A stretch of 64,000 nucleotides of DNA from an uncultured bacterium (lineage in GTDB: Bacteria; Cyanobacteriota; Vampirovibrionia; Gastranaerophilales; Gastranaerophilaceae), in contig CAIPUE010000015.1 of NCBI GenBank assembly GCA_903868125.1, positions 62,001 through 126,000 of the forward strand, in the 5' to 3' direction. Shown here one piece after another: positions 1-64,000 of the stretch. The translations under genes and the position numbers were made by a program. Position 1 is the first letter of the stretch. Each line of letters begins with the position of its first letter. A model generated the notes under the pieces. The model was given only the letters and a program-made list of their open reading frames with translations, searched no databases and was not told the DNA's origin.

Positions 1-46
1 GTTTTTTATTAAATTTATTTCCTTTCGTATCATTCCAACACATCTT

Positions 47-94
47 TATGTTAAAATTATTTCATGAAAATATGTTAAAATTATTTCATGAAAA
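47..94. repeat. 24-bp tandem duplication over a start codon
   Basis: The 24-bp unit TATGTTAAAATTATTTCATG plus AAAA occurs at 47-70 and, identically, at 71-94. Each copy ends in ATGAAAA. The second ATG (88) opens the signal-peptidase-like gene. The first (64) stops after four codons. A recent slippage duplication of the translation start region is likely. Confidence 0.9.
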
Positions 95-594
95 AACTTA
101 TTATAAAAATAGCTATAATAATATTAGCAATTTTTCTTTTATTTTCGTTAGCTAAAAGTATTTTACCTATTTCTTCGCATATTGCAAAAGGGAATGGAAT
201 GGCACCTTCGATTCAAAAGGGAAATATTTTCAAAGTAAATAAAAGAATAAAAAAAATTGAGAGAGGAGATATTATTCTCTACAAATTACCTTTCGATAAG
301 GGTGAATATTTTCAACGAATAATAGCTGTTCCTGATGATAAAATAGAAATTAAACGAAATTATCTGGGGATTACAGAAGTCTACTTAAATGATAAATTAT
401 TAAATGAACCATATAAAATCAAGAAAAAAGAGCTTTCTGCTCATCCTAAGGCAATTCAAATGAAACCAGTAATTATAAAAAAGTACTCTTATTTTGTAAT
501 GGGTGATGATAGAGATTTATCTTTTGATAGTAGATTTTTTGGACCTTTGCCAAAATGGTTTATAAAAGGCAAAGTTACTGAGATTAAAAAATAA
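88..594 (+). CDS. signal peptidase I-like (S26) protein lacking the catalytic Ser/Lys dyad
   Basis: 168 aa with one N-terminal membrane segment (about residues 3-24) and an S26 signal peptidase fold outside the membrane. The C-terminal box is well kept (G139-D-D-R, then S145, D147-S-R149), and 'RGDI' (59-62) is present. The active-site boxes are not: the usual G-x-S-M-x-P reads G35-N-G37-M-A-P40, so Gly replaces the nucleophile. The usual Y-x-K-R reads Y74-F-Q76-R77, so Gln replaces the general base. Processing of preproteins by the normal mechanism is therefore unlikely. It may be a regulatory or decaying paralogue. No clear Shine-Dalgarno is seen; the ATG lies in a duplicated 24-bp unit. 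Confidence 0.8.
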   Translation: MKKLIIKIAIIILAIFLLFSLAKSILPISSHIAKGNGMAPSIQKGNIFKVNKRIKKIERGDIILYKLPFDKGEYFQRIIAVPDDKIEIKRNYLGITEVYLNDKLLNEPYKIKKKELSAHPKAIQMKPVIIKKYSYFVMGDDRDLSFDSRFFGPLPKWFIKGKVTEIKK

Positions 595-671
595 AAACTT
601 CCGACTTTCGATGTCAAACCTTGATACAAAAATATCAAACTCACTGACACACGACACACAGGGTTTAAAAT

Positions 672-704
672 TAAAAAAACACTAAGCCCTAAGACTTAGT
701 GTTT
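672..704 (-). terminator. intrinsic terminator of tRNA-Val
   Basis: A 10-bp perfect stem (677-686 with 695-704) with an 8-nt loop. On the minus strand it is followed by a run of T (A673-679 on plus). It lies 5 nt beyond the tRNA 3' end. Confidence 0.85.
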
Positions 705-708
705 ATAA

Positions 709-784
709 TGGTGGGCGTTGAGAGGCTCGAACTCCCGACATCTTCCTTGTAAGGGAAGCGCTCTACCAACTGAGCTAAACGCCC
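709..784 (-). tRNA. tRNA-Val (anticodon TAC)
   Basis: 76-nt cloverleaf on the minus strand. The acceptor stem GGGCGTT pairs with AACGCCC. The D-arm contains AGCTCAGTTGGTAGAGC, the anticodon stem is CTTCC/GGAAG with loop CTTACAA (anticodon TAC), and the T-arm has GTTCGAG. The CCA end is encoded. A terminator follows directly and a candidate sigma70-type promoter lies about 150 nt upstream. Confidence 0.97.
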
Positions 785-935
785 GCACCAATATTTAATT
801 TTCAATTCTTTTTTTTGTTTAGCCCAGCTGGATTAATTAAACCCGCCAAACCTACATTCATCTTAGCGTAAGATGCTCATACTTTAAAGCGTACACCTTG
901 GAGCCAAGTGCTAACAATCTCTTTGCGCAAAATTA
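785..935 (-). ncRNA. structured leader or small RNA upstream of tRNA-Val (candidate)
   Basis: About 150 nt without an ORF but with several stems on the minus strand: CATCTTA-CGC-TAAGATG (7 bp), CACTTGG/CCAAGGTG, and a G-U-containing GTTTGGC/GCTAAAC stem enclosing GGGTT/AATCC. GATTAATT and AATTAATC near the two ends can also pair over the whole length, giving a rod like 6S RNA. I cannot assign an RNA family. It lies downstream of a good promoter and runs into the tRNA, so it could be a leader removed by RNase P or an independent RNA. Strand is inferred from the promoter. Confidence 0.4.
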
Positions 936-964
936 ATCTTACCTGAAACAAATTTGTTTGTCAA
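936..964 (-). promoter_or_regulatory. sigma70-like promoter facing tRNA-Val
   Basis: On the minus strand TTGACA (959-964) is separated by exactly 17 bp from TAAGAT (936-941). The -35 is perfect and the -10 matches 4 of 6 bases. It points into the structured region and the tRNA. Confidence 0.55.
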
Positions 965-985
965 TCAGATATTTTATCTCCCAAT

Positions 986-2035
986 TCACGCAATCTCTTC
1001 TGTCGATTTCTTTTCCCTGACAATCTCTGTTGTTTCAACACTAGAGCTTTTTGACACTGGTCTTTCTTGCAGCGCAGGCTCGCAACAACTCTCGCAATTG
1101 TTCAATCTTTCATCACAACATTCGGTTGCAAGCTCTTGATACTCATTAAGTAATTGCCTGGTATCTCTTACTTGTTCCAAGACTATTCCTAAATCATTAG
1201 CCAGTTCAAGTTGATTTTGCTTTAAAATATCTCTTTCTACATTTGATTTATTAATCAAATATTTTGCCGCATTAACTTGCTCATTTTTCATTTCATGATA
1301 ATTCGCACTGATTTTTTTGTTTCTGTCATAGACATAATTTATAGACTTGTATAACGAAACCCCCAAGAGTATCCATAAAGAATTTCTAAGTGCAAATCCT
1401 GTTGCCTTTGCAGTTAAAGGGGCCTTGTTTGCAAATTTCTCAAATCCTTTAGTTATTTTGGGTAAATATTTTGTGTTATATTTACTTTGGTTTATATTTT
1501 TTGCCAGTTTTGCGATACTGCTTTCAGCATCTACAAGTGCTTCAGGGTTCTTTTCTGCAAACTTTTGAGCAATCTTAACTAAGCCCAAAGAAGCAAAAAG
1601 TGTTCCACCAACTATCACAGCAACATCACCGAAAGCAGATGCTACAGGATGTTTCTTTCTAGCTTTTTGCCATTCTATAGGGTCAGATTTTTTCAATGCA
1701 CGATAACCCGCAATAACCGACATAATAATTCCCCAAGTGATTGCAGCTCCACCCATGGCGCCAAGCCGCTTGCTTAAAGTAACGCTTTTACTTAAAGGCT
1801 TGCCGGTTTCTGCCAAAATACCATTTGCAACGGTATCTACGACGGGCATTGCTAAAAATAGTCCAAAGAGCGTACGCTTATTTTTTTTCTCTTTATTTTT
1901 ATCAACAGATTTGGCATACGCAAGAGATCTTACTTGAGAATCGTTAAGATTAACAATAACCTCGGCTTGTTCCATTTTGTTTCTTGATTTGAAACCGACA
2001 TTTGATTCTGAATTCCCAATCGATTGCACTTGCAT
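986..2035 (-). CDS. uncharacterised membrane protein with coiled-coil C-terminal part
   Basis: 349 aa from the ATG at 2035, chosen over an ATG 12 codons upstream because GAGGTGG lies 5 nt before it. The first 60 residues are soluble and begin with a short tail containing 'VGFKSR'. Hydrophobic segments lie near residues 60-80, 95-115, 140-160 and 215-235. A long helical, Gln/Glu-rich stretch (about 250-315) follows. A Cys-rich patch (CCDERLNNCESCC, near 305-317) precedes a polar tail. I recognise no family. It diverges from mtaB. Confidence 0.75.
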   Translation of the reverse strand: MQVQSIGNSESNVGFKSRNKMEQAEVIVNLNDSQVRSLAYAKSVDKNKEKKNKRTLFGLFLAMPVVDTVANGILAETGKPLSKSVTLSKRLGAMGGAAITWGIIMSVIAGYRALKKSDPIEWQKARKKHPVASAFGDVAVIVGGTLFASLGLVKIAQKFAEKNPEALVDAESSIAKLAKNINQSKYNTKYLPKITKGFEKFANKAPLTAKATGFALRNSLWILLGVSLYKSINYVYDRNKKISANYHEMKNEQVNAAKYLINKSNVERDILKQNQLELANDLGIVLEQVRDTRQLLNEYQELATECCDERLNNCESCCEPALQERPVSKSSSVETTEIVREKKSTEEIA

Positions 2036-2174
2036 TGAAACCACCTCACTTATACACATCCATACACACACTGCATTATAATATAGTAAAACCGAAAAGT
2101 AAATATAGTTGCTAGTTCGATAATTTATATTAATAATTCTTTACAAGTTTTTATTTTCCAACTAAAATGTATTT

Positions 2175-3461
2175 ATGGAAAGATTTTTTATTAAAACAAT
2201 GGGGTGTAAATCAAATCAACTTGAGGGAGCTTTGATTGAAGAAAATTTGATTAAAAACGGACTTGCAAAGGCTGAAAAAATAGCAGATGCTAATATTTTT
2301 ATTTTAAATTCCTGTACTGTCACTCACAAAAGTGATAACGAGGCATTTTATATCCTCCAAAAGGCAAAACAAAATAATCCAAGCATAAAAACCGTTTTAA
2401 CCGGTTGCATCGCGCAAATTGAAAAGGACAACTTGCTGAACAATCCCAACATTGACATTGTTTTAGGTAATGATGAAAAATTGGATATGTTCAGGCATTT
2501 AGGTCTATCTTGTTCAGTTTGCAAAATCGAAAACTTAAATTCTTTTCATAATGTTTTTTTACAAGATACTAAAAAGACTCGTGCCAGTCTGAAAATTCAG
2601 GATGGATGTGATAATCGTTGCTCATATTGCATAATCCCTTTTGCTAGGGGTAAAAATAGGAGTGCTGATTCGGATTTTATTTTAGAACAAATAAAAATTT
2701 ATGAAAATATAGGGTTTAAAGAAATTATGTTGACAGGAATTCATATCGGGCAATGGGGATTGGATTTGCAGAATGGAGAAAATTTCCTGCACTTATTACA
2801 AAATATTGAAACGCAAACTGATATAAATCGCTTTCGTTTGGGGTCTTTAAATCCGCTTGAAATTAATGACGAAATGCTTGAATTTTTGCGAAATTCGGAG
2901 AAATTTTGTCCTCATTTCCATCTTTCCCTTCAGTCAATGTGTGATAAAACTCTAAAATCAATGAATAGACATTATTCGGTAGCTCAAGCGCTTGATTTGA
3001 TTGAAAAAATAAATAAATCTTTTGAACTACCATTCATCGGGAGTGATATTATTGCAGGATTTGCGGGCGAAGATGAAGATGATTTTGGAACGACTGTTGA
3101 AAATTTGAAAAAATCCCAATTAACTCAAATACACACATTCCCGTATTCACTTAGAAAAGGGACTTTAGCCGAAAAATTTGAAGGTCATATTGATATAAAA
3201 TCAAAAGAAGAAAGGGCTAAAATTATCAAAGAGATTTCGGCTCAAAAACATAAAGAATTTTTAGAGAAAAACTTGGGAACTATTCAAGAGGTTTTAATTG
3301 AAAAAAACTTGGATAAAAAAACAGGCATGATTAAAGGCATTAGTCGGAATTATATAAATATTTTAATCAAGCCCAAAATTGATTTTAATCAGGTTAAAAA
3401 TACCATTCAAAAAGTGAATATTCTTGAAATTACCCCCGTAATCGGAGAAATATTAGAATAA
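2175..3461 (+). CDS. mtaB: tRNA t6A37 methylthiotransferase MtaB
   Basis: 428 aa, full length for MtaB, which adds a methylthio group to N6-threonylcarbamoyladenosine 37 of ANN-decoding tRNAs. The N-terminal methylthiotransferase domain carries C11, C47 and C78 for one [4Fe-4S] cluster. The radical SAM motif is C145-x3-C149-x2-C152 (in 'DGCDNRCSYC'). A TRAM-like C-terminal part follows. MiaB is the alternative, but the 'MGCKSNQLE' and 'NSCTVTHKSD' signatures fit MtaB better. No clear Shine-Dalgarno precedes the ATG. Its last 9 bp overlap the convergent TPR gene. Confidence 0.9.
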   Translation: MERFFIKTMGCKSNQLEGALIEENLIKNGLAKAEKIADANIFILNSCTVTHKSDNEAFYILQKAKQNNPSIKTVLTGCIAQIEKDNLLNNPNIDIVLGNDEKLDMFRHLGLSCSVCKIENLNSFHNVFLQDTKKTRASLKIQDGCDNRCSYCIIPFARGKNRSADSDFILEQIKIYENIGFKEIMLTGIHIGQWGLDLQNGENFLHLLQNIETQTDINRFRLGSLNPLEINDEMLEFLRNSEKFCPHFHLSLQSMCDKTLKSMNRHYSVAQALDLIEKINKSFELPFIGSDIIAGFAGEDEDDFGTTVENLKKSQLTQIHTFPYSLRKGTLAEKFEGHIDIKSKEERAKIIKEISAQKHKEFLEKNLGTIQEVLIEKNLDKKTGMIKGISRNYINILIKPKIDFNQVKNTIQKVNILEITPVIGEILE

Positions 3462-4808
3462 AAAGGCAGGAAGTTTTGAGACTATTTTTTTATAAACTTT
3501 CTTAAGGATTTTATATGTTTTATTTTCCTTAGTTTTTTCTTTAATATCAAATACACCGAGAAGTAGCTTGTAGGAACTATCGGTTTTAGAGGCATAAATT
3601 TCCGCTGTTATTTTTTTAGGTTTATCATCTTTATTTATTGGAATTTTCAATATTTTAATTGCAATAGTAGAACTATACGCTTCCGGTTTAAGCACTGATT
3701 GTTTGTCTACCACCTGTTCAAAAGATTCCCCTAATATTAAATCCCTGTCTTTAAAAATCACTTTCAAATACAATGAGTCAATATTATATTTAGAAAGATT
3801 TTTCAATCTGATATTTAAATAAATATTGTCTTTGCAGGTCCAATTATTCGATACAAATTTCCCTTGAATTTCTTCAATTTTAAGGTCTTCAATAGAAAGT
3901 ATATTTGTATTGAAATATTTATCTATTTTTTTTATTTTGTACTGATATAATTCAGATTGTGCTATATTTCCACGTGCAGCTTCGCTTGCAGCTAAATGAG
4001 ACAGAAACTTTTTGTACTCTTCATAATTTATTATCTCGGGAGTTTCTTTAAAGACTTCTTCGAAATATTCATAAGCCAAATCCGGATTGTCTTTCATTAA
4101 AAGCAACGCCAATTTATACCTAATAATCGGGGCATTAACAATAGTTAGTGCCATCTTTAGTGAATTTATTGCTTCTTCTATTTGCATATTGCGAACTTTT
4201 TCTTCTGCAAAATAAACATATGATGATGCTAAACTATTTTTAATCGATTGAATATGCTTATATTTAGTTATTTGATAGTAAACTAAGGATTTTTGATATT
4301 TTAAAGCAGCCATATTATAATCAGCTCGATTATAATATATGGTCCCTAATTTATTATAAATATCGGCTTTATATTCAATCAATTCTTTATCAGGTTTTTC
4401 ATCCAAATTATCCATTAATTGCTGGGCACTATCAAGGCGGTTCATGCGAGTATATAAAATTGCAAGCTTATATACCGGAGCAAATTCCATATAGGGTGCT
4501 TTATTTATGGCTTTCTTATATTCAATTTCAGCATTTTGGTAATCTCTTTTGGCTTCATTTAAAAATGCTAATCTCATATTAATTTTATAATTTCCAGGCT
4601 GTTGTTCTTCCAAATATTTATTTTTTTCAATCAAAACACCTATTAGGTAATAATCTATTGCATCATCCTGCTTTTGTTGCTTAATTCGATCTTGCTCCTC
4701 ATAAACTTGATGCCGAACTAGGCAAAGAATGGAGAAAACAATAACAAAAATTGCAATGATTGTTATTGCAAACGTTCTTAAATATTCAAAAAAAGTTCTT
4801 CTATTCAT
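3453..4808 (-). CDS. membrane-anchored TPR protein
   Basis: 451 aa. One N-terminal transmembrane helix (about residues 11-31) is followed by TPR-like helical pairs with A/Y/L spacing (about 70-260, for example 'YQNAEIEYKKAINKAPYMEFAPVYKLAILY'). A C-terminal beta-rich domain of about 130 residues follows, with no recognised family. The first 8 bp overlap the end of the MgtC gene (ATGAATAG), so the two are probably translationally coupled. TPRs suggest a scaffold at the membrane; a specific role cannot be assigned. Confidence 0.75.
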   Translation of the reverse strand: MNRRTFFEYLRTFAITIIAIFVIVFSILCLVRHQVYEEQDRIKQQKQDDAIDYYLIGVLIEKNKYLEEQQPGNYKINMRLAFLNEAKRDYQNAEIEYKKAINKAPYMEFAPVYKLAILYTRMNRLDSAQQLMDNLDEKPDKELIEYKADIYNKLGTIYYNRADYNMAALKYQKSLVYYQITKYKHIQSIKNSLASSYVYFAEEKVRNMQIEEAINSLKMALTIVNAPIIRYKLALLLMKDNPDLAYEYFEEVFKETPEIINYEEYKKFLSHLAASEAARGNIAQSELYQYKIKKIDKYFNTNILSIEDLKIEEIQGKFVSNNWTCKDNIYLNIRLKNLSKYNIDSLYLKVIFKDRDLILGESFEQVVDKQSVLKPEAYSSTIAIKILKIPINKDDKPKKITAEIYASKTDSSYKLLLGVFDIKEKTKENKTYKILKKVYKKIVSKLPAFLF

Positions 4809-5508
4809 TATCTTCCTGTATTGATATCGACTCCATACCTTCTAATTTGTGGAATTTTTTGTGTATAGCTTGGATTGGTTTTTTTCCGTTAACATCTATT
4901 ATCGCAATAATTTTTGTCAAATTAGTATTTTTATCATTTTGTTTTTTCGAAATTTCATGCATATGGTCAAAATTTTCTACAATATAAGTATGCACATTAT
5001 TTATATTTTCAGGGGTACATAATATCGTTATCTTTAAGCGTCTTATGTTTTTGGTACTTTTAACCAAAACTTTTTGTTCAAATAATCGAACAAGAACGAG
5101 AACGACAACACTAAAAAATGTCGCAACGAATGCAACATCAATCATACCTGCACCACAAGCCATGCCAATGCTCGCCGCTACCCACAAAGTTGCAGCCGTT
5201 GTAAGCCCATAAACAGAAGAACCATGCCTCAATACAGTTCCACCACCGATAAACCCGATGCCTGTGAGTACTTGTGCCGCCACTCTAGCAGGGTCTCCGT
5301 ATGCTTGGGGGTGAGTTTGATCTACTGCCATAGGGAATGCGTATATTGAAAGAATGGTAAAAATACTTGACCCTAAGGAAACCAAAATATGGGTTCTAAG
5401 TCCTGCATATTTGTTTGTCAATTCTCTTTCAAGCCCTATTCCAAACCCAAAAACAATTGAGGCTGCTATACGGGTTAAAAGCAATAAGTTAAATGCCAAA
5501 TCGTGCAT
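4801..5508 (-). CDS. MgtC/SapB family membrane protein
   Basis: 235 aa. The MgtC family signature is clear in the first half ('GFGIGLERELTNKYAGLRTHILVSLGSSIFT' and 'VLTGIGFIGGGTVLRHG'), with four to five transmembrane helices up to about residue 145. A soluble ACT-like C-terminal domain follows. MgtC proteins act in magnesium and phosphate homeostasis and ATP synthase control in other bacteria. The 3' end overlaps the TPR gene by 8 bp. Confidence 0.88.
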   Translation of the reverse strand: MHDLAFNLLLLTRIAASIVFGFGIGLERELTNKYAGLRTHILVSLGSSIFTILSIYAFPMAVDQTHPQAYGDPARVAAQVLTGIGFIGGGTVLRHGSSVYGLTTAATLWVAASIGMACGAGMIDVAFVATFFSVVVLVLVRLFEQKVLVKSTKNIRRLKITILCTPENINNVHTYIVENFDHMHEISKKQNDKNTNLTKIIAIIDVNGKKPIQAIHKKFHKLEGMESISIQEDNE

Positions 5509-5580
5509 ACATCACTCCTAATTACTCTTAATTATATCTTTTTTATTATTATATCACTGATTAGATTAAATGGCTAGTTT

Positions 5581-6675
5581 TTACCTTACTTTGCTTTTGG
5601 GATCCAAAACATCACGTATTGTATCGCCTACGAGATTAAACGACAATACCGCAATGAAAATTAAAAATCCCGGCATCAAAAGCCACGGGCGATATAGTAT
5701 ATTAATGTATTCCTGTGCCTCTTTTAACATATTCCCCCAACTTGCGTCAGGTTGCTGAATCCCAAGCCCCAAAAAGCTTAGTCCAGATTCCGCAAGGATA
5801 TAAGAAGGGACACTGAGAGTCATAGCAACTATTACGTAACTTGTCGTCTGCGGTAAAATATGTTTTATGATAATCCTTAGCCTTGAAGCCCCAATCGCCT
5901 GCGCCGACTGAACGAATTCCTGCGTTTTTATTGACAAGACCATGCCCCTTACGACACGAGCAAATCCTGCCCAGCCAATAAGTGCTAAAATTATGATAAT
6001 CAATATAAACCTTTGGATGCTAGTCATATTAGACGGTAAAATTGCGGCAAGAATTATCAAAAGATAAAAACTTGGGATTGACATAACCGCCTCCGCAAAT
6101 CTCATCATTAACATATCAACTTTACCGCCGAAATACCCTGAAACTCCGCCGTACAAAAGTCCAATAGGGAAAAGTACGAAAAGTGCTAAAAACCCTATTG
6201 TCATTGAGATTCGTCCGCCAAAAAGTATTCGAGAAAAGACATCTCGCCCGTTTATGTCGGTACCAAGTAGGTATAAGCGCCCTTCGGGCGTTACTCCTAT
6301 CAAATGTCTGGAACAAGGGATTAATCCTAAAAATTTATATTTTTCGCCACGCACAAATAATTTGACATAATATTTTTGGCTTCTGTCCAATTTATAATCT
6401 ACTTGCATAGCCTCGGGGTCAAATTCTCGCTTATAAGTATAAGTGTAAGGCAAAGAGAACTTACCATTTTCATTTATTGTAAAAATTTTGGAGGGCGGAG
6501 CGTAAGACATGTTTCTATCTGAAAAGTCCTTAGAATAAGGTGCTATAAAATCTGCGAAAAGCAATGAGAAATAAATCACAAACAATATGATAAAAGCGAT
6601 TAATGTGAACTTATCTCGCATTAGCTGCCTAAAAACAGAAGTATTTTTAAATGTTACGTTCTTTTCACTTTTCAC
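5581..6675 (-). CDS. oppC: peptide ABC transporter permease, OppC/DppC type
   Basis: 364 aa inner-membrane permease of the BPD family. It has TM1 at about residues 27-47, a long extracytoplasmic loop (about 48-140) typical of OppC, then five helices. The EAA loop for ATPase contact is 'AQAIGASRLRIIIKHILPQ'. The start is GTG at 6675, supported by AGAGGT a few bases upstream. It lies 10 bp after oppB, so they are cotranscribed. No ATPase gene (oppD/F) is in the window. Confidence 0.9.
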   Translation of the reverse strand: MKSEKNVTFKNTSVFRQLMRDKFTLIAFIILFVIYFSLLFADFIAPYSKDFSDRNMSYAPPSKIFTINENGKFSLPYTYTYKREFDPEAMQVDYKLDRSQKYYVKLFVRGEKYKFLGLIPCSRHLIGVTPEGRLYLLGTDINGRDVFSRILFGGRISMTIGFLALFVLFPIGLLYGGVSGYFGGKVDMLMMRFAEAVMSIPSFYLLIILAAILPSNMTSIQRFILIIIILALIGWAGFARVVRGMVLSIKTQEFVQSAQAIGASRLRIIIKHILPQTTSYVIVAMTLSVPSYILAESGLSFLGLGIQQPDASWGNMLKEAQEYINILYRPWLLMPGFLIFIAVLSFNLVGDTIRDVLDPKSKVR

Positions 6676-6685
6676 TTTTTACCTC

Positions 6686-7657
6686 TCACGCCTTAACCCT
6701 TATTCTCGGATCAGTGAATATTAATAAAATATCCGCAATTAAATTACCTAAAATCAGCATTATAGCCCCCATCATTAAAGATGCCATAACGAGATTTATG
6801 TCCGACTTTAATACTGCCTCCAGAACCAATCGACCAAGCCCCGGATATTGAAACACGTATTCGGTTAAAGCAGCACCACTCAAAAGTGAAGCAAACTCGA
6901 ATCCCAAAAGTGTTATCATAGGATTAATAGCATTTCTCAGTGCGTGTTTGTACAAAACCTTAAATTCACTCAAACCTTTAGCCCTAGCGAATTTCACGTA
7001 ATCACTTTCCAAAACATCCAACAAATTTGCCCTCATCTGTCGTTGAAGCCCCGCAAGCGAAATCGTAAACAAAACTGTAGTCGGGAGGATTAAATGATGA
7101 GTAATATCCCAAATTTTCCCGAGAAAATTCATCTCATTAAAGTTGTAACTCGTAAGTCCACCGACAGGAAACCAACCTGTTTTTACAGCAAAAATCAACA
7201 ATAAAATTGCGAAGAAAAATGACGGAATTGCCATTCCGATACTGGTTAAAACCGTTAACATTCTATCCAGAGGAGTCTTCCAGCTTATCGCTGCCAAAAT
7301 CCCCAGAGGAACACCGACAATCCAAGTCAAAAAGATTACGAGTGCCGTCAAAAGTAAAGTATTTGGAATTCTTTCTTTTAACTTTGCAGCAACGCTTTCC
7401 CCCGTGGAACAAACACCCAAATCACCTTTTACAAATGCCTTTGCCCAGAGGAAGTACTGCACATAAATTGGTTTGTTCAAACCTAATCTTTCTGTTTCTT
7501 TTTGTAGAGTTTCTTTTGAGATTGACGGGTTTAATTTCAGCTCCGCAAGCGGGTCTACCGGACTTAATCTTATTATAAAAAAGCTTATCAATGATACCAC
7601 AATCAACAGCGGTATCGTTTGAAGTATTCTTTTTAGTATGTAAATTAGTATGTTCAT
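6686..7657 (-). CDS. oppB: peptide ABC transporter permease, OppB/DppB type
   Basis: 323 aa BPD-family permease with six predicted helices and the EAA motif 'ARAKGLSEFKVLYKHALRN'. It begins with the usual 'ILKRILQTIPLLIVVSLISFFIIRLSPVDP'-type OppB N-terminus. AAAGGT lies about 7 nt before the ATG. It pairs with oppC downstream. The matching binding-protein gene lies 2.9 kb upstream, beyond a restriction-modification system on the other strand. Confidence 0.9.
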   Translation of the reverse strand: MNILIYILKRILQTIPLLIVVSLISFFIIRLSPVDPLAELKLNPSISKETLQKETERLGLNKPIYVQYFLWAKAFVKGDLGVCSTGESVAAKLKERIPNTLLLTALVIFLTWIVGVPLGILAAISWKTPLDRMLTVLTSIGMAIPSFFFAILLLIFAVKTGWFPVGGLTSYNFNEMNFLGKIWDITHHLILPTTVLFTISLAGLQRQMRANLLDVLESDYVKFARAKGLSEFKVLYKHALRNAINPMITLLGFEFASLLSGAALTEYVFQYPGLGRLVLEAVLKSDINLVMASLMMGAIMLILGNLIADILLIFTDPRIRVKA

Positions 7658-7807
7658 TGTTTTTTACCTTTATTCTTAAATTACCATGAAAAAGTAAAAA
7701 TTAAAGCTATACAATCGGATGTAAAATATTGTAGGATTTGTTACAAAAATCTAATATTTTTTCTTTATGATACAATTATTCTTGAAGAAGATGAATGGTT
7801 TAATTTT

Positions 7808-9643
7808 ATGGTGAATGAAAGAATTACAGAAGGTATAGTCAGGGATCATTTTAAAAGTGATGCTTTATTTACATCAATAAAATGGGAAGAACAAAAATCT
7901 AATAGCAAGCGTATTTGTGAATTATTAAAAGGGCAATCTAAGGGTAAAGGCTCTGGGAGTGGCTATCCTGAATTTATTGTTACGTTTCCTATGGATAGCA
8001 ATTATTTGATTGTAGTTGAATGTAAACCTAATCCAAATGGGCATGAAAGTAAAGAACGAAATAAACCAATCGAATATGCTGTTGATGGAGTTTTACATTA
8101 TGCAAAAGCTCTTTCTAGTGATTATACCGTTTTGGCAATTGCTGTAAGTGGGGAGACCCAAGCAGAACTATGTGTTTCCCACTTTTTATGGAAAAAAGGT
8201 GCAAAAACACATAATGAAAATATTTCTGACAAAACCCTATTGTCAATAAATAACTACTTGAAATTATTTGAAAATGAACAATTTGCTGATAATTTAAGAA
8301 ATATTAATATAACATCAAAAGCTATAAAGCTAAACGAAGATTATAATAATTATTCAATTCCAGAGCAAGACAGAAATACAATGGTAAGTGCAATTCTTTT
8401 ATCTTTACTTCATGCCCCTTTTAGAGAGGGATATTCAAAAGAACCGACAACAAAAAGCTTGGGCGAAGCGATGATAAAAGCTGTAGAGGTTACATTAGAT
8501 ATAAATGGTGTTAAAAATAAAAATGCGATGGTTGGAGAATTCAGTAAATTATTAAATCAACCTATTTTTAACCAAGAAAAAATTAAAAATAAAAAAGAAA
8601 AAAATGCAAAAAAATCTATTGAAGTAATCAAAGAAATGGTTGCGTATTTACATAAAAATGTTTATCCATTGTTGAGTATGGAAGATGCAGGATTTGATAT
8701 TTTGGGCCGTTTTTACACCGAATTTATTAGATATGCAGGAAGTGAACAGAAACAGGGCTTAGTATTGACACCGTCTCATATAACTGATTTATTTTGTGAT
8801 TTGGCTCATCTCAATATAAATGATGTTATTTATGACCCTTGTTGTGGAACGGCAGGTTTTTTGGTATCAGGAATGAAGCGATTATTTGAATTGGCAGGAA
8901 ATGATTCTGATTTAAAAATTAAGATTAAAAATGAACAATTAATTGGGGTCGAAATGAGACCTGCAATGTATACTTATGCTTGTTCAAACATGATGTTACG
9001 CGGTGATGGTAAATCAAATATTTACTGTGGGGATTGTTTTCAAACAAAGGGTGCGGTTGAATTTCATAAACCAACAGTATCTTTCTTAAATCCTCCGTAT
9101 GACGTTGGAACAGCGGAGCAAATGAAGTTCATTGAGCATTCTTTGGATGTTGTAAGCAAACAAAATGGCAGAGTCATTGCCATTGTTCAAATGAGTTGTG
9201 GAATAAAAAATGAAAAAGATTTAATTGCTGTAAAAAAACGTTTACTTGAAAAACATCATCTAAAAGCAGTTCTTTCAATGCCTGACGATTTATTTTATCC
9301 TGTTGGTGTTGTAACTTGTATTATGATATTTGAGGCTAATAAATCTAATAAGGGTAGAAAAACTTGGTTTGGTTATTTTAAAGACGATGGATTTGAGAAA
9401 AGAAAATATCAGGGTAGAATTGATGCAAGAAATAAATTTTCAACAATACACGAAAAATGGTTAACGTCGTATAATAACCTTGATGAGATTGAAGGATTAT
9501 CTGTTAAACAAGAAGTGGAGGCAGAAGATGAGTGGTGTGCTGAAGCTTATATGGAAACGGATTATTCCACACTTTGTGAGGCTGATTTTATAAGAAAAAT
9601 GAATGATTATATTGCATTTAAATTTTTAAATGGTATTGAATAA
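7808..9643 (+). CDS. fused restriction endonuclease-adenine methyltransferase (BcgI-A-like)
   Basis: 611 aa with two activities in one chain. Residues about 1-130 form a PD-(D/E)xK nuclease-like domain with P54-E55 and E71-C-K73. A gamma-class N6-adenine methyltransferase domain follows, with motif I D343-PCCGTAGF and motif IV N428-PPY. Size, order and the following ~310-aa specificity gene match the type IIB/IIG BcgI layout (A subunit cuts and methylates, B subunit reads DNA). No separate HsdR is present. The stop overlaps the next start (TAATG). The frame is open for over 40 codons upstream of the ATG without a usual start codon. No clear Shine-Dalgarno is visible. Confidence 0.85.
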   Translation: MVNERITEGIVRDHFKSDALFTSIKWEEQKSNSKRICELLKGQSKGKGSGSGYPEFIVTFPMDSNYLIVVECKPNPNGHESKERNKPIEYAVDGVLHYAKALSSDYTVLAIAVSGETQAELCVSHFLWKKGAKTHNENISDKTLLSINNYLKLFENEQFADNLRNINITSKAIKLNEDYNNYSIPEQDRNTMVSAILLSLLHAPFREGYSKEPTTKSLGEAMIKAVEVTLDINGVKNKNAMVGEFSKLLNQPIFNQEKIKNKKEKNAKKSIEVIKEMVAYLHKNVYPLLSMEDAGFDILGRFYTEFIRYAGSEQKQGLVLTPSHITDLFCDLAHLNINDVIYDPCCGTAGFLVSGMKRLFELAGNDSDLKIKIKNEQLIGVEMRPAMYTYACSNMMLRGDGKSNIYCGDCFQTKGAVEFHKPTVSFLNPPYDVGTAEQMKFIEHSLDVVSKQNGRVIAIVQMSCGIKNEKDLIAVKKRLLEKHHLKAVLSMPDDLFYPVGVVTCIMIFEANKSNKGRKTWFGYFKDDGFEKRKYQGRIDARNKFSTIHEKWLTSYNNLDEIEGLSVKQEVEAEDEWCAEAYMETDYSTLCEADFIRKMNDYIAFKFLNGIE

Positions 9644-10578
9644 TGAAAAAATTAGATGAAATTTTTGATATATGGTATGGAGTAAATCTTGAATTTATAA
9701 ATTGTGAAGAAATTCAAAATGGTATTCCTTTTGTTTCTAGACAATCTGCAAATAATGGTGTAGCAGGTTATGTAAAACCTATAAACATAAATCCAAATCC
9801 TGCTCATAGTTTAAGTATTGCTGGGTCAGGGAGTGTTTTGACTACTTTTTATCATGATTATGAATATTATAGCGGAAGAGATGTTTATATTGTCAAACCT
9901 AAAATAGACCTTTCAAAAGAAGAAATGCTATATTACTGTTACGTTATTGAACAAAATAAATACAGGTATAATTACGGACGACAAGCGAATAAAACTTTAA
10001 AAAATATAAAAGTTCCTTCAGTAGATGAACTACCTGATTATGTTAAAAATAAAAAAACAATTTGCCCATTTAGTAAAAAAACTGTAATTAATGCAACATA
10101 TCAATTAAATACAGAAAACTGGAAATGGTTTTATTATTCTGATATATTTGATATTAAAGGTTCAAAAACTACTCCAAAATTATTACTTGAAGATTATGGC
10201 ATTGGTAATTATCCTTATGTTACAACGCAAGCAATCAATAATGGTGTTGAAAATTACTTTGATTATTACACAGAAGAAGGAAATGTTTTTACTGTTGATT
10301 CCGCTGTTTTGGGCTTCTGTTCATATCAAGAAAAATCTTTTTCCGCATCTGATCATGTTGAGAAACTAATCCCTAAGTTTAATTGCAATAAATATATTGC
10401 TATATTTTTAGCCACAGTAATTAACAAAGAACAATATAAATATAATTATGGACGAAAATGTAGTCAAACAAAATTAAAACAATCCAAAATAAAACTCCCT
10501 ATTACAGAACAGGGGGAACCTGATTGGGAATTCATGGAAAATTATATAAAATCCCTTCCTTATAGTAGTAATATTTAA
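9643..10578 (+). CDS. restriction-modification specificity subunit (HsdS/BcgI-B-like)
   Basis: 311 aa with two HsdS-like half-domains: about residues 1-135 ending in 'YNYGRQANKTLKNIKVPS', and about 145-300 ending in 'YNYGRKCSQTKLKQSKIKLP'. Each resembles a target recognition domain plus spacer, as expected for a subunit reading a bipartite site. It is shorter than type I HsdS (about 400) and close to BcgI-B. The start overlaps the stop of the fused nuclease-methylase by one base. It ends 3 bp before the convergent oppA stop. Confidence 0.85.
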   Translation: MKKLDEIFDIWYGVNLEFINCEEIQNGIPFVSRQSANNGVAGYVKPININPNPAHSLSIAGSGSVLTTFYHDYEYYSGRDVYIVKPKIDLSKEEMLYYCYVIEQNKYRYNYGRQANKTLKNIKVPSVDELPDYVKNKKTICPFSKKTVINATYQLNTENWKWFYYSDIFDIKGSKTTPKLLLEDYGIGNYPYVTTQAINNGVENYFDYYTEEGNVFTVDSAVLGFCSYQEKSFSASDHVEKLIPKFNCNKYIAIFLATVINKEQYKYNYGRKCSQTKLKQSKIKLPITEQGEPDWEFMENYIKSLPYSSNI

Positions 10579-10581
10579 TTT

Positions 10582-12420
10582 CTAACGCTTAATATAAATT
10601 TCATCTAAATTGTACGTAACCCCCGATAAAGGCGATGGGAATATATTGCCGAATTTTTTGCGTATTGCGATTACTCTGATGGGTGAATACAGATAAATTA
10701 TCGGCTTTTCATCGTAGATTATCTGCTGATATTCATCGTAGAGTTTTTTTCGGTCGTTAAAAGTAATTTTTAATGACGCTTCGTCAATTATTTTATCAAG
10801 CTTGATTTCCCAATCGAACCTATCCGTCGCTTTTCCGTCTGGTCTTTGGTTAAAAAGGTGCAAAGACCCCGTTGAATACCAGACATTTTTACCGTTATGA
10901 GGTTCTAACGGAGTTCCCGTAAGTCCCATTATAACCAAATCCCAGTCAAGTGAATTTACTAATTTATTGACGAGTGAATTGAATTCTACGGGTTTGAAAT
11001 TGACCTTCATCCCCAAATCTTCCAAATCCTGCTTAACCATGACGCCGATTGCTTCGCGTTCTGTGTTTCCTGCGTTTGTGTAAAGATCAAATTCAACTTT
11101 ATTATTCCGCTTATCGTATAAAATGCCTTTTTTCCAGTAAAATCCTGATTTTTCAAGGTAAGCTTTTGCCGTTTTTAAATCTTTCGTGTGTCCGTTTGCT
11201 AAATTTTTGTTTAAATAAATCGAATTTAGGCTTTCTGCGGTAAACAGAGGTGAAGCCAAGCCGTTTGCAATATTATTAACCATGTTTTGTCTGTCTATTG
11301 CCCAGTCGATAGCGTATCGGAAATTTTTATCGCCGAACCATGCCTGCTTTTTGGGGGTTACATAATATTTGCCCTGCTCGTTTTTCCGTTTGTTCATATT
11401 TATTGCTACAAACATAGTGCCTGTGTCGGGACCAATATTATAGATTACAAAATCCGATTTTGCCTCTCTTTTTTTATATCTGCCGACATTTGAACCTCGT
11501 AGCGAAATCGTATCAAGTTCTTTTGCTTCAAATTTCAAAATTTCGTTGTTTAAATCTCCGACAATCAAGTAAATAATCTTATCAAGATATGGCAATTTCT
11601 TTCCGTTCAGATTTATTTCATAATAATCAGGATTTCTTTCAAACACTATTCTTTGCGCCGGCACATACTCTTTAAGCTTGAAAGCACCGCTTATAACAAA
11701 ATTTTTCGGTGGTGTTGTCGTAGACCAAAAAGATTGAAAATATTTTTCGCCTTTTTTAACCACAGGCTCAAAAACATGCTTTGGCGCAATCGGTGCGGAT
11801 AAAATCCGCAAAAAAGGTGCAAAAGGTTTTATTGTTACAAATTTTACGGTAAAATCATCGACTTTTTCAACCTTTGGCAGCTGACCGTCAATCAAAACAG
11901 AATCACGTGTTGAGGTGTTTCCAAGCCCTGTCAAAATAATTTTGTTCCACGTAAAAACAACATCGTCCGCCGTAATCGGCTTATTATCAGACCATTTTAT
12001 CCCTTGTCTTAATTTGAATGTATAAGTTTTTCCATCAGGTGATATTTCAAAAGATTTTGCAAGTTTTGGAATAACTTCGCCGTCGTCAGCTCTTGTTGTG
12101 ACAAGTCCGTCAAACATGGTGTCTGCCATAGTCGCCGAGGTTGCGTCTTTTGTATTGAAAGGGTTGAAGGTTTTAGGTCCTTCACCAATTGTTGAAGCGA
12201 CCAACGCACCGCCAAAGTTTCCTATAGGAGATTGACTTTGCATATAATCAACCCCATTTATTGTAACTGTTTTTGGGGTTGGCGGGAATTTTACAGGCGC
12301 TAAAATTTCTGTTTTTTGAATTTTTACGGTTTCAATCTCAGGAATATCCGCATTAATAAAGAGTTTTAATGCAAATAAAATAAAAATTATTACTAATGCC
12401 GAATATAAAACTTTTTTCAT
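10582..12420 (-). CDS. oppA: peptide ABC transporter substrate-binding protein, OppA/DppA type
   Basis: 612 aa SBP_bac_5 family protein. It has a hydrophobic N-terminus (about residues 4-22) with no lipobox Cys, so it is secreted or anchored by the helix. Family signatures are clear: 'VIPKLAKSFEISPDGKTYTFKLRQGIKWSDNKPITADDV' near 115-155 and 'TDRFDWEIKLDKIIDEAS' near the end. It captures oligopeptides or similar solutes for the OppBC permease. It is separated from oppB by the restriction-modification genes on the opposite strand. Confidence 0.9.
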   Translation of the reverse strand: MKKVLYSALVIIFILFALKLFINADIPEIETVKIQKTEILAPVKFPPTPKTVTINGVDYMQSQSPIGNFGGALVASTIGEGPKTFNPFNTKDATSATMADTMFDGLVTTRADDGEVIPKLAKSFEISPDGKTYTFKLRQGIKWSDNKPITADDVVFTWNKIILTGLGNTSTRDSVLIDGQLPKVEKVDDFTVKFVTIKPFAPFLRILSAPIAPKHVFEPVVKKGEKYFQSFWSTTTPPKNFVISGAFKLKEYVPAQRIVFERNPDYYEINLNGKKLPYLDKIIYLIVGDLNNEILKFEAKELDTISLRGSNVGRYKKREAKSDFVIYNIGPDTGTMFVAINMNKRKNEQGKYYVTPKKQAWFGDKNFRYAIDWAIDRQNMVNNIANGLASPLFTAESLNSIYLNKNLANGHTKDLKTAKAYLEKSGFYWKKGILYDKRNNKVEFDLYTNAGNTEREAIGVMVKQDLEDLGMKVNFKPVEFNSLVNKLVNSLDWDLVIMGLTGTPLEPHNGKNVWYSTGSLHLFNQRPDGKATDRFDWEIKLDKIIDEASLKITFNDRKKLYDEYQQIIYDEKPIIYLYSPIRVIAIRKKFGNIFPSPLSGVTYNLDEIYIKR

Positions 12421-12528
12421 GCTACTAAATTAACATAAACAAACTTTTTTTTGACCTACACAGGTGGTATTTATCAGTTGATTTATTTCATCTTGCAATT
12501 CTTGAAGTTATGAATTTTAAATAATAAT

Positions 12529-13731
12529 TTATCCCCTAAGTCTTCTCAACTCTTCCAATTCGTTCTGGAACGGGGAGAGTTTTACCAATTTTTCAATAAC
12601 TCTCGGCATTATCGATATTACAGAATCGACTTCTTTTTCTGTTGTAAATCTGCTCAAACTAAATCTTATGCTTCCATGAAGGGCTGTAAATGGCACACCC
12701 ATTGCTCTTAGAACATGACTTGGTTCTAATGAGCCGGACGTACAAGCACTTCCTGAGCTCGCGCAAATGCCAAAATCGCTCAAATGAAGCAATATTAATT
12801 CGCCCTCAATGTATTCAAAGCCGATATTCGTGGTGTTTGGAACCCTATTGTTAAACCCGCTGTTTAACCGTGCGTTAAAAACAGTTTTTAAAATTGTACT
12901 TTCAAGTTTGTCCCGTAAACGTTTAACTTCTGTGGCTTCATATTCAAGACCTTCTTTTGCAAGTCTTGCAGCCTCTCCTATTGCAACAATATAAGGAACA
13001 TTCTCTGTCCCTGCACGTTTCCCACGTTCCTGATGCCCCCCGATGATTAGAGGTGAGAATAAGGTTCCTGATTTAACATACAGAGCCCCAACGCCCTTGG
13101 GAGCATGGAATTTATGCCCTGAAATACTTAGCAAATCAATATTTGCAGCCTGTACATCAATCGGAATTTTACCCGCCGCCTGTACCGCGTCAACGAAAAG
13201 CTTTGTGTCTTGATTTTTCGATTTGATAATTTGAGAAATTTTTTCAATCGGAAAGATTATTCCTGTTTCATTATTCGCCCACATGCAAGAAACAAGTGCT
13301 GTATTTGCATTGACGGTCTCCGCTAAAGTGTCTAAATTCAAGTCTCCGTTTGAATCAACGCCAATGTAATCAACCTTATAACCCTGTTTTTCAAGGGTTT
13401 TATAGAGGTTCAAAACGCAAGGATGTTCAACTTTTGTTGTTATAATGTGTTTTTTGGGTTTATTTGATTCTAAAACCCCTCTTATCGCCGTATTCGCACT
13501 TTCAGAACCGGATGCGGTAAAGAAAATTTCCTTATCGCTTTTTGCGTTGATAAAATCTCTAATCTGTTCGCGAGCTTTCGCTACAGCTTTTTGAGCCACA
13601 CCGCCAAAACTATATATGCTTGATGGATTTGCATAATTCTCTCCCAAGAAAGGTAACATTGCATCCAAGACTTGTCCGTCAACTCTTGTCGTCGCGTTGT
13701 TATCTAAGTAAATTAAGCATTTTTCTTTCAT
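12529..13731 (-). CDS. nifS: cysteine desulfurase NifS
   Basis: 400 aa PLP enzyme that takes sulfur from cysteine for Fe-S cluster assembly. The PLP lysine is K207 in 'SISGHKFHAPKG'. The catalytic Cys is C330 in 'SGSACTSG', a short loop as in NifS/IscS. It lies downstream of nifU in the same orientation, so NifU is the likely scaffold. No nitrogenase genes are nearby; the job is probably general Fe-S supply for hydrogenase and other enzymes. Confidence 0.95.
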   Translation of the reverse strand: MKEKCLIYLDNNATTRVDGQVLDAMLPFLGENYANPSSIYSFGGVAQKAVAKAREQIRDFINAKSDKEIFFTASGSESANTAIRGVLESNKPKKHIITTKVEHPCVLNLYKTLEKQGYKVDYIGVDSNGDLNLDTLAETVNANTALVSCMWANNETGIIFPIEKISQIIKSKNQDTKLFVDAVQAAGKIPIDVQAANIDLLSISGHKFHAPKGVGALYVKSGTLFSPLIIGGHQERGKRAGTENVPYIVAIGEAARLAKEGLEYEATEVKRLRDKLESTILKTVFNARLNSGFNNRVPNTTNIGFEYIEGELILLHLSDFGICASSGSACTSGSLEPSHVLRAMGVPFTALHGSIRFSLSRFTTEKEVDSVISIMPRVIEKLVKLSPFQNELEELRRLRG

Positions 13732-13756
13732 ATTTTTTTATATTTCCTTAATATTG

Positions 13757-13825
13757 TTGGGTTAGCAAACCCAAACTACTTTTCTACTTTTTGTGATTTT
13801 TTGTTGTCGGGCAGGAATGCCCGAC
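13757..13825. repeat. two REP-like palindromes between nifU and nifS
   Basis: A stem TTGGGTT-AGCA-AACCCAA spans 13757-13774, and GTCGGGCA-GGAA-TGCCCGAC spans 13806-13825, each followed by a CTAC(T) trailer. They sit in the nifU-nifS intercistronic gap and resemble the palindromes at 23970, 32775, 51575, 55545 and 60835. They could stabilise or attenuate the nifU mRNA. Confidence 0.75.
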
Positions 13826-13846
13826 CTACTTCTTACCGTTTCCTTT

Positions 13847-14671
13847 TTACTTTTCCACTTCGATTACTTCGATTTTTTCGTCAAGCATTTCTCTCAAAGT
13901 GGCTTCGACAAAATTTTTGAGAGTCATTGTCGAATTTTTGCATTTTGAACAGCAGCCTTTTAATTCCACATAAACCTTATTGTCGTCAATATCAATCAAA
14001 TCAATATCTCCGCCATCTTTTCTTAATTCTGTCGCTATTTGATTTTCTATTATGTCATTAATTTTAATAATTCTTTGGGTTTTTGTCAGTATAGGTTTTG
14101 CCTTAGAAATTTCGGAGCCATAATATTTATCCAAAATAGCCTGAATATCCGCTTTACAATTTCCGCAAGCACCGCCTGCTTTTGTGTAGTTGGTAACTTC
14201 TTCAAGCGTTTTAAGATTATTGTCTTTAATAGCGTTTAAAATCTGTTTTTCGGTAACACTGAAACATGTGCAAACCATTTTGTCTTTTTCATGAGGCGCA
14301 ACATCTTCCTTAAAATACTTGCTTAGTGCATTTTCCAGCGCTTCATGCCCCATAACCGAACAGTGCATTTTCTCAGGTGGAAGTCCGCCCAATCTATCTG
14401 CAATATCCTTATTGGTAATCTTTTTTACTTCATCAAGAGGTTTACCTATAATCATTTCGGTAAGAACGCTTGAACTTGCTACGGCAGAACCGCAGCCAAA
14501 AGTTTGAAATTTAGCATCGACTACCATATTATCCTTTATTTTTAGATATATTTTTAAAGCATCACCACAAACCAAAGAACCTGCTTCGCCGATTGCTTCT
14601 GCATCGTCAATTTTCCCAACATTTTTGGGGTTTCTGTAGTGTTCCATAACTTCTTTTGTATAATCCCACAT
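13847..14671 (-). CDS. nifU: Fe-S cluster assembly scaffold NifU (three-domain)
   Basis: 274 aa with the full three-domain NifU layout: an IscU-like domain (1-125, with 'LVCGD', 'FGCGSA' and 'MHCSVMGHE'); a BFD-like [2Fe-2S] domain (about 130-175, 'CTCFSV...GGACGNC'); and a C-terminal Nfu domain with 'GCCSKCKNS'. It assembles and hands on clusters using sulfur from NifS, encoded 115 bp downstream. A G-rich Shine-Dalgarno (AGGGAATTAATT) precedes the ATG. Confidence 0.95.
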   Translation of the reverse strand: MWDYTKEVMEHYRNPKNVGKIDDAEAIGEAGSLVCGDALKIYLKIKDNMVVDAKFQTFGCGSAVASSSVLTEMIIGKPLDEVKKITNKDIADRLGGLPPEKMHCSVMGHEALENALSKYFKEDVAPHEKDKMVCTCFSVTEKQILNAIKDNNLKTLEEVTNYTKAGGACGNCKADIQAILDKYYGSEISKAKPILTKTQRIIKINDIIENQIATELRKDGGDIDLIDIDDNKVYVELKGCCSKCKNSTMTLKNFVEATLREMLDEKIEVIEVEK

Positions 14672-14720
14672 AATTAATTCCCTTTTTATCTTTACCCTAA
14701 TATTTTACCCCAAAAAACAA

Positions 14721-15368
14721 TTATTTAATATCCGGAAACAGATAAATTTCTCCCGATATATTTCGCCACTTTATCCAACCGATTTTTTGAAGTTTATCTA
14801 TGTCAAATGCTATTATCAAAAGCCAATTGCCTTTAACTGAGGTTAGTTTTACATTTTGAGGCAGTGTAATTTTACCGATTGTTTGCGAGTCCTCGGAATT
14901 TGAGCTGTAAATGGTTTTAGTTTCTTCGGGCGCATCTTTCATATAATAAAGCCCGTATTTTCGTCCATAAATATTAAAAAACGTGCGCCAGTTCATAAAT
15001 CTGTATTCATCGTCTTTTTTAACCCAACCTTTTCGTCCGCCGTTTGAATTATAAACAACCTCAACCCAATCCTCGTTGTTATTTTCATCAGTCACTGTAA
15101 GAAATGCAAGGTCTTTTTTGGGTAAAAACACTGCAAAAAGATTACTTGCGGAAATATCAGGACAGTTATAAGTCTTGTTATCCCAAAGAATATTCAACAG
15201 TAATTGCGAATTTTCGTTAGGCTCTTTATAAATTTTGATTTGATTTGATGCTTGATAAACTCCGATAGAATTTGTGTTTATATTATTTACATAATAAGGC
15301 ATAACATCAGCGTGAACAGGCAGTATAAGCCCCAATCCAAAAGCTAAAATAACTAAGATTTTTTTCAT
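14721..15368 (-). CDS. secreted protein with two SH3-like stretches
   Basis: 215 aa from the ATG at 15368, chosen because GGGGG lies just before it; the longer reading would overlap pheT. It has a signal peptide (MKKILVILAFGLGLILPVHA). Two beta-rich, Trp-containing repeats ('DWVEVVYNSNGGRKGWVKKDDEYR' and 'NWLLIIAFDIDKLQKIGWIKW') resemble bacterial SH3 domains. It starts 16 bp after pheT. A periplasmic or cell-wall role is inferred. Confidence 0.65.
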   Translation of the reverse strand: MKKILVILAFGLGLILPVHADVMPYYVNNINTNSIGVYQASNQIKIYKEPNENSQLLLNILWDNKTYNCPDISASNLFAVFLPKKDLAFLTVTDENNNEDWVEVVYNSNGGRKGWVKKDDEYRFMNWRTFFNIYGRKYGLYYMKDAPEETKTIYSSNSEDSQTIGKITLPQNVKLTSVKGNWLLIIAFDIDKLQKIGWIKWRNISGEIYLFPDIK

Positions 15369-15384
15369 AATCCCCCTTCCAACT

Positions 15385-17850
15385 TTAAGTTCTGAGAGCA
15401 ATGTGCTCAAACTCTTTTTGTAAATTATCCTGAACCGATTTCATTTGAGCGTCAACTATTTCGTCCGTCAATGTTGCTTGCTCATCCTGCATTTTTACTC
15501 TAAAAGCAATACTTTTAAATCCTTCTTCAATATTTTCGCCTTTATAAACGTCAAAAACCTCGCAGCCTTTGAAAAGACTTGATTTAACAGCTTTTTTTAT
15601 AACTTTTTCGAGCTGTTCATAACTCACATTCTCTGGGACAATAAACGCCAAATCTCTTTGAACTTCAGGGAATTGAGGCAATTTTTTGTATCTTACTGTG
15701 GTTGGGTTTATCGCTTTTATAATTTCATCCAAGTTCACTTCAAACAAAAACGCTTCTTGATTTAATTTTAGTTTATTCTTTAAAATAGGATGAAGTTGCC
15801 CAATATATCCCAATTCTATAAGGTTTTTACCAAGCATAACTATTTTTGCGCTTCGATAAGGATGAAGCGAGTCGATATTTTCACAAGGTTTAAATTGAAT
15901 TCTATTTGAAAGATTAAGCTCCTCAAATAAATTTTCAAAAATCCCTTTTAAAGTATAAAAATCTGTACATTTGTCTGTCGCCTGCCATTTTGAGTGTTCG
16001 ATATTTCCGGTAACTACGCCGGAAAGCATCTTAATTTCGTCCACTCCGCTGTTTTTTTCATTCGCAGGAGTATTTTTAAAATAAACTTTTCCAATTTCGT
16101 AGGCCCAGAAAGATTTTTGGGCGTTATCATAATTATATTTCATACAATGTAAAACGTTTGCGATTAAAGTCTGCCTAAGCATTGTATATTCTTCGCTTTG
16201 CGCATTTTCCACTTTTACTGCTTTTTCTTCGTTATAATTGAGTGCAAATTGTTTTAGCAACGATTCACCGATTAAAGATGTAGTTATAATTTCGTTCAGC
16301 CCTGCAGCTAAGAGTGTTGAATTTATTTTATTTAAAGTCTGTTCTTCAAGCGAAATTACCGGAGACTGATTTTTGCTTGGCAAACTCGGTGCTATTTTGT
16401 CATATCCGTTAATTCTTGCAATTTCTTCAATTAAATCTATTTCCCTTGTTACATCGTTTATTCTGAACGACGGCACTTCAAATTTCGCTGCATTCTCATT
16501 TTTCCCGAGCAATTTAAACCCCAACTTTCCAAGGATTGAAACGCATTTTGAATTTTCTATCCCACAACCCAAAACTCTTTTTACCTGCGGAAATCTTAAA
16601 GTTATTTCTGAGTTTTCAAGTTCGTTTTCACCATCTTCGACTATCGCAACAACTTTTGCCTCAGCTAGTTCCGCCAAAAGCTGCATTGCGCGCATTAGAG
16701 CAGGCTTAACCGCTTCGATATCTACGCCTCGTTCAAATCTTGCACAGGCATCTGAGCGATACCCCACACTTCTTGAACTTTTTCTATTGCTTGACGGCAC
16801 AAAATAAGCCGCTTCAAGTGCAATTGCAGTCGTTTCTGTATCTATTTCAGAGTTTTGACCGCCGAAAACGCCCGCTAAGCAAACGCCCTCATCTTTTGTT
16901 GCAATTAAAACACTGTCATTGGTTAAACTTCTTTCCACCCCGTCAAGCGTAGTAATTTTTTCGCCGTCATATGCGCGTCTTACACATAAGTACCCGTCTA
17001 ATTTGTTTAAATCAAAAGCATGCAGGGGAATTCCGTATTCCAATAATACGTAATTCGTGATGTCAACAACATTGCTGATTGAGCGAATTCCGGAAGCAAT
17101 TAGTCTCTTTTGCATCCATGCCGGTGATGGCTTGATTTTTATATCTTTTAAAACACCTAAAGAATAATATTTACAAACATCGTTGTCAATGATTTCCACT
17201 TGAAATTTATCAGTGCTTAAATCAGTAGTGCTTGTTAGCGGTGAAAATTTCAGTTCCTTATCAAAAATTGCGCAAAGCTCTCTTGCAATGCCAATTACAG
17301 ACATTTGGTCGCCTCTGTTCGCAGTGGGTGCAACATCAAGGATTATATCTTCTTCAAGCCCTAAAACATCTTCCAACGGCTTCCCCAGCGCAATATCTTT
17401 AAACAAACGGTTTAAAACTAAAATGCCGTCTTCGCTTTGGTAATTTCTTTCCGTTAAACCGAGTTCGTCAGCCGAACAGAGCATGCCCTGAGAAACCACG
17501 CCACGAATTTCCGCCGGAGTAAGGATAAACATTTCACCGGTTTTTCTGGAAAATACTTCTGAACCTACTGAAGCATAAGGAATTATCTGCCCTTCTTCAA
17601 TATTTTGAGCTCCACAAACAACTGTTCTAGTTTCTAAACCTGTATCGACAGTTACTAAATGCAACTTGTCAGCGTTTGGATGTTGGTCGATTTTTACTAT
17701 TTTTGCGGTAATTATATTTTTAAATTGTGGCTTAATATATTCAATCGCATCTACTTCAAGCCCACTCATAGTAAGCTCGTGCGCTATTTGTTTTTCATTA
17801 AGCCCGCTTAAATCAACAAACTCATTTAACCAATTTAAAGATACTTGCAT
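15385..17850 (-). CDS. pheT: phenylalanine-tRNA ligase beta subunit
   Basis: 821 aa, full-length bacterial PheT. It has the N-terminal EMAP-like tRNA-binding domain (about 40-150, 'ITAKIVKIDQHPNADKLHLVTVDTG'), B3/B4 editing domain (about 210-380), B5 domain (about 400-475, 'INDVTREIDLIEEIARINGYDKI') and a C-terminal anticodon-binding ferredoxin-like domain ('FPEVQRDLAFIVPENVSYEQL'). It works with PheS as a heterotetramer. pheS is not adjacent; upstream is an acyltransferase gene. AAAGGAAT precedes the ATG. Confidence 0.97.
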   Translation of the reverse strand: MQVSLNWLNEFVDLSGLNEKQIAHELTMSGLEVDAIEYIKPQFKNIITAKIVKIDQHPNADKLHLVTVDTGLETRTVVCGAQNIEEGQIIPYASVGSEVFSRKTGEMFILTPAEIRGVVSQGMLCSADELGLTERNYQSEDGILVLNRLFKDIALGKPLEDVLGLEEDIILDVAPTANRGDQMSVIGIARELCAIFDKELKFSPLTSTTDLSTDKFQVEIIDNDVCKYYSLGVLKDIKIKPSPAWMQKRLIASGIRSISNVVDITNYVLLEYGIPLHAFDLNKLDGYLCVRRAYDGEKITTLDGVERSLTNDSVLIATKDEGVCLAGVFGGQNSEIDTETTAIALEAAYFVPSSNRKSSRSVGYRSDACARFERGVDIEAVKPALMRAMQLLAELAEAKVVAIVEDGENELENSEITLRFPQVKRVLGCGIENSKCVSILGKLGFKLLGKNENAAKFEVPSFRINDVTREIDLIEEIARINGYDKIAPSLPSKNQSPVISLEEQTLNKINSTLLAAGLNEIITTSLIGESLLKQFALNYNEEKAVKVENAQSEEYTMLRQTLIANVLHCMKYNYDNAQKSFWAYEIGKVYFKNTPANEKNSGVDEIKMLSGVVTGNIEHSKWQATDKCTDFYTLKGIFENLFEELNLSNRIQFKPCENIDSLHPYRSAKIVMLGKNLIELGYIGQLHPILKNKLKLNQEAFLFEVNLDEIIKAINPTTVRYKKLPQFPEVQRDLAFIVPENVSYEQLEKVIKKAVKSSLFKGCEVFDVYKGENIEEGFKSIAFRVKMQDEQATLTDEIVDAQMKSVQDNLQKEFEHIALRT

Positions 17851-17960
17851 TTTTAATTCCTTTATAAATTAATAAATCGGTACACGAATTGCACCATAAT
17901 ACTATCATTTATTCCGATTTTATAATAAATAAAGTTTAATGTAAATAAATGAACTAAAAA

Positions 17961-18788
17961 TTAAACTCCCGACCCTTTTATCTCAATTTGCTTAAGCCGT
18001 TGTTCGATTTTGCGATACCATTTTAATTTTTGCTGGAAAAGAGTCTTGTACCCTTTTAAATTGCCTGCGGCAATGTCAGAATTTTGCTTGTCACAAGTAT
18101 CTTCAAGTGTTTTTGCCAAAAATTCAGAAAATTCTTTTCTATCCATAGTCGCATTTTCTACGGTTATGACCTTGCCGATTTCGACCATGACTTCGGGTTT
18201 ATCTGCCCGTAGGAAGAAATAATTAACTCCAATCGGCAGCAAATTAACTTTTCCATACTTTTTAGCTGCTTTTTGGGTAATATAGGCAAGTCCTGTTTGA
18301 AATTCAATCGGTCTGAAATTTGGCGGTTTAATTATGCCCTGCGGGAAAATATACAAAATATTGTTTAAATCTTCAATAACATCTATTGAATACTTGAGTG
18401 CTGTCATAGAAGCTTGCGGCGATTTTTTGTTAACAGGAAACGCTCCGGCACGCCTTAATAGCGGAAATCTATTGAGTTCCTCTACCATCAATCTAATTTC
18501 TTTGTCAAAAATTCTTTTTGTAATATTATATCCGACAATTCCGTCCCACCAGTTTGTATGTGGTGCAAAAGCTATTGTCGGAATGTTTTTATCTCTGTTT
18601 AAAAAATTATCTTCACCTTTATAACGAAGAGCAAAAAATCTATTTTCCAACATGCCGTAGAAAAATTGATTGCCAACCCATAGCCAAAAAGGTGTAGTTT
18701 TAGCCGGTTTAAACTCCTCGTCTTGGTTTCTTAACTTTGTCGGTGGTATATCAGAATACAATTGTTCAACATTCATAAATATAATCAT
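17961..18788 (-). CDS. 1-acylglycerol-3-phosphate acyltransferase-like (PlsC family)
   Basis: 275 aa. The acyltransferase HX4D motif is H77-TNWW-D82, and a later block 'LYIFPQGIIKPPNF' stands where FPEGTRS is usual (Q for E). It probably acylates lysophosphatidate or a related lipid at the inner membrane face. Hydrophobic stretches are few. An ATG at 18776 (MNVEQL) is a possible alternative start; neither has a strong Shine-Dalgarno. Confidence 0.75.
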   Translation of the reverse strand: MIIFMNVEQLYSDIPPTKLRNQDEEFKPAKTTPFWLWVGNQFFYGMLENRFFALRYKGEDNFLNRDKNIPTIAFAPHTNWWDGIVGYNITKRIFDKEIRLMVEELNRFPLLRRAGAFPVNKKSPQASMTALKYSIDVIEDLNNILYIFPQGIIKPPNFRPIEFQTGLAYITQKAAKKYGKVNLLPIGVNYFFLRADKPEVMVEIGKVITVENATMDRKEFSEFLAKTLEDTCDKQNSDIAAGNLKGYKTLFQQKLKWYRKIEQRLKQIEIKGSGV

Positions 18789-18981
18789 ACTAAAATTCTA
18801 AGCATTTGTGAATAGTTAAGGTGATTATTTTTAAAGAAAATTAATGAAAGTTAAATATTGGGGGAAATGATGCTATGTAAAACGCTTATAATGCTCAATG
18901 TAAAATTTATTTCAAATTATGTTACAAAAGGATGGAAAAATGGTATTATTTAATAAGAGTTACAATCTGAGGAGAAAATTT

Positions 18982-19518
18982 ATGAAAAAAGCCCAAAGCG
19001 TTTTAGAGTTCGCATTGTTATTATGTATTATTGTTCCCATTTCCTTTGCGGTCTTTACAATATATAACAATCAAAAAAATAAACTCGCTGATATGACAAA
19101 ATCTAGCGTTAAGTATCAATCGGTTAATTTAAGCTCACCAAGCTTAAATCCGGCAATATTGAATGACGTCATTCCTTACAGCAAAACAGAAACTGCCGGC
19201 TCAAATGCGTTGACTTACGTTGGGAAGTCTGCCTCTGAGGTTGAAAGTGCTTTATCTTCTCTAACTTACTCTGATTTATCTGCTGCTGTTAATGCGAACG
19301 ATACTGAAAATATATTTACTTTGGCTAATTCGTTAATTTCAATGCTTCATCTCAAATATGATAGAGTCTCTGAAAATGATGTTAACCGTGATACTTTGTC
19401 AATTTTAATCGGAGTTCTTAATGCTTCTGCTTCAGCTGTCGCGTCACAAAATACAGATGAATCGGTAAAAGCAATAGCTAATAATTATATTGTTCATTTC
19501 CATTCTTTATTAGACTAA
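18982..19518 (+). CDS. pilin-like protein with class III signal peptide
   Basis: 178 aa from the ATG at 18982, chosen because TGAGGAG lies 7 nt upstream; an in-frame ATG 21 codons earlier lacks a site. The N-terminus MKKAQSVLEFALLLCIIVP looks like a class III or Flp-type pilin signal, with Gln and Glu flanking the start of the hydrophobic helix. A Ser/Ala-rich helical body follows. No prepilin peptidase or assembly ATPase is nearby. The last 4 bp overlap a convergent gene. Confidence 0.65.
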   Translation: MKKAQSVLEFALLLCIIVPISFAVFTIYNNQKNKLADMTKSSVKYQSVNLSSPSLNPAILNDVIPYSKTETAGSNALTYVGKSASEVESALSSLTYSDLSAAVNANDTENIFTLANSLISMLHLKYDRVSENDVNRDTLSILIGVLNASASAVASQNTDESVKAIANNYIVHFHSLLD

Positions 19519-19730
19519 TTTTTAACAAAGAAATTTTTATTCTTTAACTCGCTCCGTCTTATAAGAGTGCCACATTTTGTGCAAGATAAAATTTCAGCCG
19601 TACTATCAATTGGCATGAATAAATGCTCACAACGTTCATAATCCTGATTTTCATCATTTGGATTAAGATTGTAAACTGGTTTTTCGTTCCTTTTCTTAAT
19701 TTTTTTTATAATAAATTCTATAAAATACAT
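19515..19730 (-). CDS. small zinc-ribbon-like protein
   Basis: 71 aa from the ATG at 19730, which follows the cdd stop codon by one base (TAATATG), suggesting translational coupling. A longer reading would overlap cdd by 56 bp. It has a hydrophobic N-terminus (MYFIEFIIKKIKKR), then 'CEHLF...SCTKCGTLIRR', a likely Zn-binding Cys/His set. Function unknown. Confidence 0.55.
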   Translation of the reverse strand: MYFIEFIIKKIKKRNEKPVYNLNPNDENQDYERCEHLFMPIDSTAEILSCTKCGTLIRRSELKNKNFFVKN

Positions 19731-19731
19731 A

Positions 19732-20115
19732 TTATAATTCAAACCCAAAAGGCAAAAGTTCATTAATCGAGTAAATTTTGCATCCATCTTGAGTTTTAGT
19801 TATAATTTTGATTTCTTCATCCTTTTGAAATTCAAAAATCATCTGCCTGCAGGCTCCACAAGGAGTGCAATTGTCAATATTGGGAGAATATATTGCAACG
19901 GCAAGAATTGATTTTTCTCCGTTGGCAATTGCATTTGCAATTGCGTTTCGCTCTGCACAAATCGCCAGACCATAGCTTGCATTTTCAACATTGCAACCAA
20001 CGTAAGTTTTGCCGCTTTCTGCCAAAACACATGCTCCGACAAAAAAGTTAGAATATTTTGCGTAGGCATTTTTAGAAGCTTCTTGAGCTTTTTTTAATAA
20101 AATATCATAATCCAT
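19732..20115 (-). CDS. cdd: cytidine deaminase
   Basis: 127 aa, the usual length of the tetrameric zinc enzyme that deaminates cytidine and deoxycytidine for pyrimidine salvage. The zinc site is clear: 'CAERNAIAN' (Cys ligand and catalytic Glu) and 'CTPCGACRQ' (two Cys ligands). It lies 42 bp downstream of murT in the same direction. Confidence 0.95.
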   Translation of the reverse strand: MDYDILLKKAQEASKNAYAKYSNFFVGACVLAESGKTYVGCNVENASYGLAICAERNAIANAIANGEKSILAVAIYSPNIDNCTPCGACRQMIFEFQKDEEIKIITKTQDGCKIYSINELLPFGFEL

Positions 20116-20157
20116 GATTATAAGTTTACACTATTTTTTCAAATGTAAATCAATTAA

Positions 20158-21498
20158 TTAAAGGAATTTTTTTCTAATCGTTTGCATTTTTAAAAGAGCG
20201 GTGTAGGTAGGCAAAATAGTGATTTTTTCATTAATATCCAAAGATGTTAACAAATGTTCAATTGCATGTCTTATTTTTGGAATTACGATTATTTTTGAAG
20301 CATCAATCCCTGCATATTTAAGCCTTACTGCCATATCTTTTGCCCTATTTCCCGATACAACAATAGGGTTTTTGGTGTTTTGCAAAAATTCAAAATCAGA
20401 ATCCCAAAGCCAAGAAACATCGCGTCCGTCAGCGTAATTGTCGTTTATCATTATTAAAATATTAGACGATAAATCAACAGTTTTAAGCACTTCACTTGCT
20501 CCTGTCGGATTCTTGATAAGCTGGACAAGTACCTGATGACCTCGGAGGATTAATCTTTCGGCTCTGCCAAAAATTGATTGATAAGTATTAAGCGCATTTT
20601 GGATTTGGTTTTGGGTATATCCGAGTTCAAGCCCCAAAGAAATTGCAGCCAGTGCGTTATAAGCATTATACAATCCAATCAGCTTTACATTAAACTCAAA
20701 TTCACCATTAACAGAAGATATTTTAAGAATGGAATAATCCTCAAATATCTTGACATCGCCGGAGTAATCGCACTGAGGACGTTTATATCCGCAATCACAA
20801 TAATAATGACCCTGTTGGGCAAAAAATCTTTGAGCATATTTTAAAGACTCCTTGCAAATCGGGCAGTTTGCCGTTTCTGCAGGCGCATGAGAGGCTATCG
20901 AACTGGAAACAATATCAACTTTGTCAAAACCAAAATAAACTTTATCTCTATTATCCCCTAATTTTGTGACCATGGGGTCATCGGCGTTTAAAATGAGCTT
21001 AAGATTCGGGTTTTTATCTATTGCTTCTTGAATTTTCCTTGCTGTAATATCCAATTCTCCGTACCTGTCAAGCTGGTCACGGAATAAATTTGTTACGAGC
21101 AAATAATCTGACGGAAGATAATCGTATAATTTTGTCAGATAAGCTTCATCCGATTCCAAAACGTAATAGTCAAACCTTTTAAACGGTAAAATATTCAACG
21201 CAAGTACATTTGCAATCCCTGTCAGCATGTTTGCGCCCTTTTCGTTATGAATAACCTTTTGCTCATTAGCTTCAAAAATATTGGCAATTAGCCCCGCAGT
21301 GGTTGTTTTTCCGTTGGTACCACTGATTGTAATTATGCCTTTTTTGACATACTTTGAACAGTAGGATAAAAATTTGGGGCAGACTTTTAGGACAACCAGC
21401 CCGACAAAAGAAGTTCCGGCAGAACGGTGCATCATTGCTATTGCTGTTGCCAGTACTTTTGCGCTTATTATTGACAAGTAAAACTTTATTTTGCCCAA
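20158..21498 (-). CDS. murT: lipid II isoglutaminyl synthase, MurT subunit
   Basis: 446 aa Mur-ligase-type ATPase with P-loop G60-TNGK64-TTT, a four-Cys zinc ribbon insert (about 217-245, 'CPICKESL...YCDCGYKRPQC') and a C-terminal DUF1727 domain, which together define MurT. With the glutaminase GatD it amidates D-Glu in the peptidoglycan stem. gatD normally follows murT; here cdd follows and no GatD is in the window. The start is TTG with GAGGAC 7 nt upstream. Confidence 0.9.
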   Translation of the reverse strand: MGKIKFYLSIISAKVLATAIAMMHRSAGTSFVGLVVLKVCPKFLSYCSKYVKKGIITISGTNGKTTTAGLIANIFEANEQKVIHNEKGANMLTGIANVLALNILPFKRFDYYVLESDEAYLTKLYDYLPSDYLLVTNLFRDQLDRYGELDITARKIQEAIDKNPNLKLILNADDPMVTKLGDNRDKVYFGFDKVDIVSSSIASHAPAETANCPICKESLKYAQRFFAQQGHYYCDCGYKRPQCDYSGDVKIFEDYSILKISSVNGEFEFNVKLIGLYNAYNALAAISLGLELGYTQNQIQNALNTYQSIFGRAERLILRGHQVLVQLIKNPTGASEVLKTVDLSSNILIMINDNYADGRDVSWLWDSDFEFLQNTKNPIVVSGNRAKDMAVRLKYAGIDASKIIVIPKIRHAIEHLLTSLDINEKITILPTYTALLKMQTIRKKFL

Positions 21499-21573
21499 TT
21501 TATAGTCCTCAAGGTGTATTTAAAATTTAAAAAATTACATTATAATTATAATGTTAATACAAAAAGGTAAAAT

Positions 21574-21930
21574 ATGATAAAAATATTTTTTGCAACATTT
21601 TTTTTGGCTGAATTAATTGTAGTTATTGCCGTAATTTCAAAAATATATCAATTTAACAGGTTTGTAAATAAATATAATAGTATGATTTTGGAACATCGGG
21701 ATAAATTAAGAGTTGATTTATTAAATTTACGTTTATTTTTGGTTGATTTTTCAACTTGTCTGATTAGGATAAAGGAGCTTATTCAAGAAAAACGTCAAGA
21801 ATATTCTTTGAAAGTTTTGAAAACTGCTATTATTTACGGAAGTATTTTTTTCCTTAGGGGTAAATACAAAAAAACGGTGCTTGCTTATCAACTGATAAAA
21901 GAAATTTTTGAGGGATGTTTTGAAACGTAA
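21574..21930 (+). CDS. small membrane protein of unknown function
   Basis: 118 aa. It has an N-terminal transmembrane helix (about 3-23), a helical middle rich in charged residues, and a second weakly hydrophobic stretch ('TAIIYGSIFFLRG', about 86-98). No family recognised. An AAAAAGG stretch precedes the ATG. It diverges from murT. Confidence 0.6.
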   Translation: MIKIFFATFFLAELIVVIAVISKIYQFNRFVNKYNSMILEHRDKLRVDLLNLRLFLVDFSTCLIRIKELIQEKRQEYSLKVLKTAIIYGSIFFLRGKYKKTVLAYQLIKEIFEGCFET

Positions 21931-22044
21931 ATTTCTTGCACTGAATTACATTTTTATTGTATAATTATTATTGTAAATATATGAGGGGCGAATCTGAGAA
22001 GATTTCGCAGGATGGTGTTTTTACTATCGGAGAAAGAAGGCAAA

Positions 22045-22887
22045 ATGGGGTATAAAATTTTATCAAAGAAAGAGCTTTGTCCAAACCAGTATGAGCTTGT
22101 AATTGATGCACCGTATGTGGTTAGAAATGCAAAAGCAGGGCAGTTTGTTATTTTAAGAGTTGATGAAGAGGGCGAAAGAGTTCCTTTAACTATAGCTGAT
22201 ATTGATGAAAAAAAAGGTGAATTGACAATTGTTTATATGGCGGTTGGTTATTCGACAAAAAAGCTTGCTAATCTTGAAATTGGTGATGAAATTGTCGATT
22301 TGGTAGGACCTTTAGGTCAACCGACACATATTAAAAACTACGGAACAGTTGCTTGCTTAGCCGGAGGCTATGGCGCTGCACCATGCTACTTAATCGCAAA
22401 AGCTTTTAAAGACGCAGGGAATAAAGTTTACATGATTATGGGCGCAAGAAATAAAGATTTAATTTTCTGGCAAGATAAAATGAAAAATGCCTGTACTGAG
22501 TTGTTTATAACTACAGATGACGGCTCTTTAGGGATAAAAGGATTTGGAACACAAGTTTTAGAAGAAATTATGGCGAAAGAAAAGGTTAATTACGCAATTG
22601 CTGTCGGACCTATGCCTATGATGAGAGCTGTTGCCAATTTAACACGCGATAAGGGCATTTATACAGAAGCGAGCATGAACCCTATTATGGTTGATGGTAC
22701 TGGCATGTGCGGGGCTTGTCGAGTAACGGTAGGTGGTGAGGTTAAATTTGCCTGTGTTGACGGACCTGATTTTGACGCGCATAAAATTGATTTTGACGAA
22801 GTTATCAATAGAACAAGGATTTATAAAGAGCAGGAAAAACATCGCGATGAAAATTGTAATTTACTAAAACAAGTAGTAAAGGAGTAG
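22045..22887 (+). CDS. NfnA/PyrK-like FAD/NAD-binding oxidoreductase subunit
   Basis: 280 aa from the ATG at 22045 (AGAAGG 4 nt upstream); an ATG 11 codons earlier has no site. It is a ferredoxin reductase-type FAD and NAD(P) domain protein with a C-terminal [2Fe-2S] motif in 'DGTGMCGACRVTVGGEVKFACVDGP'. Family members are the small subunit of NADH-dependent ferredoxin:NADP oxidoreductase (NfnA) or sulfide dehydrogenase beta. The usual large partner (NfnB/GltA-like) is not adjacent. Instead a small Cys-rich protein and EtfBA follow, which points to flavin-based electron transfer. Confidence 0.85.
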   Translation: MGYKILSKKELCPNQYELVIDAPYVVRNAKAGQFVILRVDEEGERVPLTIADIDEKKGELTIVYMAVGYSTKKLANLEIGDEIVDLVGPLGQPTHIKNYGTVACLAGGYGAAPCYLIAKAFKDAGNKVYMIMGARNKDLIFWQDKMKNACTELFITTDDGSLGIKGFGTQVLEEIMAKEKVNYAIAVGPMPMMRAVANLTRDKGIYTEASMNPIMVDGTGMCGACRVTVGGEVKFACVDGPDFDAHKIDFDEVINRTRIYKEQEKHRDENCNLLKQVVKE

Positions 22888-22890
22888 TCA

Positions 22891-23064
22891 ATGTCTGATA
22901 AAAAAATACTTTGTTGTCCGCTTATGAGCGCAGGACATACCATCGAAGTTCTTTGTAGCCAAGAAAGATGTGCTTGGTATATTAAAAATTATAAAATGTG
23001 CTCAATGCATGTTGTGGCACACAATGCGGCGCTGGAAGTTCAAGCAAAGCAACGTAAAAAGTAA
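22891..23064 (+). CDS. 57-aa Cys-rich protein
   Basis: 57 aa starting 3 bp after the NfnA-like stop, with a strong AAAGGAG 6 nt before the ATG. It has C8-C9-P-L-M, C22-x4-C27-A-W-Y and C37, a pattern like small metal-binding proteins with 'CP.M...C..(E/D)RCAW'. The C-terminus is basic. Position in the NfnA-EtfBA cluster suggests a redox or Fe-S related role (inference). Confidence 0.75.
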   Translation: MSDKKILCCPLMSAGHTIEVLCSQERCAWYIKNYKMCSMHVVAHNAALEVQAKQRKK

Positions 23065-23104
23065 AAAGGGGAAAAAAGGAAAGAGTAAAAAGAAATGTAG
23101 CCAC

Positions 23105-23144
23105 GGAAAACTTTTCGACTCTTCGACTTTTAAACTTTTCAACC
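23105..23144 (-). repeat. octamer array (AGTYGAAN type)
   Basis: On the minus strand five units read GGTTGAAA AGTTTAAA, AGTCGAAG AGTCGAAA and AGTTTTCC, with 8-nt spacing and no gaps. It sits just before etfB. Related arrays lie at 32854, 43028, 47340 and 55485. Confidence 0.7.
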
Positions 23145-23161
23145 AAGTATAGGTGGTAAAT

Positions 23162-23953
23162 ATGCAAATAGCTTTATGTATAAAACAGGTGCCAGATACG
23201 GCGGATATAAAATGGACAGAAAATAACACAATCCAGCGAGAGGGCGTGGAAAGTGTAATTAATCCTTTTGATACTTATGCAATAGAAACGGCTGTTCGCT
23301 TAAAAGAAAAGATTAAGGATGTTCACATAACCGTACTTTCGATGGGACCTCCTCAGGCTCAAGAAATACTTAAAAAGGCAATATCAATGGGAGTTGATGA
23401 TGGTTTTTTGGTTTCTGATAGAAAATTTGCCGGTGCAGACACGATTGCGACTTCAAAAACTCTTGCTGCAGCTATAAGTGAAAAAATTAAAGATGTTGAT
23501 TTAATTATTTGCGGTCAATTCGCAACTGACGGCGATACAGCCCAAACAGGTCCGAGTATTGCTCAACATTTAAATTTCCCTCAAGTTACTTATGTAAAAG
23601 AGATTACGGGGTATAAAGACGGAGTTTTAACTGTAAAACGAGAGGTTGAAGACGGCGTTGAGATTGTAAAAGTCCAACTTCCTGCGGTTTTATGTATGCT
23701 CAAATGTGATTATGAACCTCGCAGACCTTTAATTGAAGGTTTTATTAAGGCTCATAATGCAAATGTGAAATCTTATTCGATGGAGGATGTTAATCTTTTG
23801 CCCGAAGAAGTTGGGATGAAAGGTTCGCCGACTTATGTCAGTAAGGCGTTCAGACCAGAGCAAAAACAGGGCGGCGAAGTTATTGTGCCTAATGACGCAA
23901 AAGAGGGCGCAAAAATTTTGAAGGAAAAATTGGAAGAATTTAAAATTATTTAG
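23162..23953 (+). CDS. etfB: electron transfer flavoprotein beta subunit
   Basis: 263 aa from the ATG at 23162, which has AGGTGG 5 nt upstream; an in-frame GTG at 23153 lies inside that site. EtfB family features: 'IKQVPDTADIKW', 'INPFDTYAIETAVRLKE', and the AMP/FAD-binding 'GQFATDGDTAQTGPSIAQHL'. With EtfA it carries electrons between dehydrogenases; in anaerobes it often bifurcates electrons. Confidence 0.95.
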   Translation: MQIALCIKQVPDTADIKWTENNTIQREGVESVINPFDTYAIETAVRLKEKIKDVHITVLSMGPPQAQEILKKAISMGVDDGFLVSDRKFAGADTIATSKTLAAAISEKIKDVDLIICGQFATDGDTAQTGPSIAQHLNFPQVTYVKEITGYKDGVLTVKREVEDGVEIVKVQLPAVLCMLKCDYEPRRPLIEGFIKAHNANVKSYSMEDVNLLPEEVGMKGSPTYVSKAFRPEQKQGGEVIVPNDAKEGAKILKEKLEEFKII

Positions 23954-23969
23954 AAAAATAGTAGAGTAG

Positions 23970-23989
23970 GGTGCGGATTTAACCGCACC
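23970..23989. repeat. REP-like palindrome between etfB and etfA
   Basis: GGTGCGG and CCGCACC form a 7-bp stem in the 53-bp etfB-etfA gap, preceded by GTAG and followed by GAC, as at 32775. Confidence 0.75.
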
Positions 23990-24006
23990 GACGTAAAGTA
24001 GGTACC

Positions 24007-24999
24007 ATGACAAACCAAGGGATATTAATATATGCGGAAGTAACACGAGAAGGTGATTTAGCACCTGTGGTTTTGGAGTTGGCGAATTCGGCTCAAGATT
24101 TGGCGGCTAAGCTTGGCGGACAAGAGGTTTCTGCACTTGTGGTGACAAACGCAGGTGACATTGAACACGTTAAATCGGATTTAAAATCTAATGGATTTGA
24201 CAAAGTCTATATCGTGCAGGATGAGCGGTTGGCGATTTATTCAACCGAATTTTATTCAAAAATTGTGATTGATTTAATAAATGAAATTAAACCTGAGATT
24301 GTTTTGATTGGTGCGACAACACAAGGACGGGATTTGGCACCTAGAATTTCTTCAAGCCTCAACACAGGATTAACTGCGGATTGTACGAGTTTGGATATCA
24401 ACGAAAAAGGTATGCTGGCGGCAACTCGTCCTACTTTTGGCGGAAATTTAATGGCAACAATTCTGTGCAAAAATTTTCCTCAAATGGCTTCCGTAAGACC
24501 TAAAGTGCTTAAAAAATCGACATTTCCGATTGAAAAAGACACTCAATTTATAGAAATTAAACCTGAGATTGATAATGTTGAAAAAAAAGTTGAGTTGGTT
24601 GAGTTTATCAAAAATATTCCTTCAACAGGCAAGAGAATTGATGAGTCGGAAATTATTGTTGCCGGAGGTAAGGGGCTTAAATCGGCTGACGGGTTGAAAT
24701 TACTTGAAGAACTTGCAAATGTTTTGGGCGGCGCTGTAGGTGCAAGCCGTGCGGCAGTTGACGCAGGTTGGGCTGATCATTCAATACAGGTCGGGCAGAC
24801 AGGTAAAACGGTTATGCCAAAATTATATATTGCTTGTGCTATTTCAGGCGCAATCCAACATACGGTGGGAATGAACAGTTCAGAGAAGATTATTGCGATA
24901 AACAAAGACCCTAAAGCACCGATTTTTCAGATTGCGGATATCGGAATTGTCGGCGATGTTTATGAAATTGTGCCTGAATTGATTGAAATGTTGAAGTAA
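24007..24999 (+). CDS. etfA: electron transfer flavoprotein alpha subunit
   Basis: 330 aa. The C-terminal FAD domain is typical: 'AGGKGLKSADGLKLLEELANVLGGAVGASRAAVDAGW', 'VGQTGKTVMPKLYIACAISGAIQHTVGM' and 'IAINKDPKAPIFQIADIGIVGD'. It forms the heterodimer with EtfB, encoded 53 bp upstream. A 22-bp perfect terminator hairpin follows. Confidence 0.96.
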   Translation: MTNQGILIYAEVTREGDLAPVVLELANSAQDLAAKLGGQEVSALVVTNAGDIEHVKSDLKSNGFDKVYIVQDERLAIYSTEFYSKIVIDLINEIKPEIVLIGATTQGRDLAPRISSSLNTGLTADCTSLDINEKGMLAATRPTFGGNLMATILCKNFPQMASVRPKVLKKSTFPIEKDTQFIEIKPEIDNVEKKVELVEFIKNIPSTGKRIDESEIIVAGGKGLKSADGLKLLEELANVLGGAVGASRAAVDAGWADHSIQVGQTGKTVMPKLYIACAISGAIQHTVGMNSSEKIIAINKDPKAPIFQIADIGIVGDVYEIVPELIEMLK

Positions 25000-25000
25000 T

Positions 25001-25046
25001 AATTAAAAAGGGTAAATTTTCTTTAGAAAATTTACCCTTTTTAATT
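25001..25046. terminator. bidirectional terminator, etfA / HEAT protein
   Basis: Perfect 22-bp inverted repeat (25001-25022 and 25025-25046) with A and T tracts on both sides, located between convergent genes. Confidence 0.92.
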
Positions 25047-25069
25047 ATTATAAACTCTAAGCAATTAAT

Positions 25070-25927
25070 CTAAATTGCGTTAGCAGGTCTTTTTTGAGGA
25101 GCTGCACCCGGAATTGATTGCCAGTTAGCCGCCATAATCTTTTTGAACGACTTCAACGCTGTATCTTCCAATTCGCCAAGCTCTTCTGCATCCATAATCA
25201 ATTCTCTTAACGGAAGCAAAGCTCTTTGGTCACGAAGCACACCCAAAGCCGCCGCCGCACCGGCTCTTACTAATTCATTTTCAGAACGGTTTTTCATAAC
25301 ATCAATAAGCGCAGGGACTGCCTTTACATCGTTCAATTTACCAAGCGAAGTAACTGCATAAATTCTAACATTGACCCATTCATCATACAACATATTAATA
25401 ACTTTATCGACTGCTTTTCTGTTTCCGATTTCACCCAATGCTCTAGTCGCATCACAACGTACATTAACTTTTTCGTGGTCTAAAGACTCCATAAGCGCAT
25501 CAGTTGCAACATCTCCAATTTCAATCAAGGCATCTGTTGAAGTGATACAAACCTGAGGGTTTTCATCATTAAGGGCTTCTACAAGCGGCTCAACAACAAT
25601 TTCACCACCTAAACGGCCAAGGGCACGAGCTGCTCGAACGCGAACATCTACATTCCTGTCATTTCTTAACGAATCAATCAAGAAAAGAGTTGCTCTTGAA
25701 TCGCCTAATTCACCTAAAGCACGAGCTGCATACAAACGGACGGAGCCGTTCTTATCATATCGTAAAACATCAATTAAAGGTTCTACAGCATTAGAATCTC
25801 CGATTTCTCCGAGCACACGCGCTGCGTTATACCTAACTTTTTCCGAGTTACTTGTTTTCAAATCCGTCAACAACTCATCAAAAGTCTTCTTGATTTGCTT
25901 TTTCTTACTGTTCACACTAATCGTCAT
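25070..25927 (-). CDS. HEAT-repeat protein (PBS lyase-like)
   Basis: 285 aa made almost wholly of about eight ~31-residue HEAT repeats of the type 'VRxxAARALGELGDSRAVEPLIDxL', as in phycobilisome lyase-like proteins. No catalytic residues are recognised, and no phycobiliproteins are near, so a protein-binding scaffold is more likely than a lyase. GGAGG lies about 10 nt before the ATG. It converges on etfA. Confidence 0.88.
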   Translation of the reverse strand: MTISVNSKKKQIKKTFDELLTDLKTSNSEKVRYNAARVLGEIGDSNAVEPLIDVLRYDKNGSVRLYAARALGELGDSRATLFLIDSLRNDRNVDVRVRAARALGRLGGEIVVEPLVEALNDENPQVCITSTDALIEIGDVATDALMESLDHEKVNVRCDATRALGEIGNRKAVDKVINMLYDEWVNVRIYAVTSLGKLNDVKAVPALIDVMKNRSENELVRAGAAAALGVLRDQRALLPLRELIMDAEELGELEDTALKSFKKIMAANWQSIPGAAPQKRPANAI

Positions 25928-26234
25928 CTGTTTTTTTCCTCCGACACTAAAATACTTTTCACACTTTATACTAGTTTAAAAACTTTCAGGGTGAAAATAT
26001 TTACTATTTGACATCTATTATAAATTTTTTGTAACATTTATTCCCGAATTTCATATTTAATTATTCAGTGATATTAAGGGTAAAAATAACACTTTATACT
26101 ACCATCATAACATATTTTTTTGCTTTTTGCTTACACTAATTAGATTATTTCAAAAATTATGACGAGTGTTTTTGTAAAGATAGAATGTTTTTAGATATAT
26201 TAAGGAGGAAAAAGTTAACATATCTTAATAGTTA
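25928..26234. other. 307-bp intergenic region without a gene
   Basis: AT-rich, no ORF with a start and Shine-Dalgarno in the right place. It holds the HEAT gene ribosome site (GGAGG near 25934) and, on the plus strand, AAGGAGG at about 26203 that is not followed by a start codon at the right distance. Promoters for the minus-strand HEAT gene must lie here, but no clear -35/-10 pair is visible. Confidence 0.5.
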
Positions 26235-27893
26235 CTACTTACTTGGGATAGTAATAACGAATTCACTGCCATGTTCAGGTTCACTGTTTACGGTAATTTT
26301 GCCTTCATGTTTCTGAATTATTTTCTCTGAAATAGCCAAGCCTAATCCTGTTCCCACTCCTACACCTTTTGTGGTATATCCGGCGGTAAATATTTTATTG
26401 ATTTTCTCCGGCGCTATGCCCTTTCCATCATCTTTTATTTTTACAATTAAACTATTGTCTTTAAATTCTGTTGTTATATTGATTTGACCTGATTTAGCAA
26501 TACTTTGGCAAGCATTTATAAGAATATTCATAAAAACTTGATTAAGCATATTTGGATAGCACTTTATCAAAGGCAGTTCACTGTAATTTCTTATTATTTC
26601 TATTTTATTTTTGGTTTCATGACGGATTAAATCGAGGGTCAAATCCAGTTCTTTGTTAATATCCGCTTCTTGAAGTTCTGCTTCATCAAGTCTGACGAAT
26701 TTTTTCAGAGATTTAACCATATTGCTTATTCTAAGAACCGCTTCTCTATCTAATTCATTAATTTCTTTAAGTATTGGGGCGATTTCTTTATCGTTAATTT
26801 TTTTAATAAATTTTGCAATAATCGAATTATTTGAATTGATTGATGCCAAAGGGGTATTTATTTCGTGGGCTACTCCTGCAATCAATTGCCCCAAAGACGC
26901 CATTTTTTCGGAATTTATCAACTGAACTTGGGTATCTTTCAATTCTTTTAGCGTCGTTTGAAGCTCTGCCATTGTTTTTAAATCTTTTTCATACAATTTT
27001 GCTTGAATAATTGCGTTTCCAAGTTGTGCTGCAACACTTTCCAGAATATCTATTTCATCGTTTAACTCTCTTTGCTGATGTGATAGTATAACGATTATTC
27101 CAAGCAATTGATTCAGATGATAGATTGGAACAATTATCCTAAACGCTGATTTTTTAAGGTTTGTAGCGGTTAGATGCTCTTTTAAGCAGCTCGATACTAC
27201 TATTTCTTTATTGGTGATTAATTTATAAGTTGCCTCATCAAATTTCACGATAGAATCTATTTCTGATTTGAACTCTTTGTTAATTTGTTCAATTTTAAAA
27301 GATTTATCTAAAGTGGACGCATAATAAATTTTGAAAGCTCCGAACATATTTGAAAGTTCTTTAAGTGCAGAATTTGTAATTTTAGAAATATCAATGGATT
27401 CTCTTATAACATTTGACATTTTGTTTATTAAAACCATTTTTATGGCTTGTGCTTGAGCTTTTTGTTTTATTTTAATAAAATTTTTATTTTCTGCTTGAAG
27501 TTTTTTATATTTATCCGAGAGTAAATTATATTGTTTATCCAATATTTCAATTTTATTTTGAGCGCTTACATCATTGAATATAATTACAACGTAGCTGTTT
27601 CTTTTTATGGCAGTTATATTGAAATAAAAAAGTCCTTTTTGAATATTTTGATAATTTACATATGCAAAAAAGTTTTGAGGAGAAATAATCGCTTGATAGA
27701 TTGGCGAATACATTTCCATATTTTCGCCGTCCAAGCTACAAATATCAAAATTCAACTGATGAGAAAATTTTTGTAGATTTACAAAATCCGTAAATGTTCT
27801 TATAAAGGCATTATTTTTATATAATACTTCGTTTTTGTCGTTAATAATGATAACGGCGTCATTAAATTTAGAGAAAAATTCAAACTTATCCAT
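26235..27893 (-). CDS. sensor histidine kinase (PAS-GAF-HisKA-HATPase)
   Basis: 552 aa with no transmembrane helix. Order: PAS-like (1-115, 'FNDAVIIINDKNEVLYKNNAFIRTF'), coiled coil (about 120-160), GAF-like (165-300), second coiled coil, HisKA with 'AGVAHEINTPLASI' (H-box near 340), and HATPase with 'NILINACQSI', 'DDGKGIAPEKI' and 'GVGTGLGLAISEKI'. A cytosolic signal is likely. No response regulator is adjacent; the divergent neighbour is a winged-helix-like protein. Confidence 0.9.
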   Translation of the reverse strand: MDKFEFFSKFNDAVIIINDKNEVLYKNNAFIRTFTDFVNLQKFSHQLNFDICSLDGENMEMYSPIYQAIISPQNFFAYVNYQNIQKGLFYFNITAIKRNSYVVIIFNDVSAQNKIEILDKQYNLLSDKYKKLQAENKNFIKIKQKAQAQAIKMVLINKMSNVIRESIDISKITNSALKELSNMFGAFKIYYASTLDKSFKIEQINKEFKSEIDSIVKFDEATYKLITNKEIVVSSCLKEHLTATNLKKSAFRIIVPIYHLNQLLGIIVILSHQQRELNDEIDILESVAAQLGNAIIQAKLYEKDLKTMAELQTTLKELKDTQVQLINSEKMASLGQLIAGVAHEINTPLASINSNNSIIAKFIKKINDKEIAPILKEINELDREAVLRISNMVKSLKKFVRLDEAELQEADINKELDLTLDLIRHETKNKIEIIRNYSELPLIKCYPNMLNQVFMNILINACQSIAKSGQINITTEFKDNSLIVKIKDDGKGIAPEKINKIFTAGYTTKGVGVGTGLGLAISEKIIQKHEGKITVNSEPEHGSEFVITIPSK

Positions 27894-27951
27894 AATAGTA
27901 TTATACAGTGAAAAGTGAAATGTAAATTAATGAAAACAAAAATTTACGTAA

Positions 27952-27968
27952 TGAAACATTTTGTTTCA
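27952..27968. promoter_or_regulatory. candidate operator palindrome
   Basis: TGAAACA-TTT-TGTTTCA, a perfect 7-bp inverted repeat in the 142-bp gap between the divergent kinase and winged-helix-like genes. It could be a repressor site. Which protein binds it is unknown. Confidence 0.45.
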
Positions 27969-28035
27969 CCCGCAAAGTTTTATGCTAAATTTATAAAATG
28001 GTAAATAAAATAGTTGTTAGGTAAGGAGATATTAC

Positions 28036-28632
28036 ATGTCAAAATATTTGAGCAAAGAAGAAGTTAAGCAATGGAGAAGCTCATTAGAAAAGATTACTTT
28101 GGAAGAATATGCTTCAAGATTGGGAAAAGTAATAGAAGAAGAAAAACATACAAATGACTTGATTGATATTGTTTTAAAAGGACAATCCGTTATGTCCAAA
28201 GTTGATAGTTTAACGATTACGAAAGGCGAAAAAATTAATTCTATTGCTCAAAGATCTTTTGAACGAGAAAAAGAAATTTCACACGCACCTTTTTCAGTCA
28301 CTGTAAACAAGCCAAAAGTCCAAAATGAAATTAAAAAGAGCGAAAAGACGACTATCAAAACCGACAACATTGAGACTCCAAAAACGCCCGAAAAACCTTC
28401 GTTAAGAGAAGAGGTAAGGTTGGTCTTTAATAAAGCGCTTACTGACAGAGAGCAATTGGTATTTGATTATTTTCTCAACAACAAAAATCAAATCGTATAT
28501 GCAAAAGATTTGGCTAGCCTGCTTGATTTACCAAGAGATTATGTTTATAAATATATCAAAAATCTTCGTGCCAAAATTGATGGCGGTGAACTGCAAAATG
28601 CTGACAATGGCGGTTATGTATTAAGCGTTTAG
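28036..28632 (+). CDS. probable DNA-binding protein with C-terminal winged-helix-like domain
   Basis: 198 aa. The N-terminal part (1-75) is helical, a Lys/Pro-rich linker follows (about 80-125), and the last ~70 residues ('LTDREQLVFDYFLNNKNQIVYAKDLASLLDLPRDYVYKYIKNLRAKIDGGELQ') look like a winged helix of the OmpR-C/replication regulator kind. There is no receiver domain. AAGGAG lies 7 nt before the ATG, and a terminator follows. It may regulate itself through the palindrome at 27952 (inference). Confidence 0.6.
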   Translation: MSKYLSKEEVKQWRSSLEKITLEEYASRLGKVIEEEKHTNDLIDIVLKGQSVMSKVDSLTITKGEKINSIAQRSFEREKEISHAPFSVTVNKPKVQNEIKKSEKTTIKTDNIETPKTPEKPSLREEVRLVFNKALTDREQLVFDYFLNNKNQIVYAKDLASLLDLPRDYVYKYIKNLRAKIDGGELQNADNGGYVLSV

Positions 28633-28665
28633 GTTGTACGTTTCCAAAACTTAATAAATTTGTGT

Positions 28666-28713
28666 AAAAAAGCAAATGCTGTAGTATAATATGATTGGAG
28701 CACTTGCTTTTTT
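28666..28713 (+). terminator. intrinsic terminator
   Basis: AAAAAAGCAAATGCT (28666-28680) pairs imperfectly with AGCACTTGCTTTTTT (28699-28713), ending in a T6 run. Confidence 0.7.
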
Positions 28714-28739
28714 AATTTTAAAATTTATCAGGATAAAAT

Positions 28740-29948
28740 ATGAACTCATCTATAATTAATATATCAGAAGTTTTGAATAACGCGAAAAATCTTATTTCCG
28801 CGGGATTTTCCTCAGGATATAATTTTAATGAAATAAATGCTGCGGAATATTTTGATGAATTAATTGAAAATTCAACGCTGCCTACTCCGATTTTTTCAGG
28901 AATAATAATTATGGAAAAATCAGAAAAGGAATTAACCCTTATCGATGGACTGCAAAGAATAACAACTATATGCTTACTTCTATGTGCATTATGCGAAATT
29001 TATAAAAATACTACAACAAAAAATGAGACGGCTAAAAATAAAATTTTCAATATGTTTCTGCTCAACAATGATGAACCTAAGCTCCAATTGAAAAATCGGG
29101 AACAAGACATTTATAAAAAAATTCTTTTTTCGGAAGAGTTAAACGAAGAAGAACTCAAAAACAATTTATATAAAACTTATCAAAGTTTTTTATCAAAAAT
29201 AAGTGCCAGAAAAATTTCGGGGACACAATTATTTAAAATTATTTCAAAAATTCAATTTATGGTTATTATAACCAACAAATCAGAAATATCAACCAGAGAA
29301 CTTTATCAAGCACTTAATTACAATAAGGACAAATTTCAAGTCAATTTAATTTCTGATTTTATAACCCAAATTGATGCAGTCGCGGGTGGTATCTGGCAAG
29401 AAACAACCGACTGTTATTATAATTTAGGTCATCACGAACTATTGAAGACATTTCTGCTGGATTTTTTGACTATTCAAAATGATGGTAAAATCCCGAATAA
29501 AAATGCTTTATATAATAAATTTAAATCTTATTTTAATAAAATGGAAAAATTTCAAGATGCAAAAAAGATTACTCAAAATATTTGTAAATATGCTCAATAT
29601 TATTTAAAAATCATTAATGCTGATTTTGAAAATCTTGAAATACACGAAGAGATTACAATTCTGAACAACAACAATGGAAATGATGCTTATCCATATTTAA
29701 TGGAAGCCGTTGGGGATTTGGAGAATGGACATATACATCAAGATATGTTTTTGGACATACTTCGAATGATAAATTCATTCATCATAAGCAGGATTGAGGA
29801 TCCGGATTGTCCACTAAAAGTTGACTTTGCAAGTCTAAGCACAGAGCTCAATAAAATGCTTGTTTACTCAAGCCGAACTCAGGAAATATTTGATGACAGT
29901 AAATTAACAATAAACGAAATGAACAATTTATCCACTTTTGAAGTATAA
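28740..29948 (+). CDS. DUF262 (GmrSD N-terminal-like) protein
   Basis: 402 aa. A ParB/Srx-like DUF262 domain is seen near the start ('IIIMEKSEKELTLIDGLQRITTI', with DGLQR for the usual DGQQR), followed by a long helical part. There is no HNH/DUF1524 nuclease domain, so this is not a complete GmrSD. Such proteins occur in type IV restriction and other defence loci, but also alone. It lies between the winged-helix-like gene and ftsH. AGGA precedes the ATG. Confidence 0.65.
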   Translation: MNSSIINISEVLNNAKNLISAGFSSGYNFNEINAAEYFDELIENSTLPTPIFSGIIIMEKSEKELTLIDGLQRITTICLLLCALCEIYKNTTTKNETAKNKIFNMFLLNNDEPKLQLKNREQDIYKKILFSEELNEEELKNNLYKTYQSFLSKISARKISGTQLFKIISKIQFMVIITNKSEISTRELYQALNYNKDKFQVNLISDFITQIDAVAGGIWQETTDCYYNLGHHELLKTFLLDFLTIQNDGKIPNKNALYNKFKSYFNKMEKFQDAKKITQNICKYAQYYLKIINADFENLEIHEEITILNNNNGNDAYPYLMEAVGDLENGHIHQDMFLDILRMINSFIISRIEDPDCPLKVDFASLSTELNKMLVYSSRTQEIFDDSKLTINEMNNLSTFEV

Positions 29949-29996
29949 TAAAAAAAGAATTATGAGAGATAGAGTAAATATAGAGGTATTTTTTAA

Positions 29997-31886
29997 ATGA
30001 ATAAAAGTCAATCAATGGGGATGTACGTAATATTGGGAATAATGGTTTTAGCATTTGTATCTATGCTTATGGCAGGGCCTAATACAAGTACTCAGGAGTT
30101 GTCATATACAGAGTTTTTACAAAAGCTTAAAGCAGGAGAAATAAAAAGTGTCGAAATAGACAAAGATTCTACTTCGTTAATAGCTCAACCCAAAGTTCAG
30201 CCCAAGATTGTAAAACCAGCCAATGAAACGATGAAAGCATTATACGGTGAGCAAAAAACACCGATTATACAATATAAAGTTCTAACTCCAAGTGATGCAA
30301 CCCTGATGATAAAACTGGAAAGTGCAAATGTCGATGTTAATGTCAAAAAACCTAGCGAGTCTTCGCAATGGATGGGTGTTTTAGGCTCATTAATTTTACC
30401 TTTGCTATTCATTATATTTTTAGTTGTAATGGCAAAAGGACTTCAGGCAGGTGGCTCTCAGGCAATGTCGTTTGGAAAAAGCAAGGCTAAATTAATGCTT
30501 GACAATAAGGTTAAAATTGCGTTTAAAGATGTTGCCGGAATTGATGAAGAAAAAGCTGAACTTGAAGAAATAGTCGATTTTTTAAAAAATGGTGAGAAAT
30601 ATATTAAATTAGGCGCGAAAATCCCCAAAGGGGTTTTGCTCGTCGGCGTTCCGGGAACAGGTAAGACGCTTATGGCTAAAGCAGTAGCAGGCGAAGCCGG
30701 TGTCCCGTTCTTTTCAATAAGCGGTTCTGATTTTGTAGAAATGTTTGTCGGAGTCGGCGCTAGCAGAGTGCGAGATTTATTTGAACAGGCGAAAAAACAC
30801 CAGCCATGCATTATATTTATAGACGAGATTGATGCAGTCGGACGTCAGCGTGGCGCAGGATTGGGTGGAGGACACGATGAAAGAGAACAAACTCTTAATC
30901 AATTGTTGGTTGAAATGGACGGATTTGATGAAAATACGAACATAATAGTAATAGCGGCAACAAACAGACCTGATATCTTGGATAATGCGCTTTTAAGACC
31001 GGGAAGGTTTGACAGACAAATTGTTATTAATCGACCTGACATATTAGGTAGAGAACAAATTTTAATGGTTCACGCCAAAAATAAACCGTTGGCTGATGAA
31101 GTTGATTTGAAAATTTTGGCGAAACGTACTCCGGGATTTACGGGAGCTGATTTGCAGAATTTATTGAACGAAGCTGCGCTTTTGGCAGCTCGTCACGATA
31201 AAACAAAAATATACATGGATGATTTGGAAGAAGCAATCGATAAGGTTATGGCCGGACCTGAAAAGAAAAGTAGGATTATTTCTGACGAAGAAAAAGAAAA
31301 TACTGCTTTTCACGAGGTTGGACACGCGCTTTTATCTAAATTACTAAAAAATTGTGACCCGCTTCATAAGGTTTCAATAATACCCAGAGGTATGGCGCTT
31401 GGCATCACAATGACGCTACCGGAGAAAGACCATTTAACAATGACAAAAGCCCAACTGCTAGACCGAATCACAATGACATTAGGTGGTCGGGTTGCCGAGG
31501 AGCTTACTTATGGTCCCGAATCAATCACTACCGGAGCTTCAAATGATTTGGAAAAAGTAACGGCTCTTGCTCGTAAAATGGTAACCGCATACGGTATGAG
31601 CGAAAAAATGGGTAATATGGCTTACGGAAAAAGTGAAGAACATGTCTTTATGGGGAGAGATTTCGGACATGCAAGGGATTTTTCAGAAGAAATTGCAGCT
31701 GATATAGACAAAGAAGTTAAGAAAATTGTCGATGAATGTTATGAATTAGCTCATAAATTATTGCAAGAAAACAAGGATATACTTGAATATATTGCTAAAA
31801 AGCTTTTAGAAGAAGAAACTCTTGACGAAAAAGAATTTGTTGCACTTATGGATAAAATTAAAAATGACAGAAGTAATCAAGGTTAA
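29997..31886 (+). CDS. ftsH: ATP-dependent zinc metalloprotease FtsH
   Basis: 629 aa, full length. Two N-terminal membrane segments (about 8-26 and 124-146) flank an extracytoplasmic domain. The AAA module has Walker A GVPGTGKT (217-224), Walker B 'CIIFIDEID' and second region of homology '[20 protein letters not shown]'. The protease zinc site is HEVGH (439-443). It degrades misfolded membrane proteins and unstable regulators as a hexamer. Its end overlaps the start of the next gene. Confidence 0.97.
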
Positions 31887-32760
31887 TCAACCTATTCGAG
31901 AAATAAATTTTGAGGGACTAAAAATAGGCGGTGAAAATGACTTTTTGGGGTCGAAGCCTGTTTTTGCACTTGAACTGAATATCTTTGACTTTAGCGCGTC
32001 ATCGCATATCGTTAAGGATTATTTTAATTCGCAAGGTAATCAATCTTTACCCGCTGAGGCAATTAATTTGGTATCTGTGGCGCAAGAAACCCCTTGTGAT
32101 ATTTTAGCTCTAAAATTCAATATCCCCGAAGATGATTTGGAGAAAAACATTGCTAAAGCAAAAAAACTTTTAAAAACTCTTTTGCCTCATATAAAAAAAC
32201 CGCTTTTGATTAGAGGAGTGAATAATAAATCTGTTGACATTAAGCTTTTGCCTGAGTTGATGGAAGTTTTGGACAGGGAAGTTATAATTGCTTTTGCTAC
32301 TGAAAATACGTATAAAGAAATAGTTCCTGCGGTAATTAAAGGCGGACATATTTTGGCTATAAGAACCCCGATTGATATAAATTTGGCAAAGGAAATGAAT
32401 ATTTTAACCTCGGATATGGGGCTTAGTCTTGATAAAATCCTAATTGATACCGATATGGGAGGACTTGGCTATGGGCTTGAATACGGATACAGTATAATGG
32501 AGCGGATTAAGCTTGCGGCATTTGAGGGCGATAAGATGTTAAATATGCCTTTGATTGCCTTTGCGGGTGAAGAAGCTTTGAAAGTGAAAGAGGCAAAATC
32601 GGATACTTTTTCTAAAAGTTTTGGCGATTTTAAAGAACGTTCTATGATGTTTGAAATTACTACCGCTTCAGCGGTGATGGCTGCAGGTGCAAATTTAATC
32701 GTGCTCGAACATCCGCAAAGCATTGAAGCGATAAGAAGTGAGTTAAACGGCAAACGGTAA
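31864..32760 (+). CDS. corrinoid iron-sulfur protein small subunit (CdhD/AcsD-like)
   Basis: 298 aa from the ATG at 31864, overlapping the ftsH end by 23 bp. TIM-barrel protein of the acetyl-CoA decarbonylase/synthase delta family ('TPCDILALKFNIPEDD', 'KPLLIRGVNNKSVDIKLLPELMEVL', 'ILIDTDMGGLGYGLEYGYSIMERIKLAAFEGDKMLNMPLIAF'). With the large subunit, encoded 143 bp downstream, it forms the methyl-carrying CFeSP. No AcsA/AcsB/AcsE genes are present. The stop codon lies in a 7-bp tandem repeat. Confidence 0.85.
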   Translation: MTEVIKVNQPIREINFEGLKIGGENDFLGSKPVFALELNIFDFSASSHIVKDYFNSQGNQSLPAEAINLVSVAQETPCDILALKFNIPEDDLEKNIAKAKKLLKTLLPHIKKPLLIRGVNNKSVDIKLLPELMEVLDREVIIAFATENTYKEIVPAVIKGGHILAIRTPIDINLAKEMNILTSDMGLSLDKILIDTDMGGLGYGLEYGYSIMERIKLAAFEGDKMLNMPLIAFAGEEALKVKEAKSDTFSKSFGDFKERSMMFEITTASAVMAAGANLIVLEHPQSIEAIRSELNGKR

Positions 32761-32772
32761 ACGGTAAACGGT
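32745..32772 (+). repeat. heptamer repeat over a stop codon
   Basis: AAACGGY occurs four times in a row (period 7). The second unit contains the CdhD-like stop. A REP palindrome follows at once. Confidence 0.8.
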
Positions 32773-32774
32773 AG

Positions 32775-32794
32775 GGTGCGGATTCAACCGCACC
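32775..32794. repeat. REP-like palindrome
   Basis: GGTGCGG ... CCGCACC stem after GTAG and before GAC, the same unit as at 23970, between the two corrinoid protein genes. Confidence 0.75.
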
Positions 32795-32853
32795 GACAAA
32801 AAATAAACAAACCCAATGACCGAGAAGTAAAAAGGGGAAAGTAAGCGAAAATC

Positions 32854-32885
32854 GCAAAACTGTTCAACTTTTCGACTTTTCAACT
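32854..32885 (-). repeat. octamer array (AGTYGAAN type)
   Basis: On the minus strand: AGTTGAAA AGTCGAAA AGTTGAAC AGTTTTGC, 8-nt period, followed by a pyrimidine-rich tract. It is almost the same as the array at 47340. Confidence 0.7.
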
Positions 32886-32903
32886 AAAAAAGGATACAAC
32901 AAA

Positions 32904-34070
32904 ATGGAATTATCAGGATTACAGGTTTTTAAATATTTACCGGCAGCAAAGAGACTGCCTGAGGGGAATTGCAAAAAATGCGGATTTCCGACTTGCATGG
33001 CGTTTGCGCTTAAGCTTGCTAAAAATCAGACTGAAATTCAACTTTGCTCTTATGCGCCCGAGGAATTAAAAGAAATTTTCGAGCAAGGGATGAAAAAACC
33101 ACAAAAAGAAGTTTTTCTGGGGCATAAGCATAAGGTTTTAATCGGCGGGGAAAATGTCCTTTTTCGTCACGACAAGACTTTTGTGAATAAAACGGCTATC
33201 GCGGTTGTACTGGATGTTTCACAAGTAGGCTGGGACGAAAAATTTAAAAGAATTACCGAATTTGAAATTACGAGAATTAACGAAACTTTTAAGGTCGATT
33301 TGGTCTATTTAAAAGGCGATGTTCGACCTGAATTAACCCAAAAGCTTGACAATTTGGGCTTTGCGTATATTTTTGAAGACGACTTGAAAGATATTATGCA
33401 AGTTGAAGACGGAAATGTTTTTGAAACAATCCAAACTTTGACAACGATAAGAAAAAAAGCGGTTTTGGAGAAAGACGAAAATTATTCAAATCCTGTTATG
33501 GTTTATTTTAGGCATGATGAAAATATTCTCAAATTAATGTCAAGAGCTGGTTTTTACCTCTGTAAGTACACTAATTTACTTATTTTTGAGGATTTTAATG
33601 AAGCGCTGATTTCTACATTGATTACATTGCGCCAAAATATTTATACTGACCCGCAAAAACCTTTACAGGTGGAATCTAAGGTTTATGAATTTAATAACGC
33701 AGATGAAAATTCATTAATATTTTTGACAACAAATTTTGCCTTGACTTATTTTGCGGTCTCAAATGAAATAGAATCGTTGAATAAGCCTGCTTATATTGTG
33801 GTTACCCCATCTGACGGAATGAGTGTTTTGACCGCATGGTCGGCTGAGAAATTCACGGCACAGATTGTCGCAAAAACGGTTAATCAATTTGAATTAGCAA
33901 AAAAGGTTAAAAACAAACAATTAATAATCCCAGGGCTATTGGGCCACATGAAAGAAGAAATAGAAGAAGCATTGCCCGAATTCAAAATTCTTGTCGGTCC
34001 AAACGAAGCATATTTGTTAGGAGATTTTGTTAAAGGATTAACTGTTTTTAAAAATGAGGACACGGAATAA
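32904..34070 (+). CDS. corrinoid iron-sulfur protein large subunit (AcsC/CdhE-like)
   Basis: 388 aa. The N-terminal [4Fe-4S] module has C23-x2-C26-x4-C31-x16-C48 ('NCKKCGFPTCMAFALKLA'). A TIM barrel and a C-terminal cobalamin-binding part follow ('KQLIIPGLLGHMKEEIEEALPEFKILVGPNEAYLLGDFVK'). It is somewhat shorter than acetogen AcsC (about 440). It would carry a methyl group on cobalt. Without CODH/ACS nearby, the methyl acceptor is unknown. AAGGA lies upstream of the ATG, and a mobile-like element begins 10 bp after the stop. Confidence 0.87.
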   Translation: MELSGLQVFKYLPAAKRLPEGNCKKCGFPTCMAFALKLAKNQTEIQLCSYAPEELKEIFEQGMKKPQKEVFLGHKHKVLIGGENVLFRHDKTFVNKTAIAVVLDVSQVGWDEKFKRITEFEITRINETFKVDLVYLKGDVRPELTQKLDNLGFAYIFEDDLKDIMQVEDGNVFETIQTLTTIRKKAVLEKDENYSNPVMVYFRHDENILKLMSRAGFYLCKYTNLLIFEDFNEALISTLITLRQNIYTDPQKPLQVESKVYEFNNADENSLIFLTTNFALTYFAVSNEIESLNKPAYIVVTPSDGMSVLTAWSAEKFTAQIVAKTVNQFELAKKVKNKQLIIPGLLGHMKEEIEEALPEFKILVGPNEAYLLGDFVKGLTVFKNEDTE

Positions 34071-34079
34071 TTCCAAAAT

Positions 34080-34236
34080 GAGCTTGCGGAAAAATTAAAA
34101 TTTTCCTCGCAAGCTCCTATGTCCGGCTTAAATCCATACCGCCGGCTATCCAGCAGCCGGTATGGATTTAGCACTTCTTAGGTCGGATTTAAAAAATTGC
34201 AAAAAATTGTCATTTTTTGCAATTTTTTAAATCCTC
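34080..34236. mobile_element. MITE-like element, copy 1
   Basis: 157 bp beginning GAGCTTGCGGAAAAATT and ending in CTC. It is flanked by AAT on both sides (34077-34079 and 34237-34239). It has three hairpins: a 5' stem with GAGCTTGCG, a central 13-bp stem with TAAATCCATACCG, and a 21-bp A/T-rich 3' hairpin. About 90% identical to copy 3 (60607); also matches copy 2 (38410). No coding capacity. Confidence 0.85.
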
Positions 34237-34265
34237 AATATACAATTTCTAAATTTTCCGCGGCC

Positions 34266-34913
34266 TCAATAATTAATTTTTGAAAATTCTTGTACGGCGC
34301 CATAAATTCCTTCGATAAACATTTGCGTTCCGATAACTATTAAAATTAATCCCATCATTCTTGTGAGTGATTTTAGTGCACTAAGTCCGATTATTTCTTT
34401 TATATGTTTGCCCAAAATAAAAAATAAATATGTTATGACGCATAAAAGTGCAAACGCAAAAATTGTAACAAAAAGGTTGATAATTCCACCCGTAGAAAAA
34501 TTCATTGCCGTTATAATTACTCCCGGACCTGCTAATAGCGGAATTCCCAACGGAGTAACCGCGACTGAACCTTCTGATTTCATTGTTTTTTCGATTACTT
34601 TTTTGGATGGGTTGTTAATCAACGATTGCTTTCCTTGAAGCATTTCATAGCCGATTAAAGCGACCAATATACCTCCGGCAAGCCTTAGTGCGGTGAAGCT
34701 GACCCCAAATAAGTCTAACAACAAATGCCCCGCAACTGCAAATATAACTACCGCTATAAAAGCTGTAGTCGTGGATATACGCGCGATTTTTTTAGCATTT
34801 TGTTCATCTTCATTTGCAGTTAAAGTTAAAAAAATTGACACCCCCGAGAACGGATTCATTATCGCCGAGAATCCCATAAAAACTACGCCCGCATAGACTA
34901 TTTTTTCAAACAT
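34266..34913 (-). CDS. MarC family membrane protein
   Basis: 215 aa with six hydrophobic helices and MarC/UPF0056 signatures ('NPFSGVSIFLTLTANE', 'LRLAGGILVALIGYEMLQG', 'TPLGIPLLAGPGVIITAMN', 'LTRMMGLILIVIGTQMFIEGI'). Function in the family is unsettled; a role in multiple antibiotic resistance was once proposed. It is a single-gene unit between a mobile-like element and the isocitrate dehydrogenase gene. Confidence 0.9.
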   Translation of the reverse strand: MFEKIVYAGVVFMGFSAIMNPFSGVSIFLTLTANEDEQNAKKIARISTTTAFIAVVIFAVAGHLLLDLFGVSFTALRLAGGILVALIGYEMLQGKQSLINNPSKKVIEKTMKSEGSVAVTPLGIPLLAGPGVIITAMNFSTGGIINLFVTIFAFALLCVITYLFFILGKHIKEIIGLSALKSLTRMMGLILIVIGTQMFIEGIYGAVQEFSKINY

Positions 34914-34929
34914 GTTCGCTCCCTAATCA

Positions 34930-35034
34930 TGAGACTAATGCACAAGTAAGAACCCGCATAGGGACATTTCTCCCGAAATCAAAGATTTCGGAGAAAGCAG
35001 TCAAAACAAATTTTCTATAATTGTGCAGTGGTCT
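34930..35034. repeat. inverted repeat region between marC and icd
   Basis: GACTAATGCACAA near 34930 and TTGTGCAGTGGTC near 35020-35034 form a GAC-N3-TGCACAA inverted pair. They enclose a hairpin TCTCCCGAAATC/GATTTCGGAGA (near 34971-34997). It lies upstream of marC and could be a leader structure or repeat remnant. Confidence 0.5.
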
Positions 35035-35083
35035 TATCTTACTTTTATAGTATTTTTAAATAAAATGAAAAATAAATCAAGGT

Positions 35084-35113
35084 CAAAAGGATTTAAGCCA
35101 AAAGGATTTAAAT
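35084..35113. repeat. 15-bp tandem duplication
   Basis: CAAAAGGATTTAA plus two bases occurs twice in tandem (35084-35098, 35099-35113), directly next to the icd stop codon. Confidence 0.8.
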
Positions 35114-36109
35114 TTAGCGTAAGTTCTTGAGAATTTCTTCAGTAAATTCGGAGCATTTTGCGTTCCCGCCTAAGTCAGCGGTTAAAATTGAACCGTCTAA
35201 AGCTTTTAATAAAGCATTTTCGATTTTTTGGGCATAAGAATTTTCGCCAATGTATTTAAGCATTTCTATGGCACAAAGCAATAATGCCGTCGGATTTGCT
35301 TTGTCCTGACCCGCAATATCAGGAGCAGAACCATGTACCGCTTCAAAAACCGCACAATCATTACCGATATTTGCACCTTGAGCTATTCCAAGTCCGCCAA
35401 TCAACCCTGCACATAAATCTGAGACAATATCACCATACAAATTCGGTAACACCAAAATATCGAATTGAGAAGGGGCTTGAACCAACTGCATGCAAAGGTT
35501 ATCGACTAAAATTTCTTTATATTTAATATCGGGGTAATTTTTTGCAACATCTCTAACGCTTTCTAAAAACAAACCGTCAGAGAGCTTGCAAATATTCGCC
35601 TTTGAAACTGCACAAACTTGTTTTCTGCAGTTTTTGACAGCATAATCAAACGCAAATTCTGCAATTCTTGTTGAAGCCCCCCTCGTAATAATTTTTATAC
35701 TTTCTGCTGTATTTTCATCAATTTTTCTTTCGATTCCTGCGTATAAATCCTCAGTATTTTCTCTTACAACAACAATATCTACGTTGTCAAATTTTGTTTT
35801 CACATTGGGTAAATTTTTACAGGGTCTTAAATTCGCATACAAATCCAATTCTTTTCGAAGTGCGACATTAACGGAGCGAAATCCTTTACCAATGGGTGTT
35901 GTAACCGGTGCTTTCAGCGCGACTTTATTTTTTTTAATCGAGTTAATAACTCTTGTGGGCAGCGATTCGCCATCTGTTTCAAGCGCATCAATTCCTGCAG
36001 TTTGGATGTCCCAAACAAGTTTTAAGCCGCTTTTCTCAATTATCTTGACAACGGAATTTGTTATTTCGGGACCTATTCCATCGCCGGGAATTAATGTTAT
36101 TGTTTTCAT
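35114..36109 (-). CDS. icd: NAD-dependent isocitrate dehydrogenase
   Basis: 331 aa of the isocitrate/isopropylmalate dehydrogenase family. 'RSVNVALRKELDLYANLRPCK' and 'VVVRENTEDLYAGIE' point to isocitrate rather than isopropylmalate, and the length fits the short NAD-type enzymes. The metal site 'NLYGDIVSDLCAGLIGG' and cofactor loop 'EAVHGSAPDIAGQDKANPTA' are present. It makes 2-oxoglutarate for glutamate synthesis. The start overlaps the stop of the upstream small gene (ATGA). Confidence 0.88.
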   Translation of the reverse strand: MKTITLIPGDGIGPEITNSVVKIIEKSGLKLVWDIQTAGIDALETDGESLPTRVINSIKKNKVALKAPVTTPIGKGFRSVNVALRKELDLYANLRPCKNLPNVKTKFDNVDIVVVRENTEDLYAGIERKIDENTAESIKIITRGASTRIAEFAFDYAVKNCRKQVCAVSKANICKLSDGLFLESVRDVAKNYPDIKYKEILVDNLCMQLVQAPSQFDILVLPNLYGDIVSDLCAGLIGGLGIAQGANIGNDCAVFEAVHGSAPDIAGQDKANPTALLLCAIEMLKYIGENSYAQKIENALLKALDGSILTADLGGNAKCSEFTEEILKNLR

Positions 36110-36312
36110 TTTTCTTCTTTTTTAACCACTTTTAATGTTCTCTTAAACTCTTTATAGAACCCGCAATTAGTAACGGTTAAGCTGTCTTCCAAATACACAA
36201 CGCCTTGCCCCAATGCTTCTAAAAGAGGGCAAGCGATGCCTTTGGCATAATTCTCGCAAGTCAGGCACTGGTCATCATCGTCAATATAAACAGTATAATC
36301 GATACAATACAT
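36106..36312 (-). CDS. small Cys-containing protein upstream of icd
   Basis: 68 aa, 4-bp ATGA overlap with icd, so it is probably cotranslated. Four Cys ('DQCLTCENYAKGIACPLLEAL...TNCGFY') suggest a small metal or Fe-S site. No family recognised. Short, but the overlap and Cys pattern make it likely to be real. Confidence 0.6.
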   Translation of the reverse strand: MYCIDYTVYIDDDDQCLTCENYAKGIACPLLEALGQGVVYLEDSLTVTNCGFYKEFKRTLKVVKKEEK

Positions 36313-36405
36313 AATATAATTATACTACAGCATGCACATGTTTGTAAAATAAAATAATATTTATAGTATAATAGTCTCAGTAAATGCAAATAATGGAGAA
36401 GCGAG

Positions 36406-37092
36406 ATGAGCAAATTTGACGTTCAAAGTATGACAAATCAAGGCACGATTTTAAACCAACAGGATTATAATAAAATATTAAGTTATGTTCCGACCGTTAT
36501 AGAAGCTTCTTCAAGAGGCGAACGTTCTTTTGATATTTTTTCAAGACTGTTGAGAGAAAGAATTGTCTTTATCGGTGAAGAAATTGATGATGAAATGGCA
36601 AATTCAATCGTCGCTCAATTATTATTGCTTGACAGTGAAAACCCAGAAAAAGATATTATGCTGTATATAAACAGTCCCGGTGGAGTTATTACCGCAGGGA
36701 TGGCGATTTATGATACAATGCAACTTGTGAAAGCAGATATTTCGACGATTTGTCTTGGCGAAGCTGCCAGTATGGGGGCGTTTTTACTTTCAGGCGGAAC
36801 AAAGGGCAAAAGAATGGCGCTTCCTAGTGCAAGAATTATGATTCACCAACCTCTAGGCGGAGCAAAAGGTCAGGCTACCGATATTGAGATCGAGGCTAAA
36901 GAAATTTTAAGGATGAAAACAATGCTTAACGGGCTTTTGGCTGAACATTCGGGTCAATCTATCGAAAAGATTAAAGCGGATACCGAACGAGATCATTATT
37001 TGTCCGCTCAAGAAGCGGTTGAATACGGACTGATTGACAAAGTAGTTACGAATATCAGCAATACCCCGACAGCACCAAAGGGTGAGTTTTAA
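36406..37092 (+). CDS. clpP: ATP-dependent Clp protease proteolytic subunit
   Basis: 228 aa. The catalytic triad is S122 ('GEAASMGAF'), H147 ('MIHQPLGG') and D196. It has an N-terminal stretch of about 25 residues before the core. It forms the tetradecameric protease chamber used with ClpX/ClpA/C. GGAGAAG precedes the ATG and a TATAAT is seen at 36367. The stop is 1 bp before the convergent radical SAM gene. Confidence 0.96.
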
Positions 37093-37093
37093 T

Positions 37094-38332
37094 TTAATTT
37101 CTTATTTGAACTAACGGTGGAGGTGGGCGTTTGCTGTGATTTTCGGTCGGAAATGGGAAGTTGAATTTAAACGGCGATTGATGAGGCATTTCTTTTATGC
37201 ATCCTGACTCGGTAGATGGATAGATTAAAATATCTCCGTTAGGTGCTATGGCTTTTGAACATTCTTCTATGCCATTGGTATTATTTATCATAGGGCGATT
37301 CGGTTGAGAGTCATATTTTGCTCCTCTGCCGAAATATCTAATAGCCCTTTTTTCAATAGTACCTAAGCGAAAGTCCGAAGTATATCGAAAATAACTGACA
37401 TCTATTCCCTCAGAGTTTAATTTATTGAAAATATCTCGGAATAAATCTTTTGCACTTTCATCACTTAACTCAAACTTTGTTAATAATGATTCATCATATT
37501 CAAGTATAATGCCGTAAGTACGAATTTTATCCTTTAACCCGATTGTGCTTTTTATAACATTTGCCATCATCCCGACATATTTATCTCGCCAGATTTTAGC
37601 TTCTTCATGCTCTCCGGCTTCGGCATGTTTAATACTTTTTTGCATATAATCATGAAACGGATGAACTGAAATACAAAAGTTGTCTAAGCATTCAGGATGT
37701 TCAACAAAACTTTCCGCTGCTTTTTGAGACGTTTTATTGCCAACAGGCCAGCCCGCTGTTGTTACTATTGTTTTAGTTCCTGTTTTTTCATAATAATATT
37801 TTGCCATATCAAATATATTACGCAAAATGCCGTCTTTACCCTTGCTTTTATACATCATAGGATCATTATCTTTGAAAAAGTATATTGTTCTATCAAAGTG
37901 AAAAGGATTATAACCCAGTCTTTTTGTTAAGGTTGATATGTCGTCAGTCAGTGCAGTAAAATTGTCCCACTGCATTGTAGTTATTTTATTTTCGGAATCA
38001 ACCGCACAATGTGAGCATTGATGAATACACCCACGTTGCGACATGATACTGTCGAATCCGTTTGTTACAAATTTTAAAACCTTTGCCGTCCAGCCTTGCA
38101 AAGTAGGTAAGCCATCACAAATATCTTTTATTTTATTGAGGTCCAACTTATCTAAAGTAACATAATCCCTCCAAGACTTAAAAGGATTACTCGCCCTAGC
38201 TTCTGCTATGTAATCAAGTGCCGATTGAAGGCTCGTAAAGCTTACGGATTTTTTGTTTTCAACCACTGAAATTCCACGTCGAGCAGGCAAAGGTCTATCA
38301 ATATTTTTTTGAGAATAAGGGGTTATGAACAT
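37094..38332 (-). CDS. radical SAM protein of unknown function
   Basis: 412 aa. The cluster motif C-x3-C-x2-C is in 'RGCIHQCSHCAVDS' (about residue 102). Later parts read like a radical SAM barrel ('TKTIVTTAGWPVG', 'FCISVHPFHDYM'). A further Cys pair sits near the C-terminus ('GIEECSKAIAPNGDILIYPSTESGCIKEM'), perhaps a SPASM-like site. The N-terminus is polar with 'SVSFTSL'. Substrate unknown. Copy 2 of the MITE-like element lies just upstream. Confidence 0.7.
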   Translation of the reverse strand: MFITPYSQKNIDRPLPARRGISVVENKKSVSFTSLQSALDYIAEARASNPFKSWRDYVTLDKLDLNKIKDICDGLPTLQGWTAKVLKFVTNGFDSIMSQRGCIHQCSHCAVDSENKITTMQWDNFTALTDDISTLTKRLGYNPFHFDRTIYFFKDNDPMMYKSKGKDGILRNIFDMAKYYYEKTGTKTIVTTAGWPVGNKTSQKAAESFVEHPECLDNFCISVHPFHDYMQKSIKHAEAGEHEEAKIWRDKYVGMMANVIKSTIGLKDKIRTYGIILEYDESLLTKFELSDESAKDLFRDIFNKLNSEGIDVSYFRYTSDFRLGTIEKRAIRYFGRGAKYDSQPNRPMINNTNGIEECSKAIAPNGDILIYPSTESGCIKEMPHQSPFKFNFPFPTENHSKRPPPPLVQIRN

Positions 38333-38409
38333 TTATAAAAAATCCTATTTTTGCACACTACTAATCTAACTATTTTTTATAAAACAGCTGAAGATAAAAA
38401 ATTGCCTAT

Positions 38410-38568
38410 GAGCTTGCGGAAAAATTAGGAATTTTTCTCGCAATCTCCCTTGTCCGGCTAGCACCCATACCACCGGCTATCCCGCAGCTGGTATGGGTGC
38501 TAGCACTTCCAAGGTCGGACTTGAAAAATCTCAAAAAACTGTCATTTTTTGGATTTTTCCGCATCCTC
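38410..38568. mobile_element. MITE-like element, copy 2
   Basis: 159 bp, ends GAGCTTGCGGAAAAATT ... and rc GAGGATGCGGAAAAATC, flanked by TAT on both sides (38407-38409, 38569-38571). The central stem is 16 bp (GCTAGCACCCATACCA with its complement). It differs from copy 1 at paired positions on both arms. It lies between recJ and the radical SAM gene. Confidence 0.87.
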
Positions 38569-38616
38569 TATGAATATATTGAACAATCTTGGCGAGTTTA
38601 AATTACAGGTACAACC

Positions 38617-40980
38617 CTAAATTATACCGTTTAATTCTTTTTCAAAAAGCGAATTTTTGTACTCTTTTGAATTTGTAGCATGTTTAACAAATTCCTTGTA
38701 AGAATTTGTGTGTAAGACTTTCGAGATATCGCCGTTTGATAAAAATTCAATCTTATACTCGCTTGTTCCTTTTTCACTAACCTTAATTATTTCACTTTCG
38801 GCAAAAACATTCAGTAATTCAACAATCGTATCTTTTGTTTGTGCCAAAAACGAAGCACTTCTATCAATGTTAAATTTACCATTTTTATTGTTATAAGAAA
38901 ATTTTAGCATCCCCGAAAAAGTTTTTAAAAATTCCTTTTCATCTATTTTTTTTACTTCATAATTCATGAAATGTAAAAACTTAGGCGAAGTCTTTTTTAC
39001 AATCTCATCAAAAAGTTCCTGACTGGCAGGGTAATCAAAAAACATTATTGCATCCACTTTTCGCATGCTTTGGCGGTTAAAAATCTTGTCCGTCAAAACT
39101 TTATAGGATTTTAACCTATCTAAAACCACCTTTTCTTCAGCAAAGACAGCTATATCCAAATTAGAAGTTCTGACATAATCCTCAACGCTTGAAAAAATAT
39201 CCGTTTTTTTGCGGTGATCAAAAACTTTTATTTCAGAAGATTGTGCTTGAGCCGAAATATTTTCGTCTTCTAAATTGTCCGCATGAATATCCTGCAAAAT
39301 TAGTTGAATTGTAGTCGAACCATTAAAAGTATTTACTTGAGGGCAAAAAGCAATATCAAGAACATCTCCCGAAGTAAGCGAAATGTCGCCCTTTGACCAC
39401 CAAATACAATCGTAAGTGTTATTTTGAGAATCTTGCACCACCAATTTAAGGTGAGTTTTATTAGACCCCATCAACTTTTTTTGAAGTAAAGTAAGATTGT
39501 TTAAAACAAAAACAGGATTGGGATTTGCCGCTCCAAACGGTTGTAAACGTTCAATATCAGAAATCAAATTCCCATCAACTTCGTTAGGCTCAAGCTGTAA
39601 ATCAACTTTCAAAATCGGCAGAAGCTTTACCCCATCCAACAGTTCGTCAATTGTTGAATTAAGAGCTTTTTTCACATCTTCAAATGTTACCTTTTCGGCG
39701 TTAAACGAAAGTCCGCCTGCCATTGCATGTCCGCCAAATCCGTCAAATAATTCCGAATTTGCTGATAAAACATCATAGACATTAACCCCCTCAACACTTC
39801 TTGAAGAACATCTAACCTGCTTGGTTTCCTCGCTGTAGGTCATCAAAAATACAGGTTTGTAATATTTTTCCACCAATTTTGAGGCGACAATCCCGATAAT
39901 CCCGATATGCCATTTCGGATTGAATAGAATAATCGCATTATTGTTATTTTCATCATTTTTAAGCATTTCTTCTGCCTCGAGAAAAATACTCTCGCAAAGC
40001 TCTTGCCTAACCTTATTGAAATTATTCAAAGAAATAATCGACATCTCAATCTCTTGTTTATTGTCAGAAGTAAGCACTTTTATCGCATCGTCGACAGTGT
40101 CAAGCCTTCCTGACGCGTTAATTCTCGGAGCAACACCAAATGCAATCTGTTCAGACGTAATCCCCTGTTCTAAATTATACCCCGCACTTTCCAGAAGTTT
40201 TTTTAATCCCCAGTGTTTTTCACTTGCAATTAATTGCAAGCCCCTAGTTACAAAATACCTGTTTTCGCCGATTAAAGGTACTACATCCGATACTGTTCCA
40301 ACAGTAACGTATGGCAAAATATCAGGAATAAAATCCATTTTTTGATAATGTTCCAAAAGTGCCTGAGCCAACTTGAAAGCTACTCCAACTCCTGCAAGCG
40401 AGGTTAAGTGTTCAATTTCTTTAGCCGAAAGTTTTTCATCCAAGGCATTTTGAGCTTTAGGATTAATTATCGAAAATGCAGGCGGCAAAACTTCGGGAGC
40501 CTCGTGATGGTCAGTGATTATTACATCAATTTTAAAACTGTTCATAAATTGAACCTGTTCAACATCGCTTGTCGCACAATCAACCGTAACAATTACTTTA
40601 GGTCTTTTTGTAGCCATCAATTTCACTAACGCTTTGGTGTTAAGTCCGTGTCCATCTTTTTCCCTGTCAGGGATAAAATAATCAACACTTGCACCCAATT
40701 TTCTGAAAGTTCTCAACAATAAAGAAGTAGAAGTTACTCCGTCCGCATCAAAATCACCGTATATAAGAATATTTTGTTGTTCGTCAATCGCTTTAGAAAT
40801 CCGTTCCACGGCTTTTTGCATATCAGAAAAAGCGTTCGGATGAGTAAGTTTTATTTCTAGCGGATTTAAAAATTCTTTAACCTCATCAGGTTTGCTAATT
40901 CCACGCGTTGCCAAAAGTCTTTCAACAAGTGGTGCTGAATTAGATTTCTCATTTTTGGTTATTATCCACTCTTTTTGCAT
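38617..40980 (-). CDS. recJ: single-stranded-DNA exonuclease RecJ
   Basis: 787 aa, longer than E. coli RecJ (577) by a C-terminal extension of about 200 residues. DHH-family motifs: 'IYGDFDADGVTSTSLLLRTF', 'TVDCATSD', 'VIITDHHEAP', 'APRINASGRLDTVDDAI'; DHHA1 has 'GFGGHAMAGGLSF'. An OB-like domain follows ('LKLVVQDSQNNTYDCIWW'). It degrades single strands 5' to 3' in repair. It starts 2 bp after ald, in the pyrF-ald-recJ run. Confidence 0.94.
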   Translation of the reverse strand: MQKEWIITKNEKSNSAPLVERLLATRGISKPDEVKEFLNPLEIKLTHPNAFSDMQKAVERISKAIDEQQNILIYGDFDADGVTSTSLLLRTFRKLGASVDYFIPDREKDGHGLNTKALVKLMATKRPKVIVTVDCATSDVEQVQFMNSFKIDVIITDHHEAPEVLPPAFSIINPKAQNALDEKLSAKEIEHLTSLAGVGVAFKLAQALLEHYQKMDFIPDILPYVTVGTVSDVVPLIGENRYFVTRGLQLIASEKHWGLKKLLESAGYNLEQGITSEQIAFGVAPRINASGRLDTVDDAIKVLTSDNKQEIEMSIISLNNFNKVRQELCESIFLEAEEMLKNDENNNNAIILFNPKWHIGIIGIVASKLVEKYYKPVFLMTYSEETKQVRCSSRSVEGVNVYDVLSANSELFDGFGGHAMAGGLSFNAEKVTFEDVKKALNSTIDELLDGVKLLPILKVDLQLEPNEVDGNLISDIERLQPFGAANPNPVFVLNNLTLLQKKLMGSNKTHLKLVVQDSQNNTYDCIWWSKGDISLTSGDVLDIAFCPQVNTFNGSTTIQLILQDIHADNLEDENISAQAQSSEIKVFDHRKKTDIFSSVEDYVRTSNLDIAVFAEEKVVLDRLKSYKVLTDKIFNRQSMRKVDAIMFFDYPASQELFDEIVKKTSPKFLHFMNYEVKKIDEKEFLKTFSGMLKFSYNNKNGKFNIDRSASFLAQTKDTIVELLNVFAESEIIKVSEKGTSEYKIEFLSNGDISKVLHTNSYKEFVKHATNSKEYKNSLFEKELNGII

Positions 40981-40982
40981 TT

Positions 40983-42104
40983 TTAAAATCCGATTATCAT
41001 TGATAATTCTGTATGTTCAAGTTTAAGAGCTTCTGCAACCGGTTCTGATACCAAATGCCCATGGCACGTGCTTACGCCTTTTGCAAGTTCTTCACATGAT
41101 TTCACCGCTTTTGTAAATCCCTTGTTTGCTAACCTGACCGCGTAAGGTAAGGTCGCATTCGTAAGTGCGATTGTTGAGGTTCTAGCAACTGCACCCGGAA
41201 TATTTGCAACAGAATAATGCATGACGCCGTGTTTTTCGAAAACAGGATTCTCATGAGTCGTAACTCTGTCAATGGTTTCGATAATTCCACCCTGATCAAT
41301 CGCTACATCAACTATTACTGAGCCCTTTTTCATTTGCTTAACCATTGACTCGGTAACTAAATGCGGAGCTTTAGCACCGGGGATTAACACTGCACCAATT
41401 AATAAATCGGCATACGTTGCACAAAGCTCAATATTGGAAGCGGTTGACATCAAAGTTCTTACTTTACCGTGGAAAATATCATCAAAATATCTTAATTTAT
41501 TCAAATTTACATCAAGAATAGTTACATTTGCACCCATACCATAGGCAATCTTAGTTGCGTTCAATCCTACCGTACCTGCACCAATTATAATAACATCTGC
41601 CGGCATAACCCCCGGAACCCCACCCAAAAGGACTCCTCGTCCACCATGTGGTTTTTCAAGGTAAGCTGCACCAATTTGCACCGCCATTCTCCCTGCGATT
41701 TCACTCATCGGAGTTAAAAGAGGCAATTCGCCCTTTGTTGTCTGAATTGTTTCATAAGCAATACTGTTAACTTTATGTTTCAAAAGTGCTTTTGTTAATT
41801 TGGGTTCAACTGCTAAATGTAAGTAAGTGAACAGCAATTGACCTTCTTTAAATAGCGGATATTCACTTTCTTGCGGTTCTTTAACTTTTATAATCATATC
41901 AGATTTTTTATAAACTTCTTCAATATTAGTAAGAAGTTTGGCACCAACAGCAACATATTCTTCATCCGTAAACCCGCTGCCTAAACCGGCTTCAGATTGA
42001 ATATACACAGTGTGTCCTTGTTCTACAAGAGTCTTCGCACCGGAAGGCGTTAATGAAACTCTGTTTTCCCAATTTTTAATTTCTGTTGGAATACCAATAA
42101 TCAT
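40983..42104 (-). CDS. ald: alanine dehydrogenase
   Basis: 373 aa from the ATG at 42104, which has AAGGAG about 7 nt upstream. Start motif '[22 protein letters not shown]', catalytic region '[26 protein letters not shown]' and NAD site '[27 protein letters not shown]'. It interconverts alanine with pyruvate and ammonia using NAD. It sits between pyrF and recJ. Confidence 0.96.
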
Positions 42105-42146
42105 TTTTTTCTCCTTTTTTTCCTGTAAGGTCAATCATTTAATTTT

Positions 42147-42893
42147 TTAATCGTTTAGAGCCGAATTAATTTCGTCTATAATTAACTTTGCTGCTGCGAC
42201 TTTATCCTTCGCATCAGTAATCGGTCTTCCTATAACAAGAAAATCAACCCCCGCTTTTATTGCCTCGGTTGGAGTATCAACTCTAACTTGGTCATTAACC
42301 GCTGCCCATGTCGGTCTGGTGGCTGGGCACAAGATTATAAAATCTTCGCCAAATTCATGTCTTATTTTTTTTGCCTCGGAAGCCCCTGCTACAATCCCGT
42401 CTAAACCGTTATCTTTAGCAATTTTAGTTAATTGCATTATATAATCGGCTATATTTTTCTCAACACCAAGCTCCTCCGTCAATGTTCTTTGCCCAAAGCT
42501 TGATAAAAGGCTTACTCCTAAAATGGTAGGAGGCTCTATTCCTAATGCCCTAGATGTTTCTTTAGCTGTTTTAACAACTTGAGAAACCATTTTTGAACCA
42601 CCCTGCAAATGCAAGTTGAAAAAATTTATATTATGTTTAATCAAATTAGAACAAGCATGTGAAACCGTGTTTGGAATATCATGAAATTTCAAGTCACAAT
42701 AGACTTTCCCACCATTATCCCTTATCATTTTAATAGCATTAAATCCATAACTTGTGAATAGTTGCAAACCTATTTTAAAAAAGCCCACATAATCTTTTAA
42801 TTCAATAACTAATTTCTCTGCTTCATCCAAATCATCGACGTCTAACGCAAGCACTATACGTTCTTTTGCTTCTGTTGGTTTTGTTATTTTCAT
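42147..42893 (-). CDS. pyrF: orotidine 5'-phosphate decarboxylase
   Basis: 248 aa TIM barrel that makes UMP. The catalytic D-K-x-x-D motif is in 'VYCDLKFHDIPNTV', and the phosphate site is near 'FLVIGRPITDAKD'. It is the first gene of the pyrF-ald-recJ run. Confidence 0.96.
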   Translation of the reverse strand: MKITKPTEAKERIVLALDVDDLDEAEKLVIELKDYVGFFKIGLQLFTSYGFNAIKMIRDNGGKVYCDLKFHDIPNTVSHACSNLIKHNINFFNLHLQGGSKMVSQVVKTAKETSRALGIEPPTILGVSLLSSFGQRTLTEELGVEKNIADYIMQLTKIAKDNGLDGIVAGASEAKKIRHEFGEDFIILCPATRPTWAAVNDQVRVDTPTEAIKAGVDFLVIGRPITDAKDKVAAAKLIIDEINSALND

Positions 42894-43027
42894 GTTACTC
42901 CTAATAATAAATATCCTGCAACAACCTCAAATGATACCACTCGTAACAATTAAAATCAAGCCCGCGGTAGGGGATTTTAAATAATTCTTACAAAACTTAT
43001 TCACAAGGGAGGGATTGGTGAGAGACA

Positions 43028-43088
43028 AGTCGAAAAGTCGAATAGTCGAAAAGTTTTTTTGCTATCAAAAAAAACTTTTCGACTATTC
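43028..43088. repeat. octamer array forming a long hairpin after hydA
   Basis: AGTCGAAA AGTCGAAT and AGTCGAAA AGTTTT (from 43028) have an 8-nt period. The second half folds with the inverted copy at 43066-43088, giving a stem of about 22 bp (left arm 43040-43061). It lies just downstream of hydA and may act as its terminator or mRNA end. Confidence 0.75.
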
Positions 43089-43111
43089 AATTATTTAACT
43101 ATTCTGTTTAA

Positions 43112-44872
43112 CTACTTTAAATCCCTATAAGAGCCTTTGAACAAGTCTTCATAAGTTGTATGTAACAATTCATGGGCCTTATGAGAACCGGGTTCTTTTA
43201 AGAATTCGGCATAAAGCTTCTTAATATCAGGATTCTCATGAGACTTTCTAACAGGAAGTCCCTTGTCTTCTTTATATAATCCGGCCGCACGCTTCGCTTT
43301 GATTGTCGTATCGTTATAGCTATAAGGTTGACCGCCGCCGTTTATACAACCCCCAGGGCATGCCATAACTTCAAGCATTTGAAAATTCGCTGTACCACTT
43401 TCAATTTCTCTAAGAGCCTTTTCAGCTTCTAATATTGTCGAAACAACTCTTACAGTAACCTTTGTACCATTCAAATCAAGTTCAATAGTTTTACTTCTAT
43501 CCGATGTTCCTCTAAACTGAACTATGTCAACATCTTTAAGCTCTTTGCCGGTTACAACTTCATACGCAGTTCTTGCCGCAGCCTCAGCCACCCCGCCGGA
43601 TGCACCGAAGATTGTTCCGGCACCCGAATATTGACCAAACGGTGAATCCGCAGTTTCAGGAGGCAAATTCTTAAAATCAATTCCCGCTTCCTTAATCATT
43701 CTGCCTAATTCTTGAGTTGTCAAAACAAAATCGGTATACTGCACCCCGCAGGTTCCAAGCTGGCATCTGTTAATTTCAATTTTTTTCGCTGTACAAGGCA
43801 TTATTGAAACAACCGAAAGATTTTCTTTTGTATAACCTTCAAAATATTTAGGCAGTAATTCTTTTAGAACAGGCGAAAGCATTGATAAAGGTGATTTACA
43901 TGTGGATAAATTCTTCAAGAATTTTGGACGAGATTGTTCAATATATTTAACCCAAGCAGGACAACAAGAGGTAAATATCGGTAGATTTTCACCTGATTTC
44001 AATCTTTCAATAAATTCGTTAGCTTCTTCCATAATCGTCAAATCGGCAGCAAAATTGGTATCAAAAACCAAATCAAATCCGATTTTTCTTAAAGCTGCAG
44101 TGATTAGACCGATAGTGTTTTCGCCGGGTTCAAGCCCGAACATCTCGCCGAGGGCAACTCTTATTGACGGAGCTATTTGCGCCACAACTTTTTTATCTTT
44201 GTTAGTAATATCTTTCCAAACATTGTCTACATCAGAAACTATTGTCAAAGCACCTGTAGGACAAACTGCTTGGCACTGTCCGCAATAAATACAATCGGTT
44301 TTAGAAAAATCACGACCTGCCATTGGCTGAACAAGAGTTTTTGAACCTCTGTTCGCAAATCCCAAAATTGAATGACCTTGAAACTCTGTACAAGCTCTAA
44401 CGCAAGCTCCGCAAAGAATACATTTGTTGGGATCTCTAATAATTGAAGGATTAGAAGTGTCTAACGGCAAAAAATCCTCTTTTTGAAGGGTTGGAAATTT
44501 AATATCTCTAATCCCATATTCTTCGCAATATTTTTGTAACTCGCAATGACCTGATTTGTCGCAAGTCGTACATTCTCGGTCATGATTGGCAAGCAATAAT
44601 TCAAGAACAGTTTTTCTTATTCTTCTTGTTTTTTCTGTATTTAAATGAATTTTTAATCCAGCCTCCGGAGGCATTGTACAAGAGGATTGAATTCCTCTTC
44701 CTTCTATTTCGACAACACACATTCTGCAAGAGCCGTATTGTGTTAAGTCAGGACGGTAACAAAACGTCGGAACATTAAGTCCTGCCTTTCTGATTACTTC
44801 AAGAACGTTGGGTTCATTTGTAAACTCAACCTCTTTATCGTCAATAAATAATGTTTTTTTATTTTCTGTCAT
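43112..44872 (-). CDS. hydA: [FeFe] hydrogenase catalytic subunit HydA
   Basis: 586 aa. Order: [2Fe-2S] domain (about 1-80, 'CYRPDLTQYGSCRMC'), His-ligated cluster region ('HDRECTTCDKSGHCELQKYC'), two [4Fe-4S] sites ('CILCGACVRACTEFQ', 'CIYCGQCQAVCPTGA'), then the H-cluster domain with P1 'TSCCPAWVKYIE', P2 'MPCTAKK' and P3 'MACPGGCINGGGQ'. The catalytic subunit of the HydABC complex, reducing protons with ferredoxin and NADH together. AGGAG is 9 nt before the ATG. Confidence 0.95.
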   Translation of the reverse strand: MTENKKTLFIDDKEVEFTNEPNVLEVIRKAGLNVPTFCYRPDLTQYGSCRMCVVEIEGRGIQSSCTMPPEAGLKIHLNTEKTRRIRKTVLELLLANHDRECTTCDKSGHCELQKYCEEYGIRDIKFPTLQKEDFLPLDTSNPSIIRDPNKCILCGACVRACTEFQGHSILGFANRGSKTLVQPMAGRDFSKTDCIYCGQCQAVCPTGALTIVSDVDNVWKDITNKDKKVVAQIAPSIRVALGEMFGLEPGENTIGLITAALRKIGFDLVFDTNFAADLTIMEEANEFIERLKSGENLPIFTSCCPAWVKYIEQSRPKFLKNLSTCKSPLSMLSPVLKELLPKYFEGYTKENLSVVSIMPCTAKKIEINRCQLGTCGVQYTDFVLTTQELGRMIKEAGIDFKNLPPETADSPFGQYSGAGTIFGASGGVAEAAARTAYEVVTGKELKDVDIVQFRGTSDRSKTIELDLNGTKVTVRVVSTILEAEKALREIESGTANFQMLEVMACPGGCINGGGQPYSYNDTTIKAKRAAGLYKEDKGLPVRKSHENPDIKKLYAEFLKEPGSHKAHELLHTTYEDLFKGSYRDLK

Positions 44873-44929
44873 TTTTGTTATTTCTCCTTGTAAGTATAAT
44901 GTAAATTAAATTGTAGTATTTAATTTGTG

Positions 44930-44960
44930 GTATTACCCCTCCGCAAGGGAGGGGTAATAC
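44930..44960. repeat. hairpin between hydB and hydA
   Basis: 13-bp perfect stem (GTATTACCCCTCC and its complement) with loop GCAAG, in the 89-bp hydB-hydA gap and 1 bp after the hydB stop. It is not followed by a T-run on the minus strand, so it is probably an RNA-processing or stabilising hairpin, not a full terminator. Confidence 0.75.
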
Positions 44961-44961
44961 G

Positions 44962-46809
44962 CTATTCCTTGACTATTGCTTTAAATGGGCATGCGCTTAC
45001 GCAAGCTTCACACTTAATACATTTTGATTGATCTATCACGTGAGGATTTTTAACTGTACCGCTTATTGCCGCGACAGGGCAAATTCTTGCACATTTCGTA
45101 CACCCTTTGCACAAGTCCTCCTTGATAACAATCTTTTTCATTGCAGTACAAACGCCGGCAGGACATTTTTTATCTTTAATATGCGCAATATACTCATCCC
45201 TGAAATATTTCAAGGTCGAAAGTACAGGGTTAGGAGCTGTTTTCCCAAGCCCGCAGAGTGAACCGTCTTTGACAGCAATCGCAAGTTCTTCCAATATGTC
45301 CAAATCTTCCATTTCGCCTTTGCCTGCAACAATTTTTTCAAGAATTTTAAGCATTTGCTTAGTACCCTCGCGACAAGGAACGCATTTTCCGCAAGATTCG
45401 TGTTGAGTAAAATTCATAAAAAATCTTGCAATTTCGACGATACAAGTATCTTCGTTCATAACAACAAGTCCGCCTGAACCTACCATCGCACCTGCCTTGG
45501 TTAAATTATCATAATCCATAGGCATATCAAGATGTTCTTCTGTTAAACAACCACCTGAAGGCCCGCCGATTTGAACCGCTTTAAATTTCTTACCGCCTCT
45601 GATACCGCCTCCGATATCAAAAACAATTTCCCTTAAAGTAGTTCCCATCGGAACTTCAATAAGTCCTGTATTATTCACTTCACCGGTAAGCGCAAATGTT
45701 TTTGTGCCTTTCGAAGTTTCTGTGCCGAAAGAGCTGAACCATTGAGAACCGTTTAACAAAATAACCGGAACGTTTGCAAGTGTTTCAACGTTATTAATCA
45801 AAGTTGGACGCCCAAAAAGCCCTTTATTCGCAGGGAACGGCGGTTTACATCTTGGCATACCTCTTTCGCCTTCAATAGAAGCGATTAAAGCAGTTTCTTC
45901 ACCGCAAACGAAAGCTCCTGCGCCTTCTTTAATATGTAATTCGAAATTAAAATCTGTTCCCATAATATTTTTGCCTAAATAACCTGCCGCTTCTGCGTCA
46001 GCAATCGCTTTTCTTAAACGCTTAATCGCAAGTGGGTATTCGGCTCTAACATAAATATATCCTTCATCTGCACCAATTGCAAACGCAGCAATCGCCATAC
46101 CTTCAAGCAATTTGTGAGGGTCACCTTCCATAACGCTTCTATCCATGAACGCACCGGGATCGCCTTCGTCACCGTTACAAACGACATAGCTTTTTTCACC
46201 TTTGTTTGCCGCCGTAAAACGCCATTTGCGACCTGTCGGGAATCCCCCGCCGCCACGACCTCGAAGCCCTGAAGTTTCAATTTCTTTTATAACCTCATCA
46301 GGATTGTTTTCTGACAAAACTTTGAACAAAGCCTCATAACCTCTTACAGAAATTGCTTCTTCCAAAGATTCCGCATTAATATGACCGCAGTTTGCCAATG
46401 CCGTTCTCGTCTGTTTTGCATAAAAATTGATATCCTCATTTTTATGAACATGCTCGTTAGTATGAGGATCTGTATACAAAAGCCTTTCAACAGGCGTGTT
46501 ATTTTTAATGTGACTTTCAAAAATTTCTTCGACGTCAGATTCTTTTACTCTCACGTATGTAATATCCTTGTCGGGAATAATAACCAAAACGCCCTGTTCG
46601 CAAAATCCATGGCAGCCGGTCGGAACAATTGTTATTTTATCGTAACCACTAAGTGTGGAAACATCAGCCCCTAAATTTTTGAATTTTTCAATAACCTTCA
46701 AAGAGCCGTTTGCAACACAACCCGTACCGGCACAAACCAAAACTCTCAATCCTTGAGCTTCTATATGTTTTTTAGCATTTTCTTGTTCTAATTTTATATC
46801 AATATTCAT
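44962..46809 (-). CDS. hydB: NADH-binding subunit of the hydrogenase, HydB
   Basis: 615 aa NuoF-like flavoprotein. N-terminal thioredoxin-like [2Fe-2S] domain ('VLVCAGTGCVANGSLKV', second Cys pair 'PTGCHGFCEQG'); FMN/NADH core 'GLRGRGGGGFPTGRKW' and 'KEGAGAFVCGEETALIASIEG'; [4Fe-4S] 'ESCGKCVPCREG'; C-terminal pair of [4Fe-4S] sites ('CKGCTKCARICP', 'CIKCEACVSACP'). It brings NADH electrons into the complex. It adjoins hydC without a gap. Confidence 0.95.
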   Translation of the reverse strand: MNIDIKLEQENAKKHIEAQGLRVLVCAGTGCVANGSLKVIEKFKNLGADVSTLSGYDKITIVPTGCHGFCEQGVLVIIPDKDITYVRVKESDVEEIFESHIKNNTPVERLLYTDPHTNEHVHKNEDINFYAKQTRTALANCGHINAESLEEAISVRGYEALFKVLSENNPDEVIKEIETSGLRGRGGGGFPTGRKWRFTAANKGEKSYVVCNGDEGDPGAFMDRSVMEGDPHKLLEGMAIAAFAIGADEGYIYVRAEYPLAIKRLRKAIADAEAAGYLGKNIMGTDFNFELHIKEGAGAFVCGEETALIASIEGERGMPRCKPPFPANKGLFGRPTLINNVETLANVPVILLNGSQWFSSFGTETSKGTKTFALTGEVNNTGLIEVPMGTTLREIVFDIGGGIRGGKKFKAVQIGGPSGGCLTEEHLDMPMDYDNLTKAGAMVGSGGLVVMNEDTCIVEIARFFMNFTQHESCGKCVPCREGTKQMLKILEKIVAGKGEMEDLDILEELAIAVKDGSLCGLGKTAPNPVLSTLKYFRDEYIAHIKDKKCPAGVCTAMKKIVIKEDLCKGCTKCARICPVAAISGTVKNPHVIDQSKCIKCEACVSACPFKAIVKE

Positions 46810-47304
46810 CTATGCCTCCTCCTGAAAAATCGTGTCTAGAATTAGTTTTACAGCATCAGAAGTCATTTGAGGATACACTTTCTCATTAATAACTACAACC
46901 GGAGCAAGTCCGCAAGCTCCAAGACAACTTACCGTTTCAAGTGAAAACAAGCCGTCATCTGTTGTCAGTTGACCTGATTTTATATTTAATCTTGCCTTTA
47001 TTGCGTTTAAAACAGGCATTGAGCCACGCACATGACATGCCGTACCGTCACAAACCTTTATTTCATATTTGCCCTTAGGCTCCAATGAAAATTGGGCATA
47101 AAAAGTCGCTACACCGTAGACTGTAGCCGGTGAAAGCCCATCTATCTTAGTACCGATATAAATCATTGCATCTTCAGGTAAATATCTAAAAGTCTCTTGA
47201 ACTTTTTGCAAAATCGCAATCAAGTTAGACTTTTTAGCACCATAAGACTGTATAATCTCGTCGACTTTTGAAAAATCGATTTTACTCGCGCTTTGAGTAG
47301 TCAT
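46810..47304 (-). CDS. hydC: hydrogenase subunit HydC (NuoE-like)
   Basis: 164 aa thioredoxin-fold [2Fe-2S] protein. Cluster ligands lie in 'CDGTACHVRG' and 'VSCLGACGLAP'. First gene of hydC-hydB-hydA. AGGAG lies 8 nt before the ATG. Confidence 0.94.
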   Translation of the reverse strand: MTTQSASKIDFSKVDEIIQSYGAKKSNLIAILQKVQETFRYLPEDAMIYIGTKIDGLSPATVYGVATFYAQFSLEPKGKYEIKVCDGTACHVRGSMPVLNAIKARLNIKSGQLTTDDGLFSLETVSCLGACGLAPVVVINEKVYPQMTSDAVKLILDTIFQEEA

Positions 47305-47339
47305 TTTATTATTCTCCTTTTTTGCTATTCTTTGTTTTT

Positions 47340-47379
47340 AGTTGAAAAGTCGATTAGTCGAAAAGTTGAACAGTTTTGC
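47340..47379 (+). repeat. octamer array (AGTYGAAN type) upstream of hydC
   Basis: AGTTGAAA AGTCGATT, AGTCGAAA AGTTGAAC and AGTTTTGC in unbroken 8-nt steps, then a pyrimidine-rich tail. It lies in the 205-bp gap between hydC and rdgB, on the side from which hydC would be transcribed. Confidence 0.75.
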
Positions 47380-47509
47380 AGTTTTTGCTTACTTTTTCCT
47401 TTTCCCTTTTCCATCTCTACAACGGTAGCCGTGATTTTTTTCACAATTAAATTATCCTACAAAAATACTTAAAATCAAGTATTTTATGAAAAATCAATCA
47501 ATAAGATTA

Positions 47510-48091
47510 CTATTTCTTATAAACGTTTAAAAAATCGATAACTTTGTTCAGCGCTAAAGCTCTGTGTGAAATTTTATTTTTTTCATTCTCGGGAAGTTCT
47601 GCCATTGTTTTTGTGTCGTTGTTTACTATAAAAATCGGGTCATAACCGAATCCGTTTTCACCTTTCGGCTCAAATCCTATTTGTCCAAAACATTCACCTC
47701 TACCTGAAAATATAACTTCGCCATCTTTATCCAAAAGCACCATCGCGCAGACAAATTTCGCACCGCGTTTTCCAAGCGGAACATCTTTTAGTGCATCCAA
47801 AAGTTTTATAATCCTGCTTTGTGGACTATCGGCGTATCTTGCTGAATGGATACCGGGCTCACCATGCAAAGCATCCACGCAAAGTCCCGAATCATCGGCA
47901 AGCACAGGCAAATTCGTTAAACTATTAGCTTCTTGAGCCTTTATAAAAGCATTTTCCTCAAAAGTTTGACCTGTTTCAATCGGATCAAAACTTTTCGGCG
48001 GCAACACAAATTCAACCCCAAGCCCATCGATTATAGAGTTAATTTCTTCGACTTTATGCGGATTTGACGTGGCTAGGACTATTTTGAGCAT
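47510..48091 (-). CDS. rdgB: XTP/dITP diphosphatase (RdgB/HAM1)
   Basis: 193 aa. Start 'LKIVLATSNPHKVEEIN' and active-site stretches 'TFEENAFIKAQEA', 'VLADDSGLCVDAL' and 'GFGYDPIF' are diagnostic. It removes non-canonical purine nucleotides. The start overlaps the end of a 44-codon membrane-protein gene by 13 bp. Confidence 0.95.
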   Translation of the reverse strand: MLKIVLATSNPHKVEEINSIIDGLGVEFVLPPKSFDPIETGQTFEENAFIKAQEANSLTNLPVLADDSGLCVDALHGEPGIHSARYADSPQSRIIKLLDALKDVPLGKRGAKFVCAMVLLDKDGEVIFSGRGECFGQIGFEPKGENGFGYDPIFIVNNDTKTMAELPENEKNKISHRALALNKVIDFLNVYKK

Positions 48092-48213
48092 TGCTTAGAT
48101 TTTTTTTCTTCATCATTTTTGTTGGCTTTGGTCAAAACATATGTTCCCCAAAGCGAAATTACAAAAAAAACGGCTAAAAAAATATAATTAAATGTGTTGT
48201 CAAGATTATTCAT
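48079..48213 (-). CDS. 44-aa single-pass membrane protein
   Basis: 44 aa: MNNLDNTFNYIFLAVFFVIS then a short polar Lys/Glu tail. One transmembrane helix (about 9-27). AAGGA lies 7 nt before the ATG. Its start overlaps the preceding stop (TAATG) and its end overlaps rdgB, so three genes form a translational chain. Function unknown. Confidence 0.7.
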   Translation of the reverse strand: MNNLDNTFNYIFLAVFFVISLWGTYVLTKANKNDEEKKSKQCSK

Positions 48214-48449
48214 TAAGTATCCTTTCGATTAGTTAAAAGTGTTTCAATTTTATTTGTTATATTTACTAAATTGAAAATAAAAACAATAATATAAAACCCG
48301 CCAATACATGCCAAAAAACATTTAAGCGAAGAGTTTGGCAAAAACATCAAACTTACAATCCCGCCGATTAATACTATCAAAATATTAATAATGCTAGTTC
48401 TAAGTGTTGTCAAGCTTTGTACTTTTAATTTTAAAATCTCTTTTTCCAT
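48213..48449 (-). CDS. small two-helix membrane protein
   Basis: 78 aa with two hydrophobic helices (about 20-38 and 44-62) and a basic C-terminus. Its stop TAA shares a base with the start of the 44-aa gene. No family recognised; it lies between uppS and rdgB. Confidence 0.65.
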   Translation of the reverse strand: MEKEILKLKVQSLTTLRTSIINILIVLIGGIVSLMFLPNSSLKCFLACIGGFYIIVFIFNLVNITNKIETLLTNRKDT

Positions 48450-48516
48450 AACTAAATAATAAACCCATTTGACACATTAATCAATATTATAAATAATTGT
48501 AATATTTTACGTAATC

Positions 48517-49263
48517 TCAAGTTCCGTAGCGACGTTGGCGACGGTTAAATTCTATAATCGCTTCAGCCATAGATGTTTCATCAAAATCAGGCCAATATTG
48601 CGCAGTAATCAGGATTTCTGAGTACGCAATCTGCCAAAGCAGATAATTCGAAACCCTCATTTCACCACCGGTTCTGATTAACAAGTCCGGATCAGGAATA
48701 TTCTTTGTATAAAGTTCATTAGAAATGACTTCTTCTGATACCTCATCCAGAGAAAGCTCTTTATTTAAAACTTTTTGAGAAATATTTTTAACAGCGTTGA
48801 CTAATTCGTCTCTTGAGCCGTAATTAAAAGCTATTTGAAGATTTACACCTGAATTATCTTTTGTTTTATTAACTGCTTCTGAGAGTATTTTTTGCAATTT
48901 TTTATTTAATTTTGTCAAATCCCCGATAAAATTAATAACTACCTGATTTTCGTGCAATTCTTTCAACTCATTTTTGATAGTAAGAGCCAAAAGCTCCATC
49001 AAAAAATTAACTTCTTCAGGATTTCTGTTCCAATTTTCGGTGGAAAATGCATAAACAGTCAAATATTTAATCCCGAATTTATGACAGGATTTTACGGCCG
49101 CCTTTAAGGAGTCGACGCCTTTTTTATGTCCGACAGCCGATAAAAGATTTTTCTCATTTGCCCAACGACGGTTTCCATCCATAATTATCGCAATATGTTG
49201 TAAATCAGTAGTTTTGACTATTTCAGCTATATTTTCTTTTTCTATGGTTATCAACATTAACAT
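48517..49263 (-). CDS. uppS: undecaprenyl diphosphate synthase
   Basis: 248 aa cis-prenyltransferase. 'IAIIMDGNRRWA' holds the catalytic Asp and the Arg residues; 'LTVYAFSTENWNR' and 'DPDLLIRTGGEMRVSNYLLWQIAYSEI' are family blocks. It makes the C55 carrier for peptidoglycan and other wall polymers. Confidence 0.96.
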   Translation of the reverse strand: MLMLITIEKENIAEIVKTTDLQHIAIIMDGNRRWANEKNLLSAVGHKKGVDSLKAAVKSCHKFGIKYLTVYAFSTENWNRNPEEVNFLMELLALTIKNELKELHENQVVINFIGDLTKLNKKLQKILSEAVNKTKDNSGVNLQIAFNYGSRDELVNAVKNISQKVLNKELSLDEVSEEVISNELYTKNIPDPDLLIRTGGEMRVSNYLLWQIAYSEILITAQYWPDFDETSMAEAIIEFNRRQRRYGT

Positions 49264-49344
49264 CCATATTTCTTGTAACAGTAAAATTATAAACCAAATA
49301 TAAAATATGTAAAATAAGTTGTTTATTTATGCTATTATTTAAAA

Positions 49345-49866
49345 ATGATTGAATTGTTAATCCTATACGTTTTATCCGAACGAGAAATGACAATGTATGC
49401 TGTTTTAAAGCAGATATTAGGGCATTTTTCTACTTTTACCAAACCGAGCTTCGGTGCCATAAAACCAGCACTAACTCGTCTTGAAAAAGCAAATTTTATC
49501 CGTTCAAGAAAAGCGATGTCAGACGGAGGCAAGCTCTCGGGGTTTTATTCAATCACTCAGGAAGGTAAGGAAGAATTGAAAAAATTAGTGTTGGAAAAGA
49601 TTTCGGATAATCCTCTGCAATTCCATTCAACCGTCGGGATAAAAATCTCCTGTTCATCCTATATTGAAAAAGATGAACGTGCAAAATTATTTTTTCAACT
49701 TAAATCGAAAGCTCAAGAACACAAATTCACCGCCGAAAATACTTTGAGTAACCAAAAATCACTTACCTTTTATCAAAAAATGATTTTAGATAACACAATT
49801 GTCGAATACAAAAATTTAGTTACTCTCCTTGAAAATTTAGAAAAAGATAATGACCGCAATAGTTAG
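49345..49866 (+). CDS. PadR family transcriptional regulator
   Basis: 173 aa. N-terminal winged helix ('IELLILYVLSEREMTMYAVLKQIL...IKPALTRLEKANFIRS...YSITQEGKEELKKLV', about 1-85), then a helical C-terminal domain (about 90-170) for dimerisation. The ligand is unknown. The last 17 bp overlap the DUF512 gene. Confidence 0.85.
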   Translation: MIELLILYVLSEREMTMYAVLKQILGHFSTFTKPSFGAIKPALTRLEKANFIRSRKAMSDGGKLSGFYSITQEGKEELKKLVLEKISDNPLQFHSTVGIKISCSSYIEKDERAKLFFQLKSKAQEHKFTAENTLSNQKSLTFYQKMILDNTIVEYKNLVTLLENLEKDNDRNS

Positions 49867-51160
49867 TAAGATAGAAAAAAATTCAATAGCTGAAGAGTTA
49901 GAAATTCAATCGGGGGACGAAATAGTATCGATTGATGAGCAAAAAATGACCGATTTAATCGATTATAAATTCTTGTGTAAAAGCGAACTTTTGACCATTG
50001 AAGTTAAAAAAATAAACGGCGAAATTGAAGTTATTGAACTCGAAAAAGATTACGATGAAGACTTGGGCATAATTTTTGAAAGTGCCGTATTTGATAAAAT
50101 TAAACCTTGCTTAAATAGATGCATTTTCTGTTTCGTGGACCAGCAACCGGATGGTTTGCGAGAAACCTTATACATAAAAGACGACGATTACAGGCTTTCT
50201 TATCTTCAAGGAACCTATGTAACTTTAACCAATCTTACTTCAAGCGACAAAAAACGTATTGAAACTCTTGGACTCGGACCTTTTTATATTTCCGTACACA
50301 CGACCAATCCGGAATTGAGAGTTAAAATGCTAAAAAATCCGCACGCCGGAAAAATTTTTGAACATTTAAAATGGCTTGAAAAACTCAAAATCCCTGTTCA
50401 CTTGCAGATTGTACTTTGCCCAAAATACAATGATGGCGAAGAATTGAGACGAACTTTAAACGATTTTAGAAAACTTAAAAACATTCTCTCTATTGCGATT
50501 GTACCAGTCGGCATAACCAAATTTCAAAAGGGTGAATTATATCCGGTAACAAAAGAAATCGCTCAAGAAACAATTGAAATAGTTAACGAATTTAACAATA
50601 AAAAAAATATCGCATGCTGTTCGGACGAATTTTTTGCGCTCGCAGAAATTGCTATCCCGCCCAAAAAATATTACGGAAATTTTTCGCAGCTTGAAGATGG
50701 GGTAGGTGCGCTCAGGCTTTTGCTTGATGATTTTAAAACCCACAAAAAAGTTTTGCCAAAGAGCCTGAGCGCACCTTGCAAACTTCTTTTTGCGACCTCT
50801 TTACTTGCAAAACCGGCAATTGAAGAAATTTCAGAATCATTAAACAAGATAAAGAACTTAAAATCAGATGTGGTTGCTGTGAAATCGACTTATTGGGGCG
50901 ATGGGATTTCCGTCGCGGGGCTTATCACTTCTGACGACTTAATCAACGCAATAACTGTCCAACTCAAGTATTCAACTACTCAACCGATTGTTATTCTGCC
51001 CTCTGTTATGCTTCGACCTTTTACGCAGGATTTTTTGGACGGAAAAAATTTAGATTATGTGAAAGAAAAAACAGGTTTAGAATTTTTGCTAATCGAGGAT
51101 TGCTATTCAACAAAGGAAATTGTTGATTTTATTTTTCTCAATGGTATAATAAAAACCTGA
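49850..51160 (+). CDS. PDZ-radical SAM DUF512 protein
   Basis: 436 aa. A PDZ-like N-terminus (1-70, 'EELEIQSGDEIVSIDEQKMTDLIDYKFL') precedes the Cys motif 'CLNRCIFCFVDQQPDGLR' of the DUF512/radical SAM family (cyanobacterial TIGR03279-like), whose biochemical role is unsettled. A C-terminal DUF512 part follows. It overlaps the PadR gene by 17 bp, so both are probably coregulated. Confidence 0.85.
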   Translation: MTAIVSKIEKNSIAEELEIQSGDEIVSIDEQKMTDLIDYKFLCKSELLTIEVKKINGEIEVIELEKDYDEDLGIIFESAVFDKIKPCLNRCIFCFVDQQPDGLRETLYIKDDDYRLSYLQGTYVTLTNLTSSDKKRIETLGLGPFYISVHTTNPELRVKMLKNPHAGKIFEHLKWLEKLKIPVHLQIVLCPKYNDGEELRRTLNDFRKLKNILSIAIVPVGITKFQKGELYPVTKEIAQETIEIVNEFNNKKNIACCSDEFFALAEIAIPPKKYYGNFSQLEDGVGALRLLLDDFKTHKKVLPKSLSAPCKLLFATSLLAKPAIEEISESLNKIKNLKSDVVAVKSTYWGDGISVAGLITSDDLINAITVQLKYSTTQPIVILPSVMLRPFTQDFLDGKNLDYVKEKTGLEFLLIEDCYSTKEIVDFIFLNGIIKT

Positions 51161-51285
51161 CAGCATTTTCGAACGCTTGCAAATATTAAAAATTGTAACG
51201 ATTCACCGTCGGGAAACTTAAAAAGTAACAAAAATATTTTTTAGACTTTTTGTATAACTGTATAACATTATAAAGGAGAAAAATT

Positions 51286-51552
51286 ATGAATTTAAGAGAC
51301 GTTTGGCAAGAATGCCAAAAATTAGCGAGAACAAACAATAGTGCTCTAGAAGTTTTCAACACTCACGCAGGTACTACTAAAGTTTTTAAATACACAACCC
51401 CAGAGGGTATGGTCTATGAAGGGTTTAAGCGATGCAAAGATGTAGTAACACCTATAGCCACCATAATTAGACATCCAAATGGTGACTTTACTAATGTGAA
51501 AGCTGGAGTAGTCACGAAATACATCAAAGCTAACGGTAGTCTCAAAATATAA
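51286..51552 (+). CDS. 88-aa protein of unknown function
   Basis: Soluble and compact, without clear helices or membrane segments. A strong AAAGGAG is 7 nt before the ATG. I recognise no family. It lies alone in a 430-bp space between DUF512 and a sensor kinase gene, followed by a REP-like palindrome. Confidence 0.65.
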   Translation: MNLRDVWQECQKLARTNNSALEVFNTHAGTTKVFKYTTPEGMVYEGFKRCKDVVTPIATIIRHPNGDFTNVKAGVVTKYIKANGSLKI

Positions 51553-51574
51553 ATTATTTAGTGGTATTTTTAAA

Positions 51575-51594
51575 GGTGCGGTTAAAACCGCACC
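51575..51594. repeat. REP-like palindrome
   Basis: GGTGCGGTT-AA-AACCGCACC, 9-bp perfect stem, followed by CTAC. It lies between convergent genes (88-aa protein and sensor kinase), so it could act as a terminator for either. Confidence 0.75.
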
Positions 51595-52830
51595 CTACTT
51601 TCCTATTGGAAGTTTCACGATGAAAGTTGCACCTTTGCCTATGTCGCTATCTATTGTAATTTCGCCACCATGCATTTCTATAAGCTCTTTTGTAATCGTT
51701 AAACCCAACCCCGTTGAACTTTCCTTTTTTGTATAAGTATTTTCAAGCTGAACAAATTTTTCAAAAATTCTTTTCTGATCTTTTGGCGCAATTCCAATGC
51801 CCTTATCTTTTATTTCAATAATCAAATTATATTTATCAAAATTGGAATTTATTTTAATTCTACCGTTTTCAGGAGAAAATTTTATTGCATTACTCAATAA
51901 ATTATACAAAATTTGTCTTATTTTTTGAAAATCCGCCAAAATAGCTTTATCTTCAGCAATGTTTTTTTCTATCCTAATCGACTTTTTATCAGCAAGCGGT
52001 TTTACAATATTTACCACCTCCGTAATCGCCGACGATACCGAAATTTTTGTTCTATTCAACGTCATTGCGTGCGCTTCAATTTTAGAAATATCTAAAATTC
52101 CATTAATCATGCCTAGCAAATGAATTCCTGAAACGTGAATATCTGCTACATGCTCAAATTGTTTTCTGTTCAAATCCCCGAAAAATTGAGTAGATAAAAT
52201 TTCTGAAAACCCGATTATAGCGTTTAATGGAGTGCGAAGTTCATGCGAGATATTTGCCAAGAATTCATTTTTAACTTTATCCGCTTCAAGGATTTTAAAA
52301 TTTTGAGATTTTGTATTAACAACGCTTTCTTGCAAGGCTTTTAACTGCGTTTTAAAAATTTCGGAAAGCTCGACATCTTTTATTTTATAAGAAATAATAG
52401 AACCAATTGCCGTAGCTATTTGAACATCTTCCGCCCGATAATAATCTTTTTCATCCTTGCATAACAAAACAAATCCATAAACTGTATTTCTGATTACAAG
52501 CTTTGAGATTAAAAAAGACTTATTATTGAGTTCTAAAAGCTTTATAAGTGGATTATCAGGAGGTAAAATCATATTTGAAGGTGAAAATAAATCCTGTTTA
52601 ATTTGTAAATTAATCGGAAAAATATCGTCCAAAGAATATCTTCTATCCTTACCAAAAAGATATCTTAATCTAATATTATCAGGGTTTAAAAAGAAGATAT
52701 AAGCTTGATTAAAATCAATAATTTCCCGAAAGGGTTCAAAAATACTTGCCCCCAACGGATCAAATTGTAGCTGGATATCAAAAAAGGTCGGTAATGATTC
52801 TATAGCTTTTTTGTAAATATTGTTTTCCAT
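51595..52830 (-). CDS. sensor histidine kinase (GAF-like, HisKA, HATPase)
   Basis: 411 aa from the ATG at 52830; an in-frame TTG 45 bp upstream is the alternative, and neither has a clear Shine-Dalgarno. A GAF-like sensor (about 10-165), a coiled-coil linker, then HisKA 'FLANISHELRTPLNAIIGFSE' and HATPase boxes 'LLSNAIKFSP', 'DKGIGIAPKDQKRIFEKF', 'GLGLTITKELIEMHGG'. Cytosolic, no response regulator adjacent. Confidence 0.88.
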   Translation of the reverse strand: MENNIYKKAIESLPTFFDIQLQFDPLGASIFEPFREIIDFNQAYIFFLNPDNIRLRYLFGKDRRYSLDDIFPINLQIKQDLFSPSNMILPPDNPLIKLLELNNKSFLISKLVIRNTVYGFVLLCKDEKDYYRAEDVQIATAIGSIISYKIKDVELSEIFKTQLKALQESVVNTKSQNFKILEADKVKNEFLANISHELRTPLNAIIGFSEILSTQFFGDLNRKQFEHVADIHVSGIHLLGMINGILDISKIEAHAMTLNRTKISVSSAITEVVNIVKPLADKKSIRIEKNIAEDKAILADFQKIRQILYNLLSNAIKFSPENGRIKINSNFDKYNLIIEIKDKGIGIAPKDQKRIFEKFVQLENTYTKKESSTGLGLTITKELIEMHGGEITIDSDIGKGATFIVKLPIGK

Positions 52831-52924
52831 AATAAAATTATAATTGTAACCCAAATATTTTGCAACTTGGCTCAAGTCAGGTTATTTAATAGGGCAAGAG
52901 CATTAAAATCATTTTATCCTTGTC

Positions 52925-53090
52925 GTCTTTGCGAGACGAAGGTTTCTTAGATTGATTTTTTTTGACGGAACGAAGCAATCTTGTTTAAATTTTGCAATAA
53001 TATTCAACATTGTTTTATGGTTAAAATGTACTCAAGATTGCTTCGGTGGACACTTTTTGTTACATTCGATATTTTATTTCTCGCAATGAC
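52925..53090. repeat. GTCATTGCGAG-like palindromic repeat
   Basis: Outer arms GTCTTTGCGAG (52925-52935) and CTCGCAATGAC (53080-53090) match 10 of 11 as an inverted repeat. Inner arms CGAAGCAATCTTG (52971-52983) and CAAGATTGCTTCG (53033-53045) are perfect over 13 bp. It resembles the intergenic 'CATTGCGAG ... GAAGCAATC' palindromes seen in many bacteria. It is in the gap before the sensor kinase gene. Confidence 0.7.
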
Positions 53091-53124
53091 TGCGAAATCT
53101 TTTTTATTGTTGTGGATTTTAATG

Positions 53125-53718
53125 CTATTGCACTAGGTTATTCAAAAGCCTCTTTGCAGGGAAATATTCAGGCAAAATTGTCAGGCAGTCCAGTATTGAT
53201 TTTTTCGCCAAATCTTTTTCACCTTTTTTTATATAGCAATTAGCCAACATAAAATGCATTTCAGGGTCATAATAAAATTTGTCCTTGGCTTTGTTTAAAT
53301 AATATAATGCTATATCCACAAAATCATTAAAAAGCATTACTCTGGCGATAAATTTATAACTTTCCAGATTGATTGAATAAAACAAATCCGCACCATTAAT
53401 TATATTTTCTACAAATTCCGACTGACCTGCATTGATTAACAAATTCAAATCTATTTCCAGAAAATTTCTAATCTGGAAATAAGACGGAACATGCAAAACA
53501 TAGCCTTTGATAAATTGAATTATTGTTTTAGCCCAATCCGCCCTAAAATCATGATTCGCAATTTTAGTAAATTCTATTTCCGCCGTTTTGATATTCCCCA
53601 AAAGTAATTCGCAATAAGCATATTCCAAAATATAGTCATTCTGATAAAAAAAACTTCCGACAGAATAATCCCCTGATAAAAACTTATTTTTAGCCTCTTG
53701 GTATGACTCTACAATCAT
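53125..53718 (-). CDS. TPR-like protein downstream of csrA
   Basis: 197 aa. Helical pairs with 'FLSGDYSVGSFFYQNDYILEYAYCELLLGNIKTAEIEFTKIA' and 'ALYYLNKAKDKFYYDPEMHFMLANCYIKKGEKDLAKKSILDCL' resemble divergent TPRs. No signal peptide. The start overlaps the csrA stop by 4 bp (ATGA). A partner of flagellar or CsrA control is inferred from position only. Confidence 0.7.
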   Translation of the reverse strand: MIVESYQEAKNKFLSGDYSVGSFFYQNDYILEYAYCELLLGNIKTAEIEFTKIANHDFRADWAKTIIQFIKGYVLHVPSYFQIRNFLEIDLNLLINAGQSEFVENIINGADLFYSINLESYKFIARVMLFNDFVDIALYYLNKAKDKFYYDPEMHFMLANCYIKKGEKDLAKKSILDCLTILPEYFPAKRLLNNLVQ

Positions 53719-53996
53719 TTTTCTTTCTTTATTATGAATACTTTATTCTTCTTTTTATTAGTTTCTAAATCTTTACTAACAAGTGAAACCAAAGACTCGA
53801 TTGCATCGGCTGAAGCTTTATTACTCATTTTGTTGGAAAGTTGAATTTGGTTATAAATTTCTTCCCTATATATTTTAACATCTTTAGGTGCATTTATGGC
53901 AATTTTGCATATATCAAATCTGGAATCAAGAATTGTAATCTCAATGTTATCATTGATAATTATCTTTTGACCGTTTTTTCTGGATAAAACTAACAT
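53715..53996 (-). CDS. csrA: carbon storage regulator CsrA
   Basis: 93 aa. The core (1-55) is typical: 'MLVLSRKNGQKIIINDNIEITIL', 'APKDVKIYREEIY' with the RNA-binding Arg44. A C-terminal extension of about 35 residues (Lys/Asn-rich) makes it longer than the ~61-74 aa usual size. It represses translation by binding GGA sites and is antagonised by FliW. Overlaps fliW by 7 bp. Confidence 0.93.
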   Translation of the reverse strand: MLVLSRKNGQKIIINDNIEITILDSRFDICKIAINAPKDVKIYREEIYNQIQLSNKMSNKASADAIESLVSLVSKDLETNKKKNKVFIIKKEK

Positions 53997-54430
53997 AACG
54001 CCTCTTTTTCAAATAAAGGATAATCTACCCTGAAATTAGAACCTGAAAGAATTACTTGAGAACCTTTTCTATTTTTAATGTTAAAAATCAAAGGCGCAAG
54101 CAAATTTATTGTCGACTCTTGCGGCTTTTCACGTGGAATTAAAACGATATTTAAAACTAAAATATCATCCACATCCACAATTTCCAATGATTCTTGGACC
54201 GTTTCAGGTAATTCAAATGAATAATCAATCCCGAAAAATCCTGCAAAAGTTACCACAAAAGCAAGTTCCGGAGTTAGCGTTGACTGTAGCCATTTAAAAT
54301 TGGAGTTTTCTTTATGTTCAATTAACACAAATTCTTTTTCCTCCGTATACCCCAAAATGGAATCAACCATTTCAAAACATGAAAGTTCACTAACTTCTAT
54401 TTCTCCAAATCTAACTGTATTTATTTTCAT
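53990..54430 (-). CDS. fliW: flagellar assembly factor FliW
   Basis: 146 aa. FliW-type beta fold, 'RFGEIEVSELSCFEMVDSI' at the start and 'NLLAPLIFNIKNRKGSQVIL' near the end. FliW binds flagellin and CsrA in turn (partner switch), coupling flagellin translation to assembly. It heads fliW-csrA-TPR with overlapping genes. Confidence 0.93.
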   Translation of the reverse strand: MKINTVRFGEIEVSELSCFEMVDSILGYTEEKEFVLIEHKENSNFKWLQSTLTPELAFVVTFAGFFGIDYSFELPETVQESLEIVDVDDILVLNIVLIPREKPQESTINLLAPLIFNIKNRKGSQVILSGSNFRVDYPLFEKEALC

Positions 54431-54459
54431 TATTTCTTTTTCTCTCTTCTTTTTTGCAT

Positions 54460-55362
54460 CTATTTATCTTTGTCCAAGTTAAAGTTGAAATCAGGTATCA
54501 TTGAATTCATTATTACTGATTGCACTAACTGTGGAGAATAATTACCTGTTCCGTTTTTGTTTTGGGCAATCATAAACGGAAGCATATTAATCATTGAACT
54601 ATTATCATTTTGTTGATTAGCTCCTCCCATTAGCATATTGAGCTGTGTCAATTGCGGATTTTGATAGTTCGCATTTCCGTTCACACCGTCAAAATCCGTA
54701 GCCTGAGCTTGCATTTGACTATAAGGGTTAATGCCTGCATCCTTAAGCACTTTTAAAGCTGCTGCAATTTCATCAGTATTTGAAGGTGCCTGTAAAGCAT
54801 TTTCCTTTGAGCCCAAAATTTTTGATTTTGGGTCTGAAAATTCATTAAGTTTTCTTAGGTTATAATTATCTATCTCTTTACCGTTATTTATATCATTCCT
54901 AATCCCATTCAGTCTTTTATTCTCGATATCTTTCTTTGCAGTATCCGATAAACCATTTGTAGCCGGAGTTGCCAAAAATTTATCTATATCGGCATAATCA
55001 TTTGAAGCGGGATCTAAAATACATTGATCAGGAGTTTCCAAGCATCTTTTCCCCGTTGCCGCATATTCTAAAAGCCTTGCATTTGATTTTAAACTTAAAA
55101 CTTTATCATAGTTTACAATTGCCTCCTCTTGCTTACCCGCCTGAACATAGGACATCGCAATATAATAATACGCTAGGGCGTTTGAGGGATCATTCTTGAC
55201 TATAGACTGGCAGTCCTGTAGGCAACCTGTATAATTCCCGGCTTTATATTTTTTTACCGCTATTTTAAGCGGAGTGCTGACAGAGCCGTTGGCAAAAGAA
55301 CAAGCCGAAGCCTGAACTAAAATAATCAAAACTGCTATACAACATATTAACTGTTTTTTCAT
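54460..55362 (-). CDS. secreted TPR protein
   Basis: 300 aa with a signal peptide (about 1-24, 'KKQLICCIAVLIILVQASA'). Two TPR-like units (about 30-95, 'YKAGNYTGCLQDCQSIVKNDPSNALAYYYIAMSYVQAGKQEEAIVNYDKVLSLK') are followed by a polar, Asn/Gln-rich region with no recognised fold. AAGGAAG precedes the ATG. Confidence 0.7.
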   Translation of the reverse strand: MKKQLICCIAVLIILVQASACSFANGSVSTPLKIAVKKYKAGNYTGCLQDCQSIVKNDPSNALAYYYIAMSYVQAGKQEEAIVNYDKVLSLKSNARLLEYAATGKRCLETPDQCILDPASNDYADIDKFLATPATNGLSDTAKKDIENKRLNGIRNDINNGKEIDNYNLRKLNEFSDPKSKILGSKENALQAPSNTDEIAAALKVLKDAGINPYSQMQAQATDFDGVNGNANYQNPQLTQLNMLMGGANQQNDNSSMINMLPFMIAQNKNGTGNYSPQLVQSVIMNSMIPDFNFNLDKDK

Positions 55363-55484
55363 ACCAAAACTTCCTTCTATTTTATTTTAACAACTATTTA
55401 AAATAAATCAACAAATATCTATAAATTATAGTATAATGCATAAAAAGCATATTCATCTGCACCATCTGAATGATTTTTTTAAAT

Positions 55485-55617
55485 AGTTGAAAAGTCGAAT
55501 AGGTGAACAGGTGAATAGTTTTAAGGTTCTTGAGGCTTAATGTCGGCGGGATGGCAATCGCGCCCTATCTTAACGCCCTCCTGCTTGTTGCCTAAAGCTT
55601 TTCACCTATTCACCTTA
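55485..55617. repeat. octamer arrays in inverted orientation around a REP palindrome
   Basis: AGTTGAAA AGTCGAAT and AGGTGAAC AGGTGAAT (55485-55516) run forward. Their inverted relatives (AGGTGAAT AGGTGAAA on minus, about 55598-55613) close the element. The middle holds GAGGCTTAA/TTAACGCCCTC and GGCGGGAT/ATCGCGCC (55545-55564), so the whole region can fold as one long nested structure. A pyrimidine-rich tail follows. Confidence 0.65.
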
Positions 55618-55656
55618 TAACCTAAAATCCCTTTTTACTTTTTGCTTTTTACTCAT

Positions 55657-56589
55657 TCACAACACAGCTGCCAAAACCACTAATAAAATTGCCCCCAGCT
55701 GCATGGCTGTTGACATATGTTGAGTAAATTTGTTATTATCATATCTTTTGGAAGTTTTTTGCGCCTGACGCGCACTCAAAACCCTATCTAAGCGGCTTTG
55801 TGCGTCATCATCAGGAAAAGTCGACTTAAATATGTTCAGCTCTAATCTTGTTAATCTATTTGAAGGCGTATCGTTAGGGAATGATTTTTTTAATGTTGAC
55901 CTTTCAAGCTCAGCCAATGGAATGGTTATATCCGGATTTGCCTCATAATCGTCAAGAACGCTATTATTAAAATTGTAGCCGGGAGAGTGGTAATAATTGC
56001 TCTGTGAAGATGGAAGTTTGGACATAATATCGTCCGACATATTAATATCGTCGCTACTATCGCTGGAGTTATCAACAACTTTTTCCGGCTTTAGTGCCAA
56101 TTTCAGCCTTTCCACACGTGAACTCAAATCATCATCGTAAGTTTTTTTGAAAATATTATTCTCTAAATTGGCAAGCCTTTGATTTATATCTAAATTCGTA
56201 AATTCTTTATTAAATATTTTATTCTCCAAATTATTGACAATAGGATAGTTTACACTACTGTCCGGCTTTGGAATAGATTCTTTATACCCATCCGTATCTT
56301 CGGCAAAGGTATCCTTTTTAGGAGTAATTTCCTGACCTATTAAATCTGCGGATAAATCATTTGACAATTTTTTAACTCTTTGCGCTACAGGATTCGAAGA
56401 AACTTCACCATAAACAGCATCTTCTATTCGCTTTAATCTTGCTTCATCACTTTGAGCACCGTAATCTATACCAAAAAGTGATGTTTCCATTTTTGTAATC
56501 AACGCAGAATATTGACCTTGGGCATCGCATTTAACCCCCAAGAATAAAAATATAAAGATAAAAACTAATATAACAAATTGTTTTGACAT
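55657..56589 (-). CDS. repeat protein with signal peptide and C-terminal membrane helix
   Basis: 310 aa. N-terminal hydrophobic segment (about 3-23) and C-terminal helix (about 292-310). Between them about five degenerate repeats of the form 'LE..IF...F..(D)D....RL.RLE' (for example 'LENKIFNKEFTNLDINQRLANLENNIFKKTYDDDLSSRVERLKLAL' and 'LELNIFKSTFPDDDAQSRLDRVL'). No family assigned. AAGGTGA precedes the ATG. It may be a surface or periplasmic scaffold. Confidence 0.75.
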   Translation of the reverse strand: MSKQFVILVFIFIFLFLGVKCDAQGQYSALITKMETSLFGIDYGAQSDEARLKRIEDAVYGEVSSNPVAQRVKKLSNDLSADLIGQEITPKKDTFAEDTDGYKESIPKPDSSVNYPIVNNLENKIFNKEFTNLDINQRLANLENNIFKKTYDDDLSSRVERLKLALKPEKVVDNSSDSSDDINMSDDIMSKLPSSQSNYYHSPGYNFNNSVLDDYEANPDITIPLAELERSTLKKSFPNDTPSNRLTRLELNIFKSTFPDDDAQSRLDRVLSARQAQKTSKRYDNNKFTQHMSTAMQLGAILLVVLAAVL

Positions 56590-56705
56590 AATTCACCTTG
56601 AACTTAGGATATTAATTTTCAACACAAAATACCATTACTCAGTGTCTTTATTCAAAACCCCAAAAACTAAGCATAATTACGTAAGACGAAAGTAGTACAA
56701 AATAT

Positions 56706-56740
56706 AAAAAAGCGGCGAATTTGCAAAGCAAATCCGCCGC
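56706..56740 (-). terminator. intrinsic terminator
   Basis: Stem GCGGCG.ATTTG (11 of 12 bp paired, 56712-56723 with 56729-56740) followed on the minus strand by T6. It lies downstream of the 43-aa gene. Confidence 0.8.
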
Positions 56741-56773
56741 TACGCTATTCATAATCCAACAGAGTTTCATCAA

Positions 56774-56905
56774 TTAAAAAACTTTTTTTTCTGTCTCTAC
56801 AATTTTTTTGTGAATACCATTAAATAAGTTTTTAAACCACGTTATAAAATGTTTAACTTCATCTTTAAAGCCATAAGCACCAGGCCAGGAATAACTTTCG
56901 TACAT
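56774..56905 (-). CDS. 43-aa protein of unknown function
   Basis: MYESYSWPGAYGFKDEVKHF followed by a basic stretch rich in Phe and Trp. GGAG lies 7 nt before the ATG, and an intrinsic terminator follows 33 bp after the stop, so it looks like a small transcription unit of its own. Function unknown. Confidence 0.55.
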   Translation of the reverse strand: MYESYSWPGAYGFKDEVKHFITWFKNLFNGIHKKIVETEKKVF

Positions 56906-57008
56906 TTTGTACTCCTATACTGACTATTTTTTTTGATATTAGGCTTTACGGCATTGGAGAAAATAAACTTTAATAATTTAAAGATATTGTTAACTTTTAT
57001 GGCGAAAA

Positions 57009-58343
57009 TTATTCAGGCAAAAGAACAGAAATACTTGCATTGTTTATATTTAGATACTTTTTAGCTGTTTCAAGTAAATATTCGACAGAAATTTCATCCA
57101 AAACGTTCAAATAATTCTCAACCAATTTTAAATCATCGCAAACAGTCATGTAATAGCCGATTGTCTCGCCGATTTCAGAAACAGTTTCTGCGTTATATGC
57201 AAAATGGGATTTAATCTTCTTTTTTGCCTTTAAAAATTCGGCTTGGGATACAGGATTTAATCTAAGATTTTCAATCTCATTTTTAATCAACTCAATTGCC
57301 AAGGTTTTCTTTTCAGGTTTAAAATTAGCTTGAATAAAGAAATTATCACCGTCTCTAAATTGATAATGCTCCGCATTAATCATATTAAAAATCGGCTCAG
57401 GTTGTTTTTCTATCAGATTTTGATAGAGCCTTGAGCTTGTACCATCGCCAAGAATTATTGAAATCATTTCAAGTGCCGTAGAATTTTTTAAATCACAAGC
57501 CAAAGGTCCGAGATAGCCGAACATCATAAATGCTGAATTTATTTGAGCAGTTTGTTCAATATATTTTGTTTCACTGATTGGTAAATCAAGCTCATTCACA
57601 GAATTTAAGCCGCCACGTTCACCCCATTTGTTTTCGAACTCATTAATAACCTTGTTTAAAACAACCTCGTTGTCAAAATCACCCACAATGATAGTGGTTA
57701 CATTTTCAGGAGTGTAAAAATTTTTGTAATAATTCATAATTTCATTTTGAGAAATTTGTGAAATTATTTCAGGCGTTCCGATAACATCTCTTTTATAAGG
57801 ATGGTTTGTGTACATGCTTGAGTTGCAAGCGTTATAAACCTTTGTCCAAGGTTGGTCTTTGCGCATGCGAATTTCTTCGATTACCACATGGCGCTCACGC
57901 TTATCTTTAACATTTTTATCGTTGACATCAAATTCTGCACCGACTTCATGCTCAGGAATAACAGGATCTAATATCATATCGGCATGGAGCTCGATTGCTT
58001 CGTAAAAATCCTTATTATTCTCGCCTTTGGGAAGTGTTACGTAATAAAATGTGTAATCTTTCCAAGTCGCGGCGTTCACCACTGCACCTTTTGCTTCAAG
58101 AATTCGGTCAAAATCGCCCGCAGGATGCTTGTTTGTCCCTTTAAACATTAAGTGTTCAAGAAAATGTGATATCCCGTTATTTTTTTCGTCTTCGTTTATA
58201 GAACCTGTTTTAATCCAAGAACTGACATTAACAAGCCCGCCCTCTTTGTGAGCCAGCACAATCGTATGACCGTTTTGAAGCTTATAGACTTCAACATCTT
58301 TAGTTAAAAACGGATATTTTACCTGTGATTTTTTAACTTCCAT
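57009..58343 (-). CDS. M16 family zinc metallopeptidase
   Basis: 444 aa. The inverted zinc motif H60-F-L-E63-H64 ('ISHFLEHLMFKG') and the third ligand region 'VVIEEIRMRKDQP' are present. The C-terminal half is the inactive M16 domain. The size suits a bacterial processing-peptidase-like dimer. No signal peptide is seen, so it acts in the cytoplasm or periplasm by another route. Confidence 0.93.
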   Translation of the reverse strand: MEVKKSQVKYPFLTKDVEVYKLQNGHTIVLAHKEGGLVNVSSWIKTGSINEDEKNNGISHFLEHLMFKGTNKHPAGDFDRILEAKGAVVNAATWKDYTFYYVTLPKGENNKDFYEAIELHADMILDPVIPEHEVGAEFDVNDKNVKDKRERHVVIEEIRMRKDQPWTKVYNACNSSMYTNHPYKRDVIGTPEIISQISQNEIMNYYKNFYTPENVTTIIVGDFDNEVVLNKVINEFENKWGERGGLNSVNELDLPISETKYIEQTAQINSAFMMFGYLGPLACDLKNSTALEMISIILGDGTSSRLYQNLIEKQPEPIFNMINAEHYQFRDGDNFFIQANFKPEKKTLAIELIKNEIENLRLNPVSQAEFLKAKKKIKSHFAYNAETVSEIGETIGYYMTVCDDLKLVENYLNVLDEISVEYLLETAKKYLNINNASISVLLPE

Positions 58344-58374
58344 ATTTCAATTATACATTAAATAAATCAATAAA

Positions 58375-58422
58375 AACATATAGGCGGATTTTTTGTTTAA
58401 ACAAAAAATCCGCCTATATGTT
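58375..58422 (-). terminator. terminator hairpin downstream of the Ycf23-like gene
   Basis: 24-bp perfect palindrome without a loop gap, 34 bp after the DUF561 stop and just before the M16 gene. A- and T-rich arms make it work in both directions. Confidence 0.85.
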
Positions 58423-58455
58423 AATTTATAAAATCATTTTGAACAAAATGATTAA

Positions 58456-59214
58456 TTACGCCATAATCATTTCTTTTTGTACATTTTTACTGGCAATTTC
58501 AACCAAGCTTCTTGCAACAGCCATCATAGCAAGCGAAGAATCCATTTTGTTGATGCAAGAACCGACTCCAATTGCACTCGCACCGGCAGCAAAAGCCAAC
58601 GCCGCAGTTGTATTAGTAATTCCACTTGCTGTCATTACAGGAATGTCAACATTTCTTGCTATTTCAATTGTGTTTGCAATCGAAACTTGAGCCGCTTCCA
58701 TCAAGCCTCTCGCGCCATCGCTTTGGATATTTGCTATAGCCGCACCTTCGGTTTGAATTAAGTCAACGCCGAGCTCTTCAAGTTTTCTTGCCAAATCTAT
58801 TTGATTGGCAACACAAATATGCCCCGGAACAGTCACACAAACAAATGTTTCTGATTTATTAATCAAAGACATTGTTTTTCTTGCTAATTCCAAAACTTCT
58901 TCTGCCCCCATTCTCACGCCTATTTTATACAAAGCATCAAAATTACCCAATTCAATTGCGTCAGCACCCATTTTTACAGCTTGAGCAAGTTCTTCAGGAA
59001 CAATGGAAGATACAAATAAAGGAAGTTCAGTTAATTGTCTTGCGACTTCAAAAATTTCTTCATTGGCACAGATATCAATTGCGCTTGCACCTGCTTGGCT
59101 TGCCGCAGACACAACTTTTTTGACGTTTTCAATGTCAAAATTATCAATTCCCGCAATAATTTTTACGGCTCTTTTTTCTTTTAAATGTTGCTTAAATAAA
59201 TCAATTCTGTTCAT
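58456..59214 (-). CDS. DUF561/Ycf23-like TIM-barrel protein
   Basis: 252 aa from the ATG at 59214 (GGGAG just upstream; an ATG 11 codons earlier has no site). TIM-barrel features: 'KIIAGIDNFDIENVKKVVSAASQAGASAIDICAN', 'VPGHICVANQIDLARKLEELGVDLIQTEG', 'IPVMTASGITNTTAALAFAAGASAIGVGS'. This family is Ycf23, encoded in red-algal plastids and Cyanobacteria, with no assigned reaction. Its presence supports a cyanobacterial relative. Confidence 0.85.
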   Translation of the reverse strand: MNRIDLFKQHLKEKRAVKIIAGIDNFDIENVKKVVSAASQAGASAIDICANEEIFEVARQLTELPLFVSSIVPEELAQAVKMGADAIELGNFDALYKIGVRMGAEEVLELARKTMSLINKSETFVCVTVPGHICVANQIDLARKLEELGVDLIQTEGAAIANIQSDGARGLMEAAQVSIANTIEIARNVDIPVMTASGITNTTAALAFAAGASAIGVGSCINKMDSSLAMMAVARSLVEIASKNVQKEMIMA

Positions 59215-59377
59215 ATTTTCTCCCTTCATAATAATATAGTATTTCACATGATAATTTCAATTCCCCTTTATTGTACCATTAAAGTTTTAATAAGGTCAAG
59301 AATTAATCTATTATTTTTTTGTTTGTAGGTAGTGAAAGCCGTTAATATCATTAAAAATTCGTTTAAGTGGAGGGCTT

Positions 59378-60064
59378 ATGCAAAATTTAATAAAAAAAAC
59401 TATCTTTGTTTTTGTAATAATGTTTGGATTTGTACAAACGCCGATTTGTCAGGCGCAATTTTACGATCAGGACGAACAAATTAACATAAATGTCTACGAA
59501 AAAATAACACCTGCCATTGTTACAATTGACGCACAATTAAAGGATGGGGTTTCTAGTGGAACAGGCTGTTTCATAACCCCCGACGGGGTTATTCTGACAA
59601 GTTCTCATGTTATTGAAGGCTCTAATGATATTGATATAACAACCTATTCGGGAAAAGTCTATAAAGCAAATGTGATATCCATTTTGGGTAAAAATAACGA
59701 TTTAGCATTATTAAAAATAAATTCCAAGGAAATAACCGAAATAATAAAACTTGGGGATTCAGAGGACGTTAAAGTTGGTCAAAAAGTGTTGGCAATCGGC
59801 AATCCTTTTGGATTTTCAGGGACTTTAACCCAAGGAATAGTCTCAAGAATAGACTATTCAAAAAATAAAATTCAGACAGATGCCGCAATTAACCCCGGAA
59901 ATTCAGGTGGACCATTATTAAATTCATCAGGTGAAGTTATCGGAATAAGTCAGTCTATTTACAATCCCGATAATAATAAGTCGAATATCGGTATTGGATT
60001 TGCGGTTCCCGTGAACTCCGTAAAAGAATTTATAGATCTTGCAAAAATTTCAAAAAAATTTTAA
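59378..60064 (+). CDS. secreted trypsin-like serine protease (HtrA-like, no PDZ)
   Basis: 228 aa with a signal peptide (about 1-26, cleaved near 'CQAQ'). Catalytic triad H77 ('TSSHVIEG'), D108 ('NNDLALLK') and S176 ('NPGNSGGPLL'). There is no PDZ domain after the protease core, unlike DegP/DegS. It is likely active in the envelope. A terminator follows. Confidence 0.92.
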   Translation: MQNLIKKTIFVFVIMFGFVQTPICQAQFYDQDEQININVYEKITPAIVTIDAQLKDGVSSGTGCFITPDGVILTSSHVIEGSNDIDITTYSGKVYKANVISILGKNNDLALLKINSKEITEIIKLGDSEDVKVGQKVLAIGNPFGFSGTLTQGIVSRIDYSKNKIQTDAAINPGNSGGPLLNSSGEVIGISQSIYNPDNNKSNIGIGFAVPVNSVKEFIDLAKISKKF

Positions 60065-60070
60065 AATATA

Positions 60071-60107
60071 AAAAACGACTTCTCTTTCATTGAAAAGCCG
60101 TTTTTTT
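60071..60107 (+). terminator. intrinsic terminator of the protease gene
   Basis: AAAAACG-A-CTT pairs with AAG-C-CGTTTTT, one mismatch, ending in T7. Confidence 0.8.
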
Positions 60108-60126
60108 ATTAAATATATTTTAACTT

Positions 60127-60492
60127 TTAAGCTACCAAATTAAGTTGACCACTATTATTTTGCGGTATTTTAATTCCATTCTGAACAGCATATGCCCGAA
60201 CAGCTTCAGGTCCTTGTAGAATAATTCTGGTAGGAACTCCAAGATTAACCAACTCTGTATCACGACTTTCTTTGGACTTATCACTAAAATCGTTGACTGG
60301 TTTACCTCTTCGAATTGCAAGTTCTGTTATTTGGTTTAAATCAATACTTTGCTTTGTGGCATCTTGTTCAATTGCAGACACAGTACCTTCAGCCATTGCC
60401 TTTTCAGAAACACCCATGTTTTTGAGCATTTTATTAATTTCCCAATGGCTTAAAGTTTGCCCCACAGCATTCTTAACAGCATAAACATTCAT
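60127..60492 (-). CDS. 121-aa protein of unknown function
   Basis: Helical and polar, no membrane segment or signal peptide. GGAG lies about 7 nt before the ATG. Converges with the secreted protease gene. No family recognised. Confidence 0.6.
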   Translation of the reverse strand: MNVYAVKNAVGQTLSHWEINKMLKNMGVSEKAMAEGTVSAIEQDATKQSIDLNQITELAIRRGKPVNDFSDKSKESRDTELVNLGVPTRIILQGPEAVRAYAVQNGIKIPQNNSGQLNLVA

Positions 60493-60606
60493 ATCGGTTC
60501 TCCTTATTGTTTTGATAAAACGCTATACTATATATAAGTATTTTTATATCGTCTGATTTCAAAAGTATATACAATTTTTACAAAAGTTTACATAATATTT
60601 TTACAA

Positions 60607-60763
60607 GAGCTTGCGGAAAAATTAAAATTTTCCTCGCAAGCTCCTATGTCCGGCTTAAATCCATACCGCCGGCTATCCCGCAGCCGGTATGGATTTAGCA
60701 CTTCTTAGGACGGATTTGAAAAATTGCAAAAAATTGTCATTTTTTGAATTTTTCCGCATCCTC
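60607..60763. mobile_element. MITE-like element, copy 3
   Basis: 157 bp flanked by CAA on both sides (60604-60606, 60764-60766). Ends GAGCTTGCGGAAAAATT and rc GAGGATGCGGAAAAATTC match as imperfect inverted repeats. Nearly identical to copy 1 over the first 130 bp. Confidence 0.87.
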
Positions 60764-60795
60764 CAATAAAATAGGAAAATATTAATGTTATAATA

Positions 60796-60896
60796 ATACC
60801 GAGTTGCAATCAAAGCATAACCGATTTAATGTCGTTGGGTTAGCAAACCCAATCTACCTTCCAAATTAAAGTCAGGCTTTGATTGCAACTCGGTAT
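60796..60896. repeat. 101-bp element with 21-bp perfect inverted ends
   Basis: Left arm 60796-60816 and right arm 60876-60896 are perfectly complementary (ATACCGAGTTGCAATC ...). The middle contains the REP palindrome TTGGGTT-AGCA-AACCCAA at 60835-60852. It ends 23 bp before the sugar-binding protein gene and could be a mobile remnant with TA ends or a long regulatory hairpin. Confidence 0.75.
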
Positions 60897-60919
60897 AAGA
60901 GTTAAATAAGGTCTGTAAT

Positions 60920-62149
60920 ATGAAAAAAGCCATTATTATTCTAATTATATTTTGTGCATGCGGGGCATTTTTTTTGCTCGCAAAAAAAATGCCCGCCAAT
61001 ACAAAACACAGCGAAGTGGTATTTTGGACACTTCAAATGAGTGATTTTTCACCTTATATGAACGAGGTTATAGGTAATTTTGAACAGCAAAACCCAAAAA
61101 TTAAAATTAAATGGGTAGATGTTCCTTTTTCCGAGGGTGAAAAAAGAACACTTGCCGCAATTTTAAGTGATAATCCGCCTGACTTAATCAATCTAAACCC
61201 CGATTTTTCAGCTACCTTAGCGCAAAAAGGTGCATTAGAAAAAATTGACGAAAGCACTGTAGGACAATTCAGTAAAGAAATTATCAATTCACTTAAATAT
61301 AAAGATGAATTGTATGCTATTCCTTGGTATGCAACATCGGCTATTACAATATATAATAAGGCTTTGTATAAAAAAGCAGGATATTCGACCCCGCCTGTAA
61401 CTTATGAACGATTAGCAAGAATATCTCAAATAATAAAAGGGAAAACTCATGCTTATGCGTTTATGCCGACAATAACAGAAAATGATACAATGCTAAAAAT
61501 ATTGAACAAATATGGAATTAACTCTTGGGAAAATATTAACAGTAAAAAATCAGTGGAAATTTTCGATTTTTATAAAAGATTATATTTGCAGAATTTAATC
61601 CCTAAAGAAACCATTACTCAAACCCAAAGAGAAGCACTGGAAAAATATATGTCAGGTCAAATAGTGTTTTTTCAATCCGGCGCAAATTTTCTAAATATGA
61701 TTAAAGAAAATGCTCCTTCTATGTATAAAGATACGGATGTAGCCGGACAAATTAAGGGCGACTTGGGGCAAAATGATTTTTCACTAATGAATTTGGTAAT
61801 CCCTTTAAAATCCTCAAAAAAGCAGGATGCGCTTAAATTTGCGCTATTTTTAACAAATGAAGAAAATCAGCTTAAACTTGCAAGACTCACAAATATTATC
61901 GCAACAAATAAACATGCCCTCAAAAATGATTTTTACACTCAATATGACAGTAGTGATTTAATAGCGAAAGCTCGTGTTATAAGTGCGAAGCAGCTCAATA
62001 AAATTCAGCCTGCATTAAGACAAAACAAAGGACAAAAAGAGATTAATTTACTAATAAATACGGCAGTTCAGGAGATTTTATTAAACGATTCTAACACTCA
62101 ACAGGTGTTAGATGAAGTAGCAAAAAAATGGAAAATACTGACTGAATAG
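60920..62149 (+). CDS. extracellular sugar-binding protein (SBP_bac_1)
   Basis: 409 aa. Hydrophobic N-terminus (about 3-22) with Cys 12 and 14 but no proper lipobox. Family 1 binding-protein features: 'FEQQNPKIKIKWVDVPFSEGEKRTLAAILSDNPPDLINLNPDFSATLAQKGALEKID' and 'LYAIPWYATSAITIYNKALYKKAGYSTPPVTYERL'. No permease or ATPase gene is near, so it is an orphan here. Confidence 0.88.
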   Translation: MKKAIIILIIFCACGAFFLLAKKMPANTKHSEVVFWTLQMSDFSPYMNEVIGNFEQQNPKIKIKWVDVPFSEGEKRTLAAILSDNPPDLINLNPDFSATLAQKGALEKIDESTVGQFSKEIINSLKYKDELYAIPWYATSAITIYNKALYKKAGYSTPPVTYERLARISQIIKGKTHAYAFMPTITENDTMLKILNKYGINSWENINSKKSVEIFDFYKRLYLQNLIPKETITQTQREALEKYMSGQIVFFQSGANFLNMIKENAPSMYKDTDVAGQIKGDLGQNDFSLMNLVIPLKSSKKQDALKFALFLTNEENQLKLARLTNIIATNKHALKNDFYTQYDSSDLIAKARVISAKQLNKIQPALRQNKGQKEINLLINTAVQEILLNDSNTQQVLDEVAKKWKILTE

Positions 62150-62248
62150 TTAAAAGATAGCAATTTATAGAAAGTTGTAATGAAGATTTATTAAGCACAA
62201 ACGCTTAATATTAGGTATGAAACACGAAAAAAGTGTTAAAATAAGGAT

Positions 62249-62461
62249 ATGGATATTATTAAAAACTTGAAGGATTATAATCTTTCAACTCAACAAAAAA
62301 TATTTGCCGGTTTCTTAAAGGAGAGCATCAGCTCCTATAGTTGTATTGAGAAAATTACCAATAAAACTTACTTGAAAAAATATTTGGCACCTGAAAATGA
62401 TTTTACTATTTACAGTATCGGAGTTGCCGACCCTAACCTGATTCTAAGAAGAGCTGTTTAA
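62249..62461 (+). CDS. small protein of unknown function
   Basis: 70 aa. AAGGA lies only 3 nt before the ATG. Helical N-terminus, one Cys, no motif recognised. Weakest of the coding calls; it ends just before a convergent gene. Confidence 0.4.
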   Translation: MDIIKNLKDYNLSTQQKIFAGFLKESISSYSCIEKITNKTYLKKYLAPENDFTIYSIGVADPNLILRRAV

Positions 62462-62465
62462 AATA

Positions 62466-63080
62466 CTATCCTCTAATTACAGGGATTTCGTTGAATATAA
62501 ACAAAGGTTTTTCAACCTGTTTATCTGCATTAATATTTTCGCTGATATTTTTTGCTAAAATTGCTCCGACAATCGCCTCTAAATGAGCCATGGGCATCAT
62601 GTTAGTGGGGAGCGAATGGAATCCATATTTAATTTTTAATGCACTTTGCAAAGCTTTGCAGTCGGCAGGCGAGCGTTCCTTAAAACAAGAATCCAATTTG
62701 AGAGCTTGCCTTGTCAGATATAGCTCGAAACGCTTAATATTCATTCCCTGTTCAATTAAAGTGTTAAAATAATCAGCACCTCTCGATGAATATCTTTGAG
62801 TCCAATTGTCGGTATTTTGGAAATTGTCGTTTGAAGCGACAAGCTGATAAGGCTTAGATAAAATACGCCATTTCCCGTTTAGCATTGAATTATCCCAAGG
62901 CAGAGAAATACAAATTTGGGAATTTTTTAAGGAAGAAAAATTATCGAAAAAATGCTGGACATCTTGCATCGTAAAAAGTTTATCCAACAAAATTAATTCA
63001 TTGTTTCTATCCAAAACAGCAACGCCGGATTCTGCGTTTGCTCCAGAAGATAACATTAAGCCTATAAAATAGTGATTCAT
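62466..63080 (-). CDS. uncharacterised protein, RNase H-fold-like
   Basis: 204 aa from the ATG at 63080 (AGGA at proper distance; the ATG 6 bp upstream overlaps that site). 'YFIGLMLSSGANAESGVAVLDRNNELILLDKLFT' resembles the first strands of an RNase H/DUF429-like fold. Not assigned to a known family with certainty. Adjacent to the MotB-like gene on the same strand. Confidence 0.55.
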   Translation of the reverse strand: MNHYFIGLMLSSGANAESGVAVLDRNNELILLDKLFTMQDVQHFFDNFSSLKNSQICISLPWDNSMLNGKWRILSKPYQLVASNDNFQNTDNWTQRYSSRGADYFNTLIEQGMNIKRFELYLTRQALKLDSCFKERSPADCKALQSALKIKYGFHSLPTNMMPMAHLEAIVGAILAKNISENINADKQVEKPLFIFNEIPVIRG

Positions 63081-63095
63081 GTGCATCCTAAATGG

Positions 63096-64000
63096 TTATT
63101 TTTCTTGTAATGTTGTTGATGAAATGTCTTTAGCCGGAGGATTTAACCATGTTCCCTGACCGGTGATTTGACTTCGAGTACTACTATCCAAAGCATTTGT
63201 TTCTTTGGATATGCGTTTTAGTTCTTTGTCATAAACTTTATTTAAAATTATAGCCTCCTGCTCCGTTTGTTTATTTCCGTTTGTAAGTTTTTTTGCCGCA
63301 TCGGAAATTGATTCAATTCTATTTATTGTATCAATTCTATTCAATTGCATTTTTTCCTGATCTTCTTTACTCATTTTCATAATGTCATTAGTTGCATACT
63401 CTTCAGATTTAAATTTGTTTTTTAAAATTAGAATTTCGACTCTTCTATTTTTAGCTCTATTTGAAGGCGAATCATTCTTTACAAGGGGTCTTGTATCGGC
63501 AAATCCTACGGCAGTAAAAAGGCTTGGCATAAAACTAAATCTATTTATAAAGTATTTAATTATGGCACTTGACCTAGCCGAAGATAATTCCCAATTCGAT
63601 GGAAATATTTTCGAATTAATCGGTTGGTTATCAGTATGCCCCTCGATTCTCATATTATGTAAAATAAACTTTTTAGCAATAACTGCGCCTATTTTATCAA
63701 GTTTTAATTTCGCACTTGGCGTTAAAACTGCGGAAGCTACTTCAAATAAATAATCTTCATTGAATCTTATAACTAATCCTCTATCCGTTTCAACAGTTTC
63801 AACTCCATTAATTTCACTCGATTTTATTTTATCATTAATTGATTTCTGGATTTCTTCCATAGACTGCTCTTCATATTTTTGGCTTATATATTCCATCATT
63901 AAAGGCGTTATCATAGAATCTGATTGTGAGGAGTCAAAAATGCTATTAGAAGAATTTTCCATTATCCCTTCAGAACCCTGCATTATGGACGGGGCTGCAA
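63096..64000 (-). CDS. OmpA/MotB C-terminal domain protein, partial at 5' end
   Basis: The frame is open to the window edge, so the N-terminus (expected TM helix and plug) is missing; the ATG at 63983 need not be the start. The peptidoglycan-binding OmpA-like domain is clear ('VLTPSAKLKLDKIGAVIAKKF', 'RIEGHTDNQPINSKIFPSNWELSSARSSAIIKYFI', 'RVEILIL'). This arrangement, with the TDNQP and NWELSSARS stretches, is like MotB of the flagellar stator. A helical tail follows (about 185-295). Confidence 0.8.
   Translation of the reverse strand, partial: AAPSIMQGSEGIMENSSNSIFDSSQSDSMITPLMMEYISQKYEEQSMEEIQKSINDKIKSSEINGVETVETDRGLVIRFNEDYLFEVASAVLTPSAKLKLDKIGAVIAKKFILHNMRIEGHTDNQPINSKIFPSNWELSSARSSAIIKYFINRFSFMPSLFTAVGFADTRPLVKNDSPSNRAKNRRVEILILKNKFKSEEYATNDIMKMSKEDQEKMQLNRIDTINRIESISDAAKKLTNGNKQTEQEAIILNKVYDKELKRISKETNALDSSTRSQITGQGTWLNPPAKDISSTTLQEK

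Follow-up and report, generated by a model that had tools for sequence, protein, structure and literature searches.

The window (the whole stretch of 64,000 nucleotides that was analysed) holds three copies of a short repeated element, together with the features collected in Table 1. Copy 2 lies between two ORFs on the minus strand, one at 37094-38332 that by eye resembles a radical-SAM protein and one at 38617-40980 that, again by eye, is recJ-like. The element is 157-159 bp long, contains no ORF of its own and has the termini GAG...CTC, with an end sequence of the form GAG(C/T)TTGCGGAAAAAT. Its terminal inverted repeats, GAGCTTGCGGAAAAAT and ATTTTTCCGCATCCTC, are 88% complementary across 16 nt. 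Approximately 24 copies were found in the 1.89-Mb genome to which the window belongs, several of them at contig ends. Copy 2 falls within a group of near-identical copies with 95-98% mutual identity, and a second group, 82-86% identical to copy 2, includes copies 1 and 3.

Table 1. Copies of the element in the window, with the hairpins and target site duplications (TSDs) located for them.
Feature	Position	Strand	Details
Copy 1 of the element	34080..34236	+	A type, 157 bp, TSD AAT; site empty in sister species (G001:C7:8587-9026)
Hairpin H3 of copy 1	34185..34234	+	Perfect palindrome; outer arm normally GAATTTTTCCGCATCC
Left TSD of copy 2	38407..38409	.	TAT, 3 bp; A-type TSD length
Copy 2 of the element	38410..38568	+	A type, 159 bp, ends GAG...CTC; site empty in sister species
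Hairpin H1 of copy 2 (left end)	38410..38447	+	GAGCTTGCGGAAAAAT..ATTTTTCTCGCAATCTC
Hairpin H2 of copy 2 (central)	38457..38504	+	Outer stem 16 bp; apical loop TATCCC at 38478-38483
Hairpin H3 of copy 2 (right end)	38517..38566	+	GGACTTGAAAAATC..GATTTTTCCGCATCC
Right TSD of copy 2	38569..38571	.	TAT, 3 bp; A-type TSD length
Copy 3 of the element	60607..60763	+	A type, 157 bp, TSD CAA; site empty in sister species (G001:C196:1398-1838)

Each element contains three consecutive hairpins, H1 at the left end, H2 in the centre and H3 at the right end. The H2 pairing described in the initial annotation was confirmed: in copy 2, GCTAGCACCCATACCA (38457-38472) pairs with TGGTATGGGTGCTAGC (38489-38504) over 16 bp with no mismatch, and in copies 1 and 3 the 5' arm TAAATCCATACCG (34129-34141 and 60656-60668) pairs with the 3' arm CGGTATGGATTTA (34158-34170 and 60685-60697) in a stem of 13 bp. 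A second subfamily, the B type, has an H2 stem sequence very unlike that of the A type and an identical apical loop. Across the family the stem sequence has changed widely, whereas 111 of 123 copies retain the loop TATCCC. The C.C and G.A mismatches beside the H2 loop are constitutive, being kept in nearly all A copies. Lone end hairpins have also inserted by themselves, some with TSDs, and lone hairpins with matched variant arms were found (GAGGATGTGG..CCACATCCTC and GAGGATTTGAAAAATTC..GAATTTTTCAAATCCTC). In L162 and in contigs C5, C39 and C100 of genome G308 the H3 loop carries approximately 45 additional bases, and some of these variants recur within one genome. Five elements (L024, L203, L045, L055 and L068) are chimeric, one half belonging to this family and the other to a different palindromic element (for example with the left end GGGTGCTAGGATAGTA), which suggests module exchange within the hairpins.

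The insertions left duplications of fixed length. A TSD of 3 bp was present at 30 of 36 A-type copies, against 2.1 expected, and one of 4 bp at 40 of 57 B-type copies, against 1.2 expected. In the sister species G001 the flanks of all three window copies are joined, with 93-98% identity, and the junction with one TSD unit was read directly at the sites of copies 2 and 3. The element would accordingly be classed as non-autonomous, recently mobile and MITE-like, with a TSD fixed at 3 bp in the subfamily seen in the window and at 4 bp in the sister subfamily. The flanks of B-type copies (L034-L197) look palindromic about the TSD, roughly ACw-NNNN-wGT. Copy 1 interrupts an older palindrome that belongs to a different multi-copy family (GAGGACACGGAATAATTCCAAAATATACAATTT...), seen at 34056-34079 and to the right of 34240; a degenerate version of this host palindrome is present in the sister species, where the insertion is absent. 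A different palindromic repeat (TACCGAGTTGCAATCAAAGC ... GCTTTGATTGCAACTCGGTA) was seen near copy 3, at 60797-60895, and the sister genome has several places resembling it.

A covariance model built on 18 elements was used for genome searches, and it detected the element in 41 of 239 genomes from the family and 57 of 286 from the order. When genomes were drawn from across the phylum, the matches were confined to Gastranaerophilales, an order of gut-type bacteria, and the remaining genomes in the draw had none. Candidatus Gastranaerophilales MAGs are among the records that carry the same element. Carriage by viruses was considered and rejected, the end motif giving chance matches only.

The element would be moved by a transposase, but the search for candidates found none. 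The GAG ends and the 3-bp TSD had led to a guess of an IS5- or IS4-type mobiliser, which was discarded, as DDE_Tnp_1 and DDE_Tnp_1_2 are absent from the genome of the window and from several copy-rich genomes. A search for an ISAzo13-type transposase gave no match, but its control was likewise without a match. A longer, autonomous element sharing these ends was not found in the element's own genome, where the end matches were solo hairpins, fragments and chimeras. A tyrosine integrase also came into view, since in eight genomes (L034, L035, L123, L126, L130, L132, L145 and L173) a B-type copy lies approximately 80 bp upstream of a gene for a 179-aa tyrosine recombinase. The element could on this basis be an integron-like recombination site, with its palindrome kept for recombination. 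The eight sites, however, share one insertion point, and so represent a single insertion carried along. Moreover, neither the window's genome (G000) nor G012, both of which have many copies, contains the integrase gene, many element-free genomes do contain it, and the copies are flanked by TSDs, which the tyrosine-integrase reaction does not make. An integron-like site is therefore extremely improbable, and the integrase, lacking co-occurrence with the element, was set aside as a fellow traveller. The shared insertion and its recombinase are perhaps an integrase-bearing mobile unit; in L034, HipB- and HipA-like genes lie on the other side of the insertion.

Covariation of paired bases is widely read as proof of a selected RNA or DNA fold. 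The predicted fold is stable far beyond chance (z = -9.1 as DNA and -10.3 as RNA, equalled by 0 of 200 shuffles). The base changes between the two stem forms are matched on the two arms, as the initial annotation had noted; they are mostly from A-T to G-C or C-G, but one is from G-C to A-T and one from T-A to A-T. A further matched change, from GCTCGCACCC..GGGTGCGAGC to GCTAGCACCC..GGGTGCTAGC, is private to copy 2 when it is compared with its closest relatives. In an alignment of 18 diverse elements, 92.5% of cells were paired and both sides had changed in 24 of 54 pairs, against 2-8 when partners were slid; the observed covariation score was reached by 0 of 500 shuffles. A phylogeny-aware null was then built in the manner of R-scape, by re-dropping the substitutions of each column on the tree and scoring with the G statistic and average-product correction in 40 simulated alignments. 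For 116 copies from the order Gastranaerophilales, five column pairs were significant at a family-wise 5%. All of them lie on the diagonal of the H2 stem, one (the fifth) just outside the 15 stem pairs first listed, and five further H2 stem pairs had E values of 0.05-0.2. The covariation thus held in a larger alignment, as the initial annotation had proposed to check, against shuffles, slides and the phylogeny-aware null and, with the TSDs and empty sites, bears out the earlier description of the element as MITE-like and of its stem as covarying. That description covered one hairpin of three; the two end hairpins (38410-38447 on the left and 38517-38566 on the right) behave like the central one.

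Changes at paired positions were counted by parsimony on one tree of 116 short elements, and the counts are approximate. Some 65 pairs had changed on both sides and were still Watson-Crick, and there were some 62 one-sided changes, 32 to A.C, 17.5 to G.U and 12.4 to other mismatches. These counts bear on the idea that a structured RNA is transcribed from the copies and selected, as a small RNA, a terminator or an mRNA-end element. Such an RNA is supported by the high predicted stability of the RNA fold (z = -10.3) and by the covariation together with the conserved apical loop. An RNA on the plus strand, however, should tolerate G.U over A.C, and the opposite was seen, weakly; the bias of 32 to 17.5 would favour the minus strand. 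The copies are also not oriented preferentially relative to neighbouring genes (31 vs 26 same-strand settings) or placed preferentially at gene 3' ends, and in the sister species their sites carry no insertion. A terminator or mRNA-end role was rejected because 17 of 114 copies lie between convergent genes, which is no excess. All Rfam families were below threshold, and a known RNA family was rejected, the best match being P14 at 16.8 bits against a threshold of 45 (E 0.62). As far as can be read from the sequences, nothing found points to an RNA role for the element, and a selected RNA is considered very unlikely.

The hairpins themselves carry footprints of copying from one arm to the other. 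The H2 loop of L160 is inverted, from CTATCCCA to TGGGATAG, and a T.G wobble of its relatives is C-G here. At an insertion site that L132 shares with L034, L123, L126, L130 and L145, the H1 of L132 reads GTTTGCGAGAAAAATGTCAATTTTTCTCGCAAAC and that of the others GTTTGCGGAAAAATTGACATTTTTCTCGCAAAC; in L132 the outer arm has come to complement the inner arm, with a bulge copied across, and the loop is inverted from TTGACA to TGTCAA. Similarly, H1 of L143, L153 and L015 has the loop TTTTAA instead of TTAAAA, with matched arms, and in L188 the whole of H1 is inverted. In H3, arms rewritten to match were found in window copy 1 and in L023, L061, L165, L174, L177 and L191, for example GGATGCGG..CCGCATCC in L061, GCATACAG..CTGTATGC in L165, GGCACT..AGTGCC in L191 and GGACGCGG..CCGCGTCC in L177. 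H3 of window copy 1 has an outer arm that is the exact full-length complement of its inner arm; the loop is not inverted, and the rewritten arm includes a G-to-A change found in copy 1 alone. Complementarity was gained over several bases in one step in this hairpin and in L023, L061, L165 and L191.

Template switching by a polymerase in imperfect inverted repeats is known to give arm homogenization and spacer inversion (PMC7202029, PMC8604942), and one-step compensatory changes in RNA hairpins have been proposed to arise in this way, with ancestral reconstructions (PMC8794818). The hairpins of the element may be regarded as quasipalindromes, within which the polymerase, going by this literature, would switch template during replication and use one arm to rewrite the other. 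In a single step, a mutation on one arm would then acquire its complementary partner, in some cases together with an inversion of the loop, and the covariation of the arms would largely be a product of this process. The initial annotation had read the covariation as a sign of selection for the folded form in RNA or single-stranded DNA. The covariation is real, but by itself it does not show selection, and that reading is supported in part at most: matched changes alone do not prove a useful fold when, in the same genomes, one arm gets copied onto the other. Conversion between inverted repeats, which had been named as an explanation that would speak against selection, accounts for part of the data, namely L160, L132, L143, L153, L015, L188 and window copy 1.

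The event counts give a less uniform picture. Transitions and transversions stood at 49.6 to 12.5 among one-sided changes and at 30.5 to 30.5 among two-sided changes, and the route via wobble pairs is not dominant for the latter. This contrast is also unexplained by plain copying, which predicts the same ratio for random mutations copied across. The C.C and G.A mismatches next to the H2 loop, persisting as they do, suggest that copying tracts rarely reach that far. Together with the kept loop and the internal-branch counts given below, these points allow for some selection. Most single-pair compensations can be attributed to neither process specifically.

A second way to explain the matched arms is that the fold is selected as single-stranded DNA or a cruciform, a transposase or host protein reading the hairpin shape, so that well-paired copies alone keep moving and compensation proceeds base by base. 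In favour of this are the fixed loop TATCCC on a changing stem, the insertion of lone hairpins with TSDs and the covariation of the end hairpins, which leaves the terminal-repeat sequence partly free. A stepwise intermediate was also found at an orthologous site, with A.C in G001:C53 and G-C in L006. Compensated changes were slightly enriched on internal branches (29:33 vs 17:45, p = 0.04), a pattern that could reflect either selection among propagating copies or just a longer time span. Against these observations, the strict 3- and 4-bp TSDs are better explained by a transposase that cuts the two strands of a duplex at staggered positions than by known forms of single-strand hairpin transposition, and the several multi-base, one-step arm changes with loop inversion are unlike the outcome of selection on single mutations. 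Selection on the fold as the main cause of the covariation is thus judged unlikely. Less likely still is a transposon of the cut-and-insert kind in which both the ends and the centre are recognized as folded hairpins, with the sequence drifting freely and arm copying maintaining foldability; if this were true, the mobility of the element would be maintained by template switching.

On balance we favour, as probable, a MITE-like element of three hairpins, moved by a putative transposase, in which the arms covary largely through template-switch copying. Lineages that keep transposing would probably need an intact central hairpin with the loop TATCCC, judging from the conservation of that loop, and it is possible that selection contributes at the central hairpin, mainly given the fixed loop. 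The family is of general interest in that its strong covariation was in part visibly made by one-step arm copying, with loop inversions as witnesses. Its many copies, orthologous insertions and empty sites amount to a natural test of the speed of arm copying in bacteria, and also of how far covariation tests of the R-scape type are misled at mobile palindromes.

No description of such elements in Gastranaerophilales was met in a literature search, and this mobile hairpin family appears to be undescribed so far; it would be a new MITE-like family, while the mutation mechanism at its hairpins is already known. With bacterial MITEs (e.g. MITEAba12, PMC6382973) it shares short length, lack of coding capacity, multiple copies, inverted-repeat ends, a fixed TSD and empty sites in relatives. 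It differs from them in having three hairpins in a row rather than one simple inverted-repeat unit, in having subfamilies with the same ends but a 3- or 4-bp TSD, and in that no parent insertion sequence was found. The REP and REPIN sequences moved by RAYT transposases (PMC3116915, PMC3733652) are likewise small, intergenic, mobile palindromes that also occur as single hairpins; the element described here, however, has GAG...CTC ends where a REP hairpin has a GTAG or CGTC tag at its foot, and it is flanked by clear TSDs. The closest parallel in mechanism is quasipalindrome template-switch mutation (PMC7202029; PMC8604942; PMC8794818), in which an arm is rewritten as the complement of the other, spacers are inverted and several bases change in one step. 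The reports of that process concern E. coli reporters, yeast genes and rRNA or miRNA hairpins, whereas the hairpins studied here belong to the many copies of a mobile element.
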